Both the position numbers and the translations under genes were made by a program. A DNA stretch of 42,689 bases from assembly GCA_029009055.1 (NCBI GenBank), contig JAQXJR010000024.1, forward strand, positions 1 through 42,689. Reading direction: 5' to 3'. Positions 1 through 42,689 of the stretch are shown here, one piece after another. Origin of the DNA: Eubacteriales bacterium. GTDB lineage: Bacteria; Bacillota; Clostridia; Peptostreptococcales; Anaerovoracaceae. The first letter of the stretch is position 1. Each line of letters begins with the position of its first letter. The notes under the pieces were generated by a model, which was not told the DNA's origin, made no database searches, and was given only the letters and a program-made list of their open reading frames with translations.

Positions 1-29
1 TCAAAAGGTAAACACAGTCTAATACATTT

Positions 30-56
30 ATTAAAAGGCAGCACTAAGGCTGCCTT
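30..56 (-). terminator. Intrinsic terminator after dapF-dapL
   Basis: Perfect 8-bp arms AAGGCAGC (35-42) and GCTGCCTT (49-56) enclose a 6-nt loop. On the minus strand they are followed by TTTTAATAA, so the hairpin can end the lysine-pathway transcript. Confidence 0.65.
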
Positions 57-198
57 GCAAAAGAAAATTCCACCGCAGGTTTGCAAGACTAAAGTCTAGT
101 TGAGCCACGGTGGAAGGTAGAAATTAACTTTTCAATTGAGGACTTGACAAATCCGGCGATTCGTTCCCGACTTAATAAGTCCACGATCCCGGATGGGA
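35..198 (-). other. Structured intergenic element, possible 3' UTR or small RNA
   Basis: The stretch after the dapL stop has no gene but is unusually rich in nested inverted repeats. On the minus strand these are, in order: a long hairpin (about 151-196) with ATCCGG/CCGGAT at its base, inner GAT-CGT/ACG-ATC pairs and GACTT/AAGTC at the tip; a hairpin with arms CCACCG (108-113) and CGGTGG (70-75) enclosing AGACT/AGTCT (86-97); and a terminator-like hairpin at 35-56. This could be the folded 3' end of the dapF-dapL transcript or an independent RNA. I compared it by eye with tmRNA, SRP RNA, RNase P RNA and T-box motifs and found no match. Confidence 0.35.
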
Positions 199-209
199 CG
201 CCCGCGTCA

Positions 210-1427
210 CTACTTTGCTAAGACTTTCTTAAGCCTCTCCATAGCCTCTTCTGTATTCTCCCTAGTCGAGAAAGCGGTCAGCCTGAAGAAGCCCTCGCCG
301 TTATTTCCGAAACCCTGACCAGGTGTGCCGACGACGCCCGCCTCCTTAAGCAGGAAGTCGAAGAACGTCCAGGAATCCATGCCCTCTGGGCACTTGAACC
401 AGATGTATGGAGAATGCACGCCTCCTGTATACCAGATGCCTAAGTCCTCCAGGGCATCCATGATGACTCTGGCGTTCTCTTTATAGTAATCTATGTTTTC
501 CTTTATCTGCATGCGTCCCTCAGGTGTGAAGACAGCCTCCGCGCCCCTCTGAACTACGTATGAGACGCCGTTAAACTTCGTGGTCTGCCTCCTGAGCCAG
601 AGAGCGTTCAGCTCTGTATCGTCTCTTACCAGGTCGTGCGGAACGACTGTATAACCGCAGCGGGTGCCTGTGAATCCAGCGGTTTTCGAGAGTGAGCAAA
701 GCTCTATGGCGCATGTCCTGGCTCCCGGTATCTCGAATATGCTCCTAGGGATGTCGTCGCCTTCAGCGAATGATTCGTAGGCGGCATCGAAGAGGATTAC
801 GGCGCCCTTCTCGTTAGCGTAGTCGACCCATTCCTTCAGCTGCTCTCTGTCGTAAGCCGCGCCCGTCGGGTTATTAGGCGAGCAGATGTATATGAGATCA
901 GGTCCCTCAGCCGCGTCCTCGGCTGATGTCCCCGGCTCGAACTCTCCAGGCCCCGGAAGGAAATCGTTAGACTCGTTAGCGTCCATATATATTATTCTTC
1001 TTCCCGCCATGACGTTCGTGTCAACGTAAACAGGATAGACAGGGTCAGGAACCAGGACCAGATTATCTTTGCTGAATATATCGAGGATATTTCCGCAGTC
1101 GCTCTTAGCTCCGTCGGAAATGAATATCTCTGAGAGTTCCAGCTCCACCTCCCTCTCAGCGTAATAGTCTCTGACCTTCTCGCGCAGAAAGTCATACCCC
1201 TGCTCAGGACCATAGCCGCGGAACGTCTCAGCCACGCCCATCTCTTCAGACGCCTTCTTCAGCGCGTCCACTACAGCCGGGCAAAGCGGCCTGGTCACGT
1301 CTCCAATCCCCATTTTTATAACGTTCTTATCCGGATGCTCCTTCTGATAATCCGCCAGCCTGTGTGCCGTTTCATAGAAAAGGTAGCTGTCCTTAAGCTG
1401 TTTATAATTACTGTTTATCTTAAGCAT
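210..1427 (-). CDS. dapL: LL-diaminopimelate aminotransferase
   Basis: A cytosolic PLP enzyme that makes LL-diaminopimelate directly from tetrahydrodipicolinate with glutamate as amino donor, bypassing the acyl-intermediate steps of lysine and peptidoglycan precursor synthesis. The 405-residue product fits the family. Visible class I/II aminotransferase marks are the SPNNPTGAAY loop, the PLP lysine in SLSKTAGFTGTRCGY and the early DGAKSDCGN segment. The open frame extends 20 codons further upstream, but I start at the ATG at 1427 because AGGAGG sits 6 nt before it and the family begins with MLKIN-like residues. dapF lies 79 bp upstream on the same strand and makes the next step, so the two are probably co-transcribed. 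Identification is firm. Confidence 0.95.
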   Translation of the reverse strand: MLKINSNYKQLKDSYLFYETAHRLADYQKEHPDKNVIKMGIGDVTRPLCPAVVDALKKASEEMGVAETFRGYGPEQGYDFLREKVRDYYAEREVELELSEIFISDGAKSDCGNILDIFSKDNLVLVPDPVYPVYVDTNVMAGRRIIYMDANESNDFLPGPGEFEPGTSAEDAAEGPDLIYICSPNNPTGAAYDREQLKEWVDYANEKGAVILFDAAYESFAEGDDIPRSIFEIPGARTCAIELCSLSKTAGFTGTRCGYTVVPHDLVRDDTELNALWLRRQTTKFNGVSYVVQRGAEAVFTPEGRMQIKENIDYYKENARVIMDALEDLGIWYTGGVHSPYIWFKCPEGMDSWTFFDFLLKEAGVVGTPGQGFGNNGEGFFRLTAFSTRENTEEAMERLKKVLAK

Positions 1428-1506
1428 ATTCTCCTCCTGAGCAAATTCATCTATGCTAGTGTTTCCAACGAGAGCACCGGATATCACCGCTGTGCTCCCC
1501 TCTCTT

Positions 1507-2373
1507 CTATAAATCCACTTCTACTGATCCCGTGAAAGCTATTTCCGCCGGACCTTTCATAAACACTTCTCCGTCATCCATATATCTTATCTCGAGCTCA
1601 CCGCCCTTAAGGATGACCTTCACATACTCATTCTCCTGGCAGTAGCCGTTCCTTACAGCCGCCACGACAGAAGCACACGCGCCTGTTCCGCAGGCGAGAG
1701 TCTCGCCGCTTCCTCTCTCCCATACTCTCATCTTAAGAGTATGATCGTCTATGACTTTTATGAATTCCGTATTCACCCTGTTAGGGAATATAGGATCATT
1801 CTCGAACTTAGGCCCTATAACAGGAAGATCCAGCTGATCCGGGTCGCCTCCGAATACTACGCAGTGAGGGTTTCCCATGGATACGCAGGATATCTTATAG
1901 CTTTCTCCGGAAATATCGACATCTCTGTTCATGACTTCCCCTGACTCATCAGCCGGAAGATCGACCGGTATCTCCTTCGGCTCCAATATCGCCTTACCCA
2001 TATCGACTTCAGCTCCTGTCGCCTGGTCATTATCATCTGTGAACATCTGCAGGATCTTAACGCCGCTTAATGTATCTACTGTGATGACGTCCTTATCTAT
2101 ACCTTTAATATCATGCAGGAACTTACCGACGCATCTCACGCCGTTACCGCACATCATGGCCTCGCTGCCGTCAGCGTTAAATATCCTCATCTTACCGTCA
2201 GCCTTATCTGACTTACATACCAGGATGATGCCATCTCCGCCTATGCTGAAATGCCTGTCAGAAAGGATTCTGGAAAGTTCTTCCGGATCTTCCGGCTCGC
2301 CGTCGAAGCAGTCGAAATAGATATAGTCGTTACCGCAGCCGTGCATCTTAGTGAACTCTAGTGTTTTACTCAT
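1507..2373 (-). CDS. dapF: Diaminopimelate epimerase
   Basis: Converts LL- to meso-diaminopimelate, the precursor of lysine and of the peptidoglycan cross-link, with two cysteines and no cofactor. The 288-residue product has the family length. The N-terminal MHGCGNDYIYFD motif, the first catalytic cysteine in MMCGNGVRCVGKF and the second in GETLACGTGACAS are all present. The frame could open at a TTG at 2385, but GGAG is correctly spaced for the ATG at 2373 and overlaps that TTG, so the ATG is preferred. dapL follows 79 bp downstream, giving a two-gene dapF-dapL unit. It is divergent from the asnB-glt operon across a 370-bp intergenic region. Confidence 0.95.
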   Translation of the reverse strand: MSKTLEFTKMHGCGNDYIYFDCFDGEPEDPEELSRILSDRHFSIGGDGIILVCKSDKADGKMRIFNADGSEAMMCGNGVRCVGKFLHDIKGIDKDVITVDTLSGVKILQMFTDDNDQATGAEVDMGKAILEPKEIPVDLPADESGEVMNRDVDISGESYKISCVSMGNPHCVVFGGDPDQLDLPVIGPKFENDPIFPNRVNTEFIKVIDDHTLKMRVWERGSGETLACGTGACASVVAAVRNGYCQENEYVKVILKGGELEIRYMDDGEVFMKGPAEIAFTGSVEVDL

Positions 2374-2505
2374 TATATACTCCAATTGAAATATTCATTC
2401 TCATCTTACGCTTTCCTATGGGTTAAATATTACCACAATATTGTGAAGCGAACAAATTATTACGATTATTTTTTGTAAATTATTCTAAAATCTCACCGAA
2501 GTGTG

Positions 2506-2534
2506 TTGACATCCGCACATTTCAGGTGTATCTT
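2506..2534 (+). promoter_or_regulatory. Promoter of the asnB-gltB-gltD leader
   Basis: TTGACA at 2506-2511, exactly 17 bp of spacer, and TATCTT at 2529-2534 make a near-consensus vegetative promoter. Transcription would start near 2541, about 200 nt before asnB. Confidence 0.75.
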
Positions 2535-2540
2535 GGATAC

Positions 2541-2698
2541 AAGCGAGACAAGGGGGTCCCGCTATATAAACTTATATGGAAACTTTCCGGAACAGGGTTT
2601 CTAAATTCAGGCGATAAGAGCCTTATTCCGAAAACTAGATATTTACGGCAATGGAGCCAGGCGGAGGATGTCCTCCGTATCTGCCCTTGCCGTTTTTT
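2541..2698 (+). ncRNA. Structured leader RNA (possible riboswitch or attenuator) before asnB
   Basis: Between a strong promoter and the asnB ribosome binding site lies a leader of about 157 nt with several inverted repeats: AGCG-GAC/GTC-CGCT (about 2542-2563), GGAA/TTCC (2578-2588) within a longer GAAAC/GTTTC pairing, AGGC/GCCT (2609-2622), and then a large intrinsic terminator. Promoter-plus-structured-leader-plus-terminator before biosynthetic genes is the usual layout of a transcriptional riboswitch. I could not match it to glutamine, ykkC/ppGpp, glycine, T-box, THF or SAM motifs. A stand-alone small RNA is the alternative. Confidence 0.5.
2645..2698 (+). terminator. Leader intrinsic terminator upstream of asnB
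   Basis: Outer arms ACGGCAA (2645-2651) and TTGCCGT (2687-2693) and an inner CGGAGG/CCTCCG stem (about 2662-2677) are followed by six T. It lies 45 bp before the asnB start, so read-through must be controlled for the operon to be expressed from the leader promoter. Confidence 0.8.
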
Positions 2699-2743
2699 AT
2701 TATAAGCGCGAAAACCAATGTAAATTAAAGGGAGGTATTGATT

Positions 2744-4360
2744 ATGTGCTCTATTATGGGTTACTTCGGCAGTGAACTAAGCCGTGAAGATTTCGAGGTC
2801 GGATTCGACAGGACTATATCCAGAGGTCCGGACGAAACGAGACTTATTGATTTTACTGAGGAGAACGCTGATAATAATAGTAATAATGATTTCGCCGGAT
2901 ATATGGGTTTCCACAGACTAGCCATCATGGGACTCACAGAGGAGGGCATGCAGCCTTTCAGAAGAGGAAACCGCTGGTGTGTCTGTAACGGAGAGATCTA
3001 CGGATTCAGGACCATTAAGAAGCACCTCATAGAAAGAGGCTACAGCTTCTCCAGCGATTCTGACTGCGAGATCCTGCTCCCTATGTATGAGATATACGGA
3101 ACGAACATGTTCACTCTTCTGGACGCCGAGTTCGCCATGGTACTGTATGACGGCGAAAGCGGAAGCGTCATAGCGGCCAGGGACCCATTCGGCATCAGAC
3201 CCCTCTACTACGGCTACGACCATAATAAAGGAATCGTCTTTGCCAGTGAGCCTAAGAACCTGGTCGGCCTCGTAGACAGGATCATGCCTTTCCCGCCCGG
3301 CCATTTCTATAAGGATGGTGTGTTCACATCATACAGGAACATAGCCAGGGTCAGGAACATGATGCACGACGATGTAGAGACAGCATGCAAACAGATCAGG
3401 ACCAAGCTGATAAGAGGCGTCGAGAAAAGAATGGACTCGGATGTCCCTCTGGGCTTCCTCCTCTCAGGAGGTCTGGACTCATCCCTCGTATGCGCCATAT
3501 CCGCGAAGCTGACAGATAAGCCTATTAGGACATTCGCCATAGGAATGGATAAGGACGCCATAGACCTTAAGTACGCTAGAGAAGCCGCCGACTACATGGG
3601 CGCCGACCACACGGAAGTCATCATATCCAGGGACGATGTCATAGAAGCCCTGCCTCACGTCATAGAAATACTGGGGACATGGGACATAACGACCATCAGA
3701 GCTTCCATAGGTATGTACCTGGTTTGCAAATACATACATGAGAACACTGATATAAAGGTTCTGATGACAGGAGAGATCTCCGATGAGCTGTTCGGTTACA
3801 AATATACAGACTTCGCCCCTTCCCCGGAAGAATTCCAGAAGGAATCTGAGAAGAGGGTAAGAGAGCTCCACATGTATGATGTGTTAAGAGCTGACAGATG
3901 TATATCCGTCAACTCTCTGGAAGCCAGAGTTCCTTTCGGCGACCTGGATTTCGCCAGCTACGTCATGGCCCTGGACCCTAGAGTTAAAATGAACACATAC
4001 GGTAAGGGTAAATATCTGCTGAGACACGCTTTCGAAGGTGACTGGCTGCCGGAAGAGATCCTCATGAGAGAGAAGGCGGCCTTCAGCGACGCCGTCGGCC
4101 ACTCTATGGTAGACGATCTTAAGGAATACGCTGAAAGCTATTACACAGATGAAGAATTCGAAGCCGGTGTTAAGAAGTACAGTTACCGCCCTCCATTCAC
4201 GAAGGAATCCCTCCTCTATAGAGAGATATTCGAGAAATACTATCCGGGGCAGGCGGAGATGATAATAGACTACTGGATGCCTAATAAAAACTGGGAGGGC
4301 TGCGATGTTAACGACCCTTCCGCCAGATACCTATCAAACTACGGAGACAGCGGTAAATAA
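2744..4360 (+). CDS. asnB: Glutamine-dependent asparagine synthetase
   Basis: Makes asparagine from aspartate, ATP and glutamine-derived ammonia. The N-terminal class II glutaminase domain (about 1-190) needs cysteine as residue 2, exposed after Met removal. That fixes the start at the ATG at 2744 (Met-Cys-Ser-Ile), with AAAGGGAGG 8 nt upstream, rather than the in-frame TTG at 2738. Other glutaminase marks are GFHRLAIMG, VCNGEIYGF and ARDPFGIRPLYYG. The synthetase domain carries the PP-loop LSGGLDSS, the variant LMTGEISDELFGYKY and the late EARVPFGDLDF. The 538-residue length is normal. gltB begins 13 bp after the stop and gltD follows, so glutamine and glutamate use are coordinated in one transcript controlled by the leader RNA. 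Confidence 0.93.
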   Translation: MCSIMGYFGSELSREDFEVGFDRTISRGPDETRLIDFTEENADNNSNNDFAGYMGFHRLAIMGLTEEGMQPFRRGNRWCVCNGEIYGFRTIKKHLIERGYSFSSDSDCEILLPMYEIYGTNMFTLLDAEFAMVLYDGESGSVIAARDPFGIRPLYYGYDHNKGIVFASEPKNLVGLVDRIMPFPPGHFYKDGVFTSYRNIARVRNMMHDDVETACKQIRTKLIRGVEKRMDSDVPLGFLLSGGLDSSLVCAISAKLTDKPIRTFAIGMDKDAIDLKYAREAADYMGADHTEVIISRDDVIEALPHVIEILGTWDITTIRASIGMYLVCKYIHENTDIKVLMTGEISDELFGYKYTDFAPSPEEFQKESEKRVRELHMYDVLRADRCISVNSLEARVPFGDLDFASYVMALDPRVKMNTYGKGKYLLRHAFEGDWLPEEILMREKAAFSDAVGHSMVDDLKEYAESYYTDEEFEAGVKKYSYRPPFTKESLLYREIFEKYYPGQAEMIIDYWMPNKNWEGCDVNDPSARYLSNYGDSGK

Positions 4361-4373
4361 ACAGGAGAAAACC

Positions 4374-7300
4374 ATGGATAACCAGAGCAATAATTTCAAA
4401 GGGAATTCCCATAAGGACGAATCCATCAATTCCCATCAGGCTCTGCCTGAGTACACAGATGGACAGCTAAGAGAAGTCAGAGAAGTACGCGCGGCGCTTA
4501 AGGACCTGGCTGATATCCAGGATTCATGCGGCATCGGAGCCGTCGTTAACATAGACGGTAAAGCCGACCACCAGACAGTAAGTGACGCTCTCTCTATAGT
4601 AGAGAAGCTCGAGCACAGAGCCGGTAAGGACGCTACCGGAAAGAACGGCGACGGCGTAGGCATCATGACCCAGATCTCAGATGAATTCTTCCGCAAAGTA
4701 ATAGCTGAAATGGGTCTGGACCCTGAGAAGGAACTGGGCGGAGAGAGAGACTTCGGCGTCGGCATGTTCTTCTTCCCTCAGGACACTCTGGCGAGAAGAA
4801 AAGCGCAGAAGATGTTCGAAGTCACCTGCCGTAAGGAAGGCGTGCGTTTCATCACCTGGCGTGACGTGCCTGTGAACACGAGCATACTGGGCCAGAAGGC
4901 ATTAAGCGCCATGCCATATATTTGCCAGTGCTTCGTAAGAAGACCTGAAGATATAGCTAAGGGAATAGACTTCGACCGTAAGCTCTATGTTATCCGCCGT
5001 ATTTTCGAACACAGTTCAGAACAGACATACATACCTTCATTCTCATCGAGGACGATCGTATATAAGGGCATGCTGCTCGTAAACCAGCTGAGAGAGCTGT
5101 ACACTGACCTGCAGGATCCAGATTATAAGAGCGCCATGGCTATGGTCCACTCCAGATTCTCGACTAACACTATGCCGAGCTGGAGAAGGGCTCATCCTAA
5201 CCGCTTCATACTCCATAACGGAGAGATAAATACCATCAGAGGTAACGTAGACCGTATGCTGGCCAGAGAAGAGACCATGCACTCCCCTGTTCTGGGAAGC
5301 GAGATGAATAAGATCCTGCCGGCTATTTCCCAGGCGAGCTCGGACTCAGCCATGCTGGATAACACGCTGGAATTCCTGGTCATGAACGGCATGCCGCTCC
5401 CACTCGCTGTCATGGTACTCATACCTGAGCCTTGGAAGAACGATATTTCTATGTCCAGGTCCAGAAAGGATCTCTATAGATACTATACGACCATGATGGA
5501 GCCATGGGACGGACCGGCTGCCATCTGCTTCTCTGATGGAGACATGGTAGGAGCTGTTTTGGACAGGAACGGACTCCGCCCTGCCAGATACTATCTGACA
5601 GATGATAACAGACTGATACTTTCTTCTGAAGTCGGTGTGCTGGACATACCGCAGGAGAAGATCATGCGTAAGGCCATGCTGGAGCCGGGCAGGATGCTGC
5701 TCGTAGACCTGAAGGCTAAACGCCTCATACCTGATAAAGAGATAAAGGAAACTTACGCGGCTAAGCAGCCTTATGGCGAATGGCTGGACATGAACCTCAT
5801 CAGCCTTAAGGAGCTGCCGGCGCCTAACGAGAGGACCCCTCAATTCACCCAGGACGAGAGAGACAGATTATATAAGGCTTTCGGCTACACATATGAGGAT
5901 GTCAGCGATGTCATCCTGAAGATGGCTAAGGACGGGTCAGAGATCATAGCTTCCATGGGAGCCGACATCCCAGTGCCTGTGCTTTCTAAGAGACACCAGC
6001 CTCTGTTCAACTACTTCAAGCAGCTGTTCGCTCAGGTAACGAACCCGCCTATCGATGCCATAAGAGAGAGCATAGTCACAGACACTACAGTGTACGCGGC
6101 TACAGACGGAGACCTGCTTAACGAAGACGCTTCCAACTGTTCCGTACTTCAGATAAACAACCCTATCTTAAGCGACATGGACATGCTGAAGATAAAGAAC
6201 GTTAAGAAGCCTGGCTTCCATGTGGAGACAGTTTCTTTGCTGTATTATACGGGAACATCGCTCACGAGAGCCGTGGATGACCTGTTCGTAGAAATAGAAA
6301 GAGCCTACAGGAAGGGCGCTAATATCATAATCCTGTCAGATAGAGGTGTGGATGAGAACCATGTAGCTGTACCTTCCCTGCTCGCTGTATCAGCCATAGA
6401 GCAGTATCTGATCAGGACCAGAAAGAGAACGGCCATATCCATAATCCTGGAAAGCGCGGAACCTAGAGATGTGCACCACTTCGCGACTTTGCTGGGCTAC
6501 GGAGCTCTGGCGGTCAACCCATACCTGGCTCACGCCCTCATACTCGAAGCCATAGATAAGGGCATGCTGAATAAGAATTACTCGGCAGCCGTTGAATCAT
6601 ACGATAAGGCCATACTGAGCGGAATAGTTAAGATAGCATCTAAAATGGGCATATCGACTTTGCAGTCGTATCAATCAGCTCAGATATTCGAGGCTGTCGG
6701 CATAAAGCAGTCCGTCATAGAGAAGTACTTCACGAACACGGTAAGCCCGGTAGAGGGTATCGGCATAGAAGAGATGTCTAAGAGCGTGGAATGGCTGCAT
6801 GATCACGCCTTCGATCCTCTGGGGCTCTCGACGGACGAGACGCTGGACAGCGTGGGAAGACACAGACTGCGCAGCGGCAGGAACACAGAGGACCACATGT
6901 ACAGCCCGGAAGTCCTGCTGACATTAAGAGCCGCCACCTGGTCCGGGAACTACGACCTATTCAAGAAGTATTCCGCCATGGTGGACGCTAAAGAAACGCC
7001 GCACACGCTCAGGGGACTCCTGGACATAAAATACGACGAGAAGAGGAGCATCCCTCTCGAAGAGGTAGAGCCTGCCTCCGAGATCGTGAAGAGGTTCAAG
7101 ACAGGAGCTATGTCCTACGGATCTATTTCCGAGGAAGCTCATACATGCCTGGCCATCGCGATGAACAGACTGGGCGGTAAGTCCAATTCCGGCGAGGGCG
7201 GCGAAGATCCGACCAGATTCGGCACAGATAAAAACAGCGCGATCAAGCAGGTAGCGTCAGGGCGTTTCGGCGTCACATCTTCCTACCTTATGAGCGCTCA

Positions 7301-8945
7301 GGAAATACAGATTAAGATGGCTCAGGGAGCAAAGCCGGGCGAAGGCGGCCACCTTCCAGGTAAGAAAGTTTACCCTTGGATCGCTAAGACCCGCTACTCC
7401 ACTCCTGGAGTACCTCTTATATCGCCACCACCACATCACGACATTTACTCCATAGAAGACCTGGCTCAGCTGATCTACGACCTTAAGAACGCGAACAGAC
7501 ACGCCAGGATATCCGTGAAGCTGGTAGCTGAGAACGGTGTCGGCACCGTAGCCTGCGGTGTAGCTAAGGCGGGAGCTCAGGTCATCCTCATCTCCGGTTA
7601 TGACGGAGGCACGGGAGCCGCTCCTATGAGCTCCATATATAACGCGGGACTCCCTTGGGAGCTGGGTCTGTCAGAGACCCACAGATCTCTCGTGGAGAAC
7701 GGCCTGCGTCAGAGAGTCCGCCTGGAGACAGACGGTAAGCTGATGACAGGAAGAGACGTAGCCATAGCATGCATGCTGGGAGCTGAGGAATTCGGCTTCG
7801 CTACCGCTCCTCTCGTGACCATGGGTTGCCTGATGATGAGGGTCTGCAACCTGGATACCTGCCCTGCCGGCATAGCTACGCAGAACGAAGAACTGAGGAA
7901 GCGCTTTGCCGGTAAGCCTGAGTACGTCATGAATTTCATGCTCTATATAGCTGAAGAAGTGAGAGAGATCATGGCTAAGCTCGGCATCAGGACTATGGAT
8001 GAGCTGGTAGGAAGAACAGACCTACTCACAGCCAGACTAGGAAGAGTTACCAGCAGAGCCGATAAGATAGACATGTCATCCATATTGGGCGAGAGAGCAT
8101 ATCCGGTCCGCTTCGAGTCTAAAGACATATACGACTTCAAGCTCGAAAGCACGGCTGACCTGGCCGACCTGGTACCTGAGTTTAATGATAGCTTCGATAA
8201 GAAGGTCCCTCACACCAGCTCATATAAGGTATCCAGCACTAACAGGACGTTCGGAACCATCCTGGGTTCTGAGATAACCAGCAGATTCGGCCAGGATCTG
8301 GCTGACGACACATATAAAGTCAACTGCGAGGGATCAGCCGGCCAGTCATTCGGTGCCTTCATTCCTAAGGGCTTGACCCTGGATCTCACCGGAGACAGTA
8401 ACGACTACTTCGGTAAGGGACTCTCAGGAGGTAAGCTGATAGTTAAGCCGGCTTGCGAGAGCGTGTTCTCAGCTTCTGATAACATAGCGGTTGGAAATGT
8501 AGCTCTCTACGGAGCTACCAGCGGTAAGGCCTTCATAAACGGAAGAGCCGGCGAGCGTTTCTGCGTCAGGAACTCAGGAGCTACGGCTGTAGTCGAAGGA
8601 TGCGGCGACCACGGATGTGAATACATGACAGGCGGAACTGCCGTCATACTGGGAAGGACAGGCAAGAACTTCGCCGCCGGTATGAGCGGAGGCATAGCTT
8701 ACGTTCTGGACGAGGATCACGACTTCTACCTGAACCTGAATAAGGAAATGGTAGGCATGTATGAGATCACAGACCCTAAGGACGCTGAGGCGCTTAAGGG
8801 CATGATCAGGGAACATGTGGAAGCTACAGGTTCCGAATTTGGAAGTAATGTACTGAAAGATTTCGATAAATGGCTGCCTATGTTCAGGAAAATCATCCCT
8901 AACGATTACATGAAGGCTATGAAAGCGACGGCTAAGGAGAAATAA
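4374..8945 (+). CDS. gltB: Glutamate synthase large (alpha) subunit
   Basis: Transfers the amide of glutamine to 2-oxoglutarate, giving two glutamates (GOGAT). The 1523-residue product starts at the ATG at 4374, with AGGAG 6 nt upstream and 13 bp after asnB. A propeptide of about 51 residues precedes the catalytic cysteine in DIQDSCGIG (Cys52), which must become the N terminus by cleavage. The glutaminase domain is followed by central and FMN-binding synthase domains (ISGYDGGTGAAPMSS), a cysteine-rich [3Fe-4S] loop (MRVCNLDTCPAGIATQ) and a C-terminal GXGXG beta-helix with many glycine repeats. The stop lies one base before gltD, and the gltD ribosome binding site is inside the last gltB codons, indicating coupled translation of the two subunits. 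Confidence 0.96.
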   Translation: MDNQSNNFKGNSHKDESINSHQALPEYTDGQLREVREVRAALKDLADIQDSCGIGAVVNIDGKADHQTVSDALSIVEKLEHRAGKDATGKNGDGVGIMTQISDEFFRKVIAEMGLDPEKELGGERDFGVGMFFFPQDTLARRKAQKMFEVTCRKEGVRFITWRDVPVNTSILGQKALSAMPYICQCFVRRPEDIAKGIDFDRKLYVIRRIFEHSSEQTYIPSFSSRTIVYKGMLLVNQLRELYTDLQDPDYKSAMAMVHSRFSTNTMPSWRRAHPNRFILHNGEINTIRGNVDRMLAREETMHSPVLGSEMNKILPAISQASSDSAMLDNTLEFLVMNGMPLPLAVMVLIPEPWKNDISMSRSRKDLYRYYTTMMEPWDGPAAICFSDGDMVGAVLDRNGLRPARYYLTDDNRLILSSEVGVLDIPQEKIMRKAMLEPGRMLLVDLKAKRLIPDKEIKETYAAKQPYGEWLDMNLISLKELPAPNERTPQFTQDERDRLYKAFGYTYEDVSDVILKMAKDGSEIIASMGADIPVPVLSKRHQPLFNYFKQLFAQVTNPPIDAIRESIVTDTTVYAATDGDLLNEDASNCSVLQINNPILSDMDMLKIKNVKKPGFHVETVSLLYYTGTSLTRAVDDLFVEIERAYRKGANIIILSDRGVDENHVAVPSLLAVSAIEQYLIRTRKRTAISIILESAEPRDVHHFATLLGYGALAVNPYLAHALILEAIDKGMLNKNYSAAVESYDKAILSGIVKIASKMGISTLQSYQSAQIFEAVGIKQSVIEKYFTNTVSPVEGIGIEEMSKSVEWLHDHAFDPLGLSTDETLDSVGRHRLRSGRNTEDHMYSPEVLLTLRAATWSGNYDLFKKYSAMVDAKETPHTLRGLLDIKYDEKRSIPLEEVEPASEIVKRFKTGAMSYGSISEEAHTCLAIAMNRLGGKSNSGEGGEDPTRFGTDKNSAIKQVASGRFGVTSSYLMSAQEIQIKMAQGAKPGEGGHLPGKKVYPWIAKTRYSTPGVPLISPPPHHDIYSIEDLAQLIYDLKNANRHARISVKLVAENGVGTVACGVAKAGAQVILISGYDGGTGAAPMSSIYNAGLPWELGLSETHRSLVENGLRQRVRLETDGKLMTGRDVAIACMLGAEEFGFATAPLVTMGCLMMRVCNLDTCPAGIATQNEELRKRFAGKPEYVMNFMLYIAEEVREIMAKLGIRTMDELVGRTDLLTARLGRVTSRADKIDMSSILGERAYPVRFESKDIYDFKLESTADLADLVPEFNDSFDKKVPHTSSYKVSSTNRTFGTILGSEITSRFGQDLADDTYKVNCEGSAGQSFGAFIPKGLTLDLTGDSNDYFGKGLSGGKLIVKPACESVFSASDNIAVGNVALYGATSGKAFINGRAGERFCVRNSGATAVVEGCGDHGCEYMTGGTAVILGRTGKNFAAGMSGGIAYVLDEDHDFYLNLNKEMVGMYEITDPKDAEALKGMIREHVEATGSEFGSNVLKDFDKWLPMFRKIIPNDYMKAMKATAKEK

Positions 8946-8946
8946 A

Positions 8947-10467
8947 ATGGGAAAAAGCACGGGATTCATGGAGTTCAAGCGGGAAAACAACCCGTCTGAA
9001 GCGCCATTAGAGAGAATACGGAATTTTCTGGAATTCCACAGCCAGATAGATGAGGAAGAGCGCAGGAAGCAGGGCGCCAGGTGCATGAACTGCGGTCTGG
9101 CCTTCTGCCAGTCGGGAATCGAGATCGGCTCATCAACCACTGGCTGCCCGCTCCATAACCTCATCCCTGAATGGAACGATGAGCTGTATAACGGACAGTG
9201 GGATCAAGCCCTGGCCAGGCTCTTGAAAACGAATAATTTCCCTGAATTCACCGGACGTGTATGCCCGGCTCTCTGTGAGTCGGCCTGCACATGCGGCCTA
9301 TATGGCTCACCTGTTACGGTCAGGGAAAACGAGCTTTCTGTAATAGAGAAAGGTTTCCGCGAAGGCCATATGAAGGCTGACCCTCCTGAAGTAAGGAGCG
9401 GTAAGAGAGTAGCAGTCGTAGGCTCCGGTCCTTCAGGCCTCGCCTGCGCCGACATACTTAATAAGCGCGGCCATGAAGTCACAGTCTTCGAGCGTGATGA
9501 CAGACCGGGCGGCCTCCTGACATATGGCATTCCTAACATGAAGCTGGATAAGTCCATAGTGGAGCGCAGGATCCACCTCATGAAAGAAGAAGGCGTCATA
9601 TTCAAGACAGGAGCTGACATAGGAAACAACCTGGATGCCCAGACCATAATAAAGGACTATGACGCGACAGTCATCTGCTGCGGATCCAGAGAGCCGAGAG
9701 ACCTGAAAGTTCCCGGAAGGGACGCGGGCGGCGTCCTCTTCGCGGTGGACTTCCTGACAGATGTAACGAAGAAGCTGCTTGAAGCCAGAGAATCTGGCGA
9801 AGAGATAGACATTAAGTCCATGCTGAACGGTAAGGACGTAATAATCGTCGGAGGCGGCGACACAGGAAACGACTGCGTGGGAACATGCATCCGCCTGGGC
9901 TGTAAATCAGTCCATCAGCTGGTAAGAAAGCCTGAAGCTCCGCGCGAGCGCCAGGCAGATAACCCTTGGCCGGAAGTTTCTAAGGCGTCGAAGGTGGATT
10001 ACGGTCAGGAAGAGTCCCTGGCTGTGTTCGGCTCAGACCCTCGCGTCTACCAGACGAAGATAAAAGAGATAATAAAGGACGAAGACGGCCACATTAAGGC
10101 GGTCCAGACCATAATGTCCGAGCCTGAGAAGAACCCTGACGGCACCGTGATCACGAACGAGCGCGGTAAGGTCAGCATGGTGGAAGTCCCTGGAAGCGAG
10201 AAAGTGCTGCCTTGCGACCTCCTGCTGCTGGCGACCGGCTTCTCGGGCTGCCAGTCGTACATATTCGACCAGTTTGGCGTTAACACCTCCAAGCGCGGCT
10301 CAATCATTACCAAGGGTCAGGGCAGTTACGCGACTGACGTGGAGAAGGTCTTCACTGCAGGTGACGCTCACCGCGGCGCTTCTCTGGTGGTTTACGCCAT
10401 AGCTGAGGGTCGTGCCTGCGCTAAGGAAGTCGACGAGTACCTCATGGGCTACACGAACCTGATTTAG
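8947..10467 (+). CDS. gltD: Glutamate synthase small (beta) subunit, NAD(P)H-dependent
   Basis: Supplies electrons from NAD(P)H through FAD and iron-sulfur clusters to GltB. The 506-residue protein has the N-terminal cysteine-rich domain (ARCMNCGLAFCQ, GCPLHN, GRVCPALCESACTCG), the FAD-binding dinucleotide fold (VAVVGSGPSGLACADIL) and a second NAD(P)H fold (VIIVGGGDTGNDCVG), with the late ATGFSG and FTAGDAHRGASLVV segments. It starts one base after gltB, with AAGGAG in the gltB tail. It closes the asnB-gltB-gltD operon, and hairpins follow within 100 bp. Confidence 0.96.
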   Translation: MGKSTGFMEFKRENNPSEAPLERIRNFLEFHSQIDEEERRKQGARCMNCGLAFCQSGIEIGSSTTGCPLHNLIPEWNDELYNGQWDQALARLLKTNNFPEFTGRVCPALCESACTCGLYGSPVTVRENELSVIEKGFREGHMKADPPEVRSGKRVAVVGSGPSGLACADILNKRGHEVTVFERDDRPGGLLTYGIPNMKLDKSIVERRIHLMKEEGVIFKTGADIGNNLDAQTIIKDYDATVICCGSREPRDLKVPGRDAGGVLFAVDFLTDVTKKLLEARESGEEIDIKSMLNGKDVIIVGGGDTGNDCVGTCIRLGCKSVHQLVRKPEAPRERQADNPWPEVSKASKVDYGQEESLAVFGSDPRVYQTKIKEIIKDEDGHIKAVQTIMSEPEKNPDGTVITNERGKVSMVEVPGSEKVLPCDLLLLATGFSGCQSYIFDQFGVNTSKRGSIITKGQGSYATDVEKVFTAGDAHRGASLVVYAIAEGRACAKEVDEYLMGYTNLI

Positions 10468-10496
10468 TTCTATATAGCAAAGTAAAACCGTTGGAT

Positions 10497-10527
10497 CGGC
10501 TCTGCCAATAAGCCCCTGGCAGTGCCG
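10497..10527 (+). other. Intergenic hairpin after gltD
   Basis: Arms CGGCTCTGCCA (10497-10507) and TGGCAGTGCCG (10517-10527) pair with one mismatch and a 9-nt loop. No T-run follows, so it may protect or process the 3' end rather than terminate. Confidence 0.45.
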
Positions 10528-10563
10528 GCTATGAAAAAGCTTAATTCTTCCTTTCTAGATACG

Positions 10564-10618
10564 AAGGAGCCCCGGGAGCGTATGCCATTCTGGCACCTGC
10601 CCTCCGGGGCTCCTTTGA
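10564..10618 (+). terminator. Intrinsic terminator of the asnB-gltB-gltD operon
   Basis: Perfect 12-bp arms AAGGAGCCCCGG (10564-10575) and CCGGGGCTCCTT (10604-10615) enclose an inner TGCC/GGCA hairpin and are followed by the T-rich TTTGATTT. The T-rich tail is itself a tandem repeat. Confidence 0.75.
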
Positions 10619-10650
10619 TTTCGCTGTTTGATTTCGCTGTTTTGATTCTG
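10614..10650. repeat. 13-bp tandem repeat, 2.8 copies
   Basis: The unit TTTGATTTCGCTG occurs at 10614-10626 and 10627-10639, followed by a degenerate partial copy to 10650. It lies between the glt terminator and the end of the helicase gene. Confidence 0.7.
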
Positions 10651-10668
10651 TTCTGAACTGCGGATCCG

Positions 10669-13056
10669 TCACAGTACTAGTGACGGCGAGTCCGGCGGCA
10701 GCTTCCCCGCTCCATCAGCCCATTCGCTTATCCTCTTTTTCATACCCTTAATGTCCAGCACGCCGTAAGCGAAACCCTTACGCACCAGCTCCTGAGGCAG
10801 ATACTCGTCGTATTTATCGAATACAGGCACCTCATTAGGATAGACCAGTTCCAAAGGGTCGAATCCCTTAGCGGCCTCTTCCGCCAGTATGCTGAAGAAA
10901 GCCCTCTTAGGCACGTCCATGTTGAACATCATGTAGTAAGGGCGAACAGAGTTGAATCCCTTAAGTCCCAGTTTCTTACCGCATTTTATCTTTATGAACC
11001 GTTCCAGTGCCAGGAAAGCGTAGCTCCCCAGCCATGGGAGCAAGCAGTACATATTGCCGCCCATATCAAGAAGAGTCTGTGACGCGGCGCCGGAGAGCGC
11101 GGAAACCCTGCGGGCCTCAGCCAGTCTCGCCTTTGCGTGAGGAAGAAGATAAGGGTAATCCGTATCTTCACCCAGAGCCTGCTTCATCCTCTCCAGGATC
11201 TTCGTGTTTATATCGCCCGCGCAGTCGCCGAAGCAAGCCGGCACGCTCCCCTTCACAGGGTGGCAGTAGACCTCGTGGCGCTTAATATCCAGGTCCTCGA
11301 CCACCCATACATGACCGGCTATAGCGATCTTATCTCCAACCGGAGGCGGCTGGACTATGGTACCGATCTCCTGGGACTCGCACCTGACGCTGAACTCCTC
11401 GTTCTCCTGGAAAACAGCGAAAAACTTATAGTTATTCGCGACTTTTTCTCCAGTAAGGCCCACTATGAGCCCGCCGTTCTCTGTCCTCTGTATATGGTCT
11501 ATCTCCAGCAAATGGTTCAGCAGGCACTTATAGTCATCCTGACTTACATTCTTAAAATACGCGAGGCCCAGGACCCTGGATGCCAGCTCCGCCGGCGTCA
11601 TCTCCCCCTGGGAATACAGGGTGCTCATGGTCTGGTGATACAGGAGGCTGTAAGGCAGCCTCCCCTCTTCTGGCGGTTCTACCCAGCGTTCTTCTAAATA
11701 CAGCTGGACGAGAGAAATAGCCTGGAGCAGCTTCCAAGGTATGGTCTCCGGGAGCGGCGCTCTCGGCTCGGCGTGATCCTCACGGATGACGAAACACATC
11801 TCCTCCGGGCCGCCCCGCCTGCCTGTCCTTCCCATTCTCTGCAGGAAAGCCGAAACCGTGAATGGAGCGTCTATCTGATACGCCCTCTCCAGCTTTCCTA
11901 TGTCTATGCCAAGCTCCAGGGTCGCTGTCGCGCATGTCGTAAGCGGCAGGGAGTCTTCCTTCATAAGTTCCTCTGCGGACTCCCTGAATGAAGCCGACAG
12001 ATTTCCATGATGGATCAGAAAGCGGTCAGCCTCGTGCCTGTCTTCACAGTACCGTCTCATGGTCGTGGTGACAGCCTCGCACTCCTCCCTGGAATTAGAG
12101 AAGACCAGGCATTTCCTGCCCCGGGTGTGCTCGAAAATATAGGCGTAAGCCGGGTCAGCCATGTCAGGCGCCTTATCCGTTTTATCATCAGGTCCCAAAA
12201 CGCCGTAAGGGTCTAAAGACGGCGCGTCCTGGCCATCTGGACTCTCATAGTTATCCGCGCGAGAAGATTCGCCCTCGAGCGCTAAGTTTTCAGATCCAGT
12301 CTCTTCAGGCTTTCCGGGAGCGCCGCCTTTCTTCGGCTCCTCTCCAGCCTGAGGCGGCGTGATGAAGAAGTGCTCCATGGATAGCCGCCACTTCATGCCT
12401 TCAGACTGGACCTTAGGTATCCTGGTCTTTCGACCCGTTCCCGCTGAAAGCAGTCTGCCCACAGCTTCCGGATCCCCTATGGTCGCTGACAGCCCTATCC
12501 TCCTCGGATTCACGCCCGCCATCTTAGACAGCCTCTCTATCAAGCAAAGTGTCTGCCCGCCTCTATCTCCCCTGAGAAGCGAGTGTATCTCGTCTATTAC
12601 TATGAACCTTAAGTCTCCGAATAAGGCGGGTATCTGCCCGTGGCGGCGCATCATCATGGCTTCCAGGGATTCCGGCGTTATCTGCAATATGCCAGAAGGA
12701 TTCTTGACTAGCTTCTGCTTATGGGTCCTGGAGACGTCGCCGTGCCAGTGCCATACAGGAACGCCGGATTCCTCCAGCACATCGTTCAGCCTGTCGAACT
12801 GGTCATTTATCAAAGCCTTAAGCGGCGCTATGTATATGCAGCCCACAGAAGCCGGAGGATCTTCCGCCAGCATAGTTATTATCGGAAAGAAAGCCGCCTC
12901 CGTCTTACCCGAAGCCGTGGAAGCGGACAGGAGAAGGTTATCGTCACTGTTGAACAGCACATCGCCCGCCGCTGCCTGTACCGGCCTGAGAGAGTCCCAG
13001 CCTCTTTCGTATATATAATCCTGTATAAAAGGCGCGTATTGCGAGAAAATATCCAT
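10669..13056 (-). CDS. Lhr/BrxHI-like superfamily 2 helicase
   Basis: A 795-residue DEAD/DEAH-type helicase. Visible motifs are Walker A SASTASGKTE (about 44-53), APLKALINDQ, TPESLEAM, the DEIH box (155-158), SAT (190-192), CLVFSNSREE, TLELGIDIG and motif VI QRMGRTGRRGG (about 406-416). The region after the helicase core (VVEDLDIKRHEVYCHPV) resembles Lhr/BrxHI helicases. The linker between the two RecA lobes (about 235-302) is a long acidic, low-complexity insert. The start at 13056 has AAAGG 7 nt upstream. It is the last gene of a four-gene minus-strand operon behind a BrxD-like ATPase, with a 105-bp gap that holds a GC-rich hairpin. In BREX-type systems such helicases act with DUF2791 ATPases. 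The exact substrate is unknown. Confidence 0.85.
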   Translation of the reverse strand: MDIFSQYAPFIQDYIYERGWDSLRPVQAAAGDVLFNSDDNLLLSASTASGKTEAAFFPIITMLAEDPPASVGCIYIAPLKALINDQFDRLNDVLEESGVPVWHWHGDVSRTHKQKLVKNPSGILQITPESLEAMMMRRHGQIPALFGDLRFIVIDEIHSLLRGDRGGQTLCLIERLSKMAGVNPRRIGLSATIGDPEAVGRLLSAGTGRKTRIPKVQSEGMKWRLSMEHFFITPPQAGEEPKKGGAPGKPEETGSENLALEGESSRADNYESPDGQDAPSLDPYGVLGPDDKTDKAPDMADPAYAYIFEHTRGRKCLVFSNSREECEAVTTTMRRYCEDRHEADRFLIHHGNLSASFRESAEELMKEDSLPLTTCATATLELGIDIGKLERAYQIDAPFTVSAFLQRMGRTGRRGGPEEMCFVIREDHAEPRAPLPETIPWKLLQAISLVQLYLEERWVEPPEEGRLPYSLLYHQTMSTLYSQGEMTPAELASRVLGLAYFKNVSQDDYKCLLNHLLEIDHIQRTENGGLIVGLTGEKVANNYKFFAVFQENEEFSVRCESQEIGTIVQPPPVGDKIAIAGHVWVVEDLDIKRHEVYCHPVKGSVPACFGDCAGDINTKILERMKQALGEDTDYPYLLPHAKARLAEARRVSALSGAASQTLLDMGGNMYCLLPWLGSYAFLALERFIKIKCGKKLGLKGFNSVRPYYMMFNMDVPKRAFFSILAEEAAKGFDPLELVYPNEVPVFDKYDEYLPQELVRKGFAYGVLDIKGMKKRISEWADGAGKLPPDSPSLVL

Positions 13057-13102
13057 TTATGTGCCTTTCCCTTGTTATATAGCAAATCGCGAATTGCCCG
13101 CC

Positions 13103-13128
13103 TCGCCTGAGCTGCCCTGCGGCAGGCG
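13103..13128 (-). other. GC-rich intercistronic hairpin between the ATPase and helicase genes
   Basis: On the minus strand CGCCTG and CAGGCG flank an inner CTGCC/GGGCAG. Without a T-run it is more likely a processing or stability element than a terminator. Confidence 0.4.
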
Positions 13129-13161
13129 CCCGGCCTAAACAGCGATATAACTTTGCGTTAT

Positions 13162-14505
13162 CTATAAAGTGAATTCTGTGAACTCATCGTCCTTCTTATC
13201 GCTCACGGCGTCGGACTCAGCGTAGGAGAACTCATCTGACTTAAGCAGGCCGCGAACATCCATGTCCGGGTTCTGGTACAGGATATCGAGAAGCTCTATG
13301 AAATCCCTGATCACCTCTCTAGGCGTTATCCTGGAATCAGCCCCTATCCTGCCGTATTCCACCTTAATGAAGGCTATGAGGTCGTCATCCGTAAGCTTTC
13401 GCTCGTAGCCGTATAGACCGGCATGCATGTCAGCCAGCTTCTCCGTGAGAACCATCATCTCCTCTGACGTCAGCGGCTCCAGCCTTATGACCGGCGCCAG
13501 CATGTCCCTGGCTCCCTCGCGGCTGAACTTCCCCTCGCGCAGCCTGGAACTCAGCGCCTCGTAGCTATAGACTCCGCGCCTCCTGTCCTCCATGCACTGA
13601 GGAGTTCCGCTCATGATGATGCCTATGTAATGGGCTTTCCCCTGGAGCGTATCGTTATACATGGTGAGGATCTTCTCGTAATTGTTATTCCTGGTCACGC
13701 TGTTAGGGATCTTATATATGTTCACCAGCTCGTCCACCAGGACCAGCATCCCCTTATAACCGGACTGAACTAGGAAATACGCGAAAAGCTTCATGTACTC
13801 GTACCAGTCGTCATCTCCGATTATGACCCTGACACCCAGGTCCCGCCTGGCTTCCGTCTTATTCTGATACTCGCCCCGGAACCACTTTAGCACCTTAGCC
13901 TTAGTATCGTCATCATCCTCCACGTAAGACCTATAGTAGAGCGTCAGAAGCTCAGCGAAATCGAAGCCGTGGACCATTTCGTCCATAGCCCTTATGACCC
14001 CGAATATCCTCTTCTCGACCTCAGCCGGAAAAGCCGGGTCCGCTTGGTTAAGGCCTGTATCCTCGACTGTCTTCGCCTGCACGCCGCTTATCCACTTATC
14101 GAGCACCAGCATCAGCGCCCCGCCCTCAGGCTTCGTCTTAACAGACAGGTTCCCGATAAGTTCCCTGTAAGTCGCCAGGCCCTGCCCCTTATTTCCCGTC
14201 AACCTTCTCTCCGGCGACAGGTCAGCGTCCACGACGGCGAATCCCCTGTCCATGGCGTAATTTCTTATCGTCTGCAGCAGGAAACTCTTACCGCTCCCGT
14301 ACCTTCCGACTATGAACCTGAAAGACGCTCCGCCCTCGCCGACTATATCCACGTCATGCAGCAAAGCCTCTATCTCGTTTTTCCTGCCCACAGTAACGTA
14401 AGGCAGCCCTATCCTAGGAACTACTCCGCCCTTCAGCGAATTCAGCACGGTCTGCGCCACACGCCTCGGCACCCGCTTCTTCTTTGCTAAAGAATTATCA
14501 CCCAA
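13162..14505 (-). CDS. BrxD-like P-loop ATPase (DUF2791 family)
   Basis: The product, about 447 residues, has an AAA/STAND-like ATPase core: Walker A VGRYGSGKSF (about 66-75), Walker B GMLVLVDELVNI (about 252-263) and the N-terminal GVVPRIGLPYVTVGRKNEI typical of the BREX BrxD/DUF2791 family. The open frame reaches a GTG at 14520 that overlaps the TerB-gene stop as GTGA. I prefer the TTG at 14505 because AGGGGAG lies 5 nt before it and the GTG has no clear binding site. Either way the gene is translationally coupled to the TerB gene. It probably powers or loads the downstream helicase. No methylase or PglZ-type partner is nearby, so it is not a BREX system as defined. Confidence 0.82.
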   Translation of the reverse strand: MGDNSLAKKKRVPRRVAQTVLNSLKGGVVPRIGLPYVTVGRKNEIEALLHDVDIVGEGGASFRFIVGRYGSGKSFLLQTIRNYAMDRGFAVVDADLSPERRLTGNKGQGLATYRELIGNLSVKTKPEGGALMLVLDKWISGVQAKTVEDTGLNQADPAFPAEVEKRIFGVIRAMDEMVHGFDFAELLTLYYRSYVEDDDDTKAKVLKWFRGEYQNKTEARRDLGVRVIIGDDDWYEYMKLFAYFLVQSGYKGMLVLVDELVNIYKIPNSVTRNNNYEKILTMYNDTLQGKAHYIGIIMSGTPQCMEDRRRGVYSYEALSSRLREGKFSREGARDMLAPVIRLEPLTSEEMMVLTEKLADMHAGLYGYERKLTDDDLIAFIKVEYGRIGADSRITPREVIRDFIELLDILYQNPDMDVRGLLKSDEFSYAESDAVSDKKDDEFTEFTL

Positions 14506-14516
14506 TACTACTCCCC

Positions 14517-16202
14517 TCACTTCTGTCCGAATAATTCATTCAGATCGTCGATATAATCCTCTACGAGCTCAGGATCCCCGCTGTCGTCGGTATCGATCAC
14601 GGTATCGTCGAACTCGTCATACAGTTTCTCATTTATAGATTCTATGATCACAGACGCGAATATGTGCCTGTCCGCCAGGAAGTCCTTATACGGCTTTCCC
14701 TCCAGCAGCAAAGCCATGAGCTTTCTTTCGTCGTCCGACAGGCCGAGATCTTCCCCGGCGGTCGGCTCCACTATAGGCTCACCTGAGTCCGCGCGGGAGC
14801 TCTCAGCCGCTTCATCCGCGCCAACCAAAGGCTCAGCCGCGGACTTAGTTTCCGGCTCTGGCTTTACGTCTTCAGTTTCAGTTATAACAGACTCCCAGGC
14901 GTCTTCCTCGCCCTCCAGCAGCCTGTCCCTGGTCACGGCAGCGTCGCTCCTTATCCCGGCCAGCTTACCGGTATCTATCTTAACCACAGGCTGAGCCGCC
15001 TTTCTCCTGGCGATGATCTCATCCTTAATAGCGCTTTTTACCAAGCCTTCCAGGCTGTCCGGCATGCTTTTCTTCTTAAGCTTGCTGCTGTAATTAGCCG
15101 CCTGCCTGAGCAGCCTGTCTGTTTCGTGCATGAGCTCAGACAGAACTACAGATTTACTGTCGTTGCTACCGGCCTCTACTGACTGCAGGCTCCAGAGCCC
15201 ATCGTCGCAGTAATATATCCTGATTGGGTCTACCTTATACTCGAAACTCTTATATCTCTTATAATCATAGAAAACCGCGTTCTCGAATATCTGGTAGCTG
15301 CGCCTATCTAGGCTGCCGCAGCACATATCCGCGAAACTCCCCAGCTTATTAGCCTCGAAGAAGTCTGAAGCCTTAATAATCACCCTTTTCACGACAGAAG
15401 CTGTAAGCTCCCTGTTTTTCTTAACGAAGGCTGATTTTCCTATGCCGTAGCTAGACTTATCCTCAACAGCTTTAAGCACTTCCTCCGGCTCGTAAGCCAC
15501 CGGGTCATAGAATGCGTCTACGCGGCTGTCCCTCGCTCTTAAGTCACGGAAGGCATAGTCGGCGTATTTACCGCCCAGGTCGTAATATATGACATAGTCA
15601 GCCAGCCACTTATCCAGGTACCTGTCCAAGTCCTTAGTGTGGTAATGGCGCTTTATTTCCAGGAGCTGCCTGAAGCCTTCCTCGGGCGTCTTAGGCCCTA
15701 TCTTCTCCAGGAGCTCGTAGACATGAACGAATATAAATGAAAGAGGCGAATCTTCGTATAGGCCTTGCCTTACTTTAGTCCGCCAGCTGAAGTAGCCCTT
15801 CAGGATCTCATCGTCCATATCGTCGTATGTAGGGTAATATTTATAGAAACCGCCCTGGAAATCCACGTTTTCCGTCCGGTTCTGGTACATGAGGGCCTTG
15901 CGGCAGAACTCCTGGCCCATGACGGATGGATTCGCCATCCAAACGAAATCCAGGCCTTTACGCTCGTACTTACGCCTGAGCTTATCACGCCAGTCCTCGC
16001 GCTCGGTCGATTTAGCCTGCTGATGCTGGCGGCTTTCCCCCGCGTACAGGTCAGATTCCATTGAGCTTCCAGACCGAACTACGTGCTCCCATTCATGCTC
16101 GCCCGGTGCTCCCCGCCTGTCGAGCCGGTTTCGCCGATTCTCACTATCCGGTCTCTTAGGTATGGACTCAGGGCCGTATATCTTATCGTCCCAGCTGCTC
16201 AT
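14517..16202 (-). CDS. TerB_N/TerB_C domain protein
   Basis: A 561-residue protein without membrane segments. A charged N-terminal region (1-75) precedes a TerB_N-like domain (about 90-235; FVWMANPSVMGQEF, YFSWRTKVRQGLY, FIFVHVYELLEKIG). The C terminus matches TerB_C (about 405-560; VKIDTGKLAGIRSDA, RLLEGEE, FASVIIESINEKLYDEF). An acidic Glu/Ala/Ser linker (about 435-485) interrupts the C-terminal part. TerB_N/TerB_C proteins were described in comparative work on tellurite-resistance-type stress systems and are linked there to helicases and ATPases. The ATG at 16202 directly abuts the TAG of the upstream gene, with GGAGG 10 nt before it, and the stop overlaps the next frame. The cysteine pair at about 294-295 is notable. 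Molecular activity is unknown. Confidence 0.8.
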   Translation of the reverse strand: MSSWDDKIYGPESIPKRPDSENRRNRLDRRGAPGEHEWEHVVRSGSSMESDLYAGESRQHQQAKSTEREDWRDKLRRKYERKGLDFVWMANPSVMGQEFCRKALMYQNRTENVDFQGGFYKYYPTYDDMDDEILKGYFSWRTKVRQGLYEDSPLSFIFVHVYELLEKIGPKTPEEGFRQLLEIKRHYHTKDLDRYLDKWLADYVIYYDLGGKYADYAFRDLRARDSRVDAFYDPVAYEPEEVLKAVEDKSSYGIGKSAFVKKNRELTASVVKRVIIKASDFFEANKLGSFADMCCGSLDRRSYQIFENAVFYDYKRYKSFEYKVDPIRIYYCDDGLWSLQSVEAGSNDSKSVVLSELMHETDRLLRQAANYSSKLKKKSMPDSLEGLVKSAIKDEIIARRKAAQPVVKIDTGKLAGIRSDAAVTRDRLLEGEEDAWESVITETEDVKPEPETKSAAEPLVGADEAAESSRADSGEPIVEPTAGEDLGLSDDERKLMALLLEGKPYKDFLADRHIFASVIIESINEKLYDEFDDTVIDTDDSGDPELVEDYIDDLNELFGQK

Positions 16203-16544
16203 CTAGTCGAAATCCTCCGCTATATACATAGGAATTATGTCTATGACCGGCTGCTCGTAAGGATGGAACCGGCGAATCGCACTTATGGCCCGCCTGAGAT
16301 CATCTTCGTGGCAAAGGAATTCCACCTTATCTTCCGTCTCGCGGCTTATCTCCCCAGGCTTTCCAATATAAGGGGTCGAGCCATCCAGGCATGTCCATGT
16401 GCTCTGTACCGGATAATATGAAATACAGTCGCTGTAATTCCCGATCTGATTCACCGTGATTTCCCGTAAAGCCCCTATCAGTTCTTCCGTCTTATCCTGC
16501 GGCAGATAGGTAGCCACCTTAAAATATCTCGGTTCCATATCCAT
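16203..16544 (-). CDS. NIF3-insert / CutA-like small domain protein
   Basis: A 113-residue protein resembling the PII/CutA-like insert domain of the NIF3/YqfO family: YFKVATYLPQDKTEELIGAL, then IGNYSDCISYYPVQSTW, then EFLCHEDDLRRAISAIRRFHPYEQPVIDIIPM, where the terminal HPYE motif is typical. Here it stands alone. The start at 16544 is chosen because AAAGGGG lies 8 nt before it; the open frame would otherwise begin inside a hairpin at 16580. The TAG directly abuts the ATG of the TerB gene, so it heads the four-gene operon. Family members trimerise and may sense small ligands or metals; the role here is inferred only from context. Confidence 0.78.
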   Translation of the reverse strand: MDMEPRYFKVATYLPQDKTEELIGALREITVNQIGNYSDCISYYPVQSTWTCLDGSTPYIGKPGEISRETEDKVEFLCHEDDLRRAISAIRRFHPYEQPVIDIIPMYIAEDFD

Positions 16545-16572
16545 AGAAAGCGCCCCTTTCAATAAAATTTTT

Positions 16573-16590
16573 CCCGCCATTTACGGCGGG
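16573..16590 (-). other. Hairpin in the 5' leader of the TerB operon
   Basis: CCCGCC and GGCGGG arms pair with a 6-nt loop about 25 nt before the ribosome binding site of the first operon gene. It could sit at the very 5' end of the mRNA. Confidence 0.45.
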
Positions 16591-16604
16591 TCATACTCTT
16601 TAAT

Positions 16605-16633
16605 TTTATACCCCGGCAAAGCATAAAGCAATA
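16605..16633 (-). promoter_or_regulatory. Possible promoter of the four-gene TerB operon
   Basis: On the minus strand a TATAAA box (16605-16610) lies 17 bp after a weak TATTGC -35. It sits between the upstream terminator and the first operon gene, where a promoter is expected. Confidence 0.4.
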
Positions 16634-16658
16634 AAACCGGCAGGGCAGCCGCGGAACT

Positions 16659-16690
16659 AAAAAAGGAGGGCAGCTTTCGCTGTCCCCCCC
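16659..16690 (-). terminator. Intrinsic terminator after the small secreted protein gene
   Basis: On the minus strand a G-rich arm, a CAGC-GAAA-GCTG tip and a C-rich arm are followed by TTTTTT. It separates the secreted-protein gene from the TerB operon. Confidence 0.75.
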
Positions 16691-16743
16691 CAGAAATCCG
16701 TGATGAGCCATAAAAAATCATAAAACCGCGTTTTTTATAGACA

Positions 16744-16783
16744 TTGACAAATGTTGAAAAACGTGATTCAAATTTCACTGGCA
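16744..16783 (+). repeat. Dispersed intergenic repeat, copy A
   Basis: A 40-bp stretch beginning TTGACAAATGTTG matches 28855-28894 at about 34 of 40 positions. Both copies lie in gene-free DNA. The short open frames across them are not credible genes. Confidence 0.7.
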
Positions 16784-16856
16784 AGTATAACAAAAGATGA
16801 TAACGCCATTACGGCAGCTATTGACGAAAACAGTCTCCATCATCAGCCGCGAATCG

Positions 16857-17564
16857 TCAGCGCCCCTTACTCTTCCTCCAGAACTTAGCGTCCACATAGG
16901 CTGTCTTACCATAGTCCACCAGGCTCTTCGGTGTGAAATATATGACGGCGCCGGAATTTATCACGGTTCTCGGGTCCACGAATGTGATGCCGTGTCCGTA
17001 ATTTCCGCTTATCCTGGTCCATGTCACCCTGCCGTACGCCTTCCACCTGACACTCATAGTTCCACCGGAAGCGTAATATTTCTTACCCGCGAACGTTCTG
17101 GTCATCGGCACGCTGACCTGTGCGGCTTTAGCGGAATATATAGGTGAAACTTTAACTTTCACCCTAATGGTCCTGCCTCCGCCCAGAGGCATATAGCTGA
17201 TCACGGCTTTAGACTTCCCTGTCACGGTAAAGAGCTCACTGGTCGTCATAGCGGCCGTGTCCTGGGCGCCCCTCGTAGAAGGCTTAGCCGTCCAGTTCCA
17301 CGAGAATTCCGTCCTGATATACGTGCGTCCCTTCTTATATTTATAAGAATTCCCGATGAGCTTCACCTTATACCTGAGTTTTCCGTACTTCTCAGAATCA
17401 CTCAGAGGAGCGTTCTTAGTCATGAGAACATACTTACCGTTCAGAAAATCCGCCTGCGCCTTACGACTTGCGGAAGCCAAACCCGACCTGATATCAGCCA
17501 ATACCGAGAGTGGCATAGAAGCCGCCAGCATGAGCGCCGCTGCCGTTATTAATATTTTCCTCAT
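16857..17564 (-). CDS. Small secreted protein of unknown function
   Basis: The product, about 235 residues, has a clear Sec signal peptide (MRKILITAAALMLAASMPLSVLA, likely cleaved after Ala-Asp-Ala-like residues near 23). The rest is basic and beta-rich, with many Tyr, Lys and Arg residues and a Lys/Arg-rich C terminus. I recognise no domain. The start at 17564 is placed at the signal-peptide Met; the ribosome binding site is weak (CAGGG immediately before it), and an upstream TTG at 17582 is the alternative. Its own terminator follows at 16659-16690, so it is probably monocistronic. It is extracytoplasmic, perhaps wall-associated through its positive charge. Confidence 0.75.
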   Translation of the reverse strand: MRKILITAAALMLAASMPLSVLADIRSGLASASRKAQADFLNGKYVLMTKNAPLSDSEKYGKLRYKVKLIGNSYKYKKGRTYIRTEFSWNWTAKPSTRGAQDTAAMTTSELFTVTGKSKAVISYMPLGGGRTIRVKVKVSPIYSAKAAQVSVPMTRTFAGKKYYASGGTMSVRWKAYGRVTWTRISGNYGHGITFVDPRTVINSGAVIYFTPKSLVDYGKTAYVDAKFWRKSKGR

Positions 17565-17697
17565 CCCTGATCGCAAAGCCAAAAACCTCTGATAAACCTA
17601 AAGATAATTTAATAAATCTATTTTACCCCAAATATATCATGACCTCAAGGGGTTTGGGAATATTCATGCCATCCGAAATTTCACAGCAAAGGGAATA

Positions 17698-19590
17698 CTA
17701 TATTTCTCCTGCCAGGATCTTATCATAGACGAAGTCCGGTATCCCGATTTCTTCCACCATCACCTGTCCCGCGTATTCGTAGCCCGCGCCCTGAGAGAGT
17801 CCAACCTTATTCCTTCCGAACGTTATGGTCGCGTCAGCCTTCACGGCACAGCCCATCTTACCGCCGGTCGTAGTATTAATGCCCGAAGGCGTGTCTATGG
17901 CTACAGTGAACTCCTTCTCCGCCTCGTCAGCAGCCTCTATCAGCTTCTTATAATCTCCGCCTACTTCCCGGCTCAGACCGATGCCGAATATGCCGTCCAC
18001 CAGCACGTCAGTTTCCGGAAGCTCCATGTCTTCCTCATACCAGAGTATCTGTCCGCCCATGTCGCCGAAAGCGTCGAGCTGGGCATTGAACTCGTCCGTA
18101 GCCTTCATCATGTTCCCGATTATGAGGACAGTCGGCTGAAATCCCTTAGCCTTAAGCTGTTTTCCAACGCATATTCCGTCCGCGCCGTTATTTCCCACGC
18201 CCGACAGGATCAATATCCTCTTATCCTTATCATCAGCAAAGCGGTCCGCGATGTAGTCGCTGACCTTGCTCGATGCTGTTTCCATTAACTGGAGCGACGG
18301 GATCCCTAAAGTGTTTATAGCGTAGATATCAGCTGCCTTAGCTTGCTTACCGGTGATCGGTGCCTTAGAAGCTGGGTCGACAGAAGCGCTTTCATCCGCG
18401 CCAGCAAAGCTAGAAGCAGCAGCGACAGGAGCCTCGTCCGGCTTAGGCTTTGCTGCTGAAGCATCAGCATGGCTGGCATCAGGATGTTTATTAAGATCTC
18501 TATGATCCATGAATCTCTCGAACTCCTTCTTTATCAAGGCTCCTGTAGGCACTGCGATCAGCATGCCCAGGACTCCTCCCATGGACCCTCCGGCCAGAAC
18601 GCAAGCTATGACGAACAGAGGATGGATGTGGATGGAATTGCTCAGAAGCTTTGGATTTATTACATTAGCGTCCACGACCTGGATCAGGGCTAATATGACC
18701 AGACCCAGTATCATTTTCTGGAAATCAGCGGAGACCAAGCAGATCACTATGATCATGGCGTAGCCAAGTATAGGGCCGAAGTAAGGTATCAGATTACCCA
18801 CGCCGGTCATGATGCCGATCATGGCTCCGTAAGGAACTCCAGCCACCATTAAAGCTATGGAAACGAGGATCCCAACTATGAAAGCGTCTACCATCTGGCC
18901 TCGGATATAGCCTGAGAAAGCTTCGTCGGCGTCTTTCAAGAATACCTTAGAACCGGTTATGAACTTAGGACTTAAGAGCCTTCTCGCCGCGCTTTTCCAA
19001 TAGCTTCCTATGCGCTTTCCATCATAAAGAAAGTAAATTGAGAAAATCAGACCGAAAAACAGGTTCTTAAGGACTGATGTTCCGGAAGATACGAGACTTG
19101 AAAGTATTTTAGCCACGTTTTCTGACGAGAAGCCGTGGTCGCCTAGGAATTTAGACAACTGATTGGCCATGTCGCTGTACTGACTCTCAAGCTGAGTAAG
19201 GAAATCCTGAAGCTTAACAAAATCAATGCTGCCGATCTGCCTGTAGAAGGTGACGAATACCGCCGCTAAAGCTACAGTGATCACCCCTGCTACTATCAAT
19301 ACGGTAAGGGCGACAGCCCCCGCTCTGCTCGCGGTCGCTACAGCCCCGCCTGACCTTCCCTTAGAAAACTTCTTATCGAAGAAGTTCGTGACCGGAAGCA
19401 GCAGGTAGCAGATGATGATGCCTGTGATCAGAGGCTTCATGACAGCCCCGGCTACCCTGCCCAGTTTCGTCCAGAAGCCTGCCGACTCGTAGCATATAAA
19501 GACAAAGAACAAGCCAGCCAGCACAGTCGCCAAGGCGTACAGGCAGACTTTTACGTATTTTTTATCTATTTTATCCGATATATTTTTCAT
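17698..19590 (-). CDS. AI-2E/PerM-type permease fused to NAD(P)HX epimerase (YjeF_N)
   Basis: A 630-residue two-part protein. Residues 1-360 form an AI-2E family (PerM/YdiK-type) membrane protein with several hydrophobic helices and the typical segments YIRGQMVDAFIVGILV and GNLIPYFGPILGY. A 45-residue Ala/Asp/Pro-rich linker (about 362-408) leads to a complete YjeF_N domain (410-628), with SGVGNNGADG, VDGIFGIGL, AIDTPSGINTTTG and a late ITFG. YjeF_N repairs damaged NAD(P)H hydrate by epimerising it. The usual partner dehydratase domain (NnrD/YjeF_C) is absent. The frame is continuous and the linker looks like a genuine tether. The start at 19590 has GAGG 4 nt upstream. The epimerase is predicted cytosolic, tethered to the membrane. 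The transported substrate is unknown. Confidence 0.85.
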   Translation of the reverse strand: MKNISDKIDKKYVKVCLYALATVLAGLFFVFICYESAGFWTKLGRVAGAVMKPLITGIIICYLLLPVTNFFDKKFSKGRSGGAVATASRAGAVALTVLIVAGVITVALAAVFVTFYRQIGSIDFVKLQDFLTQLESQYSDMANQLSKFLGDHGFSSENVAKILSSLVSSGTSVLKNLFFGLIFSIYFLYDGKRIGSYWKSAARRLLSPKFITGSKVFLKDADEAFSGYIRGQMVDAFIVGILVSIALMVAGVPYGAMIGIMTGVGNLIPYFGPILGYAMIIVICLVSADFQKMILGLVILALIQVVDANVINPKLLSNSIHIHPLFVIACVLAGGSMGGVLGMLIAVPTGALIKKEFERFMDHRDLNKHPDASHADASAAKPKPDEAPVAAASSFAGADESASVDPASKAPITGKQAKAADIYAINTLGIPSLQLMETASSKVSDYIADRFADDKDKRILILSGVGNNGADGICVGKQLKAKGFQPTVLIIGNMMKATDEFNAQLDAFGDMGGQILWYEEDMELPETDVLVDGIFGIGLSREVGGDYKKLIEAADEAEKEFTVAIDTPSGINTTTGGKMGCAVKADATITFGRNKVGLSQGAGYEYAGQVMVEEIGIPDFVYDKILAGEI

Positions 19591-19667
19591 TTATCCTCGC
19601 TGTCCGCATATCTAATAAAAAACAAGGCGCTGCCCGAGCTGGAGCCCGAGCCACGCTTTGCTATAAA

Positions 19668-20867
19668 TTAAGCGTTGAAAACATATTCGTCCAGCCTTCT
19701 GAAAGCCTCTTCCACCCTGGATCTCGGAAGCGCCAGATTCATCCTGATCGTGTTATCGAACTTGAACGGCCTACCATCCTGCCAGATGACACCAACGGAA
19801 ACTCCCTTAGCCAGCAGCTCATCCTCAGTCATGCCGTGCTCCTCAAGCCAGCCGGAAACGTCCAGATACAACATGTATGTCCCCTCAGGCTTAGAAACTT
19901 TAACACCGCTGAACCGCTCATAAATGAAATCGCAGGCGAAATCGACATTCCCGGTCAGAACTTCGATGAGCTCATCCAGCCACTCAGCGCCCGCAGGCTC
20001 GTAAGCCCCGATGAGGGCGTACATAGAAAGCACGTTCATGGAGTTATAGTGAGTCGCCACAGACTGCCTGTCCATCCTGTCGCGAAGAGCCTTGTTATAG
20101 ATGATATGGTAGGAGCCGACCAAGCCGGCCAGGCTGAAAGTCTTAGATGGCGCGTAAGCCGCTATGACCCTATTCCTGGCGTCATCAGACAGGCTTTGCA
20201 AAGGAATATGCTTATGTCCTTCCAGTATCAGGTCTGACCATATTTCATCGGAGAAGACTATGCAGTCGTTCTTCTTAAACACTTCCATGGCCTGTTCCAG
20301 CTCTTCTCTCTTCCAGACTCTTCCCGCCGGGTTATGCGGTGTGCAGAATATGACGAAATGGATGTCGTTCTCGCGGATCTTCTTATCCATGTCGTCGTAA
20401 TCCAGCCTCCATACGCCGTCCTCATCCAATTTCAATGGAGACAGGACAGGGACTCTGCCGTTGCTTTCAAGAACTCTGCCGAAGCCTATGTACATAGGCG
20501 AGTTCAGCAGAATCCTCTCACCTGGCAGAGTGAATGTCTGCATAGCTGAAGCTAAGCATCCCAGGACTCCGTTCTCATAGCCTATATCCTCCTTAGTCAG
20601 TCCCTCGACTCCATTCCTCTCCTTCTGCCAGTTTATTATGGCATCGTAATATTCCTTCCTCGGCATGAAATAGCCGAATGAAGGGTGAGCCAGCCTCTCA
20701 GCCATCTTCTCAGTTATGGATGGAGCCGTTGGGAAGTTCATGTCGGCTATCCACATAGGGATCCTGTCGAAACCTTCCTTAACTTCCGCTCCCTTAATAG
20801 GGATGTAATCCACAGATATAGCGTCTTTATCTCTTCTGTCCAGGATGGACGTGAAATCATACTTCAT
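19668..20867 (-). CDS. MalY/PatB family PLP C-S lyase or aminotransferase
   Basis: A 399-residue fold-type I PLP protein close to MalY/PatB cystathionine beta-lyases: N-terminal YDFTSILDRRDKDAISVDY, MWIADMNFPT, FCTPHNPAGRVW, the SDEIWSDLIL motif and the PLP lysine in APSKTFSLAGL. It probably cleaves C-S bonds of cystathionine or cysteine conjugates, or acts as an aminotransferase. The start at 20867 is the only good Met. It lies 86 bp after ppaC and 77 bp before the permease fusion on the same strand, so it may be in one transcript with them, though no shared pathway is evident. Confidence 0.9.
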   Translation of the reverse strand: MKYDFTSILDRRDKDAISVDYIPIKGAEVKEGFDRIPMWIADMNFPTAPSITEKMAERLAHPSFGYFMPRKEYYDAIINWQKERNGVEGLTKEDIGYENGVLGCLASAMQTFTLPGERILLNSPMYIGFGRVLESNGRVPVLSPLKLDEDGVWRLDYDDMDKKIRENDIHFVIFCTPHNPAGRVWKREELEQAMEVFKKNDCIVFSDEIWSDLILEGHKHIPLQSLSDDARNRVIAAYAPSKTFSLAGLVGSYHIIYNKALRDRMDRQSVATHYNSMNVLSMYALIGAYEPAGAEWLDELIEVLTGNVDFACDFIYERFSGVKVSKPEGTYMLYLDVSGWLEEHGMTEDELLAKGVSVGVIWQDGRPFKFDNTIRMNLALPRSRVEEAFRRLDEYVFNA

Positions 20868-20953
20868 TTATATTTTCTTCGCCTTTCTCACGGCTATCCG
20901 CCGTAAAATATCAAAATTAACGCCTATTATCTGAAATATTTATTCTCTGCTTT

Positions 20954-22630
20954 CTATTTTTCTTTCAGGACCATAATGAGCTTAGGAACCAGCTGTTTCT
21001 TTCGCGACAGGACTCCCGGAAGCTCCAGCCAGGAAATGTCTGCGTCCCCGCCAGCCGCCCCGGCTTCAGCTATATCGGCGAAAGCCTCCTTCGCGGTCTG
21101 CTTTGCACCATCACCCGCGCAAACCAGCCTGGTCTTCTCGTTCAGGAAATCCGTCAGCATCAGGAACATCATGTCCACGCCCTTAGCCGCGAGCTCCTCC
21201 TTCATATACGGTAAGATCCTCGCGCCCAGCTTATCGAGCTCGGCCCTGTTGGTCGAAATCACCTGAGACACGCCGAATTCCAGGTCCCCCGCCGTGAAAC
21301 GCTTAAAGTCCTGATACAGGATCTCAGCGTCCGTCTTAGTTGAGAAATTCTCGCCCGCTGAAAACATCTTCTCAGCGTATTCCTTAATATTTATGCTCGC
21401 CGTTTTCGCCAGGTCCTCAGCGGCTGCCTTATCTATAGCGGTGCACGTAGGCGACCTGAATACCAGAGTGTCCGAGAGTATGGCGCTGCAAAGAAGACCC
21501 GCTATCTTCGGTTCCACCTCTACTCCGTTCTCCTTATACATCTGCCAGACTATGGTCGCCGTGCAGCCAAGCGGCTGATTTCGGAAGAATACCGGCGCCA
21601 TGGTCTCTACGGTCCCGACCCTGTGGTGGTCTATTATTTCCACGACTTCCGCCGAACTGATTCCGTCCACGCTCTGGCTGCGCTCATTATGGTCGACCAG
21701 TATTACCTTCTTACCTCGAGCTCCCATCAGGTTACGCCTGGAGATCATGCCCACATAGCGGCCGTCATCTCCCAGGATAGGGAAATCCCTGTAGCGCTTA
21801 GTCTTCATGACATCGCTTATGTCTTCCAGATAGTCGTTCGTGTCGAACATGGTCAGGTTATTCCTCTTCATGAAGAACTCGACCGGTATGCTCTGATTTA
21901 TAAGCCTGGATACCGTATAGGCGTCATAAGGTGTCGTGATGATCCTGCAGCCACGAGCCGCAGCGATCTTACTAATGGTCATGCTGACTTTAGCCCCTAT
22001 GCAGACTATGAGACATGAGGCGCCCATTTCTATGGCGCAAAGCTGTGATTCGTATCTATCCCCCAGGATTACCAGATCGTGTTCTTCTATGTAGTCTTCC
22101 ATCTTATCCGGGTTAGCGGTCGCGATTATGACCTTACCCTGGTCGAATTCACCGTCCAGGCTTCCGACTACCATTTCTCCGTTTATGGTCTCGACTATGT
22201 TCCTGTATGATGTCTTAGCGTCGGAAAGTATGCGGCTGTCGTAAACATTCATGTATGAAGTCGCGACGTCGGATACTGTTATCAGTCCTTCCAGCCGCTT
22301 ATCCCTGTTCACGACAGGTATGGTCACGACGTGATTATCCTGCATCATGTTCCAGGCGTTCTTAATAGAAAGCTTGCGGCTTACCCCCTTAGTGTGCCTT
22401 ATCTCTATGTCGCTCACCTGTGTGGATATGTTCTCTATGAGCTTCGGCGCTTCCACCCCGAAATAGTCGAGGGCGAACTGAGTCTCGCTGCTTACAGCCC
22501 CGCACCTGGCAGGTATATAGTCATTATCGCAAATAATATTCTTCAGAGCGGCATATCCTATGGCTGAGCAGATGGAATCCGTATCTGGATTCTTATGGCC
22601 TATGACGTAAACTGTTCCTCTATTCTCCAT
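20954..22630 (-). CDS. Manganese-dependent inorganic pyrophosphatase with CBS and DRTGG domains
   Basis: Hydrolyses pyrophosphate in the cytosol. The 558-residue DHH-family enzyme is the long, regulated form: HKNPDTDS metal site (about 12-19), a CBS motif (about 65-125), a DRTGG-like domain (about 130-240), a second CBS motif (about 245-305), then VDHNERSQS, EIIDHHRVG and the C-terminal DHHA2 domain. In characterised CBS-PPases adenine nucleotides bind the CBS pair and inhibit or activate the enzyme, and diadenosine polyphosphates bind forms with DRTGG. GGGGAG precedes the start by 4 nt. It follows the yitT-like gene by 23 bp and is probably co-transcribed with it. Confidence 0.93.
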   Translation of the reverse strand: MENRGTVYVIGHKNPDTDSICSAIGYAALKNIICDNDYIPARCGAVSSETQFALDYFGVEAPKLIENISTQVSDIEIRHTKGVSRKLSIKNAWNMMQDNHVVTIPVVNRDKRLEGLITVSDVATSYMNVYDSRILSDAKTSYRNIVETINGEMVVGSLDGEFDQGKVIIATANPDKMEDYIEEHDLVILGDRYESQLCAIEMGASCLIVCIGAKVSMTISKIAAARGCRIITTPYDAYTVSRLINQSIPVEFFMKRNNLTMFDTNDYLEDISDVMKTKRYRDFPILGDDGRYVGMISRRNLMGARGKKVILVDHNERSQSVDGISSAEVVEIIDHHRVGTVETMAPVFFRNQPLGCTATIVWQMYKENGVEVEPKIAGLLCSAILSDTLVFRSPTCTAIDKAAAEDLAKTASINIKEYAEKMFSAGENFSTKTDAEILYQDFKRFTAGDLEFGVSQVISTNRAELDKLGARILPYMKEELAAKGVDMMFLMLTDFLNEKTRLVCAGDGAKQTAKEAFADIAEAGAAGGDADISWLELPGVLSRKKQLVPKLIMVLKEK

Positions 22631-22653
22631 TTTCTCCCCTTTCTACTACCGGC

Positions 22654-23556
22654 TCAGCTCTTCCTCCGGCTGTAGAACCTGCCTGAAAGTGTATCTGTCT
22701 TCATTATATTTATAAAAGCGTGCGGGTCTACCTCGTGTATGAGTTTAAGCAGCATGTCCACCTCGTCCGTATCTACGACAGAGTAGATCATGTGCTTTCT
22801 CATTCCTTTATATAGTCCCTCGCCGTTGAAAAGCGTGGCGTCGTGGTTGGTGAAAAGCCTTATCTGCGTGTATACCGCCTCCGGGTGCTCTGTTATTATG
22901 ATCATGGTCCTCTTAGTGTATCTCTGATACAAGGCGTGTATGATCTGAGTCTGAGCGTACTGGAATATGATGGAATACAGGGCCTTATCCCAGCCGAAGA
23001 AGAGTCCGGCTATGAAGAGCAGCACTATGTTCCCGGCGAATATATAGTCGAAGGCGTCTATTCCCTTCTTCTCAGAAAGGTAAATAGAAATGAAGTCAGT
23101 CCCCCCGGCAGATGCCCCGGCGAGCAAAGCGGAAGCCACAGCTCCACCTTGGATTATGCCTCCGAATATGCATACCAAAATTTCATCTGAAGTGATTGGA
23201 ATCAGCGGGAATAAGTCTGTCAGCGTACTCGTAAGTATCGTCACGTATATAGAAAATACCGTGAACTTCTTCCCCAGATATTTTATTCCTATATATATCG
23301 GCACTATGTTAAGCGGCAGGTAAGCCAGTGAGTATGCTATGCTTACTCCGGCGTACTTCTGGAGCAGCCTCTGTATGAGCAAGGCCGCGCCTGCCAGGCT
23401 TCCCGGAAACAGCCCTCCTTCAGCCACGAAGCTCTTCATATTGAAAGCCATGGCGAATGATGCCAGCGTGCAGCCGAGAAAGCATATGACGTAACTTCTT
23501 ATGGATTCCTTCCTGGTAGGTTCTTCACCTATCCTCTTCGCTTTCTTCTCAAACAA
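22654..23556 (-). CDS. YitT family membrane protein (DUF161 plus DUF2179)
   Basis: A 300-residue inner-membrane protein. An N-terminal cytoplasmic stretch is followed by five or six hydrophobic helices with the family's GGLFPGSLAG, YLPLNI and SAGGTDFISIYLS segments, and a soluble C-terminal DUF2179 domain (about 220-292; IITEHPEAVYTQI, DTDEVDMLLKLIHEVDPHAFINI). Function is unknown; members have been linked to metal or small-molecule transport. The start is a TTG at 23556, supported by GGGGAG 6 nt upstream, and a TATAAT box lies at 23583-23588. It is the first gene of the run down to the pyrophosphatase. Confidence 0.9.
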   Translation of the reverse strand: MFEKKAKRIGEEPTRKESIRSYVICFLGCTLASFAMAFNMKSFVAEGGLFPGSLAGAALLIQRLLQKYAGVSIAYSLAYLPLNIVPIYIGIKYLGKKFTVFSIYVTILTSTLTDLFPLIPITSDEILVCIFGGIIQGGAVASALLAGASAGGTDFISIYLSEKKGIDAFDYIFAGNIVLLFIAGLFFGWDKALYSIIFQYAQTQIIHALYQRYTKRTMIIITEHPEAVYTQIRLFTNHDATLFNGEGLYKGMRKHMIYSVVDTDEVDMLLKLIHEVDPHAFINIMKTDTLSGRFYSRRKS

Positions 23557-23582
23557 TATTATCTCCCCTTCCCGTAAATGAT

Positions 23583-23588
23583 ATTATA
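23583..23588 (-). promoter_or_regulatory. -10 box of the yitT-like gene
   Basis: TATAAT on the minus strand, 27 bp before the TTG start. No good -35 is visible. It faces a second TATAAT on the plus strand for the divergent gene. Confidence 0.45.
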
Positions 23589-23634
23589 CTAAAAAACCGC
23601 CTCGTATACACTTCTTTATGACGGGGTGAAATAG

Positions 23635-23678
23635 TATAATATATTAAGATTTACGGTCATTAGTTGCCGGATCTTAAT
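23635..23678 (+). promoter_or_regulatory. -10 box and 5' inverted repeat of the DUF1805 gene
   Basis: TATAAT at 23635-23640 is followed at once by an inverted repeat with arms ATTAAGAT (23643-23650) and ATCTTAAT (23671-23678). The repeat spans the expected transcription start and could be an operator or a 5' hairpin. Confidence 0.5.
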
Positions 23679-23693
23679 TAAGGGAGGTATATC

Positions 23694-23996
23694 ATGGTTA
23701 TTACAGAGATGATAGATATAGAAGGTAAGAAAGTCCAGGGGCTGGCTGTCACAGAACCGGGCGGCCAGGGACACCCTAACATGATCCTGATCCAGTGCGC
23801 TAAGGGTTATCTCATGTGCGGCTACCTTAACATGGACGCAGCCGAGAAATTCACAGATCCGGCTGTTCTGGTCGGCGGTAAAGATTTCGATGAGGTCCTG
23901 GCTAACCCAATCAAGGGCATGACTAAGGCCGCGGCTGTATTAGGCGTTAAGGAAGGCATGACCGGAAGAGAGGCAGCCGCTGTTTTAAGCGACTGA
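23694..23996 (+). CDS. YunC-like DUF1805 protein
   Basis: A 100-residue cytosolic protein of the YunC/DUF1805 family: an N-terminal beta segment, GGQGHPNMILIQCAKGYLMCGYL and a C-terminal helix-rich tail ending TGREAAAVLSD. Homologues are small proteins of unknown activity. GGGAGGT lies 7 nt before the ATG. It is monocistronic: divergent from the yitT-like gene and closed by a strong terminator at 24068-24126. Function cannot be inferred from the surroundings. Confidence 0.85.
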   Translation: MVITEMIDIEGKKVQGLAVTEPGGQGHPNMILIQCAKGYLMCGYLNMDAAEKFTDPAVLVGGKDFDEVLANPIKGMTKAAAVLGVKEGMTGREAAAVLSD

Positions 23997-24038
23997 TTCC
24001 GCTCAAAGCGACTGATTTTCGCTTAATGTACGCTTGAC

Positions 24039-24176
24039 GAGATTGATTCCTCACTAATAAATTACGAGCCGTCTCACGGTCATAAGTTTCGCCGATTGCG
24101 ATACCTGACCGTGAAACGGCTTTTTTATTAGAAATACATCAAACGGCAGACTTTGCCGCTGAATGGAATCAATCTC
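24039..24176. repeat. 12-bp inverted repeat framing a terminator
   Basis: GAGATTGATTCC (24039-24050) and its exact reverse complement (24165-24176) flank the DUF1805 terminator. Just upstream, AGCGACTGATT occurs twice in tandem (about 23987 and 24007). Confidence 0.65.
24068..24126 (+). terminator. Intrinsic terminator of the DUF1805 gene
   Basis: GCCGT-TCACGGTCA pairs with TGACCGTGA-ACGGC, with single-base bulges, and is followed by TTTTTT. Very stable. Confidence 0.85.
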
Positions 24177-24209
24177 AATGGCTGAAATCCGCTGGCAAAG
24201 CCCGGAAAA

Positions 24210-25070
24210 CTACAGTTTTATCCCTGCCGCGGTTATGACTATTCCCCAGAAAACTCCCAAGGCGTAAAGCGACACCAGGATGAAGAAATTCTCCTTATGG
24301 CGGCGGTTCGTCCTGAATAGTACCAGGAGGCCGACGCCGGCTCCTACCAAGAGCCCTGCCATCATCTGACCGGCAGTTATGAAGCTATCCAGGAAAAGCT
24401 GGGTTATGATAACGGAAGCCGCGCAGTTAGGTATGAGACCGATCAGAGCAATGAAGAATACGCCCAGGATCGGGCGGCCGGAGGCAATAGCCATGATTCG
24501 GTCTTTGCCGATGAATCCAACCAAAACCGCCGCGATGAATGTCACTATGAATATAAAAATAGTAACTTTCACCGTGTGCACGAGGGCTGAGTGGACTATG
24601 CCTCCCTCCTCGCATTCGCAGTGCTCTTCTTCGCAGAGTTCGTGGAATTCCTCCTCGCTGTGGTCCCTATGCGTGAATTTCAGTAATAAGGCGTTCATAA
24701 TCAGGCCCGAAACTGCTCCAATCAGAACCTTCAGCCCCAGGATCTTTAGAATCTGCCCCGCCGGAACCTGCTCGGATATGAAAATAGGCAGCATCTCATC
24801 GGATGTCGATAGGAACACAGCCAGCAAAGTCCCCGCCGTTATGACGCCTCCGGCGTACAGGCTGGACGCGAGCGCCGAGAAGCCGCACTGAGGCATGACT
24901 CCCGCCACGCTCCCTATGATCGGCCCGAGAGGTCCGGCGTTCCTCAGCCACTTCTCCGTTTTATCCCCCGCCTTATCTTCCCAATATTCCATGGCCAGGT
25001 AGGCGGCGAACAGGAAAGGCAGCAGTTTCACCGTATCTATCACTGAATCTTTAAGCGCGTCTAATATCAA
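24210..25070 (-). CDS. Putative 10-TM heavy-metal exporter (ArsP_2/manganese transporter family)
   Basis: A 286-residue polytopic membrane protein of the PF11449-like putative metal exporter family: GVMPQCGFSALASSLYAGG and GLIPNCAASVIITQLFLD are twin cysteine-containing membrane motifs placed symmetrically in the two halves. Between the halves a cytoplasmic loop (about 133-157) is packed with His, Cys, Asp and Glu, which looks metal-binding. The start is a TTG at 25070 with AAAGGGG upstream; no ATG fits. A gene of unknown function lies 81 bp upstream. The substrate (Mn, As species or another metal) cannot be chosen from sequence. Confidence 0.82.
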   Translation of the reverse strand: MILDALKDSVIDTVKLLPFLFAAYLAMEYWEDKAGDKTEKWLRNAGPLGPIIGSVAGVMPQCGFSALASSLYAGGVITAGTLLAVFLSTSDEMLPIFISEQVPAGQILKILGLKVLIGAVSGLIMNALLLKFTHRDHSEEEFHELCEEEHCECEEGGIVHSALVHTVKVTIFIFIVTFIAAVLVGFIGKDRIMAIASGRPILGVFFIALIGLIPNCAASVIITQLFLDSFITAGQMMAGLLVGAGVGLLVLFRTNRRHKENFFILVSLYALGVFWGIVITAAGIKL

Positions 25071-25151
25071 ATCCGATTCCCCTTTCGTCTATCCTTTTCA
25101 TCTATCTCATCTGGTCCGCTGCCAAGTTTTCTAAGTGCCAGGTTTAAGGAC

Positions 25152-25475
25152 TCAGTCTTCATCGTTATCCGGATCCGCGTCAGGATCCAAGCCTTCGTTC
25201 ATATATATATTCAAGCGGGAGTTATAGTATTCGGAAGACTTCTTCCGGATCCAGGCGTCCCTGTCAGCCTGGATAGCCAGCATTTCATCCGCTATCTCTT
25301 CAGCGCTTTCCGGTCTGGCGCCTTTAAGATAGCCTATCATCCGCGCCATGCCCCGCTCGCTCTGGAGCCCCTGGGCTATCATCTCCGCGAAAGCCGCCGG
25401 ATAACCCATGTGTACTATCAGCCGCAGCAGCTCGCCCTTAGTCTTCTCTTTTCTCTCCCTGTCAGCCTTATTCAT
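25152..25475 (-). CDS. Small hypothetical protein
   Basis: A 107-residue soluble, mostly helical, charged protein with a Lys/Arg/Glu-rich N terminus and an acidic Asp-rich tail (DPDADPDNDED). I do not recognise it; the middle (HMGYPAAFAEMIAQGLQSE) looks like a small helical domain. The start at 25475 is supported by AAGGAG 7 nt upstream, rather than the longer frame from 25505. It lies 81 bp upstream of the metal-exporter gene on the same strand, so they may share a transcript. Confidence 0.7.
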   Translation of the reverse strand: MNKADRERKEKTKGELLRLIVHMGYPAAFAEMIAQGLQSERGMARMIGYLKGARPESAEEIADEMLAIQADRDAWIRKKSSEYYNSRLNIYMNEGLDPDADPDNDED

Positions 25476-25532
25476 AGCCCGCTCCTTTTTAACTATTATA
25501 CACAAGCCGTCAAGCCCCCGGACCCGCGCCGC

Positions 25533-25574
25533 AAAAAAACGCCCGGTGAGGCTTTTTCAACCCCTCCGAGCGTT
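25533..25574 (-). terminator. Intrinsic terminator of the Lys-rich secreted protein gene
   Basis: On the minus strand AACGC-CGG-AGG pairs with CCT-CG-GCGTT, with small bulges, and is followed by seven T. Confidence 0.75.
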
Positions 25575-25591
25575 ATCAGCAAAGAATCAAC

Positions 25592-26920
25592 TTACTTTAC
25601 TTTTACAGATTTCACCTTAGACCATCCGGAATAATAATTCTTACCAGAAACCTTCCTTACCGTACGGACCTTGAAATAGTATTTCTTATGCCTCTTCAGC
25701 TTCTTTATGGTCTTCTTATATGTTTTCTTCGAGCTGATTTTAACAGTCTTAGATGACTTAAAGCTCTTCTTCGTCGAATATTTTATTTGATATCCTGTGC
25801 ACTTAGAGACCTTCTTCCAGGTAATCGTCACAGTCTTCTTAGCCTTGCTCTTAAGTGACTTTATGGATGTCTTATATGTCTTCACTTTAACAGCGGCTGG
25901 CTTCTGAACAGGAACAGTTACTGTAAGGTGGTACTCATACCATTTAGCCTTTTTCTTACTGTAAGCCGCCACAGGGATGACATTCTTACCCTCAGCCAGG
26001 CTGACCGGGATAGAGAAGAAGTGCTGTTCGGATGTGATGCCCTCTTTATCAGTATATGAGACCAGCTCAGTCTCTACCTGTCTATACGGATTCCAATAAG
26101 CGTTATTTCCGGATCCCACATAAACCTTAGTATACCCGGTGCCGGCAGTCCTGAACTTAAGTGTCTGCTCCCCATTCTTTACAGTAAGTATGGCCTCACT
26201 TACAGTAGAATCGTCATTACCGGCATAAGCGGTGAAATATCCCTCACCTACTGCGCCTACAGTGTAATTTCCGTCCTTTAGCTTTGCTGCCTTAGGATTC
26301 TTAACTAACGCGTCTGCCGCCTCTGTTACTGCCGCGAACGCTCCTGATGTCTCATCCGGCTTAGCGTCATCAGCGAGCGTGACGCGCAGCTTATATGGGC
26401 TATACCAAAGCTTCATGGTAGCTGTGCCGCCGCCATAAGCTCTGAATGTCATATCTTCGTTGATCTTAACCGGCATCTTCACCCGGCAGATCGCCTGTTT
26501 ATCAGGATCCTTCACCGCGGCGTATCTGTTCTCCTCAGAAACAGCGTTTTCATCCGTCTTATTTTCATTAGTGATCTCGCCGTAGTTTACCGCGAAGTGC
26601 ATGTATGATGACTTAGCGTTCGCTTCTTCAGCAGGATCCGCCTTATGTGTCTGGACAGCTATTACAGCGTAAGCTTTACCGCCAACCACCTCTACCTTCT
26701 CGCAATAAAAGCTTGGAGAAGTAGTCCTTACCTTATTCATATTAAGGTCTGTCTCATGATTCGGATCTACGTTATAGATCCCATCCGTGTAAGTAGTGGA
26801 ATTATCGAAATCAGCTGTACTATCAGCCGCGGCGCTGTCGTCCGCGAATGCCCCGATCGTCATGGTCATGGCCATCACGAGGGAAAGCAGCAGCACGAGC
26901 GCTTTTCTAATGCTTTTCAT
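25592..26920 (-). CDS. Secreted surface protein with NEAT-like beta domains and Lys-rich fibronectin III tail
   Basis: A 442-residue protein with a signal peptide (about 1-27, ending IGAFA). Two beta-sandwich-like regions follow (about 40-190 and 215-345). The second opens LKDGNYTVGAVGEGYFTAY and ends with a KWYEYHLTV strand, reminiscent of heme-binding NEAT domains but not a safe match. The last 95 residues are a very Lys-rich fibronectin type III module ending WSKVKSVKVK at the stop. A similar module ends the surface protein at 32249. There is no LPXTG or membrane anchor, so attachment may be by charge. AGGAG lies 9 nt before the ATG at 26920, with TATAAT at 26986-26991. Transcription ends at 25533-25574. 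Confidence 0.75.
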   Translation of the reverse strand: MKSIRKALVLLLSLVMAMTMTIGAFADDSAAADSTADFDNSTTYTDGIYNVDPNHETDLNMNKVRTTSPSFYCEKVEVVGGKAYAVIAVQTHKADPAEEANAKSSYMHFAVNYGEITNENKTDENAVSEENRYAAVKDPDKQAICRVKMPVKINEDMTFRAYGGGTATMKLWYSPYKLRVTLADDAKPDETSGAFAAVTEAADALVKNPKAAKLKDGNYTVGAVGEGYFTAYAGNDDSTVSEAILTVKNGEQTLKFRTAGTGYTKVYVGSGNNAYWNPYRQVETELVSYTDKEGITSEQHFFSIPVSLAEGKNVIPVAAYSKKKAKWYEYHLTVTVPVQKPAAVKVKTYKTSIKSLKSKAKKTVTITWKKVSKCTGYQIKYSTKKSFKSSKTVKISSKKTYKKTIKKLKRHKKYYFKVRTVRKVSGKNYYSGWSKVKSVKVK

Positions 26921-26942
26921 TAATGGATTCTCCTTTCTAATA

Positions 26943-26991
26943 AGCCCTGACTCCCACGAAATCACTTTAGGGCTCAAACGGATTTATTATA
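26943..26991 (-). promoter_or_regulatory. -10 box and 5' hairpin of the secreted protein gene
   Basis: TATAAT on the minus strand at 26986-26991, with a poor -35, is followed by AGCCCT/AGGGCT arms (26969-26974 and 26943-26948) that would fold at the 5' end of the mRNA. Confidence 0.45.
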
Positions 26992-27092
26992 TCATTTACA
27001 CATCAGAATGAAACATTTTTGTCTATTCAGTTTCCTGCGCTTCCGGAGGAACATTACGCTAAAACACTTTGCCCGAAAAAACTCAATAAAAC

Positions 27093-27124
27093 AGATAAGG
27101 CGAAGACACCCCCATGTCTTCGCC
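27093..27124 (-). terminator. Intrinsic terminator of the BASS-family symporter gene
   Basis: Perfect 10-bp arms GGCGAAGACA (27099-27108) and TGTCTTCGCC (27115-27124) are followed on the minus strand by TTATCTGTTTTATT. Confidence 0.75.
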
Positions 27125-27173
27125 TCTAGACCCCCAGGTCATATAACCTCATTTATCTATATCTATCTATATG

Positions 27174-28175
27174 TTAACAGGAAGCAGACTGGCCAGCAGT
27201 CTTACCAGCCGTTTCGGCCTTATCGTCAGACTCGGCCGCCTTCCTGGATCTGTAATTGAAATAGCTCGCGAGAAGAGCTCCGGAAATGTTATGCCAAGCG
27301 GAGAAGATCGCTCCAGGCACTGACGCCATCGGGTAAGCCGCGAATCTGGTCAGGGCCAGGCTGGTCGCAAGACCGGAGTTCTGCATTCCGACTTCGATAG
27401 CTACCGCGCGGCACTTGGTCACATCGCATTTGCAAAGCTTAGCCAGGCCGTATCCCATGAGGTAGCCGCCACAGTTGTGGAGCATGACTACGAGGAAAAT
27501 GACTCCGACGTTAGCAAGGATCTTCTCAGAATTCACGCATACGACTGCCGCGATTATCAGCAGAATGGATATGGTCGAGATTCCCGGAAGCACGTTGGAG
27601 ACCTTCTCGACTTTATCGCCGAGGAGCATTCTCACTACGAATCCAACTACGATCGGCAGAAGCACGACTTCTACGACTGAGAGGAACATGCCCATAACAT
27701 CGACGTTCACGCGCTTTCCGGCGTAGAGCCATGTCAGGAACGGTGTCATGAACGGAGCGAATATGGTCGATACCGCTGTCATGGATACGCTGAGCGCGAC
27801 ATCTCCGTGCGACAGGTATGTCATGACGTTAGAGCTGGTGCCGCCCGGGCAGGTGCCTACCAGGATCACGCCCAGAGCCAGGGCTGTCGGCAGCTTGAAT
27901 ATTACTGTCAGGACCCAGGCAAGGAGCGGCATGATCGTGAACTGGGCTACAAAACCCAGGAAAATGTCTTTAGGCCGCTTCAGGACCTGCGCGAAATCCT
28001 GCGGTGTGAGTGTGATGCCCATGCCGAACATTACGAGACCCAGCAATGGGTTTACCCAAGATGTTTTTATCCAGGCGACTGTCTGCGGCTCGAACAGAGC
28101 CAGAGCAGCCACTAGCAGTGCCAGCAGCGCCATCCACTTACTGACGAAATCACTTATTCCTTTAAGAACTTTCAT
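27174..28175 (-). CDS. BASS-family sodium symporter (bile acid / PanS-like)
   Basis: A 333-residue inner-membrane transporter of the bile acid:sodium symporter superfamily with about nine or ten helices. Diagnostic segments are GLVMFGMGITLTPQDF, GTCPGGTSSNVMTYLSHGD, MTAVSTIFAPFMTPFL and EVGMQNSGLATSLAL, which line the sodium sites in the family. The closest functional types by eye are the YocS/PanS group, which carry organic acids such as pantoate, rather than true bile acid carriers. The ATG at 28175 has GGAGG 8 nt upstream; the longer TTG frame at 28190 overlaps that site. It is monocistronic, with its own promoter, an 18-bp palindromic operator and a terminator. The inducer is unknown. Confidence 0.9.
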   Translation of the reverse strand: MKVLKGISDFVSKWMALLALLVAALALFEPQTVAWIKTSWVNPLLGLVMFGMGITLTPQDFAQVLKRPKDIFLGFVAQFTIMPLLAWVLTVIFKLPTALALGVILVGTCPGGTSSNVMTYLSHGDVALSVSMTAVSTIFAPFMTPFLTWLYAGKRVNVDVMGMFLSVVEVVLLPIVVGFVVRMLLGDKVEKVSNVLPGISTISILLIIAAVVCVNSEKILANVGVIFLVVMLHNCGGYLMGYGLAKLCKCDVTKCRAVAIEVGMQNSGLATSLALTRFAAYPMASVPGAIFSAWHNISGALLASYFNYRSRKAAESDDKAETAGKTAGQSASC

Positions 28176-28306
28176 AGCAATAACCTCCAATAAACAATTA
28201 ATAATTCCCTAGATGCCGAAGGTGCATACGAGTTCCGCACAGTCCCCGCATTACCGAACACATTATTTCTCGTGTCGCTTTGTGTGTCTGGATAAATGCC
28301 GGGCGA

Positions 28307-28324
28307 AATCTTGTATACAAGATT
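28307..28324. promoter_or_regulatory. 18-bp perfect palindrome, probable operator
   Basis: AATCTTGTATACAAGATT is its own reverse complement. It begins about 10 bp downstream of the symporter -10 box, at the start of the transcript, the usual place for a repressor. The TTGTATACAA core resembles sites of GntR-family regulators. No GntR gene is in the window. Confidence 0.65.
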
Positions 28325-28334
28325 CGGTGATTTC

Positions 28335-28363
28335 ATTAAAGCACTATTTGTGATTTTAGTCAA
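28335..28363 (-). promoter_or_regulatory. Promoter of the BASS-family symporter gene
   Basis: On the minus strand TTGACT (28358-28363), a 17-bp spacer and TTTAAT (28335-28340) form a near-consensus promoter. The 5' UTR is about 150 nt. Confidence 0.7.
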
Positions 28364-28560
28364 TAAATTCGTGTATATATTGTGGTCTAAAACAAATACA
28401 TGCCATACACAATCTATAATCTGTATAACGACGCCGCTGCCACCTCCCTGCCCATTGGCATTCGTACTTCTGATTTAAACATTTGCGTTTCAAGTATCAA
28501 AATGTATCTCTTCGCGCAGTCCGCCAGGTTCGCCGATTCTATAAAAATTTTAAAAATGCC

Positions 28561-28589
28561 ATTTTTTGTAGAATTATTCTACAAAAAAT
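28561..28589. repeat. AT-rich perfect palindrome, 13-bp arms
   Basis: ATTTTTTGTAGAA and its reverse complement are separated by only TTA. In RNA it would fold with T-runs on both strands, so it could act as a bidirectional terminator. Confidence 0.65.
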
Positions 28590-28621
28590 AAATTTTGCTA
28601 GAGCATAGATGAATCAGACAG

Positions 28622-28718
28622 GGCGGATCGCGCTAATTGATGGCAGTCGTATCGTAGTTAGGCAATGAGAGATAGCGCCTGATGTCATCAATTTCTATGA
28701 ATATCGTGCATAACCGCC
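28622..28718. other. Possible structured RNA with pseudoknot-ordered helices
   Basis: Complementary segments occur in the order A-B-A'-B': GCGCTA (28630-28635), TTGATGGCA (28637-28645), TAGCGC (28673-28678), TGTCATCAA (28683-28691, one wobble). A closing GGCGG (28622-28626)/CCGCC (28714-28718) surrounds them. Coding strand and family are unknown. Confidence 0.3.
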
Positions 28719-28854
28719 ATGCATACAGATAAACGTTTCGACACGAGCACACTTTTCCTGCTTATGGAGATACAATCCATTTCTATAGAAATCGTTTTTG
28801 AAATTTTTATCGAATTTTTCTACAAAAATCGAAGATTTTAAAATTTTTATCGAC

Positions 28855-28894
28855 TTGACAAATGTTGGAAATCGTGATTCAGCTTTCGATGGCA
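28855..28894 (+). repeat. Dispersed intergenic repeat, copy B
   Basis: Matches copy A (16744-16783) at about 34 of 40 positions. The first 12 bases (with the preceding GAC) are also shared with the segment near 142-153. Confidence 0.7.
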
Positions 28895-28989
28895 GTGAAT
28901 ATTCTGACTTCTTTGAAATAACAGGATAATAACGGATTAAATATATTTGACGAAACATTTCAATGATCAGAACCCCTCGATACGAAAAT

Positions 28990-29017
28990 ATGGATGCCTC
29001 GTAAGAGAAGCATCCAT
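28990..29017 (-). terminator. Intrinsic terminator of the ABC transporter operon
   Basis: Perfect 8-bp arms ATGGATGC and GCATCCAT, followed on the minus strand by ATTTTCG. The T-run is short. Confidence 0.55.
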
Positions 29018-29059
29018 ACCAATTAACGTGTTTCGGCACGCACTATTAATGAAGACGAT

Positions 29060-29863
29060 TTAACTTATACGCTCTGACGCATCCAAGGCATCCGATTCCG
29101 GCGTATCATCTGCAGTGCCCACTGGGTGCGCCGCAACTGTCGTAGCAACAGTCTGAGCAGATTCCGCGTCGGCCTCTCGCTGTAGGTCCTTCTCATCTAT
29201 AAGGTGGCCGTCACGTAAAACCAACTTCTCGGAAGCTCGAAGAGCGACATAATCTGAGTGAGTCACGATGATAACGCACTTCCCCTGAGCCGCAAGCTTC
29301 TCGAACACATCCATGATCTCGATCTGCGTCTCGCCGTCCAGGTTTCCGGTAGGCTCGTCCGCCAGCACTATGTCAGAATCATAAGAGATAGCGCGAGCGA
29401 TAGCCACCCTCTGCCTTTGCCCGCCGGAAAGCTTTAAGACCCTGTGATCTGCCAGCTCCCTGCCGATCCCCACAGACTCCAGGACCCGGTACGCCTTCTC
29501 CTGCAAAGCCTTCCGGTCATATTTCTCCTTACCGTTCACTTTCGAGAGCTCCAGGCTGAGCTCTACATTCTCCACCGCCGTCAGCTGGGTCAGCAGGTTG
29601 AAATCCTGAAATATGACCCCGATCTCCTTACTGCGGTATTCATAAGGGTCGACAGCCGTCACATCCTGACCATGCCAGAAAATCTTACCCTCCTGAGGCC
29701 TTGTCAGCGCGGCCATGACAGAAAGTAAGGTCGTCTTACCGGCGCCGGACTTCCCGACTATTGCATAGATCTTCCCGCGCTCGAAGCCGGCGTCCACGCC
29801 CTTCAGCACCCTGTTATCCCCGTAGGAATAGCCGATTTTCTCCAGGCTCAATACATTCTCCAT
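29060..29863 (-). CDS. ABC transporter ATP-binding protein (MacB/LolD type)
   Basis: A 267-residue nucleotide-binding subunit with Walker A VGKSGAGKTTLL, Q-loop IFQDFNLL, signature LSGGQRQR, Walker B IVLADEPTGNLD and the H-loop histidine in IVTHSDY. The EPTGNLDGET form and the FtsX-type partner place it in the MacB/LolD/BceA group, which moves peptides, lipids or antibiotics, or signals envelope stress, at the outer membrane face. The C-terminal 40 residues are an extra Ala/Asp/Thr-rich tail. AAAGGAAC lies 5 nt before the ATG. The permease gene is 63 bp upstream on the same strand and is transcribed first. Confidence 0.93.
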   Translation of the reverse strand: MENVLSLEKIGYSYGDNRVLKGVDAGFERGKIYAIVGKSGAGKTTLLSVMAALTRPQEGKIFWHGQDVTAVDPYEYRSKEIGVIFQDFNLLTQLTAVENVELSLELSKVNGKEKYDRKALQEKAYRVLESVGIGRELADHRVLKLSGGQRQRVAIARAISYDSDIVLADEPTGNLDGETQIEIMDVFEKLAAQGKCVIIVTHSDYVALRASEKLVLRDGHLIDEKDLQREADAESAQTVATTVAAHPVGTADDTPESDALDASERIS

Positions 29864-29926
29864 TTTTTGTTCCTTTCTATATAAATCAGCAAATCATTCA
29901 CGCATATGCCGCCTCCGGCCGCCGCG

Positions 29927-31549
29927 TCAGTCTCTGCTCTGCAGTATTTCCAAAGGCTCGGACCTGTTTATGACAGCGACGGAAGCCGCGCCGCCTACAC
30001 AGGACATAGCCAGGCAGAGACCCATCATCTCCAGGATGACCTTAAGATTCACGCTGCTCGGAGTCTCAGTAGCGCCGTTTGCGCCCGGCGCATTGGCATT
30101 CGACGATCCTGAGCCCGAAGACTGGCTGGAACTATCTGACGCACTTGAAGAATCAGATGGTGCTCCCGTTGAATTTCCAGGCATTCCTCCGCCAGGTCCT
30201 CCGTGTCCGCCCGGGCTGCCGCCTCTTCCGAATGAATCGCTTTCCTGACTCTGAAGAGAAGCCGTGCTCGCCGCGAGCAGCTTAGTCGAGATCGGCTTCG
30301 AAGCCAGTGCTCCTACCAGACCACCGGCGCCTGCTCCCACTATAGTCACAGCCAGAATCTCAGCTATGAACAGCCTGGATATCTGCTTTTTCTTCATGCC
30401 TATGGCGCTTAAGACTCCGATCTCGTACTTACGCTCTCTGGCGCTGAATATGTTCATTACGAGCAAGACAGCCGCGCCGACACCGAATATGACGATCAGG
30501 AAATATCCGGCGTACTTAGCCAGGTTCTTCAGCGGCTTAGCACTGTTCTCATAAGCCTGGATGTCGTTGGAGACCACCTGATAGCTGCTGGAAAGTCCTA
30601 AGGATTTAACTTCCTTCTTAAACTTATTGTAATTAGAAACGCTTCCCAGCACATATGTCCCGTTCAGCCTGCCCTGGATCTCCTCGCCGTCATCAGCAGT
30701 CTTAGCGGAAGCCTTTATAATCTTATTCAAAGTGTTGTAGCTTACATAAATGTTATTGGCTGAATCTGTCATTCCAGGGCCCATGGCTGTCTGGCTGGAT
30801 GTAGTCGTATAGATGCCGACTATCTTCAGCTTATACTTCTCACTGCTGTCAGACGGGTTCGCTATCTTAACCGTGTCCCCAACGGAAAGGCCGTTATACT
30901 TTGCTAATGTGCTGGAGATCACGCAGACCATATCAGATGTCCCCTCTTCGAACATAGAACCAGAGCTGATCTCGGATGTCCCATCCGTGAAGTCTGTCAT
31001 AGCCTCGTCAGATGAATAACCGGTGATAGTGAAATCGCCCATATTCATGCCGCCACGGCCGCCCTTAAAATCATCTCCGCCGGACGACGCGGTAGCGCCG
31101 GTAGTGGAATCCGAGGAAGCGGCTGTAGTGGTGAATGAAGCAGTGGCAGAAGAGCCGGAACTGCTAGTACCGCTGGAATAGGCCGAGAAATCGCCCGCTC
31201 CGTCCACAGATGCCGATAAAGTATAATAGAAAGATTTTACCGAGCTCGCCTCAGCGGATTTCTTCAGTTGGGTCAGCGTGAGCTCCTTCGGCATGTTGGC
31301 GATCATCTCGGACTTACTAGCCTGCCCGGATGACCCGGATGCCTTCTCCATAGCTTTCTCGCGGTTCACAGAGATCTGAGCTGTGACGGATAGATTTGCT
31401 AGAGCCGCCTTACCCGACTGCGATGACGCCTCTCTGATGCTGAGTCCTATACACATAGAAAAGGCCAGGATCATTATGATGATGCCCATCAAAATGCTGC
31501 GCCCCTTCGTGCGCCCGACGTTCCTGAGCGCGTTCCTGATAATAAACAT
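29927..31549 (-). CDS. FtsX/MacB-type ABC permease with low-complexity extracytoplasmic regions
   Basis: A 540-residue permease: a first membrane helix near 15-36 (SILMGIIIMILAFSMCIGLS), a large extracytoplasmic domain to about 340, then three helices. The FtsX core motif around ERKYEIGVLSAIGMKKKQI is clear. Two regions are unusual. The periplasm-facing domain contains a long Ser/Thr/Gly tract (about 115-165), and the loop before the last helix (about 440-505) is a Gly/Ser/Pro/Asn run with GGHGGPGGG. The start at 31549 has GGAGG 5 nt upstream; the longer frame adds four residues overlapping that site. It is followed by its ATPase gene. No response regulator or kinase is adjacent, so the signal and cargo are open. 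Confidence 0.88.
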   Translation of the reverse strand: MFIIRNALRNVGRTKGRSILMGIIIMILAFSMCIGLSIREASSQSGKAALANLSVTAQISVNREKAMEKASGSSGQASKSEMIANMPKELTLTQLKKSAEASSVKSFYYTLSASVDGAGDFSAYSSGTSSSGSSATASFTTTAASSDSTTGATASSGGDDFKGGRGGMNMGDFTITGYSSDEAMTDFTDGTSEISSGSMFEEGTSDMVCVISSTLAKYNGLSVGDTVKIANPSDSSEKYKLKIVGIYTTTSSQTAMGPGMTDSANNIYVSYNTLNKIIKASAKTADDGEEIQGRLNGTYVLGSVSNYNKFKKEVKSLGLSSSYQVVSNDIQAYENSAKPLKNLAKYAGYFLIVIFGVGAAVLLVMNIFSARERKYEIGVLSAIGMKKKQISRLFIAEILAVTIVGAGAGGLVGALASKPISTKLLAASTASLQSQESDSFGRGGSPGGHGGPGGGMPGNSTGAPSDSSSASDSSSQSSGSGSSNANAPGANGATETPSSVNLKVILEMMGLCLAMSCVGGAASVAVINRSEPLEILQSRD

Positions 31550-31561
31550 ATTTTCCTCCAT

Positions 31562-31834
31562 TTCGGTAACCCTTTTTCCGTTTTCTTACGCTAGAGTTTA
31601 CGCCTTAAGTTGGTCATTTCGGGGGCGGAACGATGAATCGGCAGTGGATGGTTTATAGATATTTTTTGTCACTTTCATAGCAAAGTCAGCCTTAATATGT
31701 AAGGTCCCTTCATATTTGTTAATTTAATATCGAACATGTGATGTTTGGGTTGAAAAATACCGCCGCGAGTATTATCATATAAAAGCTAATAGAGTTAGAT
31801 TCTATTAACATCATTCAACTTTAATATGACTACT
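31562..31834. other. Divergent promoter region between ABC operon and riboswitch
   Basis: No gene is seen. It must hold the promoters of the minus-strand ABC operon and the plus-strand cobalamin leader, but no pair of boxes stands out. An inverted repeat TAATAGA (31787-31793)/TCTATTA (31801-31807) lies just before the aptamer. Confidence 0.4.
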
Positions 31835-32127
31835 TAGAGACATCGCTAACGGAAAGGGGTCTGAATCCCCTACTGCACCAGCAACCGTGTGTTCCTGATG
31901 GAACGAGCCGGGAGACGAGCGGGGGTCTCGCTCTGTACCGCCTGGGGACGCGGGAGAGAGCGTATCGTGGATGAGATCCGCGGCAGAGGCTGTCACGCTA
32001 GATCGGCGCGGCTGTCCTGCGGAATACCATCTTCGAGGTAGTAAGAGCTGCCTTCAGCGGGCAGCGCGGCAGGGATATTTCTTCATGCCATTAAGTTCGT
32101 TTTTTACGCCCCCTGGGGCGTTTTTTT
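31835..32127 (+). promoter_or_regulatory. Cobalamin riboswitch with long expression platform
   Basis: The leader carries the conserved cobalamin (B12) aptamer elements in order: GGAAAGGGGTCTGAATCCCC, CTGCACCAGCAACCG (the GCAAC core), a GTTCC/GGAAC hairpin and the B12-box-like GAGCCGGGAGAC. The paired ends GAGAC (31837-31841) and GTCTC (31925-31929) close the core. About 175 nt of further GC-rich hairpins lead to a perfect terminator. By family knowledge, B12 binding should terminate transcription, so the downstream surface, FMN and iron-sulfur genes would be expressed when cobalamin is scarce. Confidence 0.82.
32106..32127 (+). terminator. Riboswitch expression-platform terminator
   Basis: ACGCCCC (32106-32112) and GGGGCGT (32115-32121) with a 2-nt gap, followed by a run of T to 32127. 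Confidence 0.85.
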
Positions 32128-32163
32128 ATTGCTCTGCCGGCTTTCAGGCACCCTTGTGGGCTT

Positions 32164-32208
32164 TCCGGAGTTTCACAGGCTCCGGATTTAGGGCGCCCGC
32201 CGGCGGGC
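32164..32208 (+). other. Two further hairpins before the surface protein gene
   Basis: TCCGGAG/CTCCGGA (32164-32170, 32180-32186) and the 14-bp palindrome GCCCGCCGGCGGGC (32195-32208) follow the riboswitch terminator and end 30 nt before the ribosome binding site. They may stabilise the mRNA or tune translation. Confidence 0.5.
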
Positions 32209-32248
32209 AGAAAAAAATATGCATTGTTATATTAATAAGGAGGACTAA

Positions 32249-34102
32249 ATGAGTACATCTCTCAGAAAGAAAGTCCTGTCTATAGTCCTGGCAGCTGCCA
32301 TGATTATACCGACAGGCTCAGCCGTATTCGCTGATACACAGCCGGCTGAAACTACAGCGCCTACGGCTGTGAGCGTCACGCTTAGCGGAACCGATATGGC
32401 GACTGTTAAACTCGAAGGAATAACAGAAGACGTAGCTAAGGATGTCACATCTGTTACCCTCGATGGTACAGAACTCGCTAAGGGAACAGACTATACTGTC
32501 GCAGCCGGAAGCATTAAAATAGCTGCCGCTAAGCTTGATAAAGTTCCTAAGCGTAAGAACACATTCAACCTCGTTATAAAGTCCACTGGCCACGATGATG
32601 TAAACGCAGAGCTCACAGTAATAAACTACGGAGCTGAAACTCTTTACGTTAGACACTTGGATAAAGACGGAAACGTACTAGCAGAGAAGTCATTCACTAT
32701 GGACGAAATAAAGTCCATGTCCAACGTTAAGAATCAGACATACCAGTCATTCTGCAGCATGAGAGGCGTTACGAGCTTTAAGGCAACAGGAGTAAAGCTC
32801 AGCACAATCCTTGAAAAAGCCGGAATGACAGATGCTTTCAAGGAAGGTACGGAAATCCTAGTCCGCACTAACGACGGTAATAAGGCATCTACTAAGAATG
32901 ATGATGACTCAGATAACAGCTCGTACTACCAGAGGGGAAAATATTCATATAAGTTCCTGACAGAGCCTAGATACACATTCACAGATATCTACAGCAACAA
33001 GAATGCTGACCTCTCTAGTAAGGTCGTATCTGATATCCAGGCATACCTGAACGCAGTCAACAATGACAAAGAACATGTTGACACCTTCGAAGCGACTGTA
33101 AAGAAGGACCTCGGATCAGCTAAAAGGGAGCATGTAGATCCTGTAATAGCTTACGAATTCGCTGAGAAACAGCTCAGGAAGGATCCTACAGACTTAACTA
33201 ACGACAGCTATGGAAGGACACAGAAAGACAGAGCTTTCAGACTGCTGTTCGGTCTCGCCATGGATGATAATGACCCTTCATCCGCAAGAAAAAAAGAGCA
33301 GACTACATTCTCTATCACATACGCTATCTACGGGATCGATATCATAGACACAGAAAAGGACGTACGTGATACTACGGAGCTCGAAAAAACTATAAAGCAA
33401 GCTAAGGCATTAAAGGCTGAAGATTACACTTCAGATTCTTGGGACGCACTTCAGGAATCCCTCGAGAACGCTGAAGCACTCGTAGCAGACTTAGCGCACC
33501 ACACAACGACTATGGAAGATGTAACTAAGGCTGACGAAGCCCTTAAGGCGGCTATGAAAGCACTGGTTCCAGTAAATCCACAGCCACAGCCTGAGCAGAA
33601 GATCGCTGTTAAGAGCATAAAACTCGCCAAGACATCATTTAAATATAACGGCAAAGCAGTTAAACTTACTGTTAAGGCTGTCGATGAGAATGGTAAGGCT
33701 GTAGCAAGCTCTAACTACACTGTAAGCAAAGTAAAAGCTAAGAAAGTCGGAAAATACTCTGTAACTGTTACTATGAAGGGTAACTACACAGGCTCTAAGA
33801 AGCTTTCATTCACTATCGTACCTGCCGGAACATCTCTTAAGAGCGTTAAGGCTGGAAAGAAGAGCGCTACAGTAACATGGAAGAAGAACACTAAAGAGAC
33901 TTCAGGCTATCAGATCCGCTTCGTTAAGGGTAAGAAGACAGCTAAGACAGTAACAGTTTCATCCAATAAGAAGACTAAAGCTGTCGTTAAGAAGCTTTCA
34001 TCTAAGAAGAAGTACAGTGTATCTATCCGCACATATAAGAAAGTCGGTAAGACGAAGTTCTACTCCTCTTGGTCTAAGGCAAAGACAGTAAAGGTAAAGT
34101 AA
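32249..34102 (+). CDS. Secreted surface protein with FIVAR and Lys-rich fibronectin III domains
   Basis: A 617-residue exported protein: signal peptide (about 1-28, ending AVFA), a beta domain resembling Hb-interacting or Ig-like modules (SVTLDGTELAKGTDYTV, 40-125), a domain of about 200 residues with an YVRHLDKDGNVLAEKSFTMD start that faintly recalls sulfite-oxidase-like folds seen in Clostridial surface proteins (not certain), a FIVAR-type helical module (about 365-435), an Ig-like domain and a terminal Lys-rich fibronectin module ending WSKAKTVKVK. AGGAGG lies 6 nt before the ATG. It is the first gene under the cobalamin riboswitch, so a role in acquiring or replacing B12 at the surface is inferred. 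Its base composition is more AT-rich than its neighbours. Confidence 0.82.
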   Translation: MSTSLRKKVLSIVLAAAMIIPTGSAVFADTQPAETTAPTAVSVTLSGTDMATVKLEGITEDVAKDVTSVTLDGTELAKGTDYTVAAGSIKIAAAKLDKVPKRKNTFNLVIKSTGHDDVNAELTVINYGAETLYVRHLDKDGNVLAEKSFTMDEIKSMSNVKNQTYQSFCSMRGVTSFKATGVKLSTILEKAGMTDAFKEGTEILVRTNDGNKASTKNDDDSDNSSYYQRGKYSYKFLTEPRYTFTDIYSNKNADLSSKVVSDIQAYLNAVNNDKEHVDTFEATVKKDLGSAKREHVDPVIAYEFAEKQLRKDPTDLTNDSYGRTQKDRAFRLLFGLAMDDNDPSSARKKEQTTFSITYAIYGIDIIDTEKDVRDTTELEKTIKQAKALKAEDYTSDSWDALQESLENAEALVADLAHHTTTMEDVTKADEALKAAMKALVPVNPQPQPEQKIAVKSIKLAKTSFKYNGKAVKLTVKAVDENGKAVASSNYTVSKVKAKKVGKYSVTVTMKGNYTGSKKLSFTIVPAGTSLKSVKAGKKSATVTWKKNTKETSGYQIRFVKGKKTAKTVTVSSNKKTKAVVKKLSSKKKYSVSIRTYKKVGKTKFYSSWSKAKTVKVK

Positions 34103-34142
34103 TAAACCAACTGAAGCCGGGAATAACGGAAGGAATGTCTAA

Positions 34143-35267
34143 ATGAATCATAAGATAAAGGAAATCTTCACACTTATGCCGGGCATATTGACGGTAGCGA
34201 TAGTAGCCGGAATGCTCAACTTCAACGCCCCATACGCCGACCTGGACCAAAAGCAGGTCGACGCGCTTAATAAAGAGCTGACAGCGGCAGCAGCAGAAGC
34301 CGGAAATACTCCATCTGCTGTCCGGAAGCCTAAGATAAACAGGTCCGCGTCCAGCTCAGCTAAGAAAGCGGGCGGAACAGGCATTTCTACCGTTTCCACC
34401 GACGGCAGCGCTAAGATAGTACATAAGGCGAAGCTTAAGAAGAATCAGAAATATAAGGATGGCACATACACGGGCTCAGGAGCCGGCTTCAACGGCGGCA
34501 CCACGACAGTACGCGTGACTATTAAGAAGGGTAAGATAAAATCCATCGCTGTCATATCTAACGGCGACACGCCTTCATACTTCAGCCGCGCCAGAGTCTT
34601 ACTCAGCCGTATGGTGAAGCAGCAAAGCACGAACGTAGATGCCGTCTCCGGCGCTACATTCAGCTCCAGAGGTATCATCACAGCTACAGAAAACGCCTTA
34701 GAAAAGGCAGTCACTAAGTCTTCAAAAAAATCAAAAAAGGCAAAAAAGACTGGCTGCAAGTGCGGTAAGAAGAACTGCAACTGCGATAAGCACTGCACAT
34801 GCGATGATAATGGCGGGAACGGCAAGAAGCCAAATAATCCTTCTAAGCCGGATGATCCGGTGACACCAGTCGATCCAACGAATCCTGATGATCCGACAAA
34901 CCCTGATAACCCGTCAGACCCCGGCAACGACCAGCCTTATGAGCCTAAGACTTATAAGAACGGCACATTCACTGGCAGCAATAAAGTAGCTTCATATGGC
35001 TATAATATGTATGTAGAAGTCACCATTAAGGACGATAAGATCGTTTCCATTAAGACGACGAACGATTCCACCAGTTCTTCCAATGACGACTATATAGAAA
35101 TGGCTAAGACACTTATCGCTAAGATCCTGAATATCCAGAGCGCTGAGGATAAGTACGTAGATAAAGTGACGGGCGCTACATATAGTTCCAATGCCCTTAA
35201 GAGGGCGGTCAGAAAAGCGCTCAGCGCTTCTAAAGCGGCGCTTGCCGCTGATAAGGCAGCGAGCTGA
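34143..35267 (+). CDS. Membrane-anchored protein with two FMN-binding domains and a Cys cluster
   Basis: A 374-residue extracytoplasmic protein with an N-terminal membrane anchor (about 10-28). Two FMN-binding domains (about 103-190 and 270-365) each carry the covalent attachment motif: DAVSGATFS (Thr172) and DKVTGATYS (Thr346), where ApbE-type transferases link FMN through phosphate to Thr. Between them, residues 205-220 hold six Cys and one His in tight CxC spacing (CKCGKKNCNCDKHCTC), followed by a Pro/Asp/Asn repeat linker. The cluster could bind a metal or a further redox centre. AAGGA precedes the ATG. It sits between the riboswitch-controlled surface protein and a second FMN protein, in one apparent operon. 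No ApbE gene is in the window. Confidence 0.88.
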   Translation: MNHKIKEIFTLMPGILTVAIVAGMLNFNAPYADLDQKQVDALNKELTAAAAEAGNTPSAVRKPKINRSASSSAKKAGGTGISTVSTDGSAKIVHKAKLKKNQKYKDGTYTGSGAGFNGGTTTVRVTIKKGKIKSIAVISNGDTPSYFSRARVLLSRMVKQQSTNVDAVSGATFSSRGIITATENALEKAVTKSSKKSKKAKKTGCKCGKKNCNCDKHCTCDDNGGNGKKPNNPSKPDDPVTPVDPTNPDDPTNPDNPSDPGNDQPYEPKTYKNGTFTGSNKVASYGYNMYVEVTIKDDKIVSIKTTNDSTSSSNDDYIEMAKTLIAKILNIQSAEDKYVDKVTGATYSSNALKRAVRKALSASKAALAADKAAS

Positions 35268-35329
35268 TACCGCGAGGAACTGAAACATACAACTTTGCTA
35301 AATAAACACTCTGAATTCAGGATAAGGTA

Positions 35330-35794
35330 ATGAAAAACAACTATTTTTGGATAAAAGTATTAGATGTAGTGCTCATCATCGGCGCATTGCTGTTCTACAA
35401 TCAGTACGCCGGCTACCATAAGTCGATGCAGGCTGCCAATTCTAAGGTGAAAGCCTACGCTGACCAGGTAAAACAGATAAGAAAGAGCTCGTCAGCGAAG
35501 TCCGGCTCGGCTTCCGGGAGCGCTAAGTATAAGGATGGCACGTACACAGGTAGCGCCAGAGGATACGGCGGGACCATCACGGTCAAGGTGACCGTAGAGC
35601 AGGACACGATCACAGATATTAACGTAACAGACGCTTCTCACGAAACAGCTGAATATTACAACTCCGCGGTGAAGGTCCTGGATAATATACTGAACAGCCA
35701 GACGACTGATGTAGCAACGGTCTCAGGCGCCACCTACTCTTCTACCGGCTTAAAGAACGCTGTAAAAGCCGCTCTGTCTAAAGCGAAGAAGTAG
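35330..35794 (+). CDS. Membrane-anchored single FMN-binding protein
   Basis: A 154-residue protein with an N-terminal membrane helix (about 9-28) and one extracytoplasmic FMN-binding domain (about 66-150): YKDGTYTGSARGYGG, a beta core and the attachment motif ATVSGATYS with acceptor Thr135. It resembles the small flavinylated subunits of extracytosolic electron-transfer systems. AAGG lies just before the ATG. It follows the double-FMN gene by 62 bp and precedes the polyferredoxin by 9 bp, which fits a chain of quinol or NADH electrons passing through membrane iron-sulfur centres to flavins outside. Confidence 0.9.
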   Translation: MKNNYFWIKVLDVVLIIGALLFYNQYAGYHKSMQAANSKVKAYADQVKQIRKSSSAKSGSASGSAKYKDGTYTGSARGYGGTITVKVTVEQDTITDINVTDASHETAEYYNSAVKVLDNILNSQTTDVATVSGATYSSTGLKNAVKAALSKAKK

Positions 35795-35803
35795 GAGGCC
35801 GGC

Positions 35804-36919
35804 ATGGATAATAAAAATAAGAAATCCGGCGCGGCACTAAGCAGGCAGACGAAATCTGTCCTGCTGAACCGCGCTGTCCAGCTGGCCTTCTTCATACTGG
35901 CACCGGGCCTCTACTCATCCGCTTTCAATGGTGTGAAATACCTGGCGACGCAGATGGGAAACACGGATGTCCTGGAATTCACGCCTTTCATAGCCATACT
36001 TATAACATTGCTGGTCTACACGATAGTATTCGGCAGGTTCTTCTGCGGCTATGCCTGCGCTTTCGGCTTCCTGGGAGACGTCATGTACGACGCCTCATCC
36101 GCCGTTCAGAAGAAGGTCAGAGGTCACGTGGCCAAACTCCCGACCGGGGCTCTAAAAACGCTCATGAAGGTGAAATACTTCGTTCTGGCCGGTATCCTTA
36201 TCCTCTGCTTCGTCGGAAGCTACGATAAGGTCTCTAAATTCGACCCATGGGAGATATTCGCTTTCTTCCGCGCCGGAGACTTCAGCCTGACCGGACGCAC
36301 GGCAGGCTTCATAGTTTTGATCGCCATAATGGTCGGCATGTGCCTGGTCCGCCGCTTCTTCTGCCTCTTCCTCTGCCCTATGGGAGCCTGCTTTAGCTTC
36401 ATGCCTGTGCTGCCATGGTCATCTATGGGGAGGAAGCCGGCTAAGTGCGCGGGTAAGTGCCACCAGTGCGAACTGAACTGCCCGACAGCTTACTTTTACA
36501 GCCATGCGCAGGTTACGAATTCAGATTCAGCAAAGCCATCCGCGGCATCAGGCTCCGCCTCTCCCGTCGAGTCCGAAAGCTCTGACTCGGCAGAGACAAA
36601 AGAAAACGCTAAGGACCGCGATGTCCAGGTATCACCTGAAGTCGGTATAGACGGAAAGATTCGTAACATAGGAGAAGGCGAATGCATATACTGCATGCGC
36701 TGCGTCAGCGGCTGCCCCGTTCATAACGCAGGCGCCGGAAGGTCCATGCTGAAGCTGAGCGATATAAATACTCAGGCGGCGGCAGATCTTAACGGACCTG
36801 AGAAAGCTAAGGCTATGGCAGCTGACAGACAGGGGATCTGTGGCAACGAATGGTATCTGGTATTAGCCAGAGCCGCCATCCTCTACCTGGCTGTATTCTT
36901 AGTTCAGAAATACATATAG
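35804..36919 (+). CDS. NosR/NapH/YccM-type membrane 4Fe-4S protein
   Basis: A 371-residue polytopic membrane protein. Membrane Cys motifs are GRFFCGYACAFGFLGD and FCLFLCPMGACFS, typical of the NosR/NapH/YccM polyferredoxin group. Two [4Fe-4S] ligand sets follow: Cys215/219/222/226 and Cys294/297/300/304 (CIYCMRCVSGCP), the second after a Ser/Ala/Glu-rich insert (about 228-275). A hydrophobic C terminus (350-370) may be a last helix. AGGAGG precedes the ATG by 5 nt. It is the last gene of the cobalamin-regulated cluster, closed by a strong terminator. It probably carries electrons across the membrane to the FMN proteins. Donor and acceptor are unknown. Confidence 0.9.
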   Translation: MDNKNKKSGAALSRQTKSVLLNRAVQLAFFILAPGLYSSAFNGVKYLATQMGNTDVLEFTPFIAILITLLVYTIVFGRFFCGYACAFGFLGDVMYDASSAVQKKVRGHVAKLPTGALKTLMKVKYFVLAGILILCFVGSYDKVSKFDPWEIFAFFRAGDFSLTGRTAGFIVLIAIMVGMCLVRRFFCLFLCPMGACFSFMPVLPWSSMGRKPAKCAGKCHQCELNCPTAYFYSHAQVTNSDSAKPSAASGSASPVESESSDSAETKENAKDRDVQVSPEVGIDGKIRNIGEGECIYCMRCVSGCPVHNAGAGRSMLKLSDINTQAAADLNGPEKAKAMAADRQGICGNEWYLVLARAAILYLAVFLVQKYI

Positions 36920-36990
36920 TTATCAGCGCGTAAGTCCACAGCGCGTGAAACCCGAAAAACATTGATATCACAATGGTTTCCGGGCAAGCT

Positions 36991-37028
36991 AAAAAGGATG
37001 CTCCCCGTCGATGGAGCATCCTTTTTTA
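36991..37028. terminator. Bidirectional intrinsic terminator
   Basis: Perfect 14-bp arms AAAAAGGATGCTCC (36991-37004) and GGAGCATCCTTTTT (37013-37026) close both the plus-strand FMN/iron-sulfur operon and the minus-strand hslO-adh unit. Confidence 0.9.
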
Positions 37029-37090
37029 GTTTATCTGAATATTTCCGCGTCAACTGCGGCAATCGATCCGCGTCGGCTATTCACAAGTGC

Positions 37091-38272
37091 TTAAAGCCCG
37101 TATTCGTAGCTTTCTTTAAGTATCTCTATTACCTCTTCCCTAGTCAGCTTCTTATAGCCGCTGTCTAAGAGGAATGTCCCGTCAGCTATGCCCTCTAACA
37201 TGTCAGGAGTCGCGCCCAGTTCTTTAAGGTTCAGGGTAACTCCTATCTCCTTCATCCAGCTCTCCATAGCCTGAAGTCCAGCCTCGGCTATTTCCTCATC
37301 AGACTCGCCATCCGAAGGAACGATGCCCCAGACTTCCTTTGCGAAACGAACGAACTTAGGAAGCCCGTAAGGGGCTATGTGCCTGTAATACGGCAATGAT
37401 ACCGCCGAAAGAGTGAGACCGTGAGGAGCGTCCGTGAAAGCGCCGACTGCCTGGCCTATCATATGGACCTCCCAGTCCTCAGACTTACCCATGGCTATTA
37501 AAGTGTTCAGAGCCCATGTCGCGTCCCACATCAGGTTGCTCCTGGCCTCATAGTTCCGAGGATCCGCCACAGCGTCCCTGGATGACTTTATAACGGACTT
37601 CATAAGCCCCTCAGCTATATAATCGCTGGAATTATCGTCATCGCCGGAGAAATACTGCTCACAGATGTGGTTGAATATGTCGTAGATCCCTGACACCATC
37701 TGCCTCTTAGGAACTGTGAACGTATACTCAGGATTCAGGATGGCGAACTTCGGCATGACATTATCGCCGAAAACACGGCCGATCTTAAGATGCTGAGTGT
37801 GATTCGTGATCACAGAGCCTCCGTTCATCTCAGAACCGGTCCCTACCATGGTCAGCACAGCGCCTACAGGAATGATCCTGTTATCCACTTCTTCCATCCT
37901 GACATAATACTTCTCCCAAGGGTCTTCCTCGCACCAGGCCGATACGGAGACGCCCTTAGCGTAGTCTATGGTAGAGCCGCCGCCTACCGCTAGGATGAAA
38001 TCGACGTCGTTCGACTTTGCTATCTGGCAGCCTTCATAAAGCTTCTCAACTGTAGGGTTAGACATGACGCCAGGCACCTCTATAACAGTCTTCCCGGCCT
38101 TCTCCAGCTCGGCTATGACCGCGTCATATATGCCATTCTTCTTAATGGAGCCGCCGCCATACGTCAGCAAGACCTTATCGCCGTAGTGACCCAGCTCATC
38201 GCTTAAATTCTCTATCGCTTCCGGACCGAAATACAGCTTGGTCGGATTTACATAAGTGAAATTTCCTAACAT
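37091..38272 (-). CDS. Iron-containing alcohol dehydrogenase (BdhA-like)
   Basis: A 393-residue group III metal-dependent alcohol dehydrogenase: FTYVNPTKLYFGPEAIENL N terminus, nucleotide-binding LAVGGGSTIDYAKG, and metal-site histidines in DIFNHICEQYFSG, VHMIGQAVGAFTDAPHG. It resembles NAD(P)H-dependent butanol dehydrogenases, reducing aldehydes to alcohols in fermentation. The start at 38272 has AGGAG 6 nt upstream, overlapping the end of hslO, which is one base away. The pair is co-transcribed and ends at the bidirectional terminator. The natural substrate is not readable from sequence. Confidence 0.93.
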   Translation of the reverse strand: MLGNFTYVNPTKLYFGPEAIENLSDELGHYGDKVLLTYGGGSIKKNGIYDAVIAELEKAGKTVIEVPGVMSNPTVEKLYEGCQIAKSNDVDFILAVGGGSTIDYAKGVSVSAWCEEDPWEKYYVRMEEVDNRIIPVGAVLTMVGTGSEMNGGSVITNHTQHLKIGRVFGDNVMPKFAILNPEYTFTVPKRQMVSGIYDIFNHICEQYFSGDDDNSSDYIAEGLMKSVIKSSRDAVADPRNYEARSNLMWDATWALNTLIAMGKSEDWEVHMIGQAVGAFTDAPHGLTLSAVSLPYYRHIAPYGLPKFVRFAKEVWGIVPSDGESDEEIAEAGLQAMESWMKEIGVTLNLKELGATPDMLEGIADGTFLLDSGYKKLTREEVIEILKESYEYGL

Positions 38273-38273
38273 A

Positions 38274-39212
38274 TCATTCTCCTTTCTCAGCGGAATCCTT
38301 AGCTGCCGCTCTCTCTGCTTTCTCCTTCAAGAATTCCCCGTATATGCCGCGGATCTCTTCGGCCGTGAACTTATATTTCTTCCCGCAGAAATGGCATACC
38401 ATCTCCTGGTCCTGATTATCCTCTGCCAATGAGCGTAGTTCATCCTCACCGATGAGTTTCAAGGCTCTGGTCACTCTGTCTCTGCTGCAGTCGCAATGGA
38501 AGCGTACCGGCATCTTCTCCGTGAACTCCACGTCGAAGCCCTTCAGGACCTCCTGTATTATCTCTTCCGGGGTCATCCCCTTAGCCAGCATGTCTGTGAC
38601 GTATTCGCATTCCCTGATGTTTTCCTCCAGCTTGGAAATCGTTTCCTCACTAGCAAATGGCATGAGCTGGATTATGAAGCCTCCGGCCGCCCCTACCCTC
38701 AGGTCCTTCTCGACCTTAACGCCCAGGCCCACTGAAGAGCGGATCTGCTCTGACTCAGCGAAATAGTATGTGAGATCGTCCGCTATCTCTCCGGAATGGA
38801 TCAAGACCTGGCCGTTATATGTGTGGTCCTTATCTATGTCGCGCATGACGTTAAGCGTCCCGTGGCCGACAGCTCCGCCCACGTCCAAGTGAGTGCCGTT
38901 CTTTAACGGAAGCACCACCATAGGGTTTCTTACCAGACCTTTAACGTTCCCTTTATTATCAGCTGTAACGGTTATCGGACCCATCGGTCCGTCACCCTTA
39001 AACTGGATAGTCAGCCTGGAGTCATCACCCTTAAGCATGTAGCTCATCATCAAAGCGCCTGACATAGTCCTCCCCAGAGCTGCCGCGGCGACCGGAGTCA
39101 TGCCATGTATCTTCCTGGCCTCTTCCACCAGGTCGCGGCTCGTTACCGCGAACGCTCTGAGTTCCCTGTTAGCCGCCATAGCGCGGACCATATAATCCTT
39201 ATATTCTGCCAT
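38274..39212 (-). CDS. hslO: Redox-regulated chaperone Hsp33
   Basis: A 312-residue cytosolic holdase chaperone, activated by oxidation. The N-terminal domain has the family's DYMVRAMAANRELRAFA start and the QFKGDGPMGPI segment. The C-terminal zinc switch is complete: CDCSRDR (CxC) and CHFCGKKY (CxxC), about 30 residues apart, the four cysteines that release zinc and form disulfides under oxidative stress. GAGGAAA precedes the ATG. It is the first gene of a unit with the alcohol dehydrogenase. Confidence 0.95.
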   Translation of the reverse strand: MAEYKDYMVRAMAANRELRAFAVTSRDLVEEARKIHGMTPVAAAALGRTMSGALMMSYMLKGDDSRLTIQFKGDGPMGPITVTADNKGNVKGLVRNPMVVLPLKNGTHLDVGGAVGHGTLNVMRDIDKDHTYNGQVLIHSGEIADDLTYYFAESEQIRSSVGLGVKVEKDLRVGAAGGFIIQLMPFASEETISKLEENIRECEYVTDMLAKGMTPEEIIQEVLKGFDVEFTEKMPVRFHCDCSRDRVTRALKLIGEDELRSLAEDNQDQEMVCHFCGKKYKFTAEEIRGIYGEFLKEKAERAAAKDSAEKGE

Positions 39213-39345
39213 ATTTTACTTAATTTCCTCTCATTTAGATTTATTAAAGACATTTAGCCGATCGCATCCAGCCAAACACCACGAGCTGATCTCTGCCTCT
39301 CCCAGCACGCATCGTCTATTTGCGATTGGAAATCTCTCCCCGAAA

Positions 39346-40188
39346 CTACTCAACAGTTTCTTTCAACGTCCCTATGCCCTCGATACTGCATTCTACCACA
39401 TCACCCTTCTTAAGGAAAACAGGAGGCTGCATGCCCATGCCGACACCGGAAGGCGTGCCGGTCGCTATAACCGTCCCCGCCTTAAGAGTCATGCCCCTGG
39501 TCAGAGTCTCTATGATAACTGGGATAGACGTTATGAGGTTAGCCGTGTTGGAATCCTGGCGAAGCTCGCCGTTCACCTTACAGGTGATGTTAAGAGCCGG
39601 CGGGAAAGCGAACTCGTCCGCGCTCACTATGCAAGGGCCCATAGGAGCGAATCCATCCAAGCTCTTACCGAAGTACCACTGCTTATGGCTGGTCTGAAGG
39701 TTTCGAGCGCTGACATCATTCGTGACCGTGTATCCGAACACATAATCCTGAGCGTCGGAAGACTTAACATCCTTAGCGTCTTTGCTGATTATTACAGCCA
39801 GCTCACACTCATAGTCCAGGGAGTCCACCAGCCCCTCGTATGCCGGGATGATGTCGTCCGGCCCCTGAGAGTAATTCACCCTCTTAGAAAAGAAGATAGG
39901 CACCGGTCTTTCACCGCCGAAAGCTTCCTTCGAGAACCTGCCGGCTTCTACGGCGTGGTCTGAGTAGTTTATCCCTAAGCAAAGCATATCTTGCTTGGTC
40001 CTCGGGATAGGCGATATGATTTTCGCGTCCGCGCTTACCTGCTCCGCGCCCGTCGGGATCTCCCTGATGCCGCCTGCTTCTATGAGCTGGTTCATGTCCT
40101 CGAAATCGTTTAATATGTAGAGCTCCTGCCCATCTTTACTAGCCGCTACCTGCTCCCGGCCGTCCTGGATCACTGTATAATATCTCAT
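39346..40188 (-). CDS. Fumarylacetoacetate hydrolase family protein
   Basis: A 280-residue cytosolic member of the FAH family with a short N-terminal domain and the catalytic fold: CLGINYSDHAVEAG, the divalent-metal glutamates around DSLDYECELAVII, GYTVTNDVSARN and the late ATGTPSGVGMGM. Such enzymes hydrolyse or decarboxylate 2,4-diketo acids in aromatic or sugar-acid breakdown. The ATG at 40188 is supported by TTGGAGGG; the longer frame overlaps that site. It appears monocistronic. No pathway partners are nearby, so the substrate is open. Confidence 0.9.
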   Translation of the reverse strand: MRYYTVIQDGREQVAASKDGQELYILNDFEDMNQLIEAGGIREIPTGAEQVSADAKIISPIPRTKQDMLCLGINYSDHAVEAGRFSKEAFGGERPVPIFFSKRVNYSQGPDDIIPAYEGLVDSLDYECELAVIISKDAKDVKSSDAQDYVFGYTVTNDVSARNLQTSHKQWYFGKSLDGFAPMGPCIVSADEFAFPPALNITCKVNGELRQDSNTANLITSIPVIIETLTRGMTLKAGTVIATGTPSGVGMGMQPPVFLKKGDVVECSIEGIGTLKETVE

Positions 40189-40263
40189 TATTCCCTCCAA
40201 TAAGCAAAATCATATGTCAGATTTATGTTTACCCTTTTTAGTACTATTTTACCCTCATAAACG

Positions 40264-40291
40264 AAAAATGGGAGGGCTAAACTGCTCTCCC
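40264..40291 (-). terminator. Intrinsic terminator of the tetR-CPBP operon
   Basis: On the minus strand GGGAG-A-GC pairs with GC-C-CTCCC over a 6-nt loop, followed by ATTTTTCG. Confidence 0.65.
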
Positions 40292-40327
40292 CTGAAATAT
40301 ACTATTTAGCCGACGCGCGGCGGAGCC

Positions 40328-41089
40328 TCAAGCCTTATCAGGCTTTGCTGGCGGAAGTTTAGCCAGATACGAGCCGTAGACTATGGCGATTAAGATCGTA
40401 ACGCCCATGTAGACCCAATCCAGCGTCGTGGCAGCTTCCACCCCGTACCCCTTAGAGAATTTCGAGAAAGCGTCGACGAGGCCGTGGGCGATAATCCCCG
40501 GGATCAGGCTGCCGCTCTTATAGAACACGAACGTGAATATGAATCCCCAGGCTATAGCAAAGAAAACCTGCACTACCGTCTGCAGACTGGCTTGGCCCGC
40601 GAGGAGGTTCACTATGTGGCCGATACCGAATGTGACAGATGAGATTATCACAGCCTCCTTCAACCCATCCTTAGCTTCTAAGGCTTTAAACAGGAAGCCG
40701 CGGAAAATCAGCTCTTCCACATAACCTATAAGCAGCATGGAGATCACGGCGTAGACCTGGCTCATGCCCTTATAAGCTATGCCGAAACCTCCCCACAGGT
40801 TCCCGGTCGAAAGGAACCACATAGGAATGAAATACAGATATCTACGAGAATCCCGCGGCCATCCTGTGAGCCCGTACTTATCCTCCAGGTGATTCTTCTT
40901 AACGAAAATCGTCGCGGATATAGCTATGGCGAGCAGAGCGACCGTTCCCCAGACGCTTTCATCCCCCAATTCGCCGCGGATAGGAATGGTTACCGCGCAG
41001 TAAACGACTATCCAGAGTACAGCGAACGTTACCTCTTTCTTCTCATATAACTTTCTCATCCTCAATTGAACAATCGATTCAATCATCAT
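40328..41089 (-). CDS. CPBP family intramembrane metalloprotease
   Basis: A 253-residue inner-membrane protein of the CPBP/Abi family (Rce1-like glutamic or metalloprotease) with about seven helices. The three active-site motifs are present: EExxxR in YVEELIFRGFLF, FGIGHIVN and HGLVDAFS. Roles in this family include peptide maturation, bacteriocin immunity and stress. Its ATG overlaps the upstream TetR-gene stop as ATGA, so translation is coupled and the protease gene is very likely the repressor's target. Confidence 0.88.
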   Translation of the reverse strand: MMIESIVQLRMRKLYEKKEVTFAVLWIVVYCAVTIPIRGELGDESVWGTVALLAIAISATIFVKKNHLEDKYGLTGWPRDSRRYLYFIPMWFLSTGNLWGGFGIAYKGMSQVYAVISMLLIGYVEELIFRGFLFKALEAKDGLKEAVIISSVTFGIGHIVNLLAGQASLQTVVQVFFAIAWGFIFTFVFYKSGSLIPGIIAHGLVDAFSKFSKGYGVEAATTLDWVYMGVTILIAIVYGSYLAKLPPAKPDKA

Positions 41090-41640
41090 CGATCTAGCAG
41101 ATTGCTATAGGTATTTTCAAGCACTCTGCGGAATGTCTCTTCCTCGTACTCCATGGCATTATTCGCGAGGAGACTCGCTATTCCGTGCGCTGCCACGAAT
41201 AGATCGAAAAACGCTTCCCTGGCTTCATGTTCTGAGCAGCCAAAACCGCCTGATACCATCCTGATCATATCCATGCCTTCAGGGTCTGCCATAAGGTCAC
41301 TGACATTTAATCCCGCGAAGCTGTTCGTCTGGAATAGGAATCTGAACAGGTTCTTCTCATCGCGCCCGAACTTGATATAGTTCATGCCGAGCTCCAGAAG
41401 TGGGTCATATCCTTTATCTCCTTTCGGCATTATGTATGACGTATGGTATTCGTCAGCCAGTTTATACGTCTCTCTACGTACATCTTCTATGGTCGTGAAA
41501 TTATACATTACCGGCTGGGTCGAACAATTCAGCTTATCTGCTATAGCCCTGATGCTCAGAGCTTCATTGCCCTGGTCGCGGACTATCTCAAAAGCAGCGT
41601 CCAGGATCATCTTCTTAGTTATCTTAGCTTTTGGCGGCAT
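41086..41640 (-). CDS. TetR/AcrR family transcriptional regulator
   Basis: A 184-residue repressor. The N-terminal helix-turn-helix (about 10-50: KKMILDAAFEIVRDQGNEALSIRAIADKLNCSTQPVMYNF) is standard, and the C-terminal helical ligand domain is of the TetR_C 33-like type. The start at 41640 has GAGGAGG 6 nt upstream; the longer open frame extends into the operators. It precedes the CPBP protease gene with a 4-bp overlap. Palindromic sites over its own promoter indicate autoregulation. Confidence 0.9.
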   Translation of the reverse strand: MPPKAKITKKMILDAAFEIVRDQGNEALSIRAIADKLNCSTQPVMYNFTTIEDVRRETYKLADEYHTSYIMPKGDKGYDPLLELGMNYIKFGRDEKNLFRFLFQTNSFAGLNVSDLMADPEGMDMIRMVSGGFGCSEHEAREAFFDLFVAAHGIASLLANNAMEYEEETFRRVLENTYSNLLDR

Positions 41641-41653
41641 TTCAGCCCTCCTC

Positions 41654-41680
41654 GTTATGTAACATATGTTATATAACATA
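41654..41680. promoter_or_regulatory. Overlapping palindromic operators of the TetR gene
   Basis: TAACATATGTTA (41660-41671) and TATGTTATATAACATA (41665-41680) are perfect palindromes sharing half-sites, with a third GTTA/TAAC pair at 41654-41663. They lie at and just after the -10 box. Confidence 0.7.
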
Positions 41681-41708
41681 TATTATATTCTCCCTAACTA
41701 CTCGTCAA
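41680..41708 (-). promoter_or_regulatory. Promoter of the tetR-CPBP operon
   Basis: On the minus strand TTGACG (41703-41708), a 17-bp spacer and TAATAT (41680-41685). Confidence 0.65.
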
Positions 41709-41805
41709 TAGTCCTTACAGTAAAGGTACGCCGAATTTACACGCATTTTACCAAGCCAGCCTGCTCGGCTTATATAATTATCTTGAAAATCATTATCTTA
41801 ATAGA

Positions 41806-41992
41806 ATGAAAAACACCAGAACTTACTGAAATTGAATGCGTAGAAATCATCGTCGATACTGTGACCGGTGTCAACTACATATACCGTTCCGGAGGCGCCG
41901 GCTTCGCGGGTGGCTTGACGGTCCTCATCGACGCGGATGGAAAACCTGTAGTTACGAAGGCTGGCAGCCTAGACTATCATGAAAGAATTTGA
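41806..41992 (+). pseudogene. DUF6440-like gene with an apparent +1 frameshift
   Basis: The frame ending at the TGA at 41990-41992 encodes a typical DUF6440-like body (EIIVDTVTGVNYIYR, GFAGGLTVLIDADGKPVVTK). It has no start codon: a stop lies at 41807-41809 in that frame. An ATG at 41806 is one base out of frame, and a run of five A (41809-41813) follows it. Removing one A would join them into a complete 61-codon gene of normal family length. It is either a real inactivation or an error in the homopolymer. No ribosome binding site is obvious. The end overlaps the next gene by 14 bp. Confidence 0.6.
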
Positions 41993-42584
41993 AAAGAGAA
42001 AAAAAGCAAAACTCCAGGAAACCGCCTTCTGCGTAGCTCTAACGTTTTTCATATTGTTCATACCTATCCTGATAATGAAGATCCGAGACAGTAATATGCC
42101 AGCAGAAGCTTTGCTGTCAGCGCTGATGTGGTCGTTACCTGTTACAGCCTTCGTCGCAATAATATGCTGGGCATCCATCAGCAGCAAAGAGAAGCAGACG
42201 CGTAAGGACTCCGTCGAAGCCGGCCTGGCGCCCGGCGAAGAGCCTGACCCCAATGATCCGGCTTGGTTCGTAACGGACGACTACCCACCTACAGTGCTTC
42301 ACATCTCCATGTTCGATAAGAGATACCCTGTGGTCTGGAAGAAGGAGGGTATGGACGCGAGCTGGTCAGATACAAGCGTGCCTTACGAACTATACTCCAT
42401 CCGCTTCGTGAAACCATCAGGAGAGCAGCGCGTGGTTTTTCTGCCATCAGAAGACGCTGTCTACTCGACCGACCCCGGTGCCATGGCACATTTCCGGAAG
42501 TTTTGCAAAGCGTGGGGCCTTAAGCTCGCCTCCGGGCGAGACGCTGAGACATTACGTCCATATAATGGTGTAAAAAGAAAATAG
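41979..42584 (+). CDS. Membrane protein of unknown function
   Basis: A 201-residue protein: a short basic N terminus, two hydrophobic helices (about 16-35 and 45-64), and a cytoplasmic C-terminal domain of about 130 residues with PPTVLHISMFDKRYPVVW and an acidic PGEEPDPNDPAWF segment. I do not recognise a family. The start overlaps the end of the DUF6440-like frame, and the ribosome binding site is weak, so it may once have been translated by coupling to that gene. Confidence 0.65.
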   Translation: MKEFEKRKKAKLQETAFCVALTFFILFIPILIMKIRDSNMPAEALLSALMWSLPVTAFVAIICWASISSKEKQTRKDSVEAGLAPGEEPDPNDPAWFVTDDYPPTVLHISMFDKRYPVVWKKEGMDASWSDTSVPYELYSIRFVKPSGEQRVVFLPSEDAVYSTDPGAMAHFRKFCKAWGLKLASGRDAETLRPYNGVKRK

Positions 42585-42651
42585 TATAAGAAAAGCCATG
42601 AAGGCTCCTGTATAATGTTTAACGACCAACTAAAACAAAGGAGGAACTATC

Positions 42652-42689
42652 ATGGCTCAAATAAATATTACACTGGATGAATCGGAATT
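42652..42689 (+). CDS. Start of a probable IS256-like transposase, cut by the window end
   Basis: Only 12 codons are present, reading MAQINITLDESE, with a strong AAAGGAGG 7 nt upstream and a TATAAT at 42611-42616. The opening residues resemble IS256-family (Mutator-type) transposases of Clostridia, which commonly begin MAQIN-TL. The call is based on so few residues that it is provisional. If right, an insertion-sequence end should lie at about 42590-42610. Confidence 0.45.
   Translation, partial: MAQINITLDESE

Follow-up and report, generated by a model that had tools for sequence, protein, structure and literature searches.

A cobalamin riboswitch aptamer precedes four same-strand genes in the window (the whole stretch of 42,689 nucleotides that was analyzed), and these genes encode a secreted surface protein, two membrane-anchored FMN-binding proteins and a NapH-type membrane polyferredoxin. 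Within the genus, FMN_bind genes outside Rnf loci were found behind such riboswitches more often than expected by chance. Judged from its own genes and those of its regulon, the cluster could well be an operon, repressed by B12, for acquiring corrinoids at the cell surface, which includes an outward flavin reductase branch, a reading that we regard as evenly poised between right and wrong. The features of the cluster and its leader were as follows.

31750..31778, + strand: promoter-like site TTGAAA-17-TATCAT, 5' of the aptamer (consensus scan, 10/12 matches; alone no functional evidence)
31843..31921, + strand: short-type cobalamin riboswitch aptamer core (RF00174, genus model R1, core covariation, common short type)
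32106..32121, + strand: terminator-like hairpin with T tract, candidate expression platform (terminator scan)
32249..34102, + strand: 617-aa secreted surface protein with HID (PF07550), a 246-aa domain, a FIVAR-like domain and fn3 (Pfam; N-terminal architecture matched in G009, locus L139)
34143..35267, + strand: 374-aa membrane-anchored protein with two FMN_bind domains, attachment Thr172 and Thr346 (Pfam; motif and hydrophobic-window scan)
35330..35794, + strand: 154-aa membrane-anchored single FMN_bind protein, attachment Thr135 (Pfam; motif and hydrophobic-window scan)
35804..36919, + strand: 371-aa NapH-type membrane polyferredoxin with 16 Cys (Pfam Fer4_5, PF12801; invariant Cys in alignment)
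36991..37026, + strand: terminator-like hairpin of 14 pairs, 3' of the cluster (terminator scan)

A short-type cobalamin aptamer in the leader

The preliminary description had placed a cobalamin aptamer and a terminator ahead of the cluster. The Rfam covariance model RF00174 matched positions 31851-31916 of the + strand with a marginal score of 32.0 bits against the gathering score of 31.5, and this match together with covariation in the core bore out the aptamer. Because a fast scan of the whole window did not list it, we consider it a weak, short member of the family. A covariance model trained on the aptamers of the genus (R1), which could miss others, gave the window aptamer 46.9 bits with that aptamer among its training sequences. 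The segments CUAACGGAA, AGCA-n-CCGU and CGG-n-AGACGAG showed no variation in seven short-type sequences from five genomes (window included). When 21 aptamers of the genus were compared (window included), the eight core pairs were 99.4% paired and carried 44 two-sided changes relative to a shuffled mean of 11.6; the closing pair, one of the eight, was G-C in 14, C-G in six and U-A in one.

With regard to the terminator, a hairpin with a T tract was indeed present at 32106-32121. Its role as a switching platform, on the other hand, stays that of a candidate, since the scan that returned it found six terminator-like sites versus 7.6 in shuffles and a match alone is therefore no evidence. The leader fold was not unusually stable (z = -0.83) and yielded no alternative pairing, and the scan for promoter-like sites gave 12 as compared to 9.4 expected in shuffles.

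Gene content of the cluster

The four same-strand genes described behind the aptamer were confirmed, with gaps of 40, 62 and 9 nt between them. A terminator that would split the FMN genes from the riboswitch was sought, and the + strand from 32130 to 36990 contained merely one weak terminator-like match, which lies inside a gene (35369); the 14-pair hairpin at 36991-37026 closes the cluster. Pfam FMN_bind matches and the motif scan upheld the two anchored FMN-binding proteins and their three attachment Thr, which lie in S/T-G-A-T motifs at residues 172 and 346 of the first protein and 135 of the second. The assignment of the polyferredoxin to the NapH type was supported by Fer4_5, while the NCBIfam napH-type model matched it below cut-off. 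A single ApbE gene was found in the window genome (G000:C36), on a contig that also carries RnfG. The cluster thus has the makeup of a NapH-like flavinylated system, namely a PF12801 membrane Fe-S protein, FMN_bind proteins that bear the attachment motif and an ApbE gene elsewhere in the genome, and its FMN_bind and NapH parts are separate genes instead of a fusion of the NosR/PceC type.

We consider it highly improbable that the chain supplies electrons, in the manner of PceC/RdhC, to a corrinoid enzyme outside the cytosol, for instance a reductive dehalogenase. In favor of such a role, the available part of PMC8238504 describes PceC as NapH-type and flavinylated, but no dehalogenase gene was found within the window by Pfam or by reading, and FMN and NapH reside on separate genes here.

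The surface protein had been called a FIVAR/fibronectin protein. Pfam placed fn3 and Shr-like_HID above the cut-off and FIVAR just below it (29.0 versus 29.2), so that the fibronectin part held and the account was corrected by adding the HID and a domain of 246 residues. The latter gave a weak match to the molybdopterin-domain family PF00174 (E 0.032, below cut-off) and no useful sequence match in the PDB. Strong relatives were limited to G009 and G016 among the genomes searched, and matches occurred in 6 of 297 genomes of the order, strong in the window's own genome and G016 and weak in four. In the G009 contig (L139), an HID protein with 35% identity adjoins FMN, FMN and NapH genes; the surface protein is therefore a repeated partner of FMN-FMN-NapH, though its domain is rare. 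Structure predictions had a mean pLDDT of 37 for the NEAT protein of the window and 39 for the HID plus 246-aa region. Related C-terminal fn3 tails were seen on many surface proteins of these genomes.

Linkage of FMN_bind genes to cobalamin riboswitches within the genus

The genus, which we take to be that of [Eubacterium] minutum (Anaerovoracaceae), was sampled with nine genomes that gave 57 aptamer hits, 45 above the Rfam cut-off and 12 below it, the one on contig C7 of the window genome included. Seven of 15 non-Rnf FMN_bind loci in these genomes had a same-strand riboswitch upstream within 16 kb and six of 15 within 5 kb, one of the 15 (G016:C1:1277) being below the Pfam cut-off. The binomial P against uniform placement was ~3e-8 for 16 kb and ~1e-9 for 5 kb, with species of one genus as non-independent samples. 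None of the seven Rnf loci (FMN_bind frames of 201-212 aa, classed as Rnf by size) lay behind a B12 riboswitch. Since seven of 15 non-Rnf loci were linked as compared to none of the Rnf loci and none of 30 proteins with a B12-binding domain, the link between FMN_bind and riboswitch is above chance, and the outward flavin chain under B12 control that had been proposed is well supported by what was seen within the genus. Locus L074 (a duplicate of the one in G013) and snippet loci were omitted from the scans. The linked count also excludes a NapH gene of G006: its riboswitch is ~7 kb upstream, a Nik/Opp-type transporter (by reading) intervenes, and the FMN frame ahead of NapH looks interrupted.

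In the window genome itself, three of four cobalamin riboswitches precede FMN_bind proteins (in the window, on C7 and on C34), the C7 aptamer with 30.8 bits, under the cut-off of 31.5. The fourth, found between rplQ and pcrA, is accompanied by what reads as a terminator-like sequence and has no corrinoid gene behind it. Five cassettes of the genus have separate FMN-FMN-NapH genes, and those of the window genome, G005 and G016 are behind a riboswitch while that of G013 is without one; the G009 contig ends in the first FMN gene (L139). The riboswitch-linked cassettes of the three species were placed on three branches of an 82-row NapH tree, which supported forks separate from one another, and their aptamers were of three types by reading. 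The simplest reading is that the riboswitch was recruited separately to the three cassettes; alternatively, B12 control may have been lost in relatives.

Linkage outside the genus

A search with the polyferredoxin returned 463 NapH loci, of which the best 80, mostly from Clostridia and mostly from other taxa, were analyzed. An FMN_bind gene was near NapH in 76 of 79 and an ApbE gene in 59 of 79 of these loci (E. minutum duplicate left out). Scanning the 80 loci (1.29 Mb) with R1 detected a B12 riboswitch in one, downstream (L061), and none upstream of NapH; eight of the 80 were rechecked with Rfam. More than 5 kb of sequence was present before NapH in 63 of 79 loci and more than 9 kb in 51 of 79, and the remaining loci are weak tests because of their short upstream sequence. 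Within the family, 20 genomes of other genera were searched for FMN_bind, and linkage was assessed in one of them (G026), where none of five non-Rnf FMN_bind loci was riboswitch-linked. The cassette is common, and its B12 control has so far been seen in one genus. The expectation that the same order of riboswitch, FMN and polyferredoxin genes would recur in related genomes therefore held within the genus (G005, G016) and found no match at the E. minutum copy, in G026 or upstream in the 80 NapH loci, some of them truncated.

These results bear on another account, in which the cassette is a general extracellular electron sink that merely fell under B12 control, and the surface proteins are adhesins that have nothing to do with it. 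Gut Clostridia widely carry the ApbE-FMN-FMN-NapH cassette with no B12 riboswitch, and the fn3 tails shared by many surface proteins are also what it would lead one to expect. We nevertheless doubt it, as a single genus has riboswitch-linked cassettes on three NapH-tree branches, NEAT and FMN_bind are joined in one protein, and Rnf loci are unlinked.

Content of the B12 regulon

Genes were listed behind 55 of the 57 aptamers, a few having no downstream frame by the ORF rule. They comprise many large secreted proteins (N-termini, by reading) along with corrinoid transport, cob-type and some unrelated genes. Counting genes within 10 kb behind a riboswitch as linked, we found linkage in the nine genomes for 20 of 30 NEAT proteins, a number favored by the NEAT model (A5), since its training members were largely riboswitch-linked. 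The corresponding counts were 6 of 10 FecCD permeases (10 of 11 rows used, one below cut-off dropped) and 13 of 34 DUF4430 proteins (34 of 36 rows used, with two rows from G009 and G011 dropped and two below cut-off kept). Proteins with a B12-binding domain gave 0 of 30 (30 of 33 rows used, three below cut-off dropped). That many riboswitch targets are surface proteins of any kind counts against the corrinoid reading.

A domain of ~115 aa in the regulon surface proteins matched solved NEAT domains in the PDB (E 1e-5), mainly over its N-terminal two thirds. At locus L192 the riboswitch is followed by a surface protein, a NEAT protein, BtuF, BtuC, BtuD, CobT and CobU (BtuF, BtuD and CobU by eye), and at L167 by a surface protein with four NEAT domains, Peripla_BP_2, FecCD and ABC genes. 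In G016 (L009) it is followed by four surface proteins, two of them with DUF4430, and then by FMN, FMN and NapH; in G005 (L010) the order is FMN, FMN, NapH, ApbE and a NEAT-FMN_bind-NEAT protein, this ApbE being the sole one found in that genome (88% complete). NEAT and FMN_bind share one protein in two genomes, G005 and the window genome (C34), in the same NEAT-FMN_bind-NEAT arrangement, and NEAT domains of the window genome occur at both the C7 and the C34 riboswitch. Co-occurrence with ApbE and corrinoid transport genes, which had been put forward as a check, was therefore found, with ApbE in the G005 riboswitch operon and BtuF/BtuC/BtuD-type genes and CobT in the regulon.

The preliminary description had offered two readings, reductive handling of corrinoids at the surface and a B12-independent replacement for a respiratory step. 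Since the regulon has NEAT proteins, BtuF/BtuC/BtuD-type genes, CobT, DUF4430 and, in the G005 operon, ApbE, we favor the former. B12 riboswitches are known to control B12-independent isozymes, as in metE/metH, and the flavin chain could by the same logic stand in for a step of respiration or redox metabolism that depends on a B12 enzyme. This is quite improbable in our estimate because Pfam detected no terminal oxidoreductase in the window operon and none of the 30 B12-binding-domain proteins was riboswitch-linked; the sister riboswitch targets, moreover, include many surface proteins and transporters.

The same regulon could also be read as one for metals or heme, with the flavin chain serving, for example, reductive cobalt or iron release or heme capture by NEAT/HID, B12 control reflecting a need for cobalt, and corrinoids not being the substrate. 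We judge this rather unlikely. NEAT and HID domains have been described in heme capture (Pfam names, PDB matches), the transporter behind the G006 riboswitch is of the Nik/Opp type by reading, and NEAT proteins of G010 and G005 are near the start of cob-type gene clusters (cob genes by reading). However, NEAT proteins also stand directly before BtuF-BtuC-BtuD-type genes, with CobT in two cases (one by reading), and the same regulon includes DUF4430, a domain that B12 binders of the transcobalamin type carry in their C-terminal region according to the available part of PMC4350170.

A proposed model for surface corrinoid acquisition

In the corrinoid-acquisition operon that we favor, the riboswitch would let transcription proceed when cobalamin is scarce. 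The NapH-type polyferredoxin would take electrons from a cytosolic or membrane donor across the membrane and pass them to the single-FMN protein, from there to the multi-FMN protein, and on to the secreted surface proteins of the regulon. The recipients would be the HID/fn3 protein here and, behind two further riboswitches in the window genome, the NEAT-FMN_bind-NEAT and NEAT proteins. The cobalt of a captured corrinoid would then be reduced from Co(III) to Co(II), the axial ligand would be loosened, and the loosened corrinoid would be handed off to a BtuCD-type transporter. The sequences themselves show the aptamer, the gene cluster with its domains, the linkage across the genus and the makeup of the regulon; from these we infer which way the electrons flow, that the proteins are flavinylated in the cell, that the ligand is a corrinoid and that the flavins are there to reduce it.

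Several observations tell against this model. No transporter gene was found in the window operon and no NEAT domain was detected there, the sole match of the NEAT-domain search in the window being at 25592-26977. The window genome does have a FecCD permease with an adjoining ABC ATPase and a MetH-like protein, which speak for the model, but no riboswitch was detected at these FecCD/ABC genes. The E. minutum cassette (L008) had no riboswitch in 7.7 kb upstream. Attachment motifs are non-canonical in two FMN proteins of the regulon, with Ser instead of the attachment Thr in the FMN domain at C7 and no motif in the 645-aa FMN protein of G005, and the linkage comes from one genus so far.

A more specific version is put forward tentatively, as possible rather than probable. 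It holds that this is a B12-dedicated reductive surface relay of a Gram-positive-type wall, in which NEAT domains would have turned to corrinoids and NapH-wired covalent FMN, in two species on the NEAT protein, would reduce the bound cobalt and thereby trigger the hand-off to BtuCD. If true, this would assign a physiological job to a flavinylated NapH system, many of which lack a known substrate in gut Clostridia. It would also reveal a way for gut bacteria of Gram-positive type to capture B12 at their surface, and electron transfer through flavin wiring would enter vitamin uptake as a new step. The proteins of the genus's B12 regulon (NEAT, HID, DUF4430, FMN_bind, BtuFCD, CobT) form a compact group for direct binding and reduction assays.

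Comparison with known systems

In Listeria-type flavin-based extracellular electron transfer, an anchored multi-FMN surface protein serves as the outward electron carrier. The window cluster is alike in having such a carrier and differs in its NapH protein, and by reading the window has no Ndh2, EetA or EetB genes. Shared with the Isd/Shr heme relays are NEAT and Shr-like HID surface proteins and the position of NEAT ahead of an ABC importer; cobalamin riboswitches, BtuFCD/CobT-type neighbors, FMN_bind domains and an operon free of NEAT in the window set the present system apart. PceC/RdhC and NosR likewise combine a NapH-type polyferredoxin with FMN, whereas here FMN is on separate proteins and no reductase gene adjoins.

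Bacteroides BtuG is a precedent for surface B12 capture and not for the electron chain, as far as the available part of PMC6143338 goes. The likeness lies in surface proteins of gut bacteria that are encoded with B12 transport genes; the present system, in contrast, is from Bacillota and has NEAT, HID and DUF4430 domains and a flavin chain. In makeup the cluster matches the NapH-like flavinylated systems of Meheust et al. 2021 (PMC8238504). There too, in the text available, a Fer4_5 membrane polyferredoxin is accompanied by FMN_bind proteins that carry ApbE attachment motifs. Of the two NapH-like classes distinguished there, one (539 of 2465 clusters) has the genes separate, as here, and most of these systems are left without an assigned reaction. 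The cobalamin riboswitch and the HID, NEAT and DUF4430 surface proteins of the regulon distinguish the present case, and the words 'cobalamin' and 'riboswitch' are absent from the main texts of PMC8238504 and PMC11334425. No paper on B12 control or NEAT partners of such a cassette was found among the matches listed. The wire itself is of the already known NapH-like kind, while its B12 control and its NEAT partners are, among those matches, apparently new.

NEAT domains and FMN_bind variants

We identified two genes downstream of B12 riboswitches, each encoding a single protein with the domain order NEAT-FMN_bind-NEAT.

L006 (contig C34 of the window's own genome, G000), 4065-5963, +, NEAT-FMN_bind-NEAT protein
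L010 (operon locus of G005, same genus), 4846-6783, +, NEAT-FMN_bind-NEAT protein

A motif scan of the L010 protein found no recognisable flavin attachment motif. Across nine genomes of the genus, 20 of 30 NEAT proteins were riboswitch-linked (riboswitch at most 10 kb upstream), a count favoured by a NEAT model trained largely on such members. This was unlike the copy in the window, near which no cobalamin riboswitch was found.

25592-26977, -, secreted 461-aa protein carrying fn3 and a pair of NEAT-type domains

Sequence oddities were also noted among the FMN_bind proteins. The domain encoded behind the C7 riboswitch of G000 (L007 8676-10733, +) reads ITGAS, with Ser replacing the attachment Thr. 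In the operon's double-FMN protein (34143-35267), the linker joining the FMN_bind domains is Cys-rich (six Cys in 16 residues), and this stretch was not seen in the homologues from G009 (partial) and G016. Upstream of a NapH gene in G006 (L138 7969-9144, -), a reading frame appears to be an interrupted FMN gene.

Other riboswitches

A strong cobalamin riboswitch was detected between rplQ and pcrA.

L005 (G000 contig C37), 7802-7999, -, cobalamin riboswitch, 119 bits

It carries a terminator-like sequence, and no gene lies between it and pcrA. Since the pcrA-adjacent riboswitch in G013 and G016 drives a DUF4430 protein of 179-183 aa, such a gene may have been lost here in G000. Tandem cobalamin aptamers, apparently ahead of one gene, occur in G016 (L019 3485-3610 and 3911-4035, -) and G005 (L023 5969-6145 and 6611-6748, -). 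Paired c-di-GMP-I-type matches scored 58.7 bits (RF01051) and 49.4 (RF03167), the latter falling short of the RF03167 cut-off of 59.

L006, 11877-12109, +, adjacent c-di-GMP-I-type matches upstream of a secreted transglutaminase-like protein

Among the best 80 of 463 NapH matches, mostly from other taxa, one locus had a B12 riboswitch, located at the cluster's 3' end.

L061, 5163-14121, +, FMN-NapH-ApbE cluster that also encodes a surface protein of the PBP-Tp47 type
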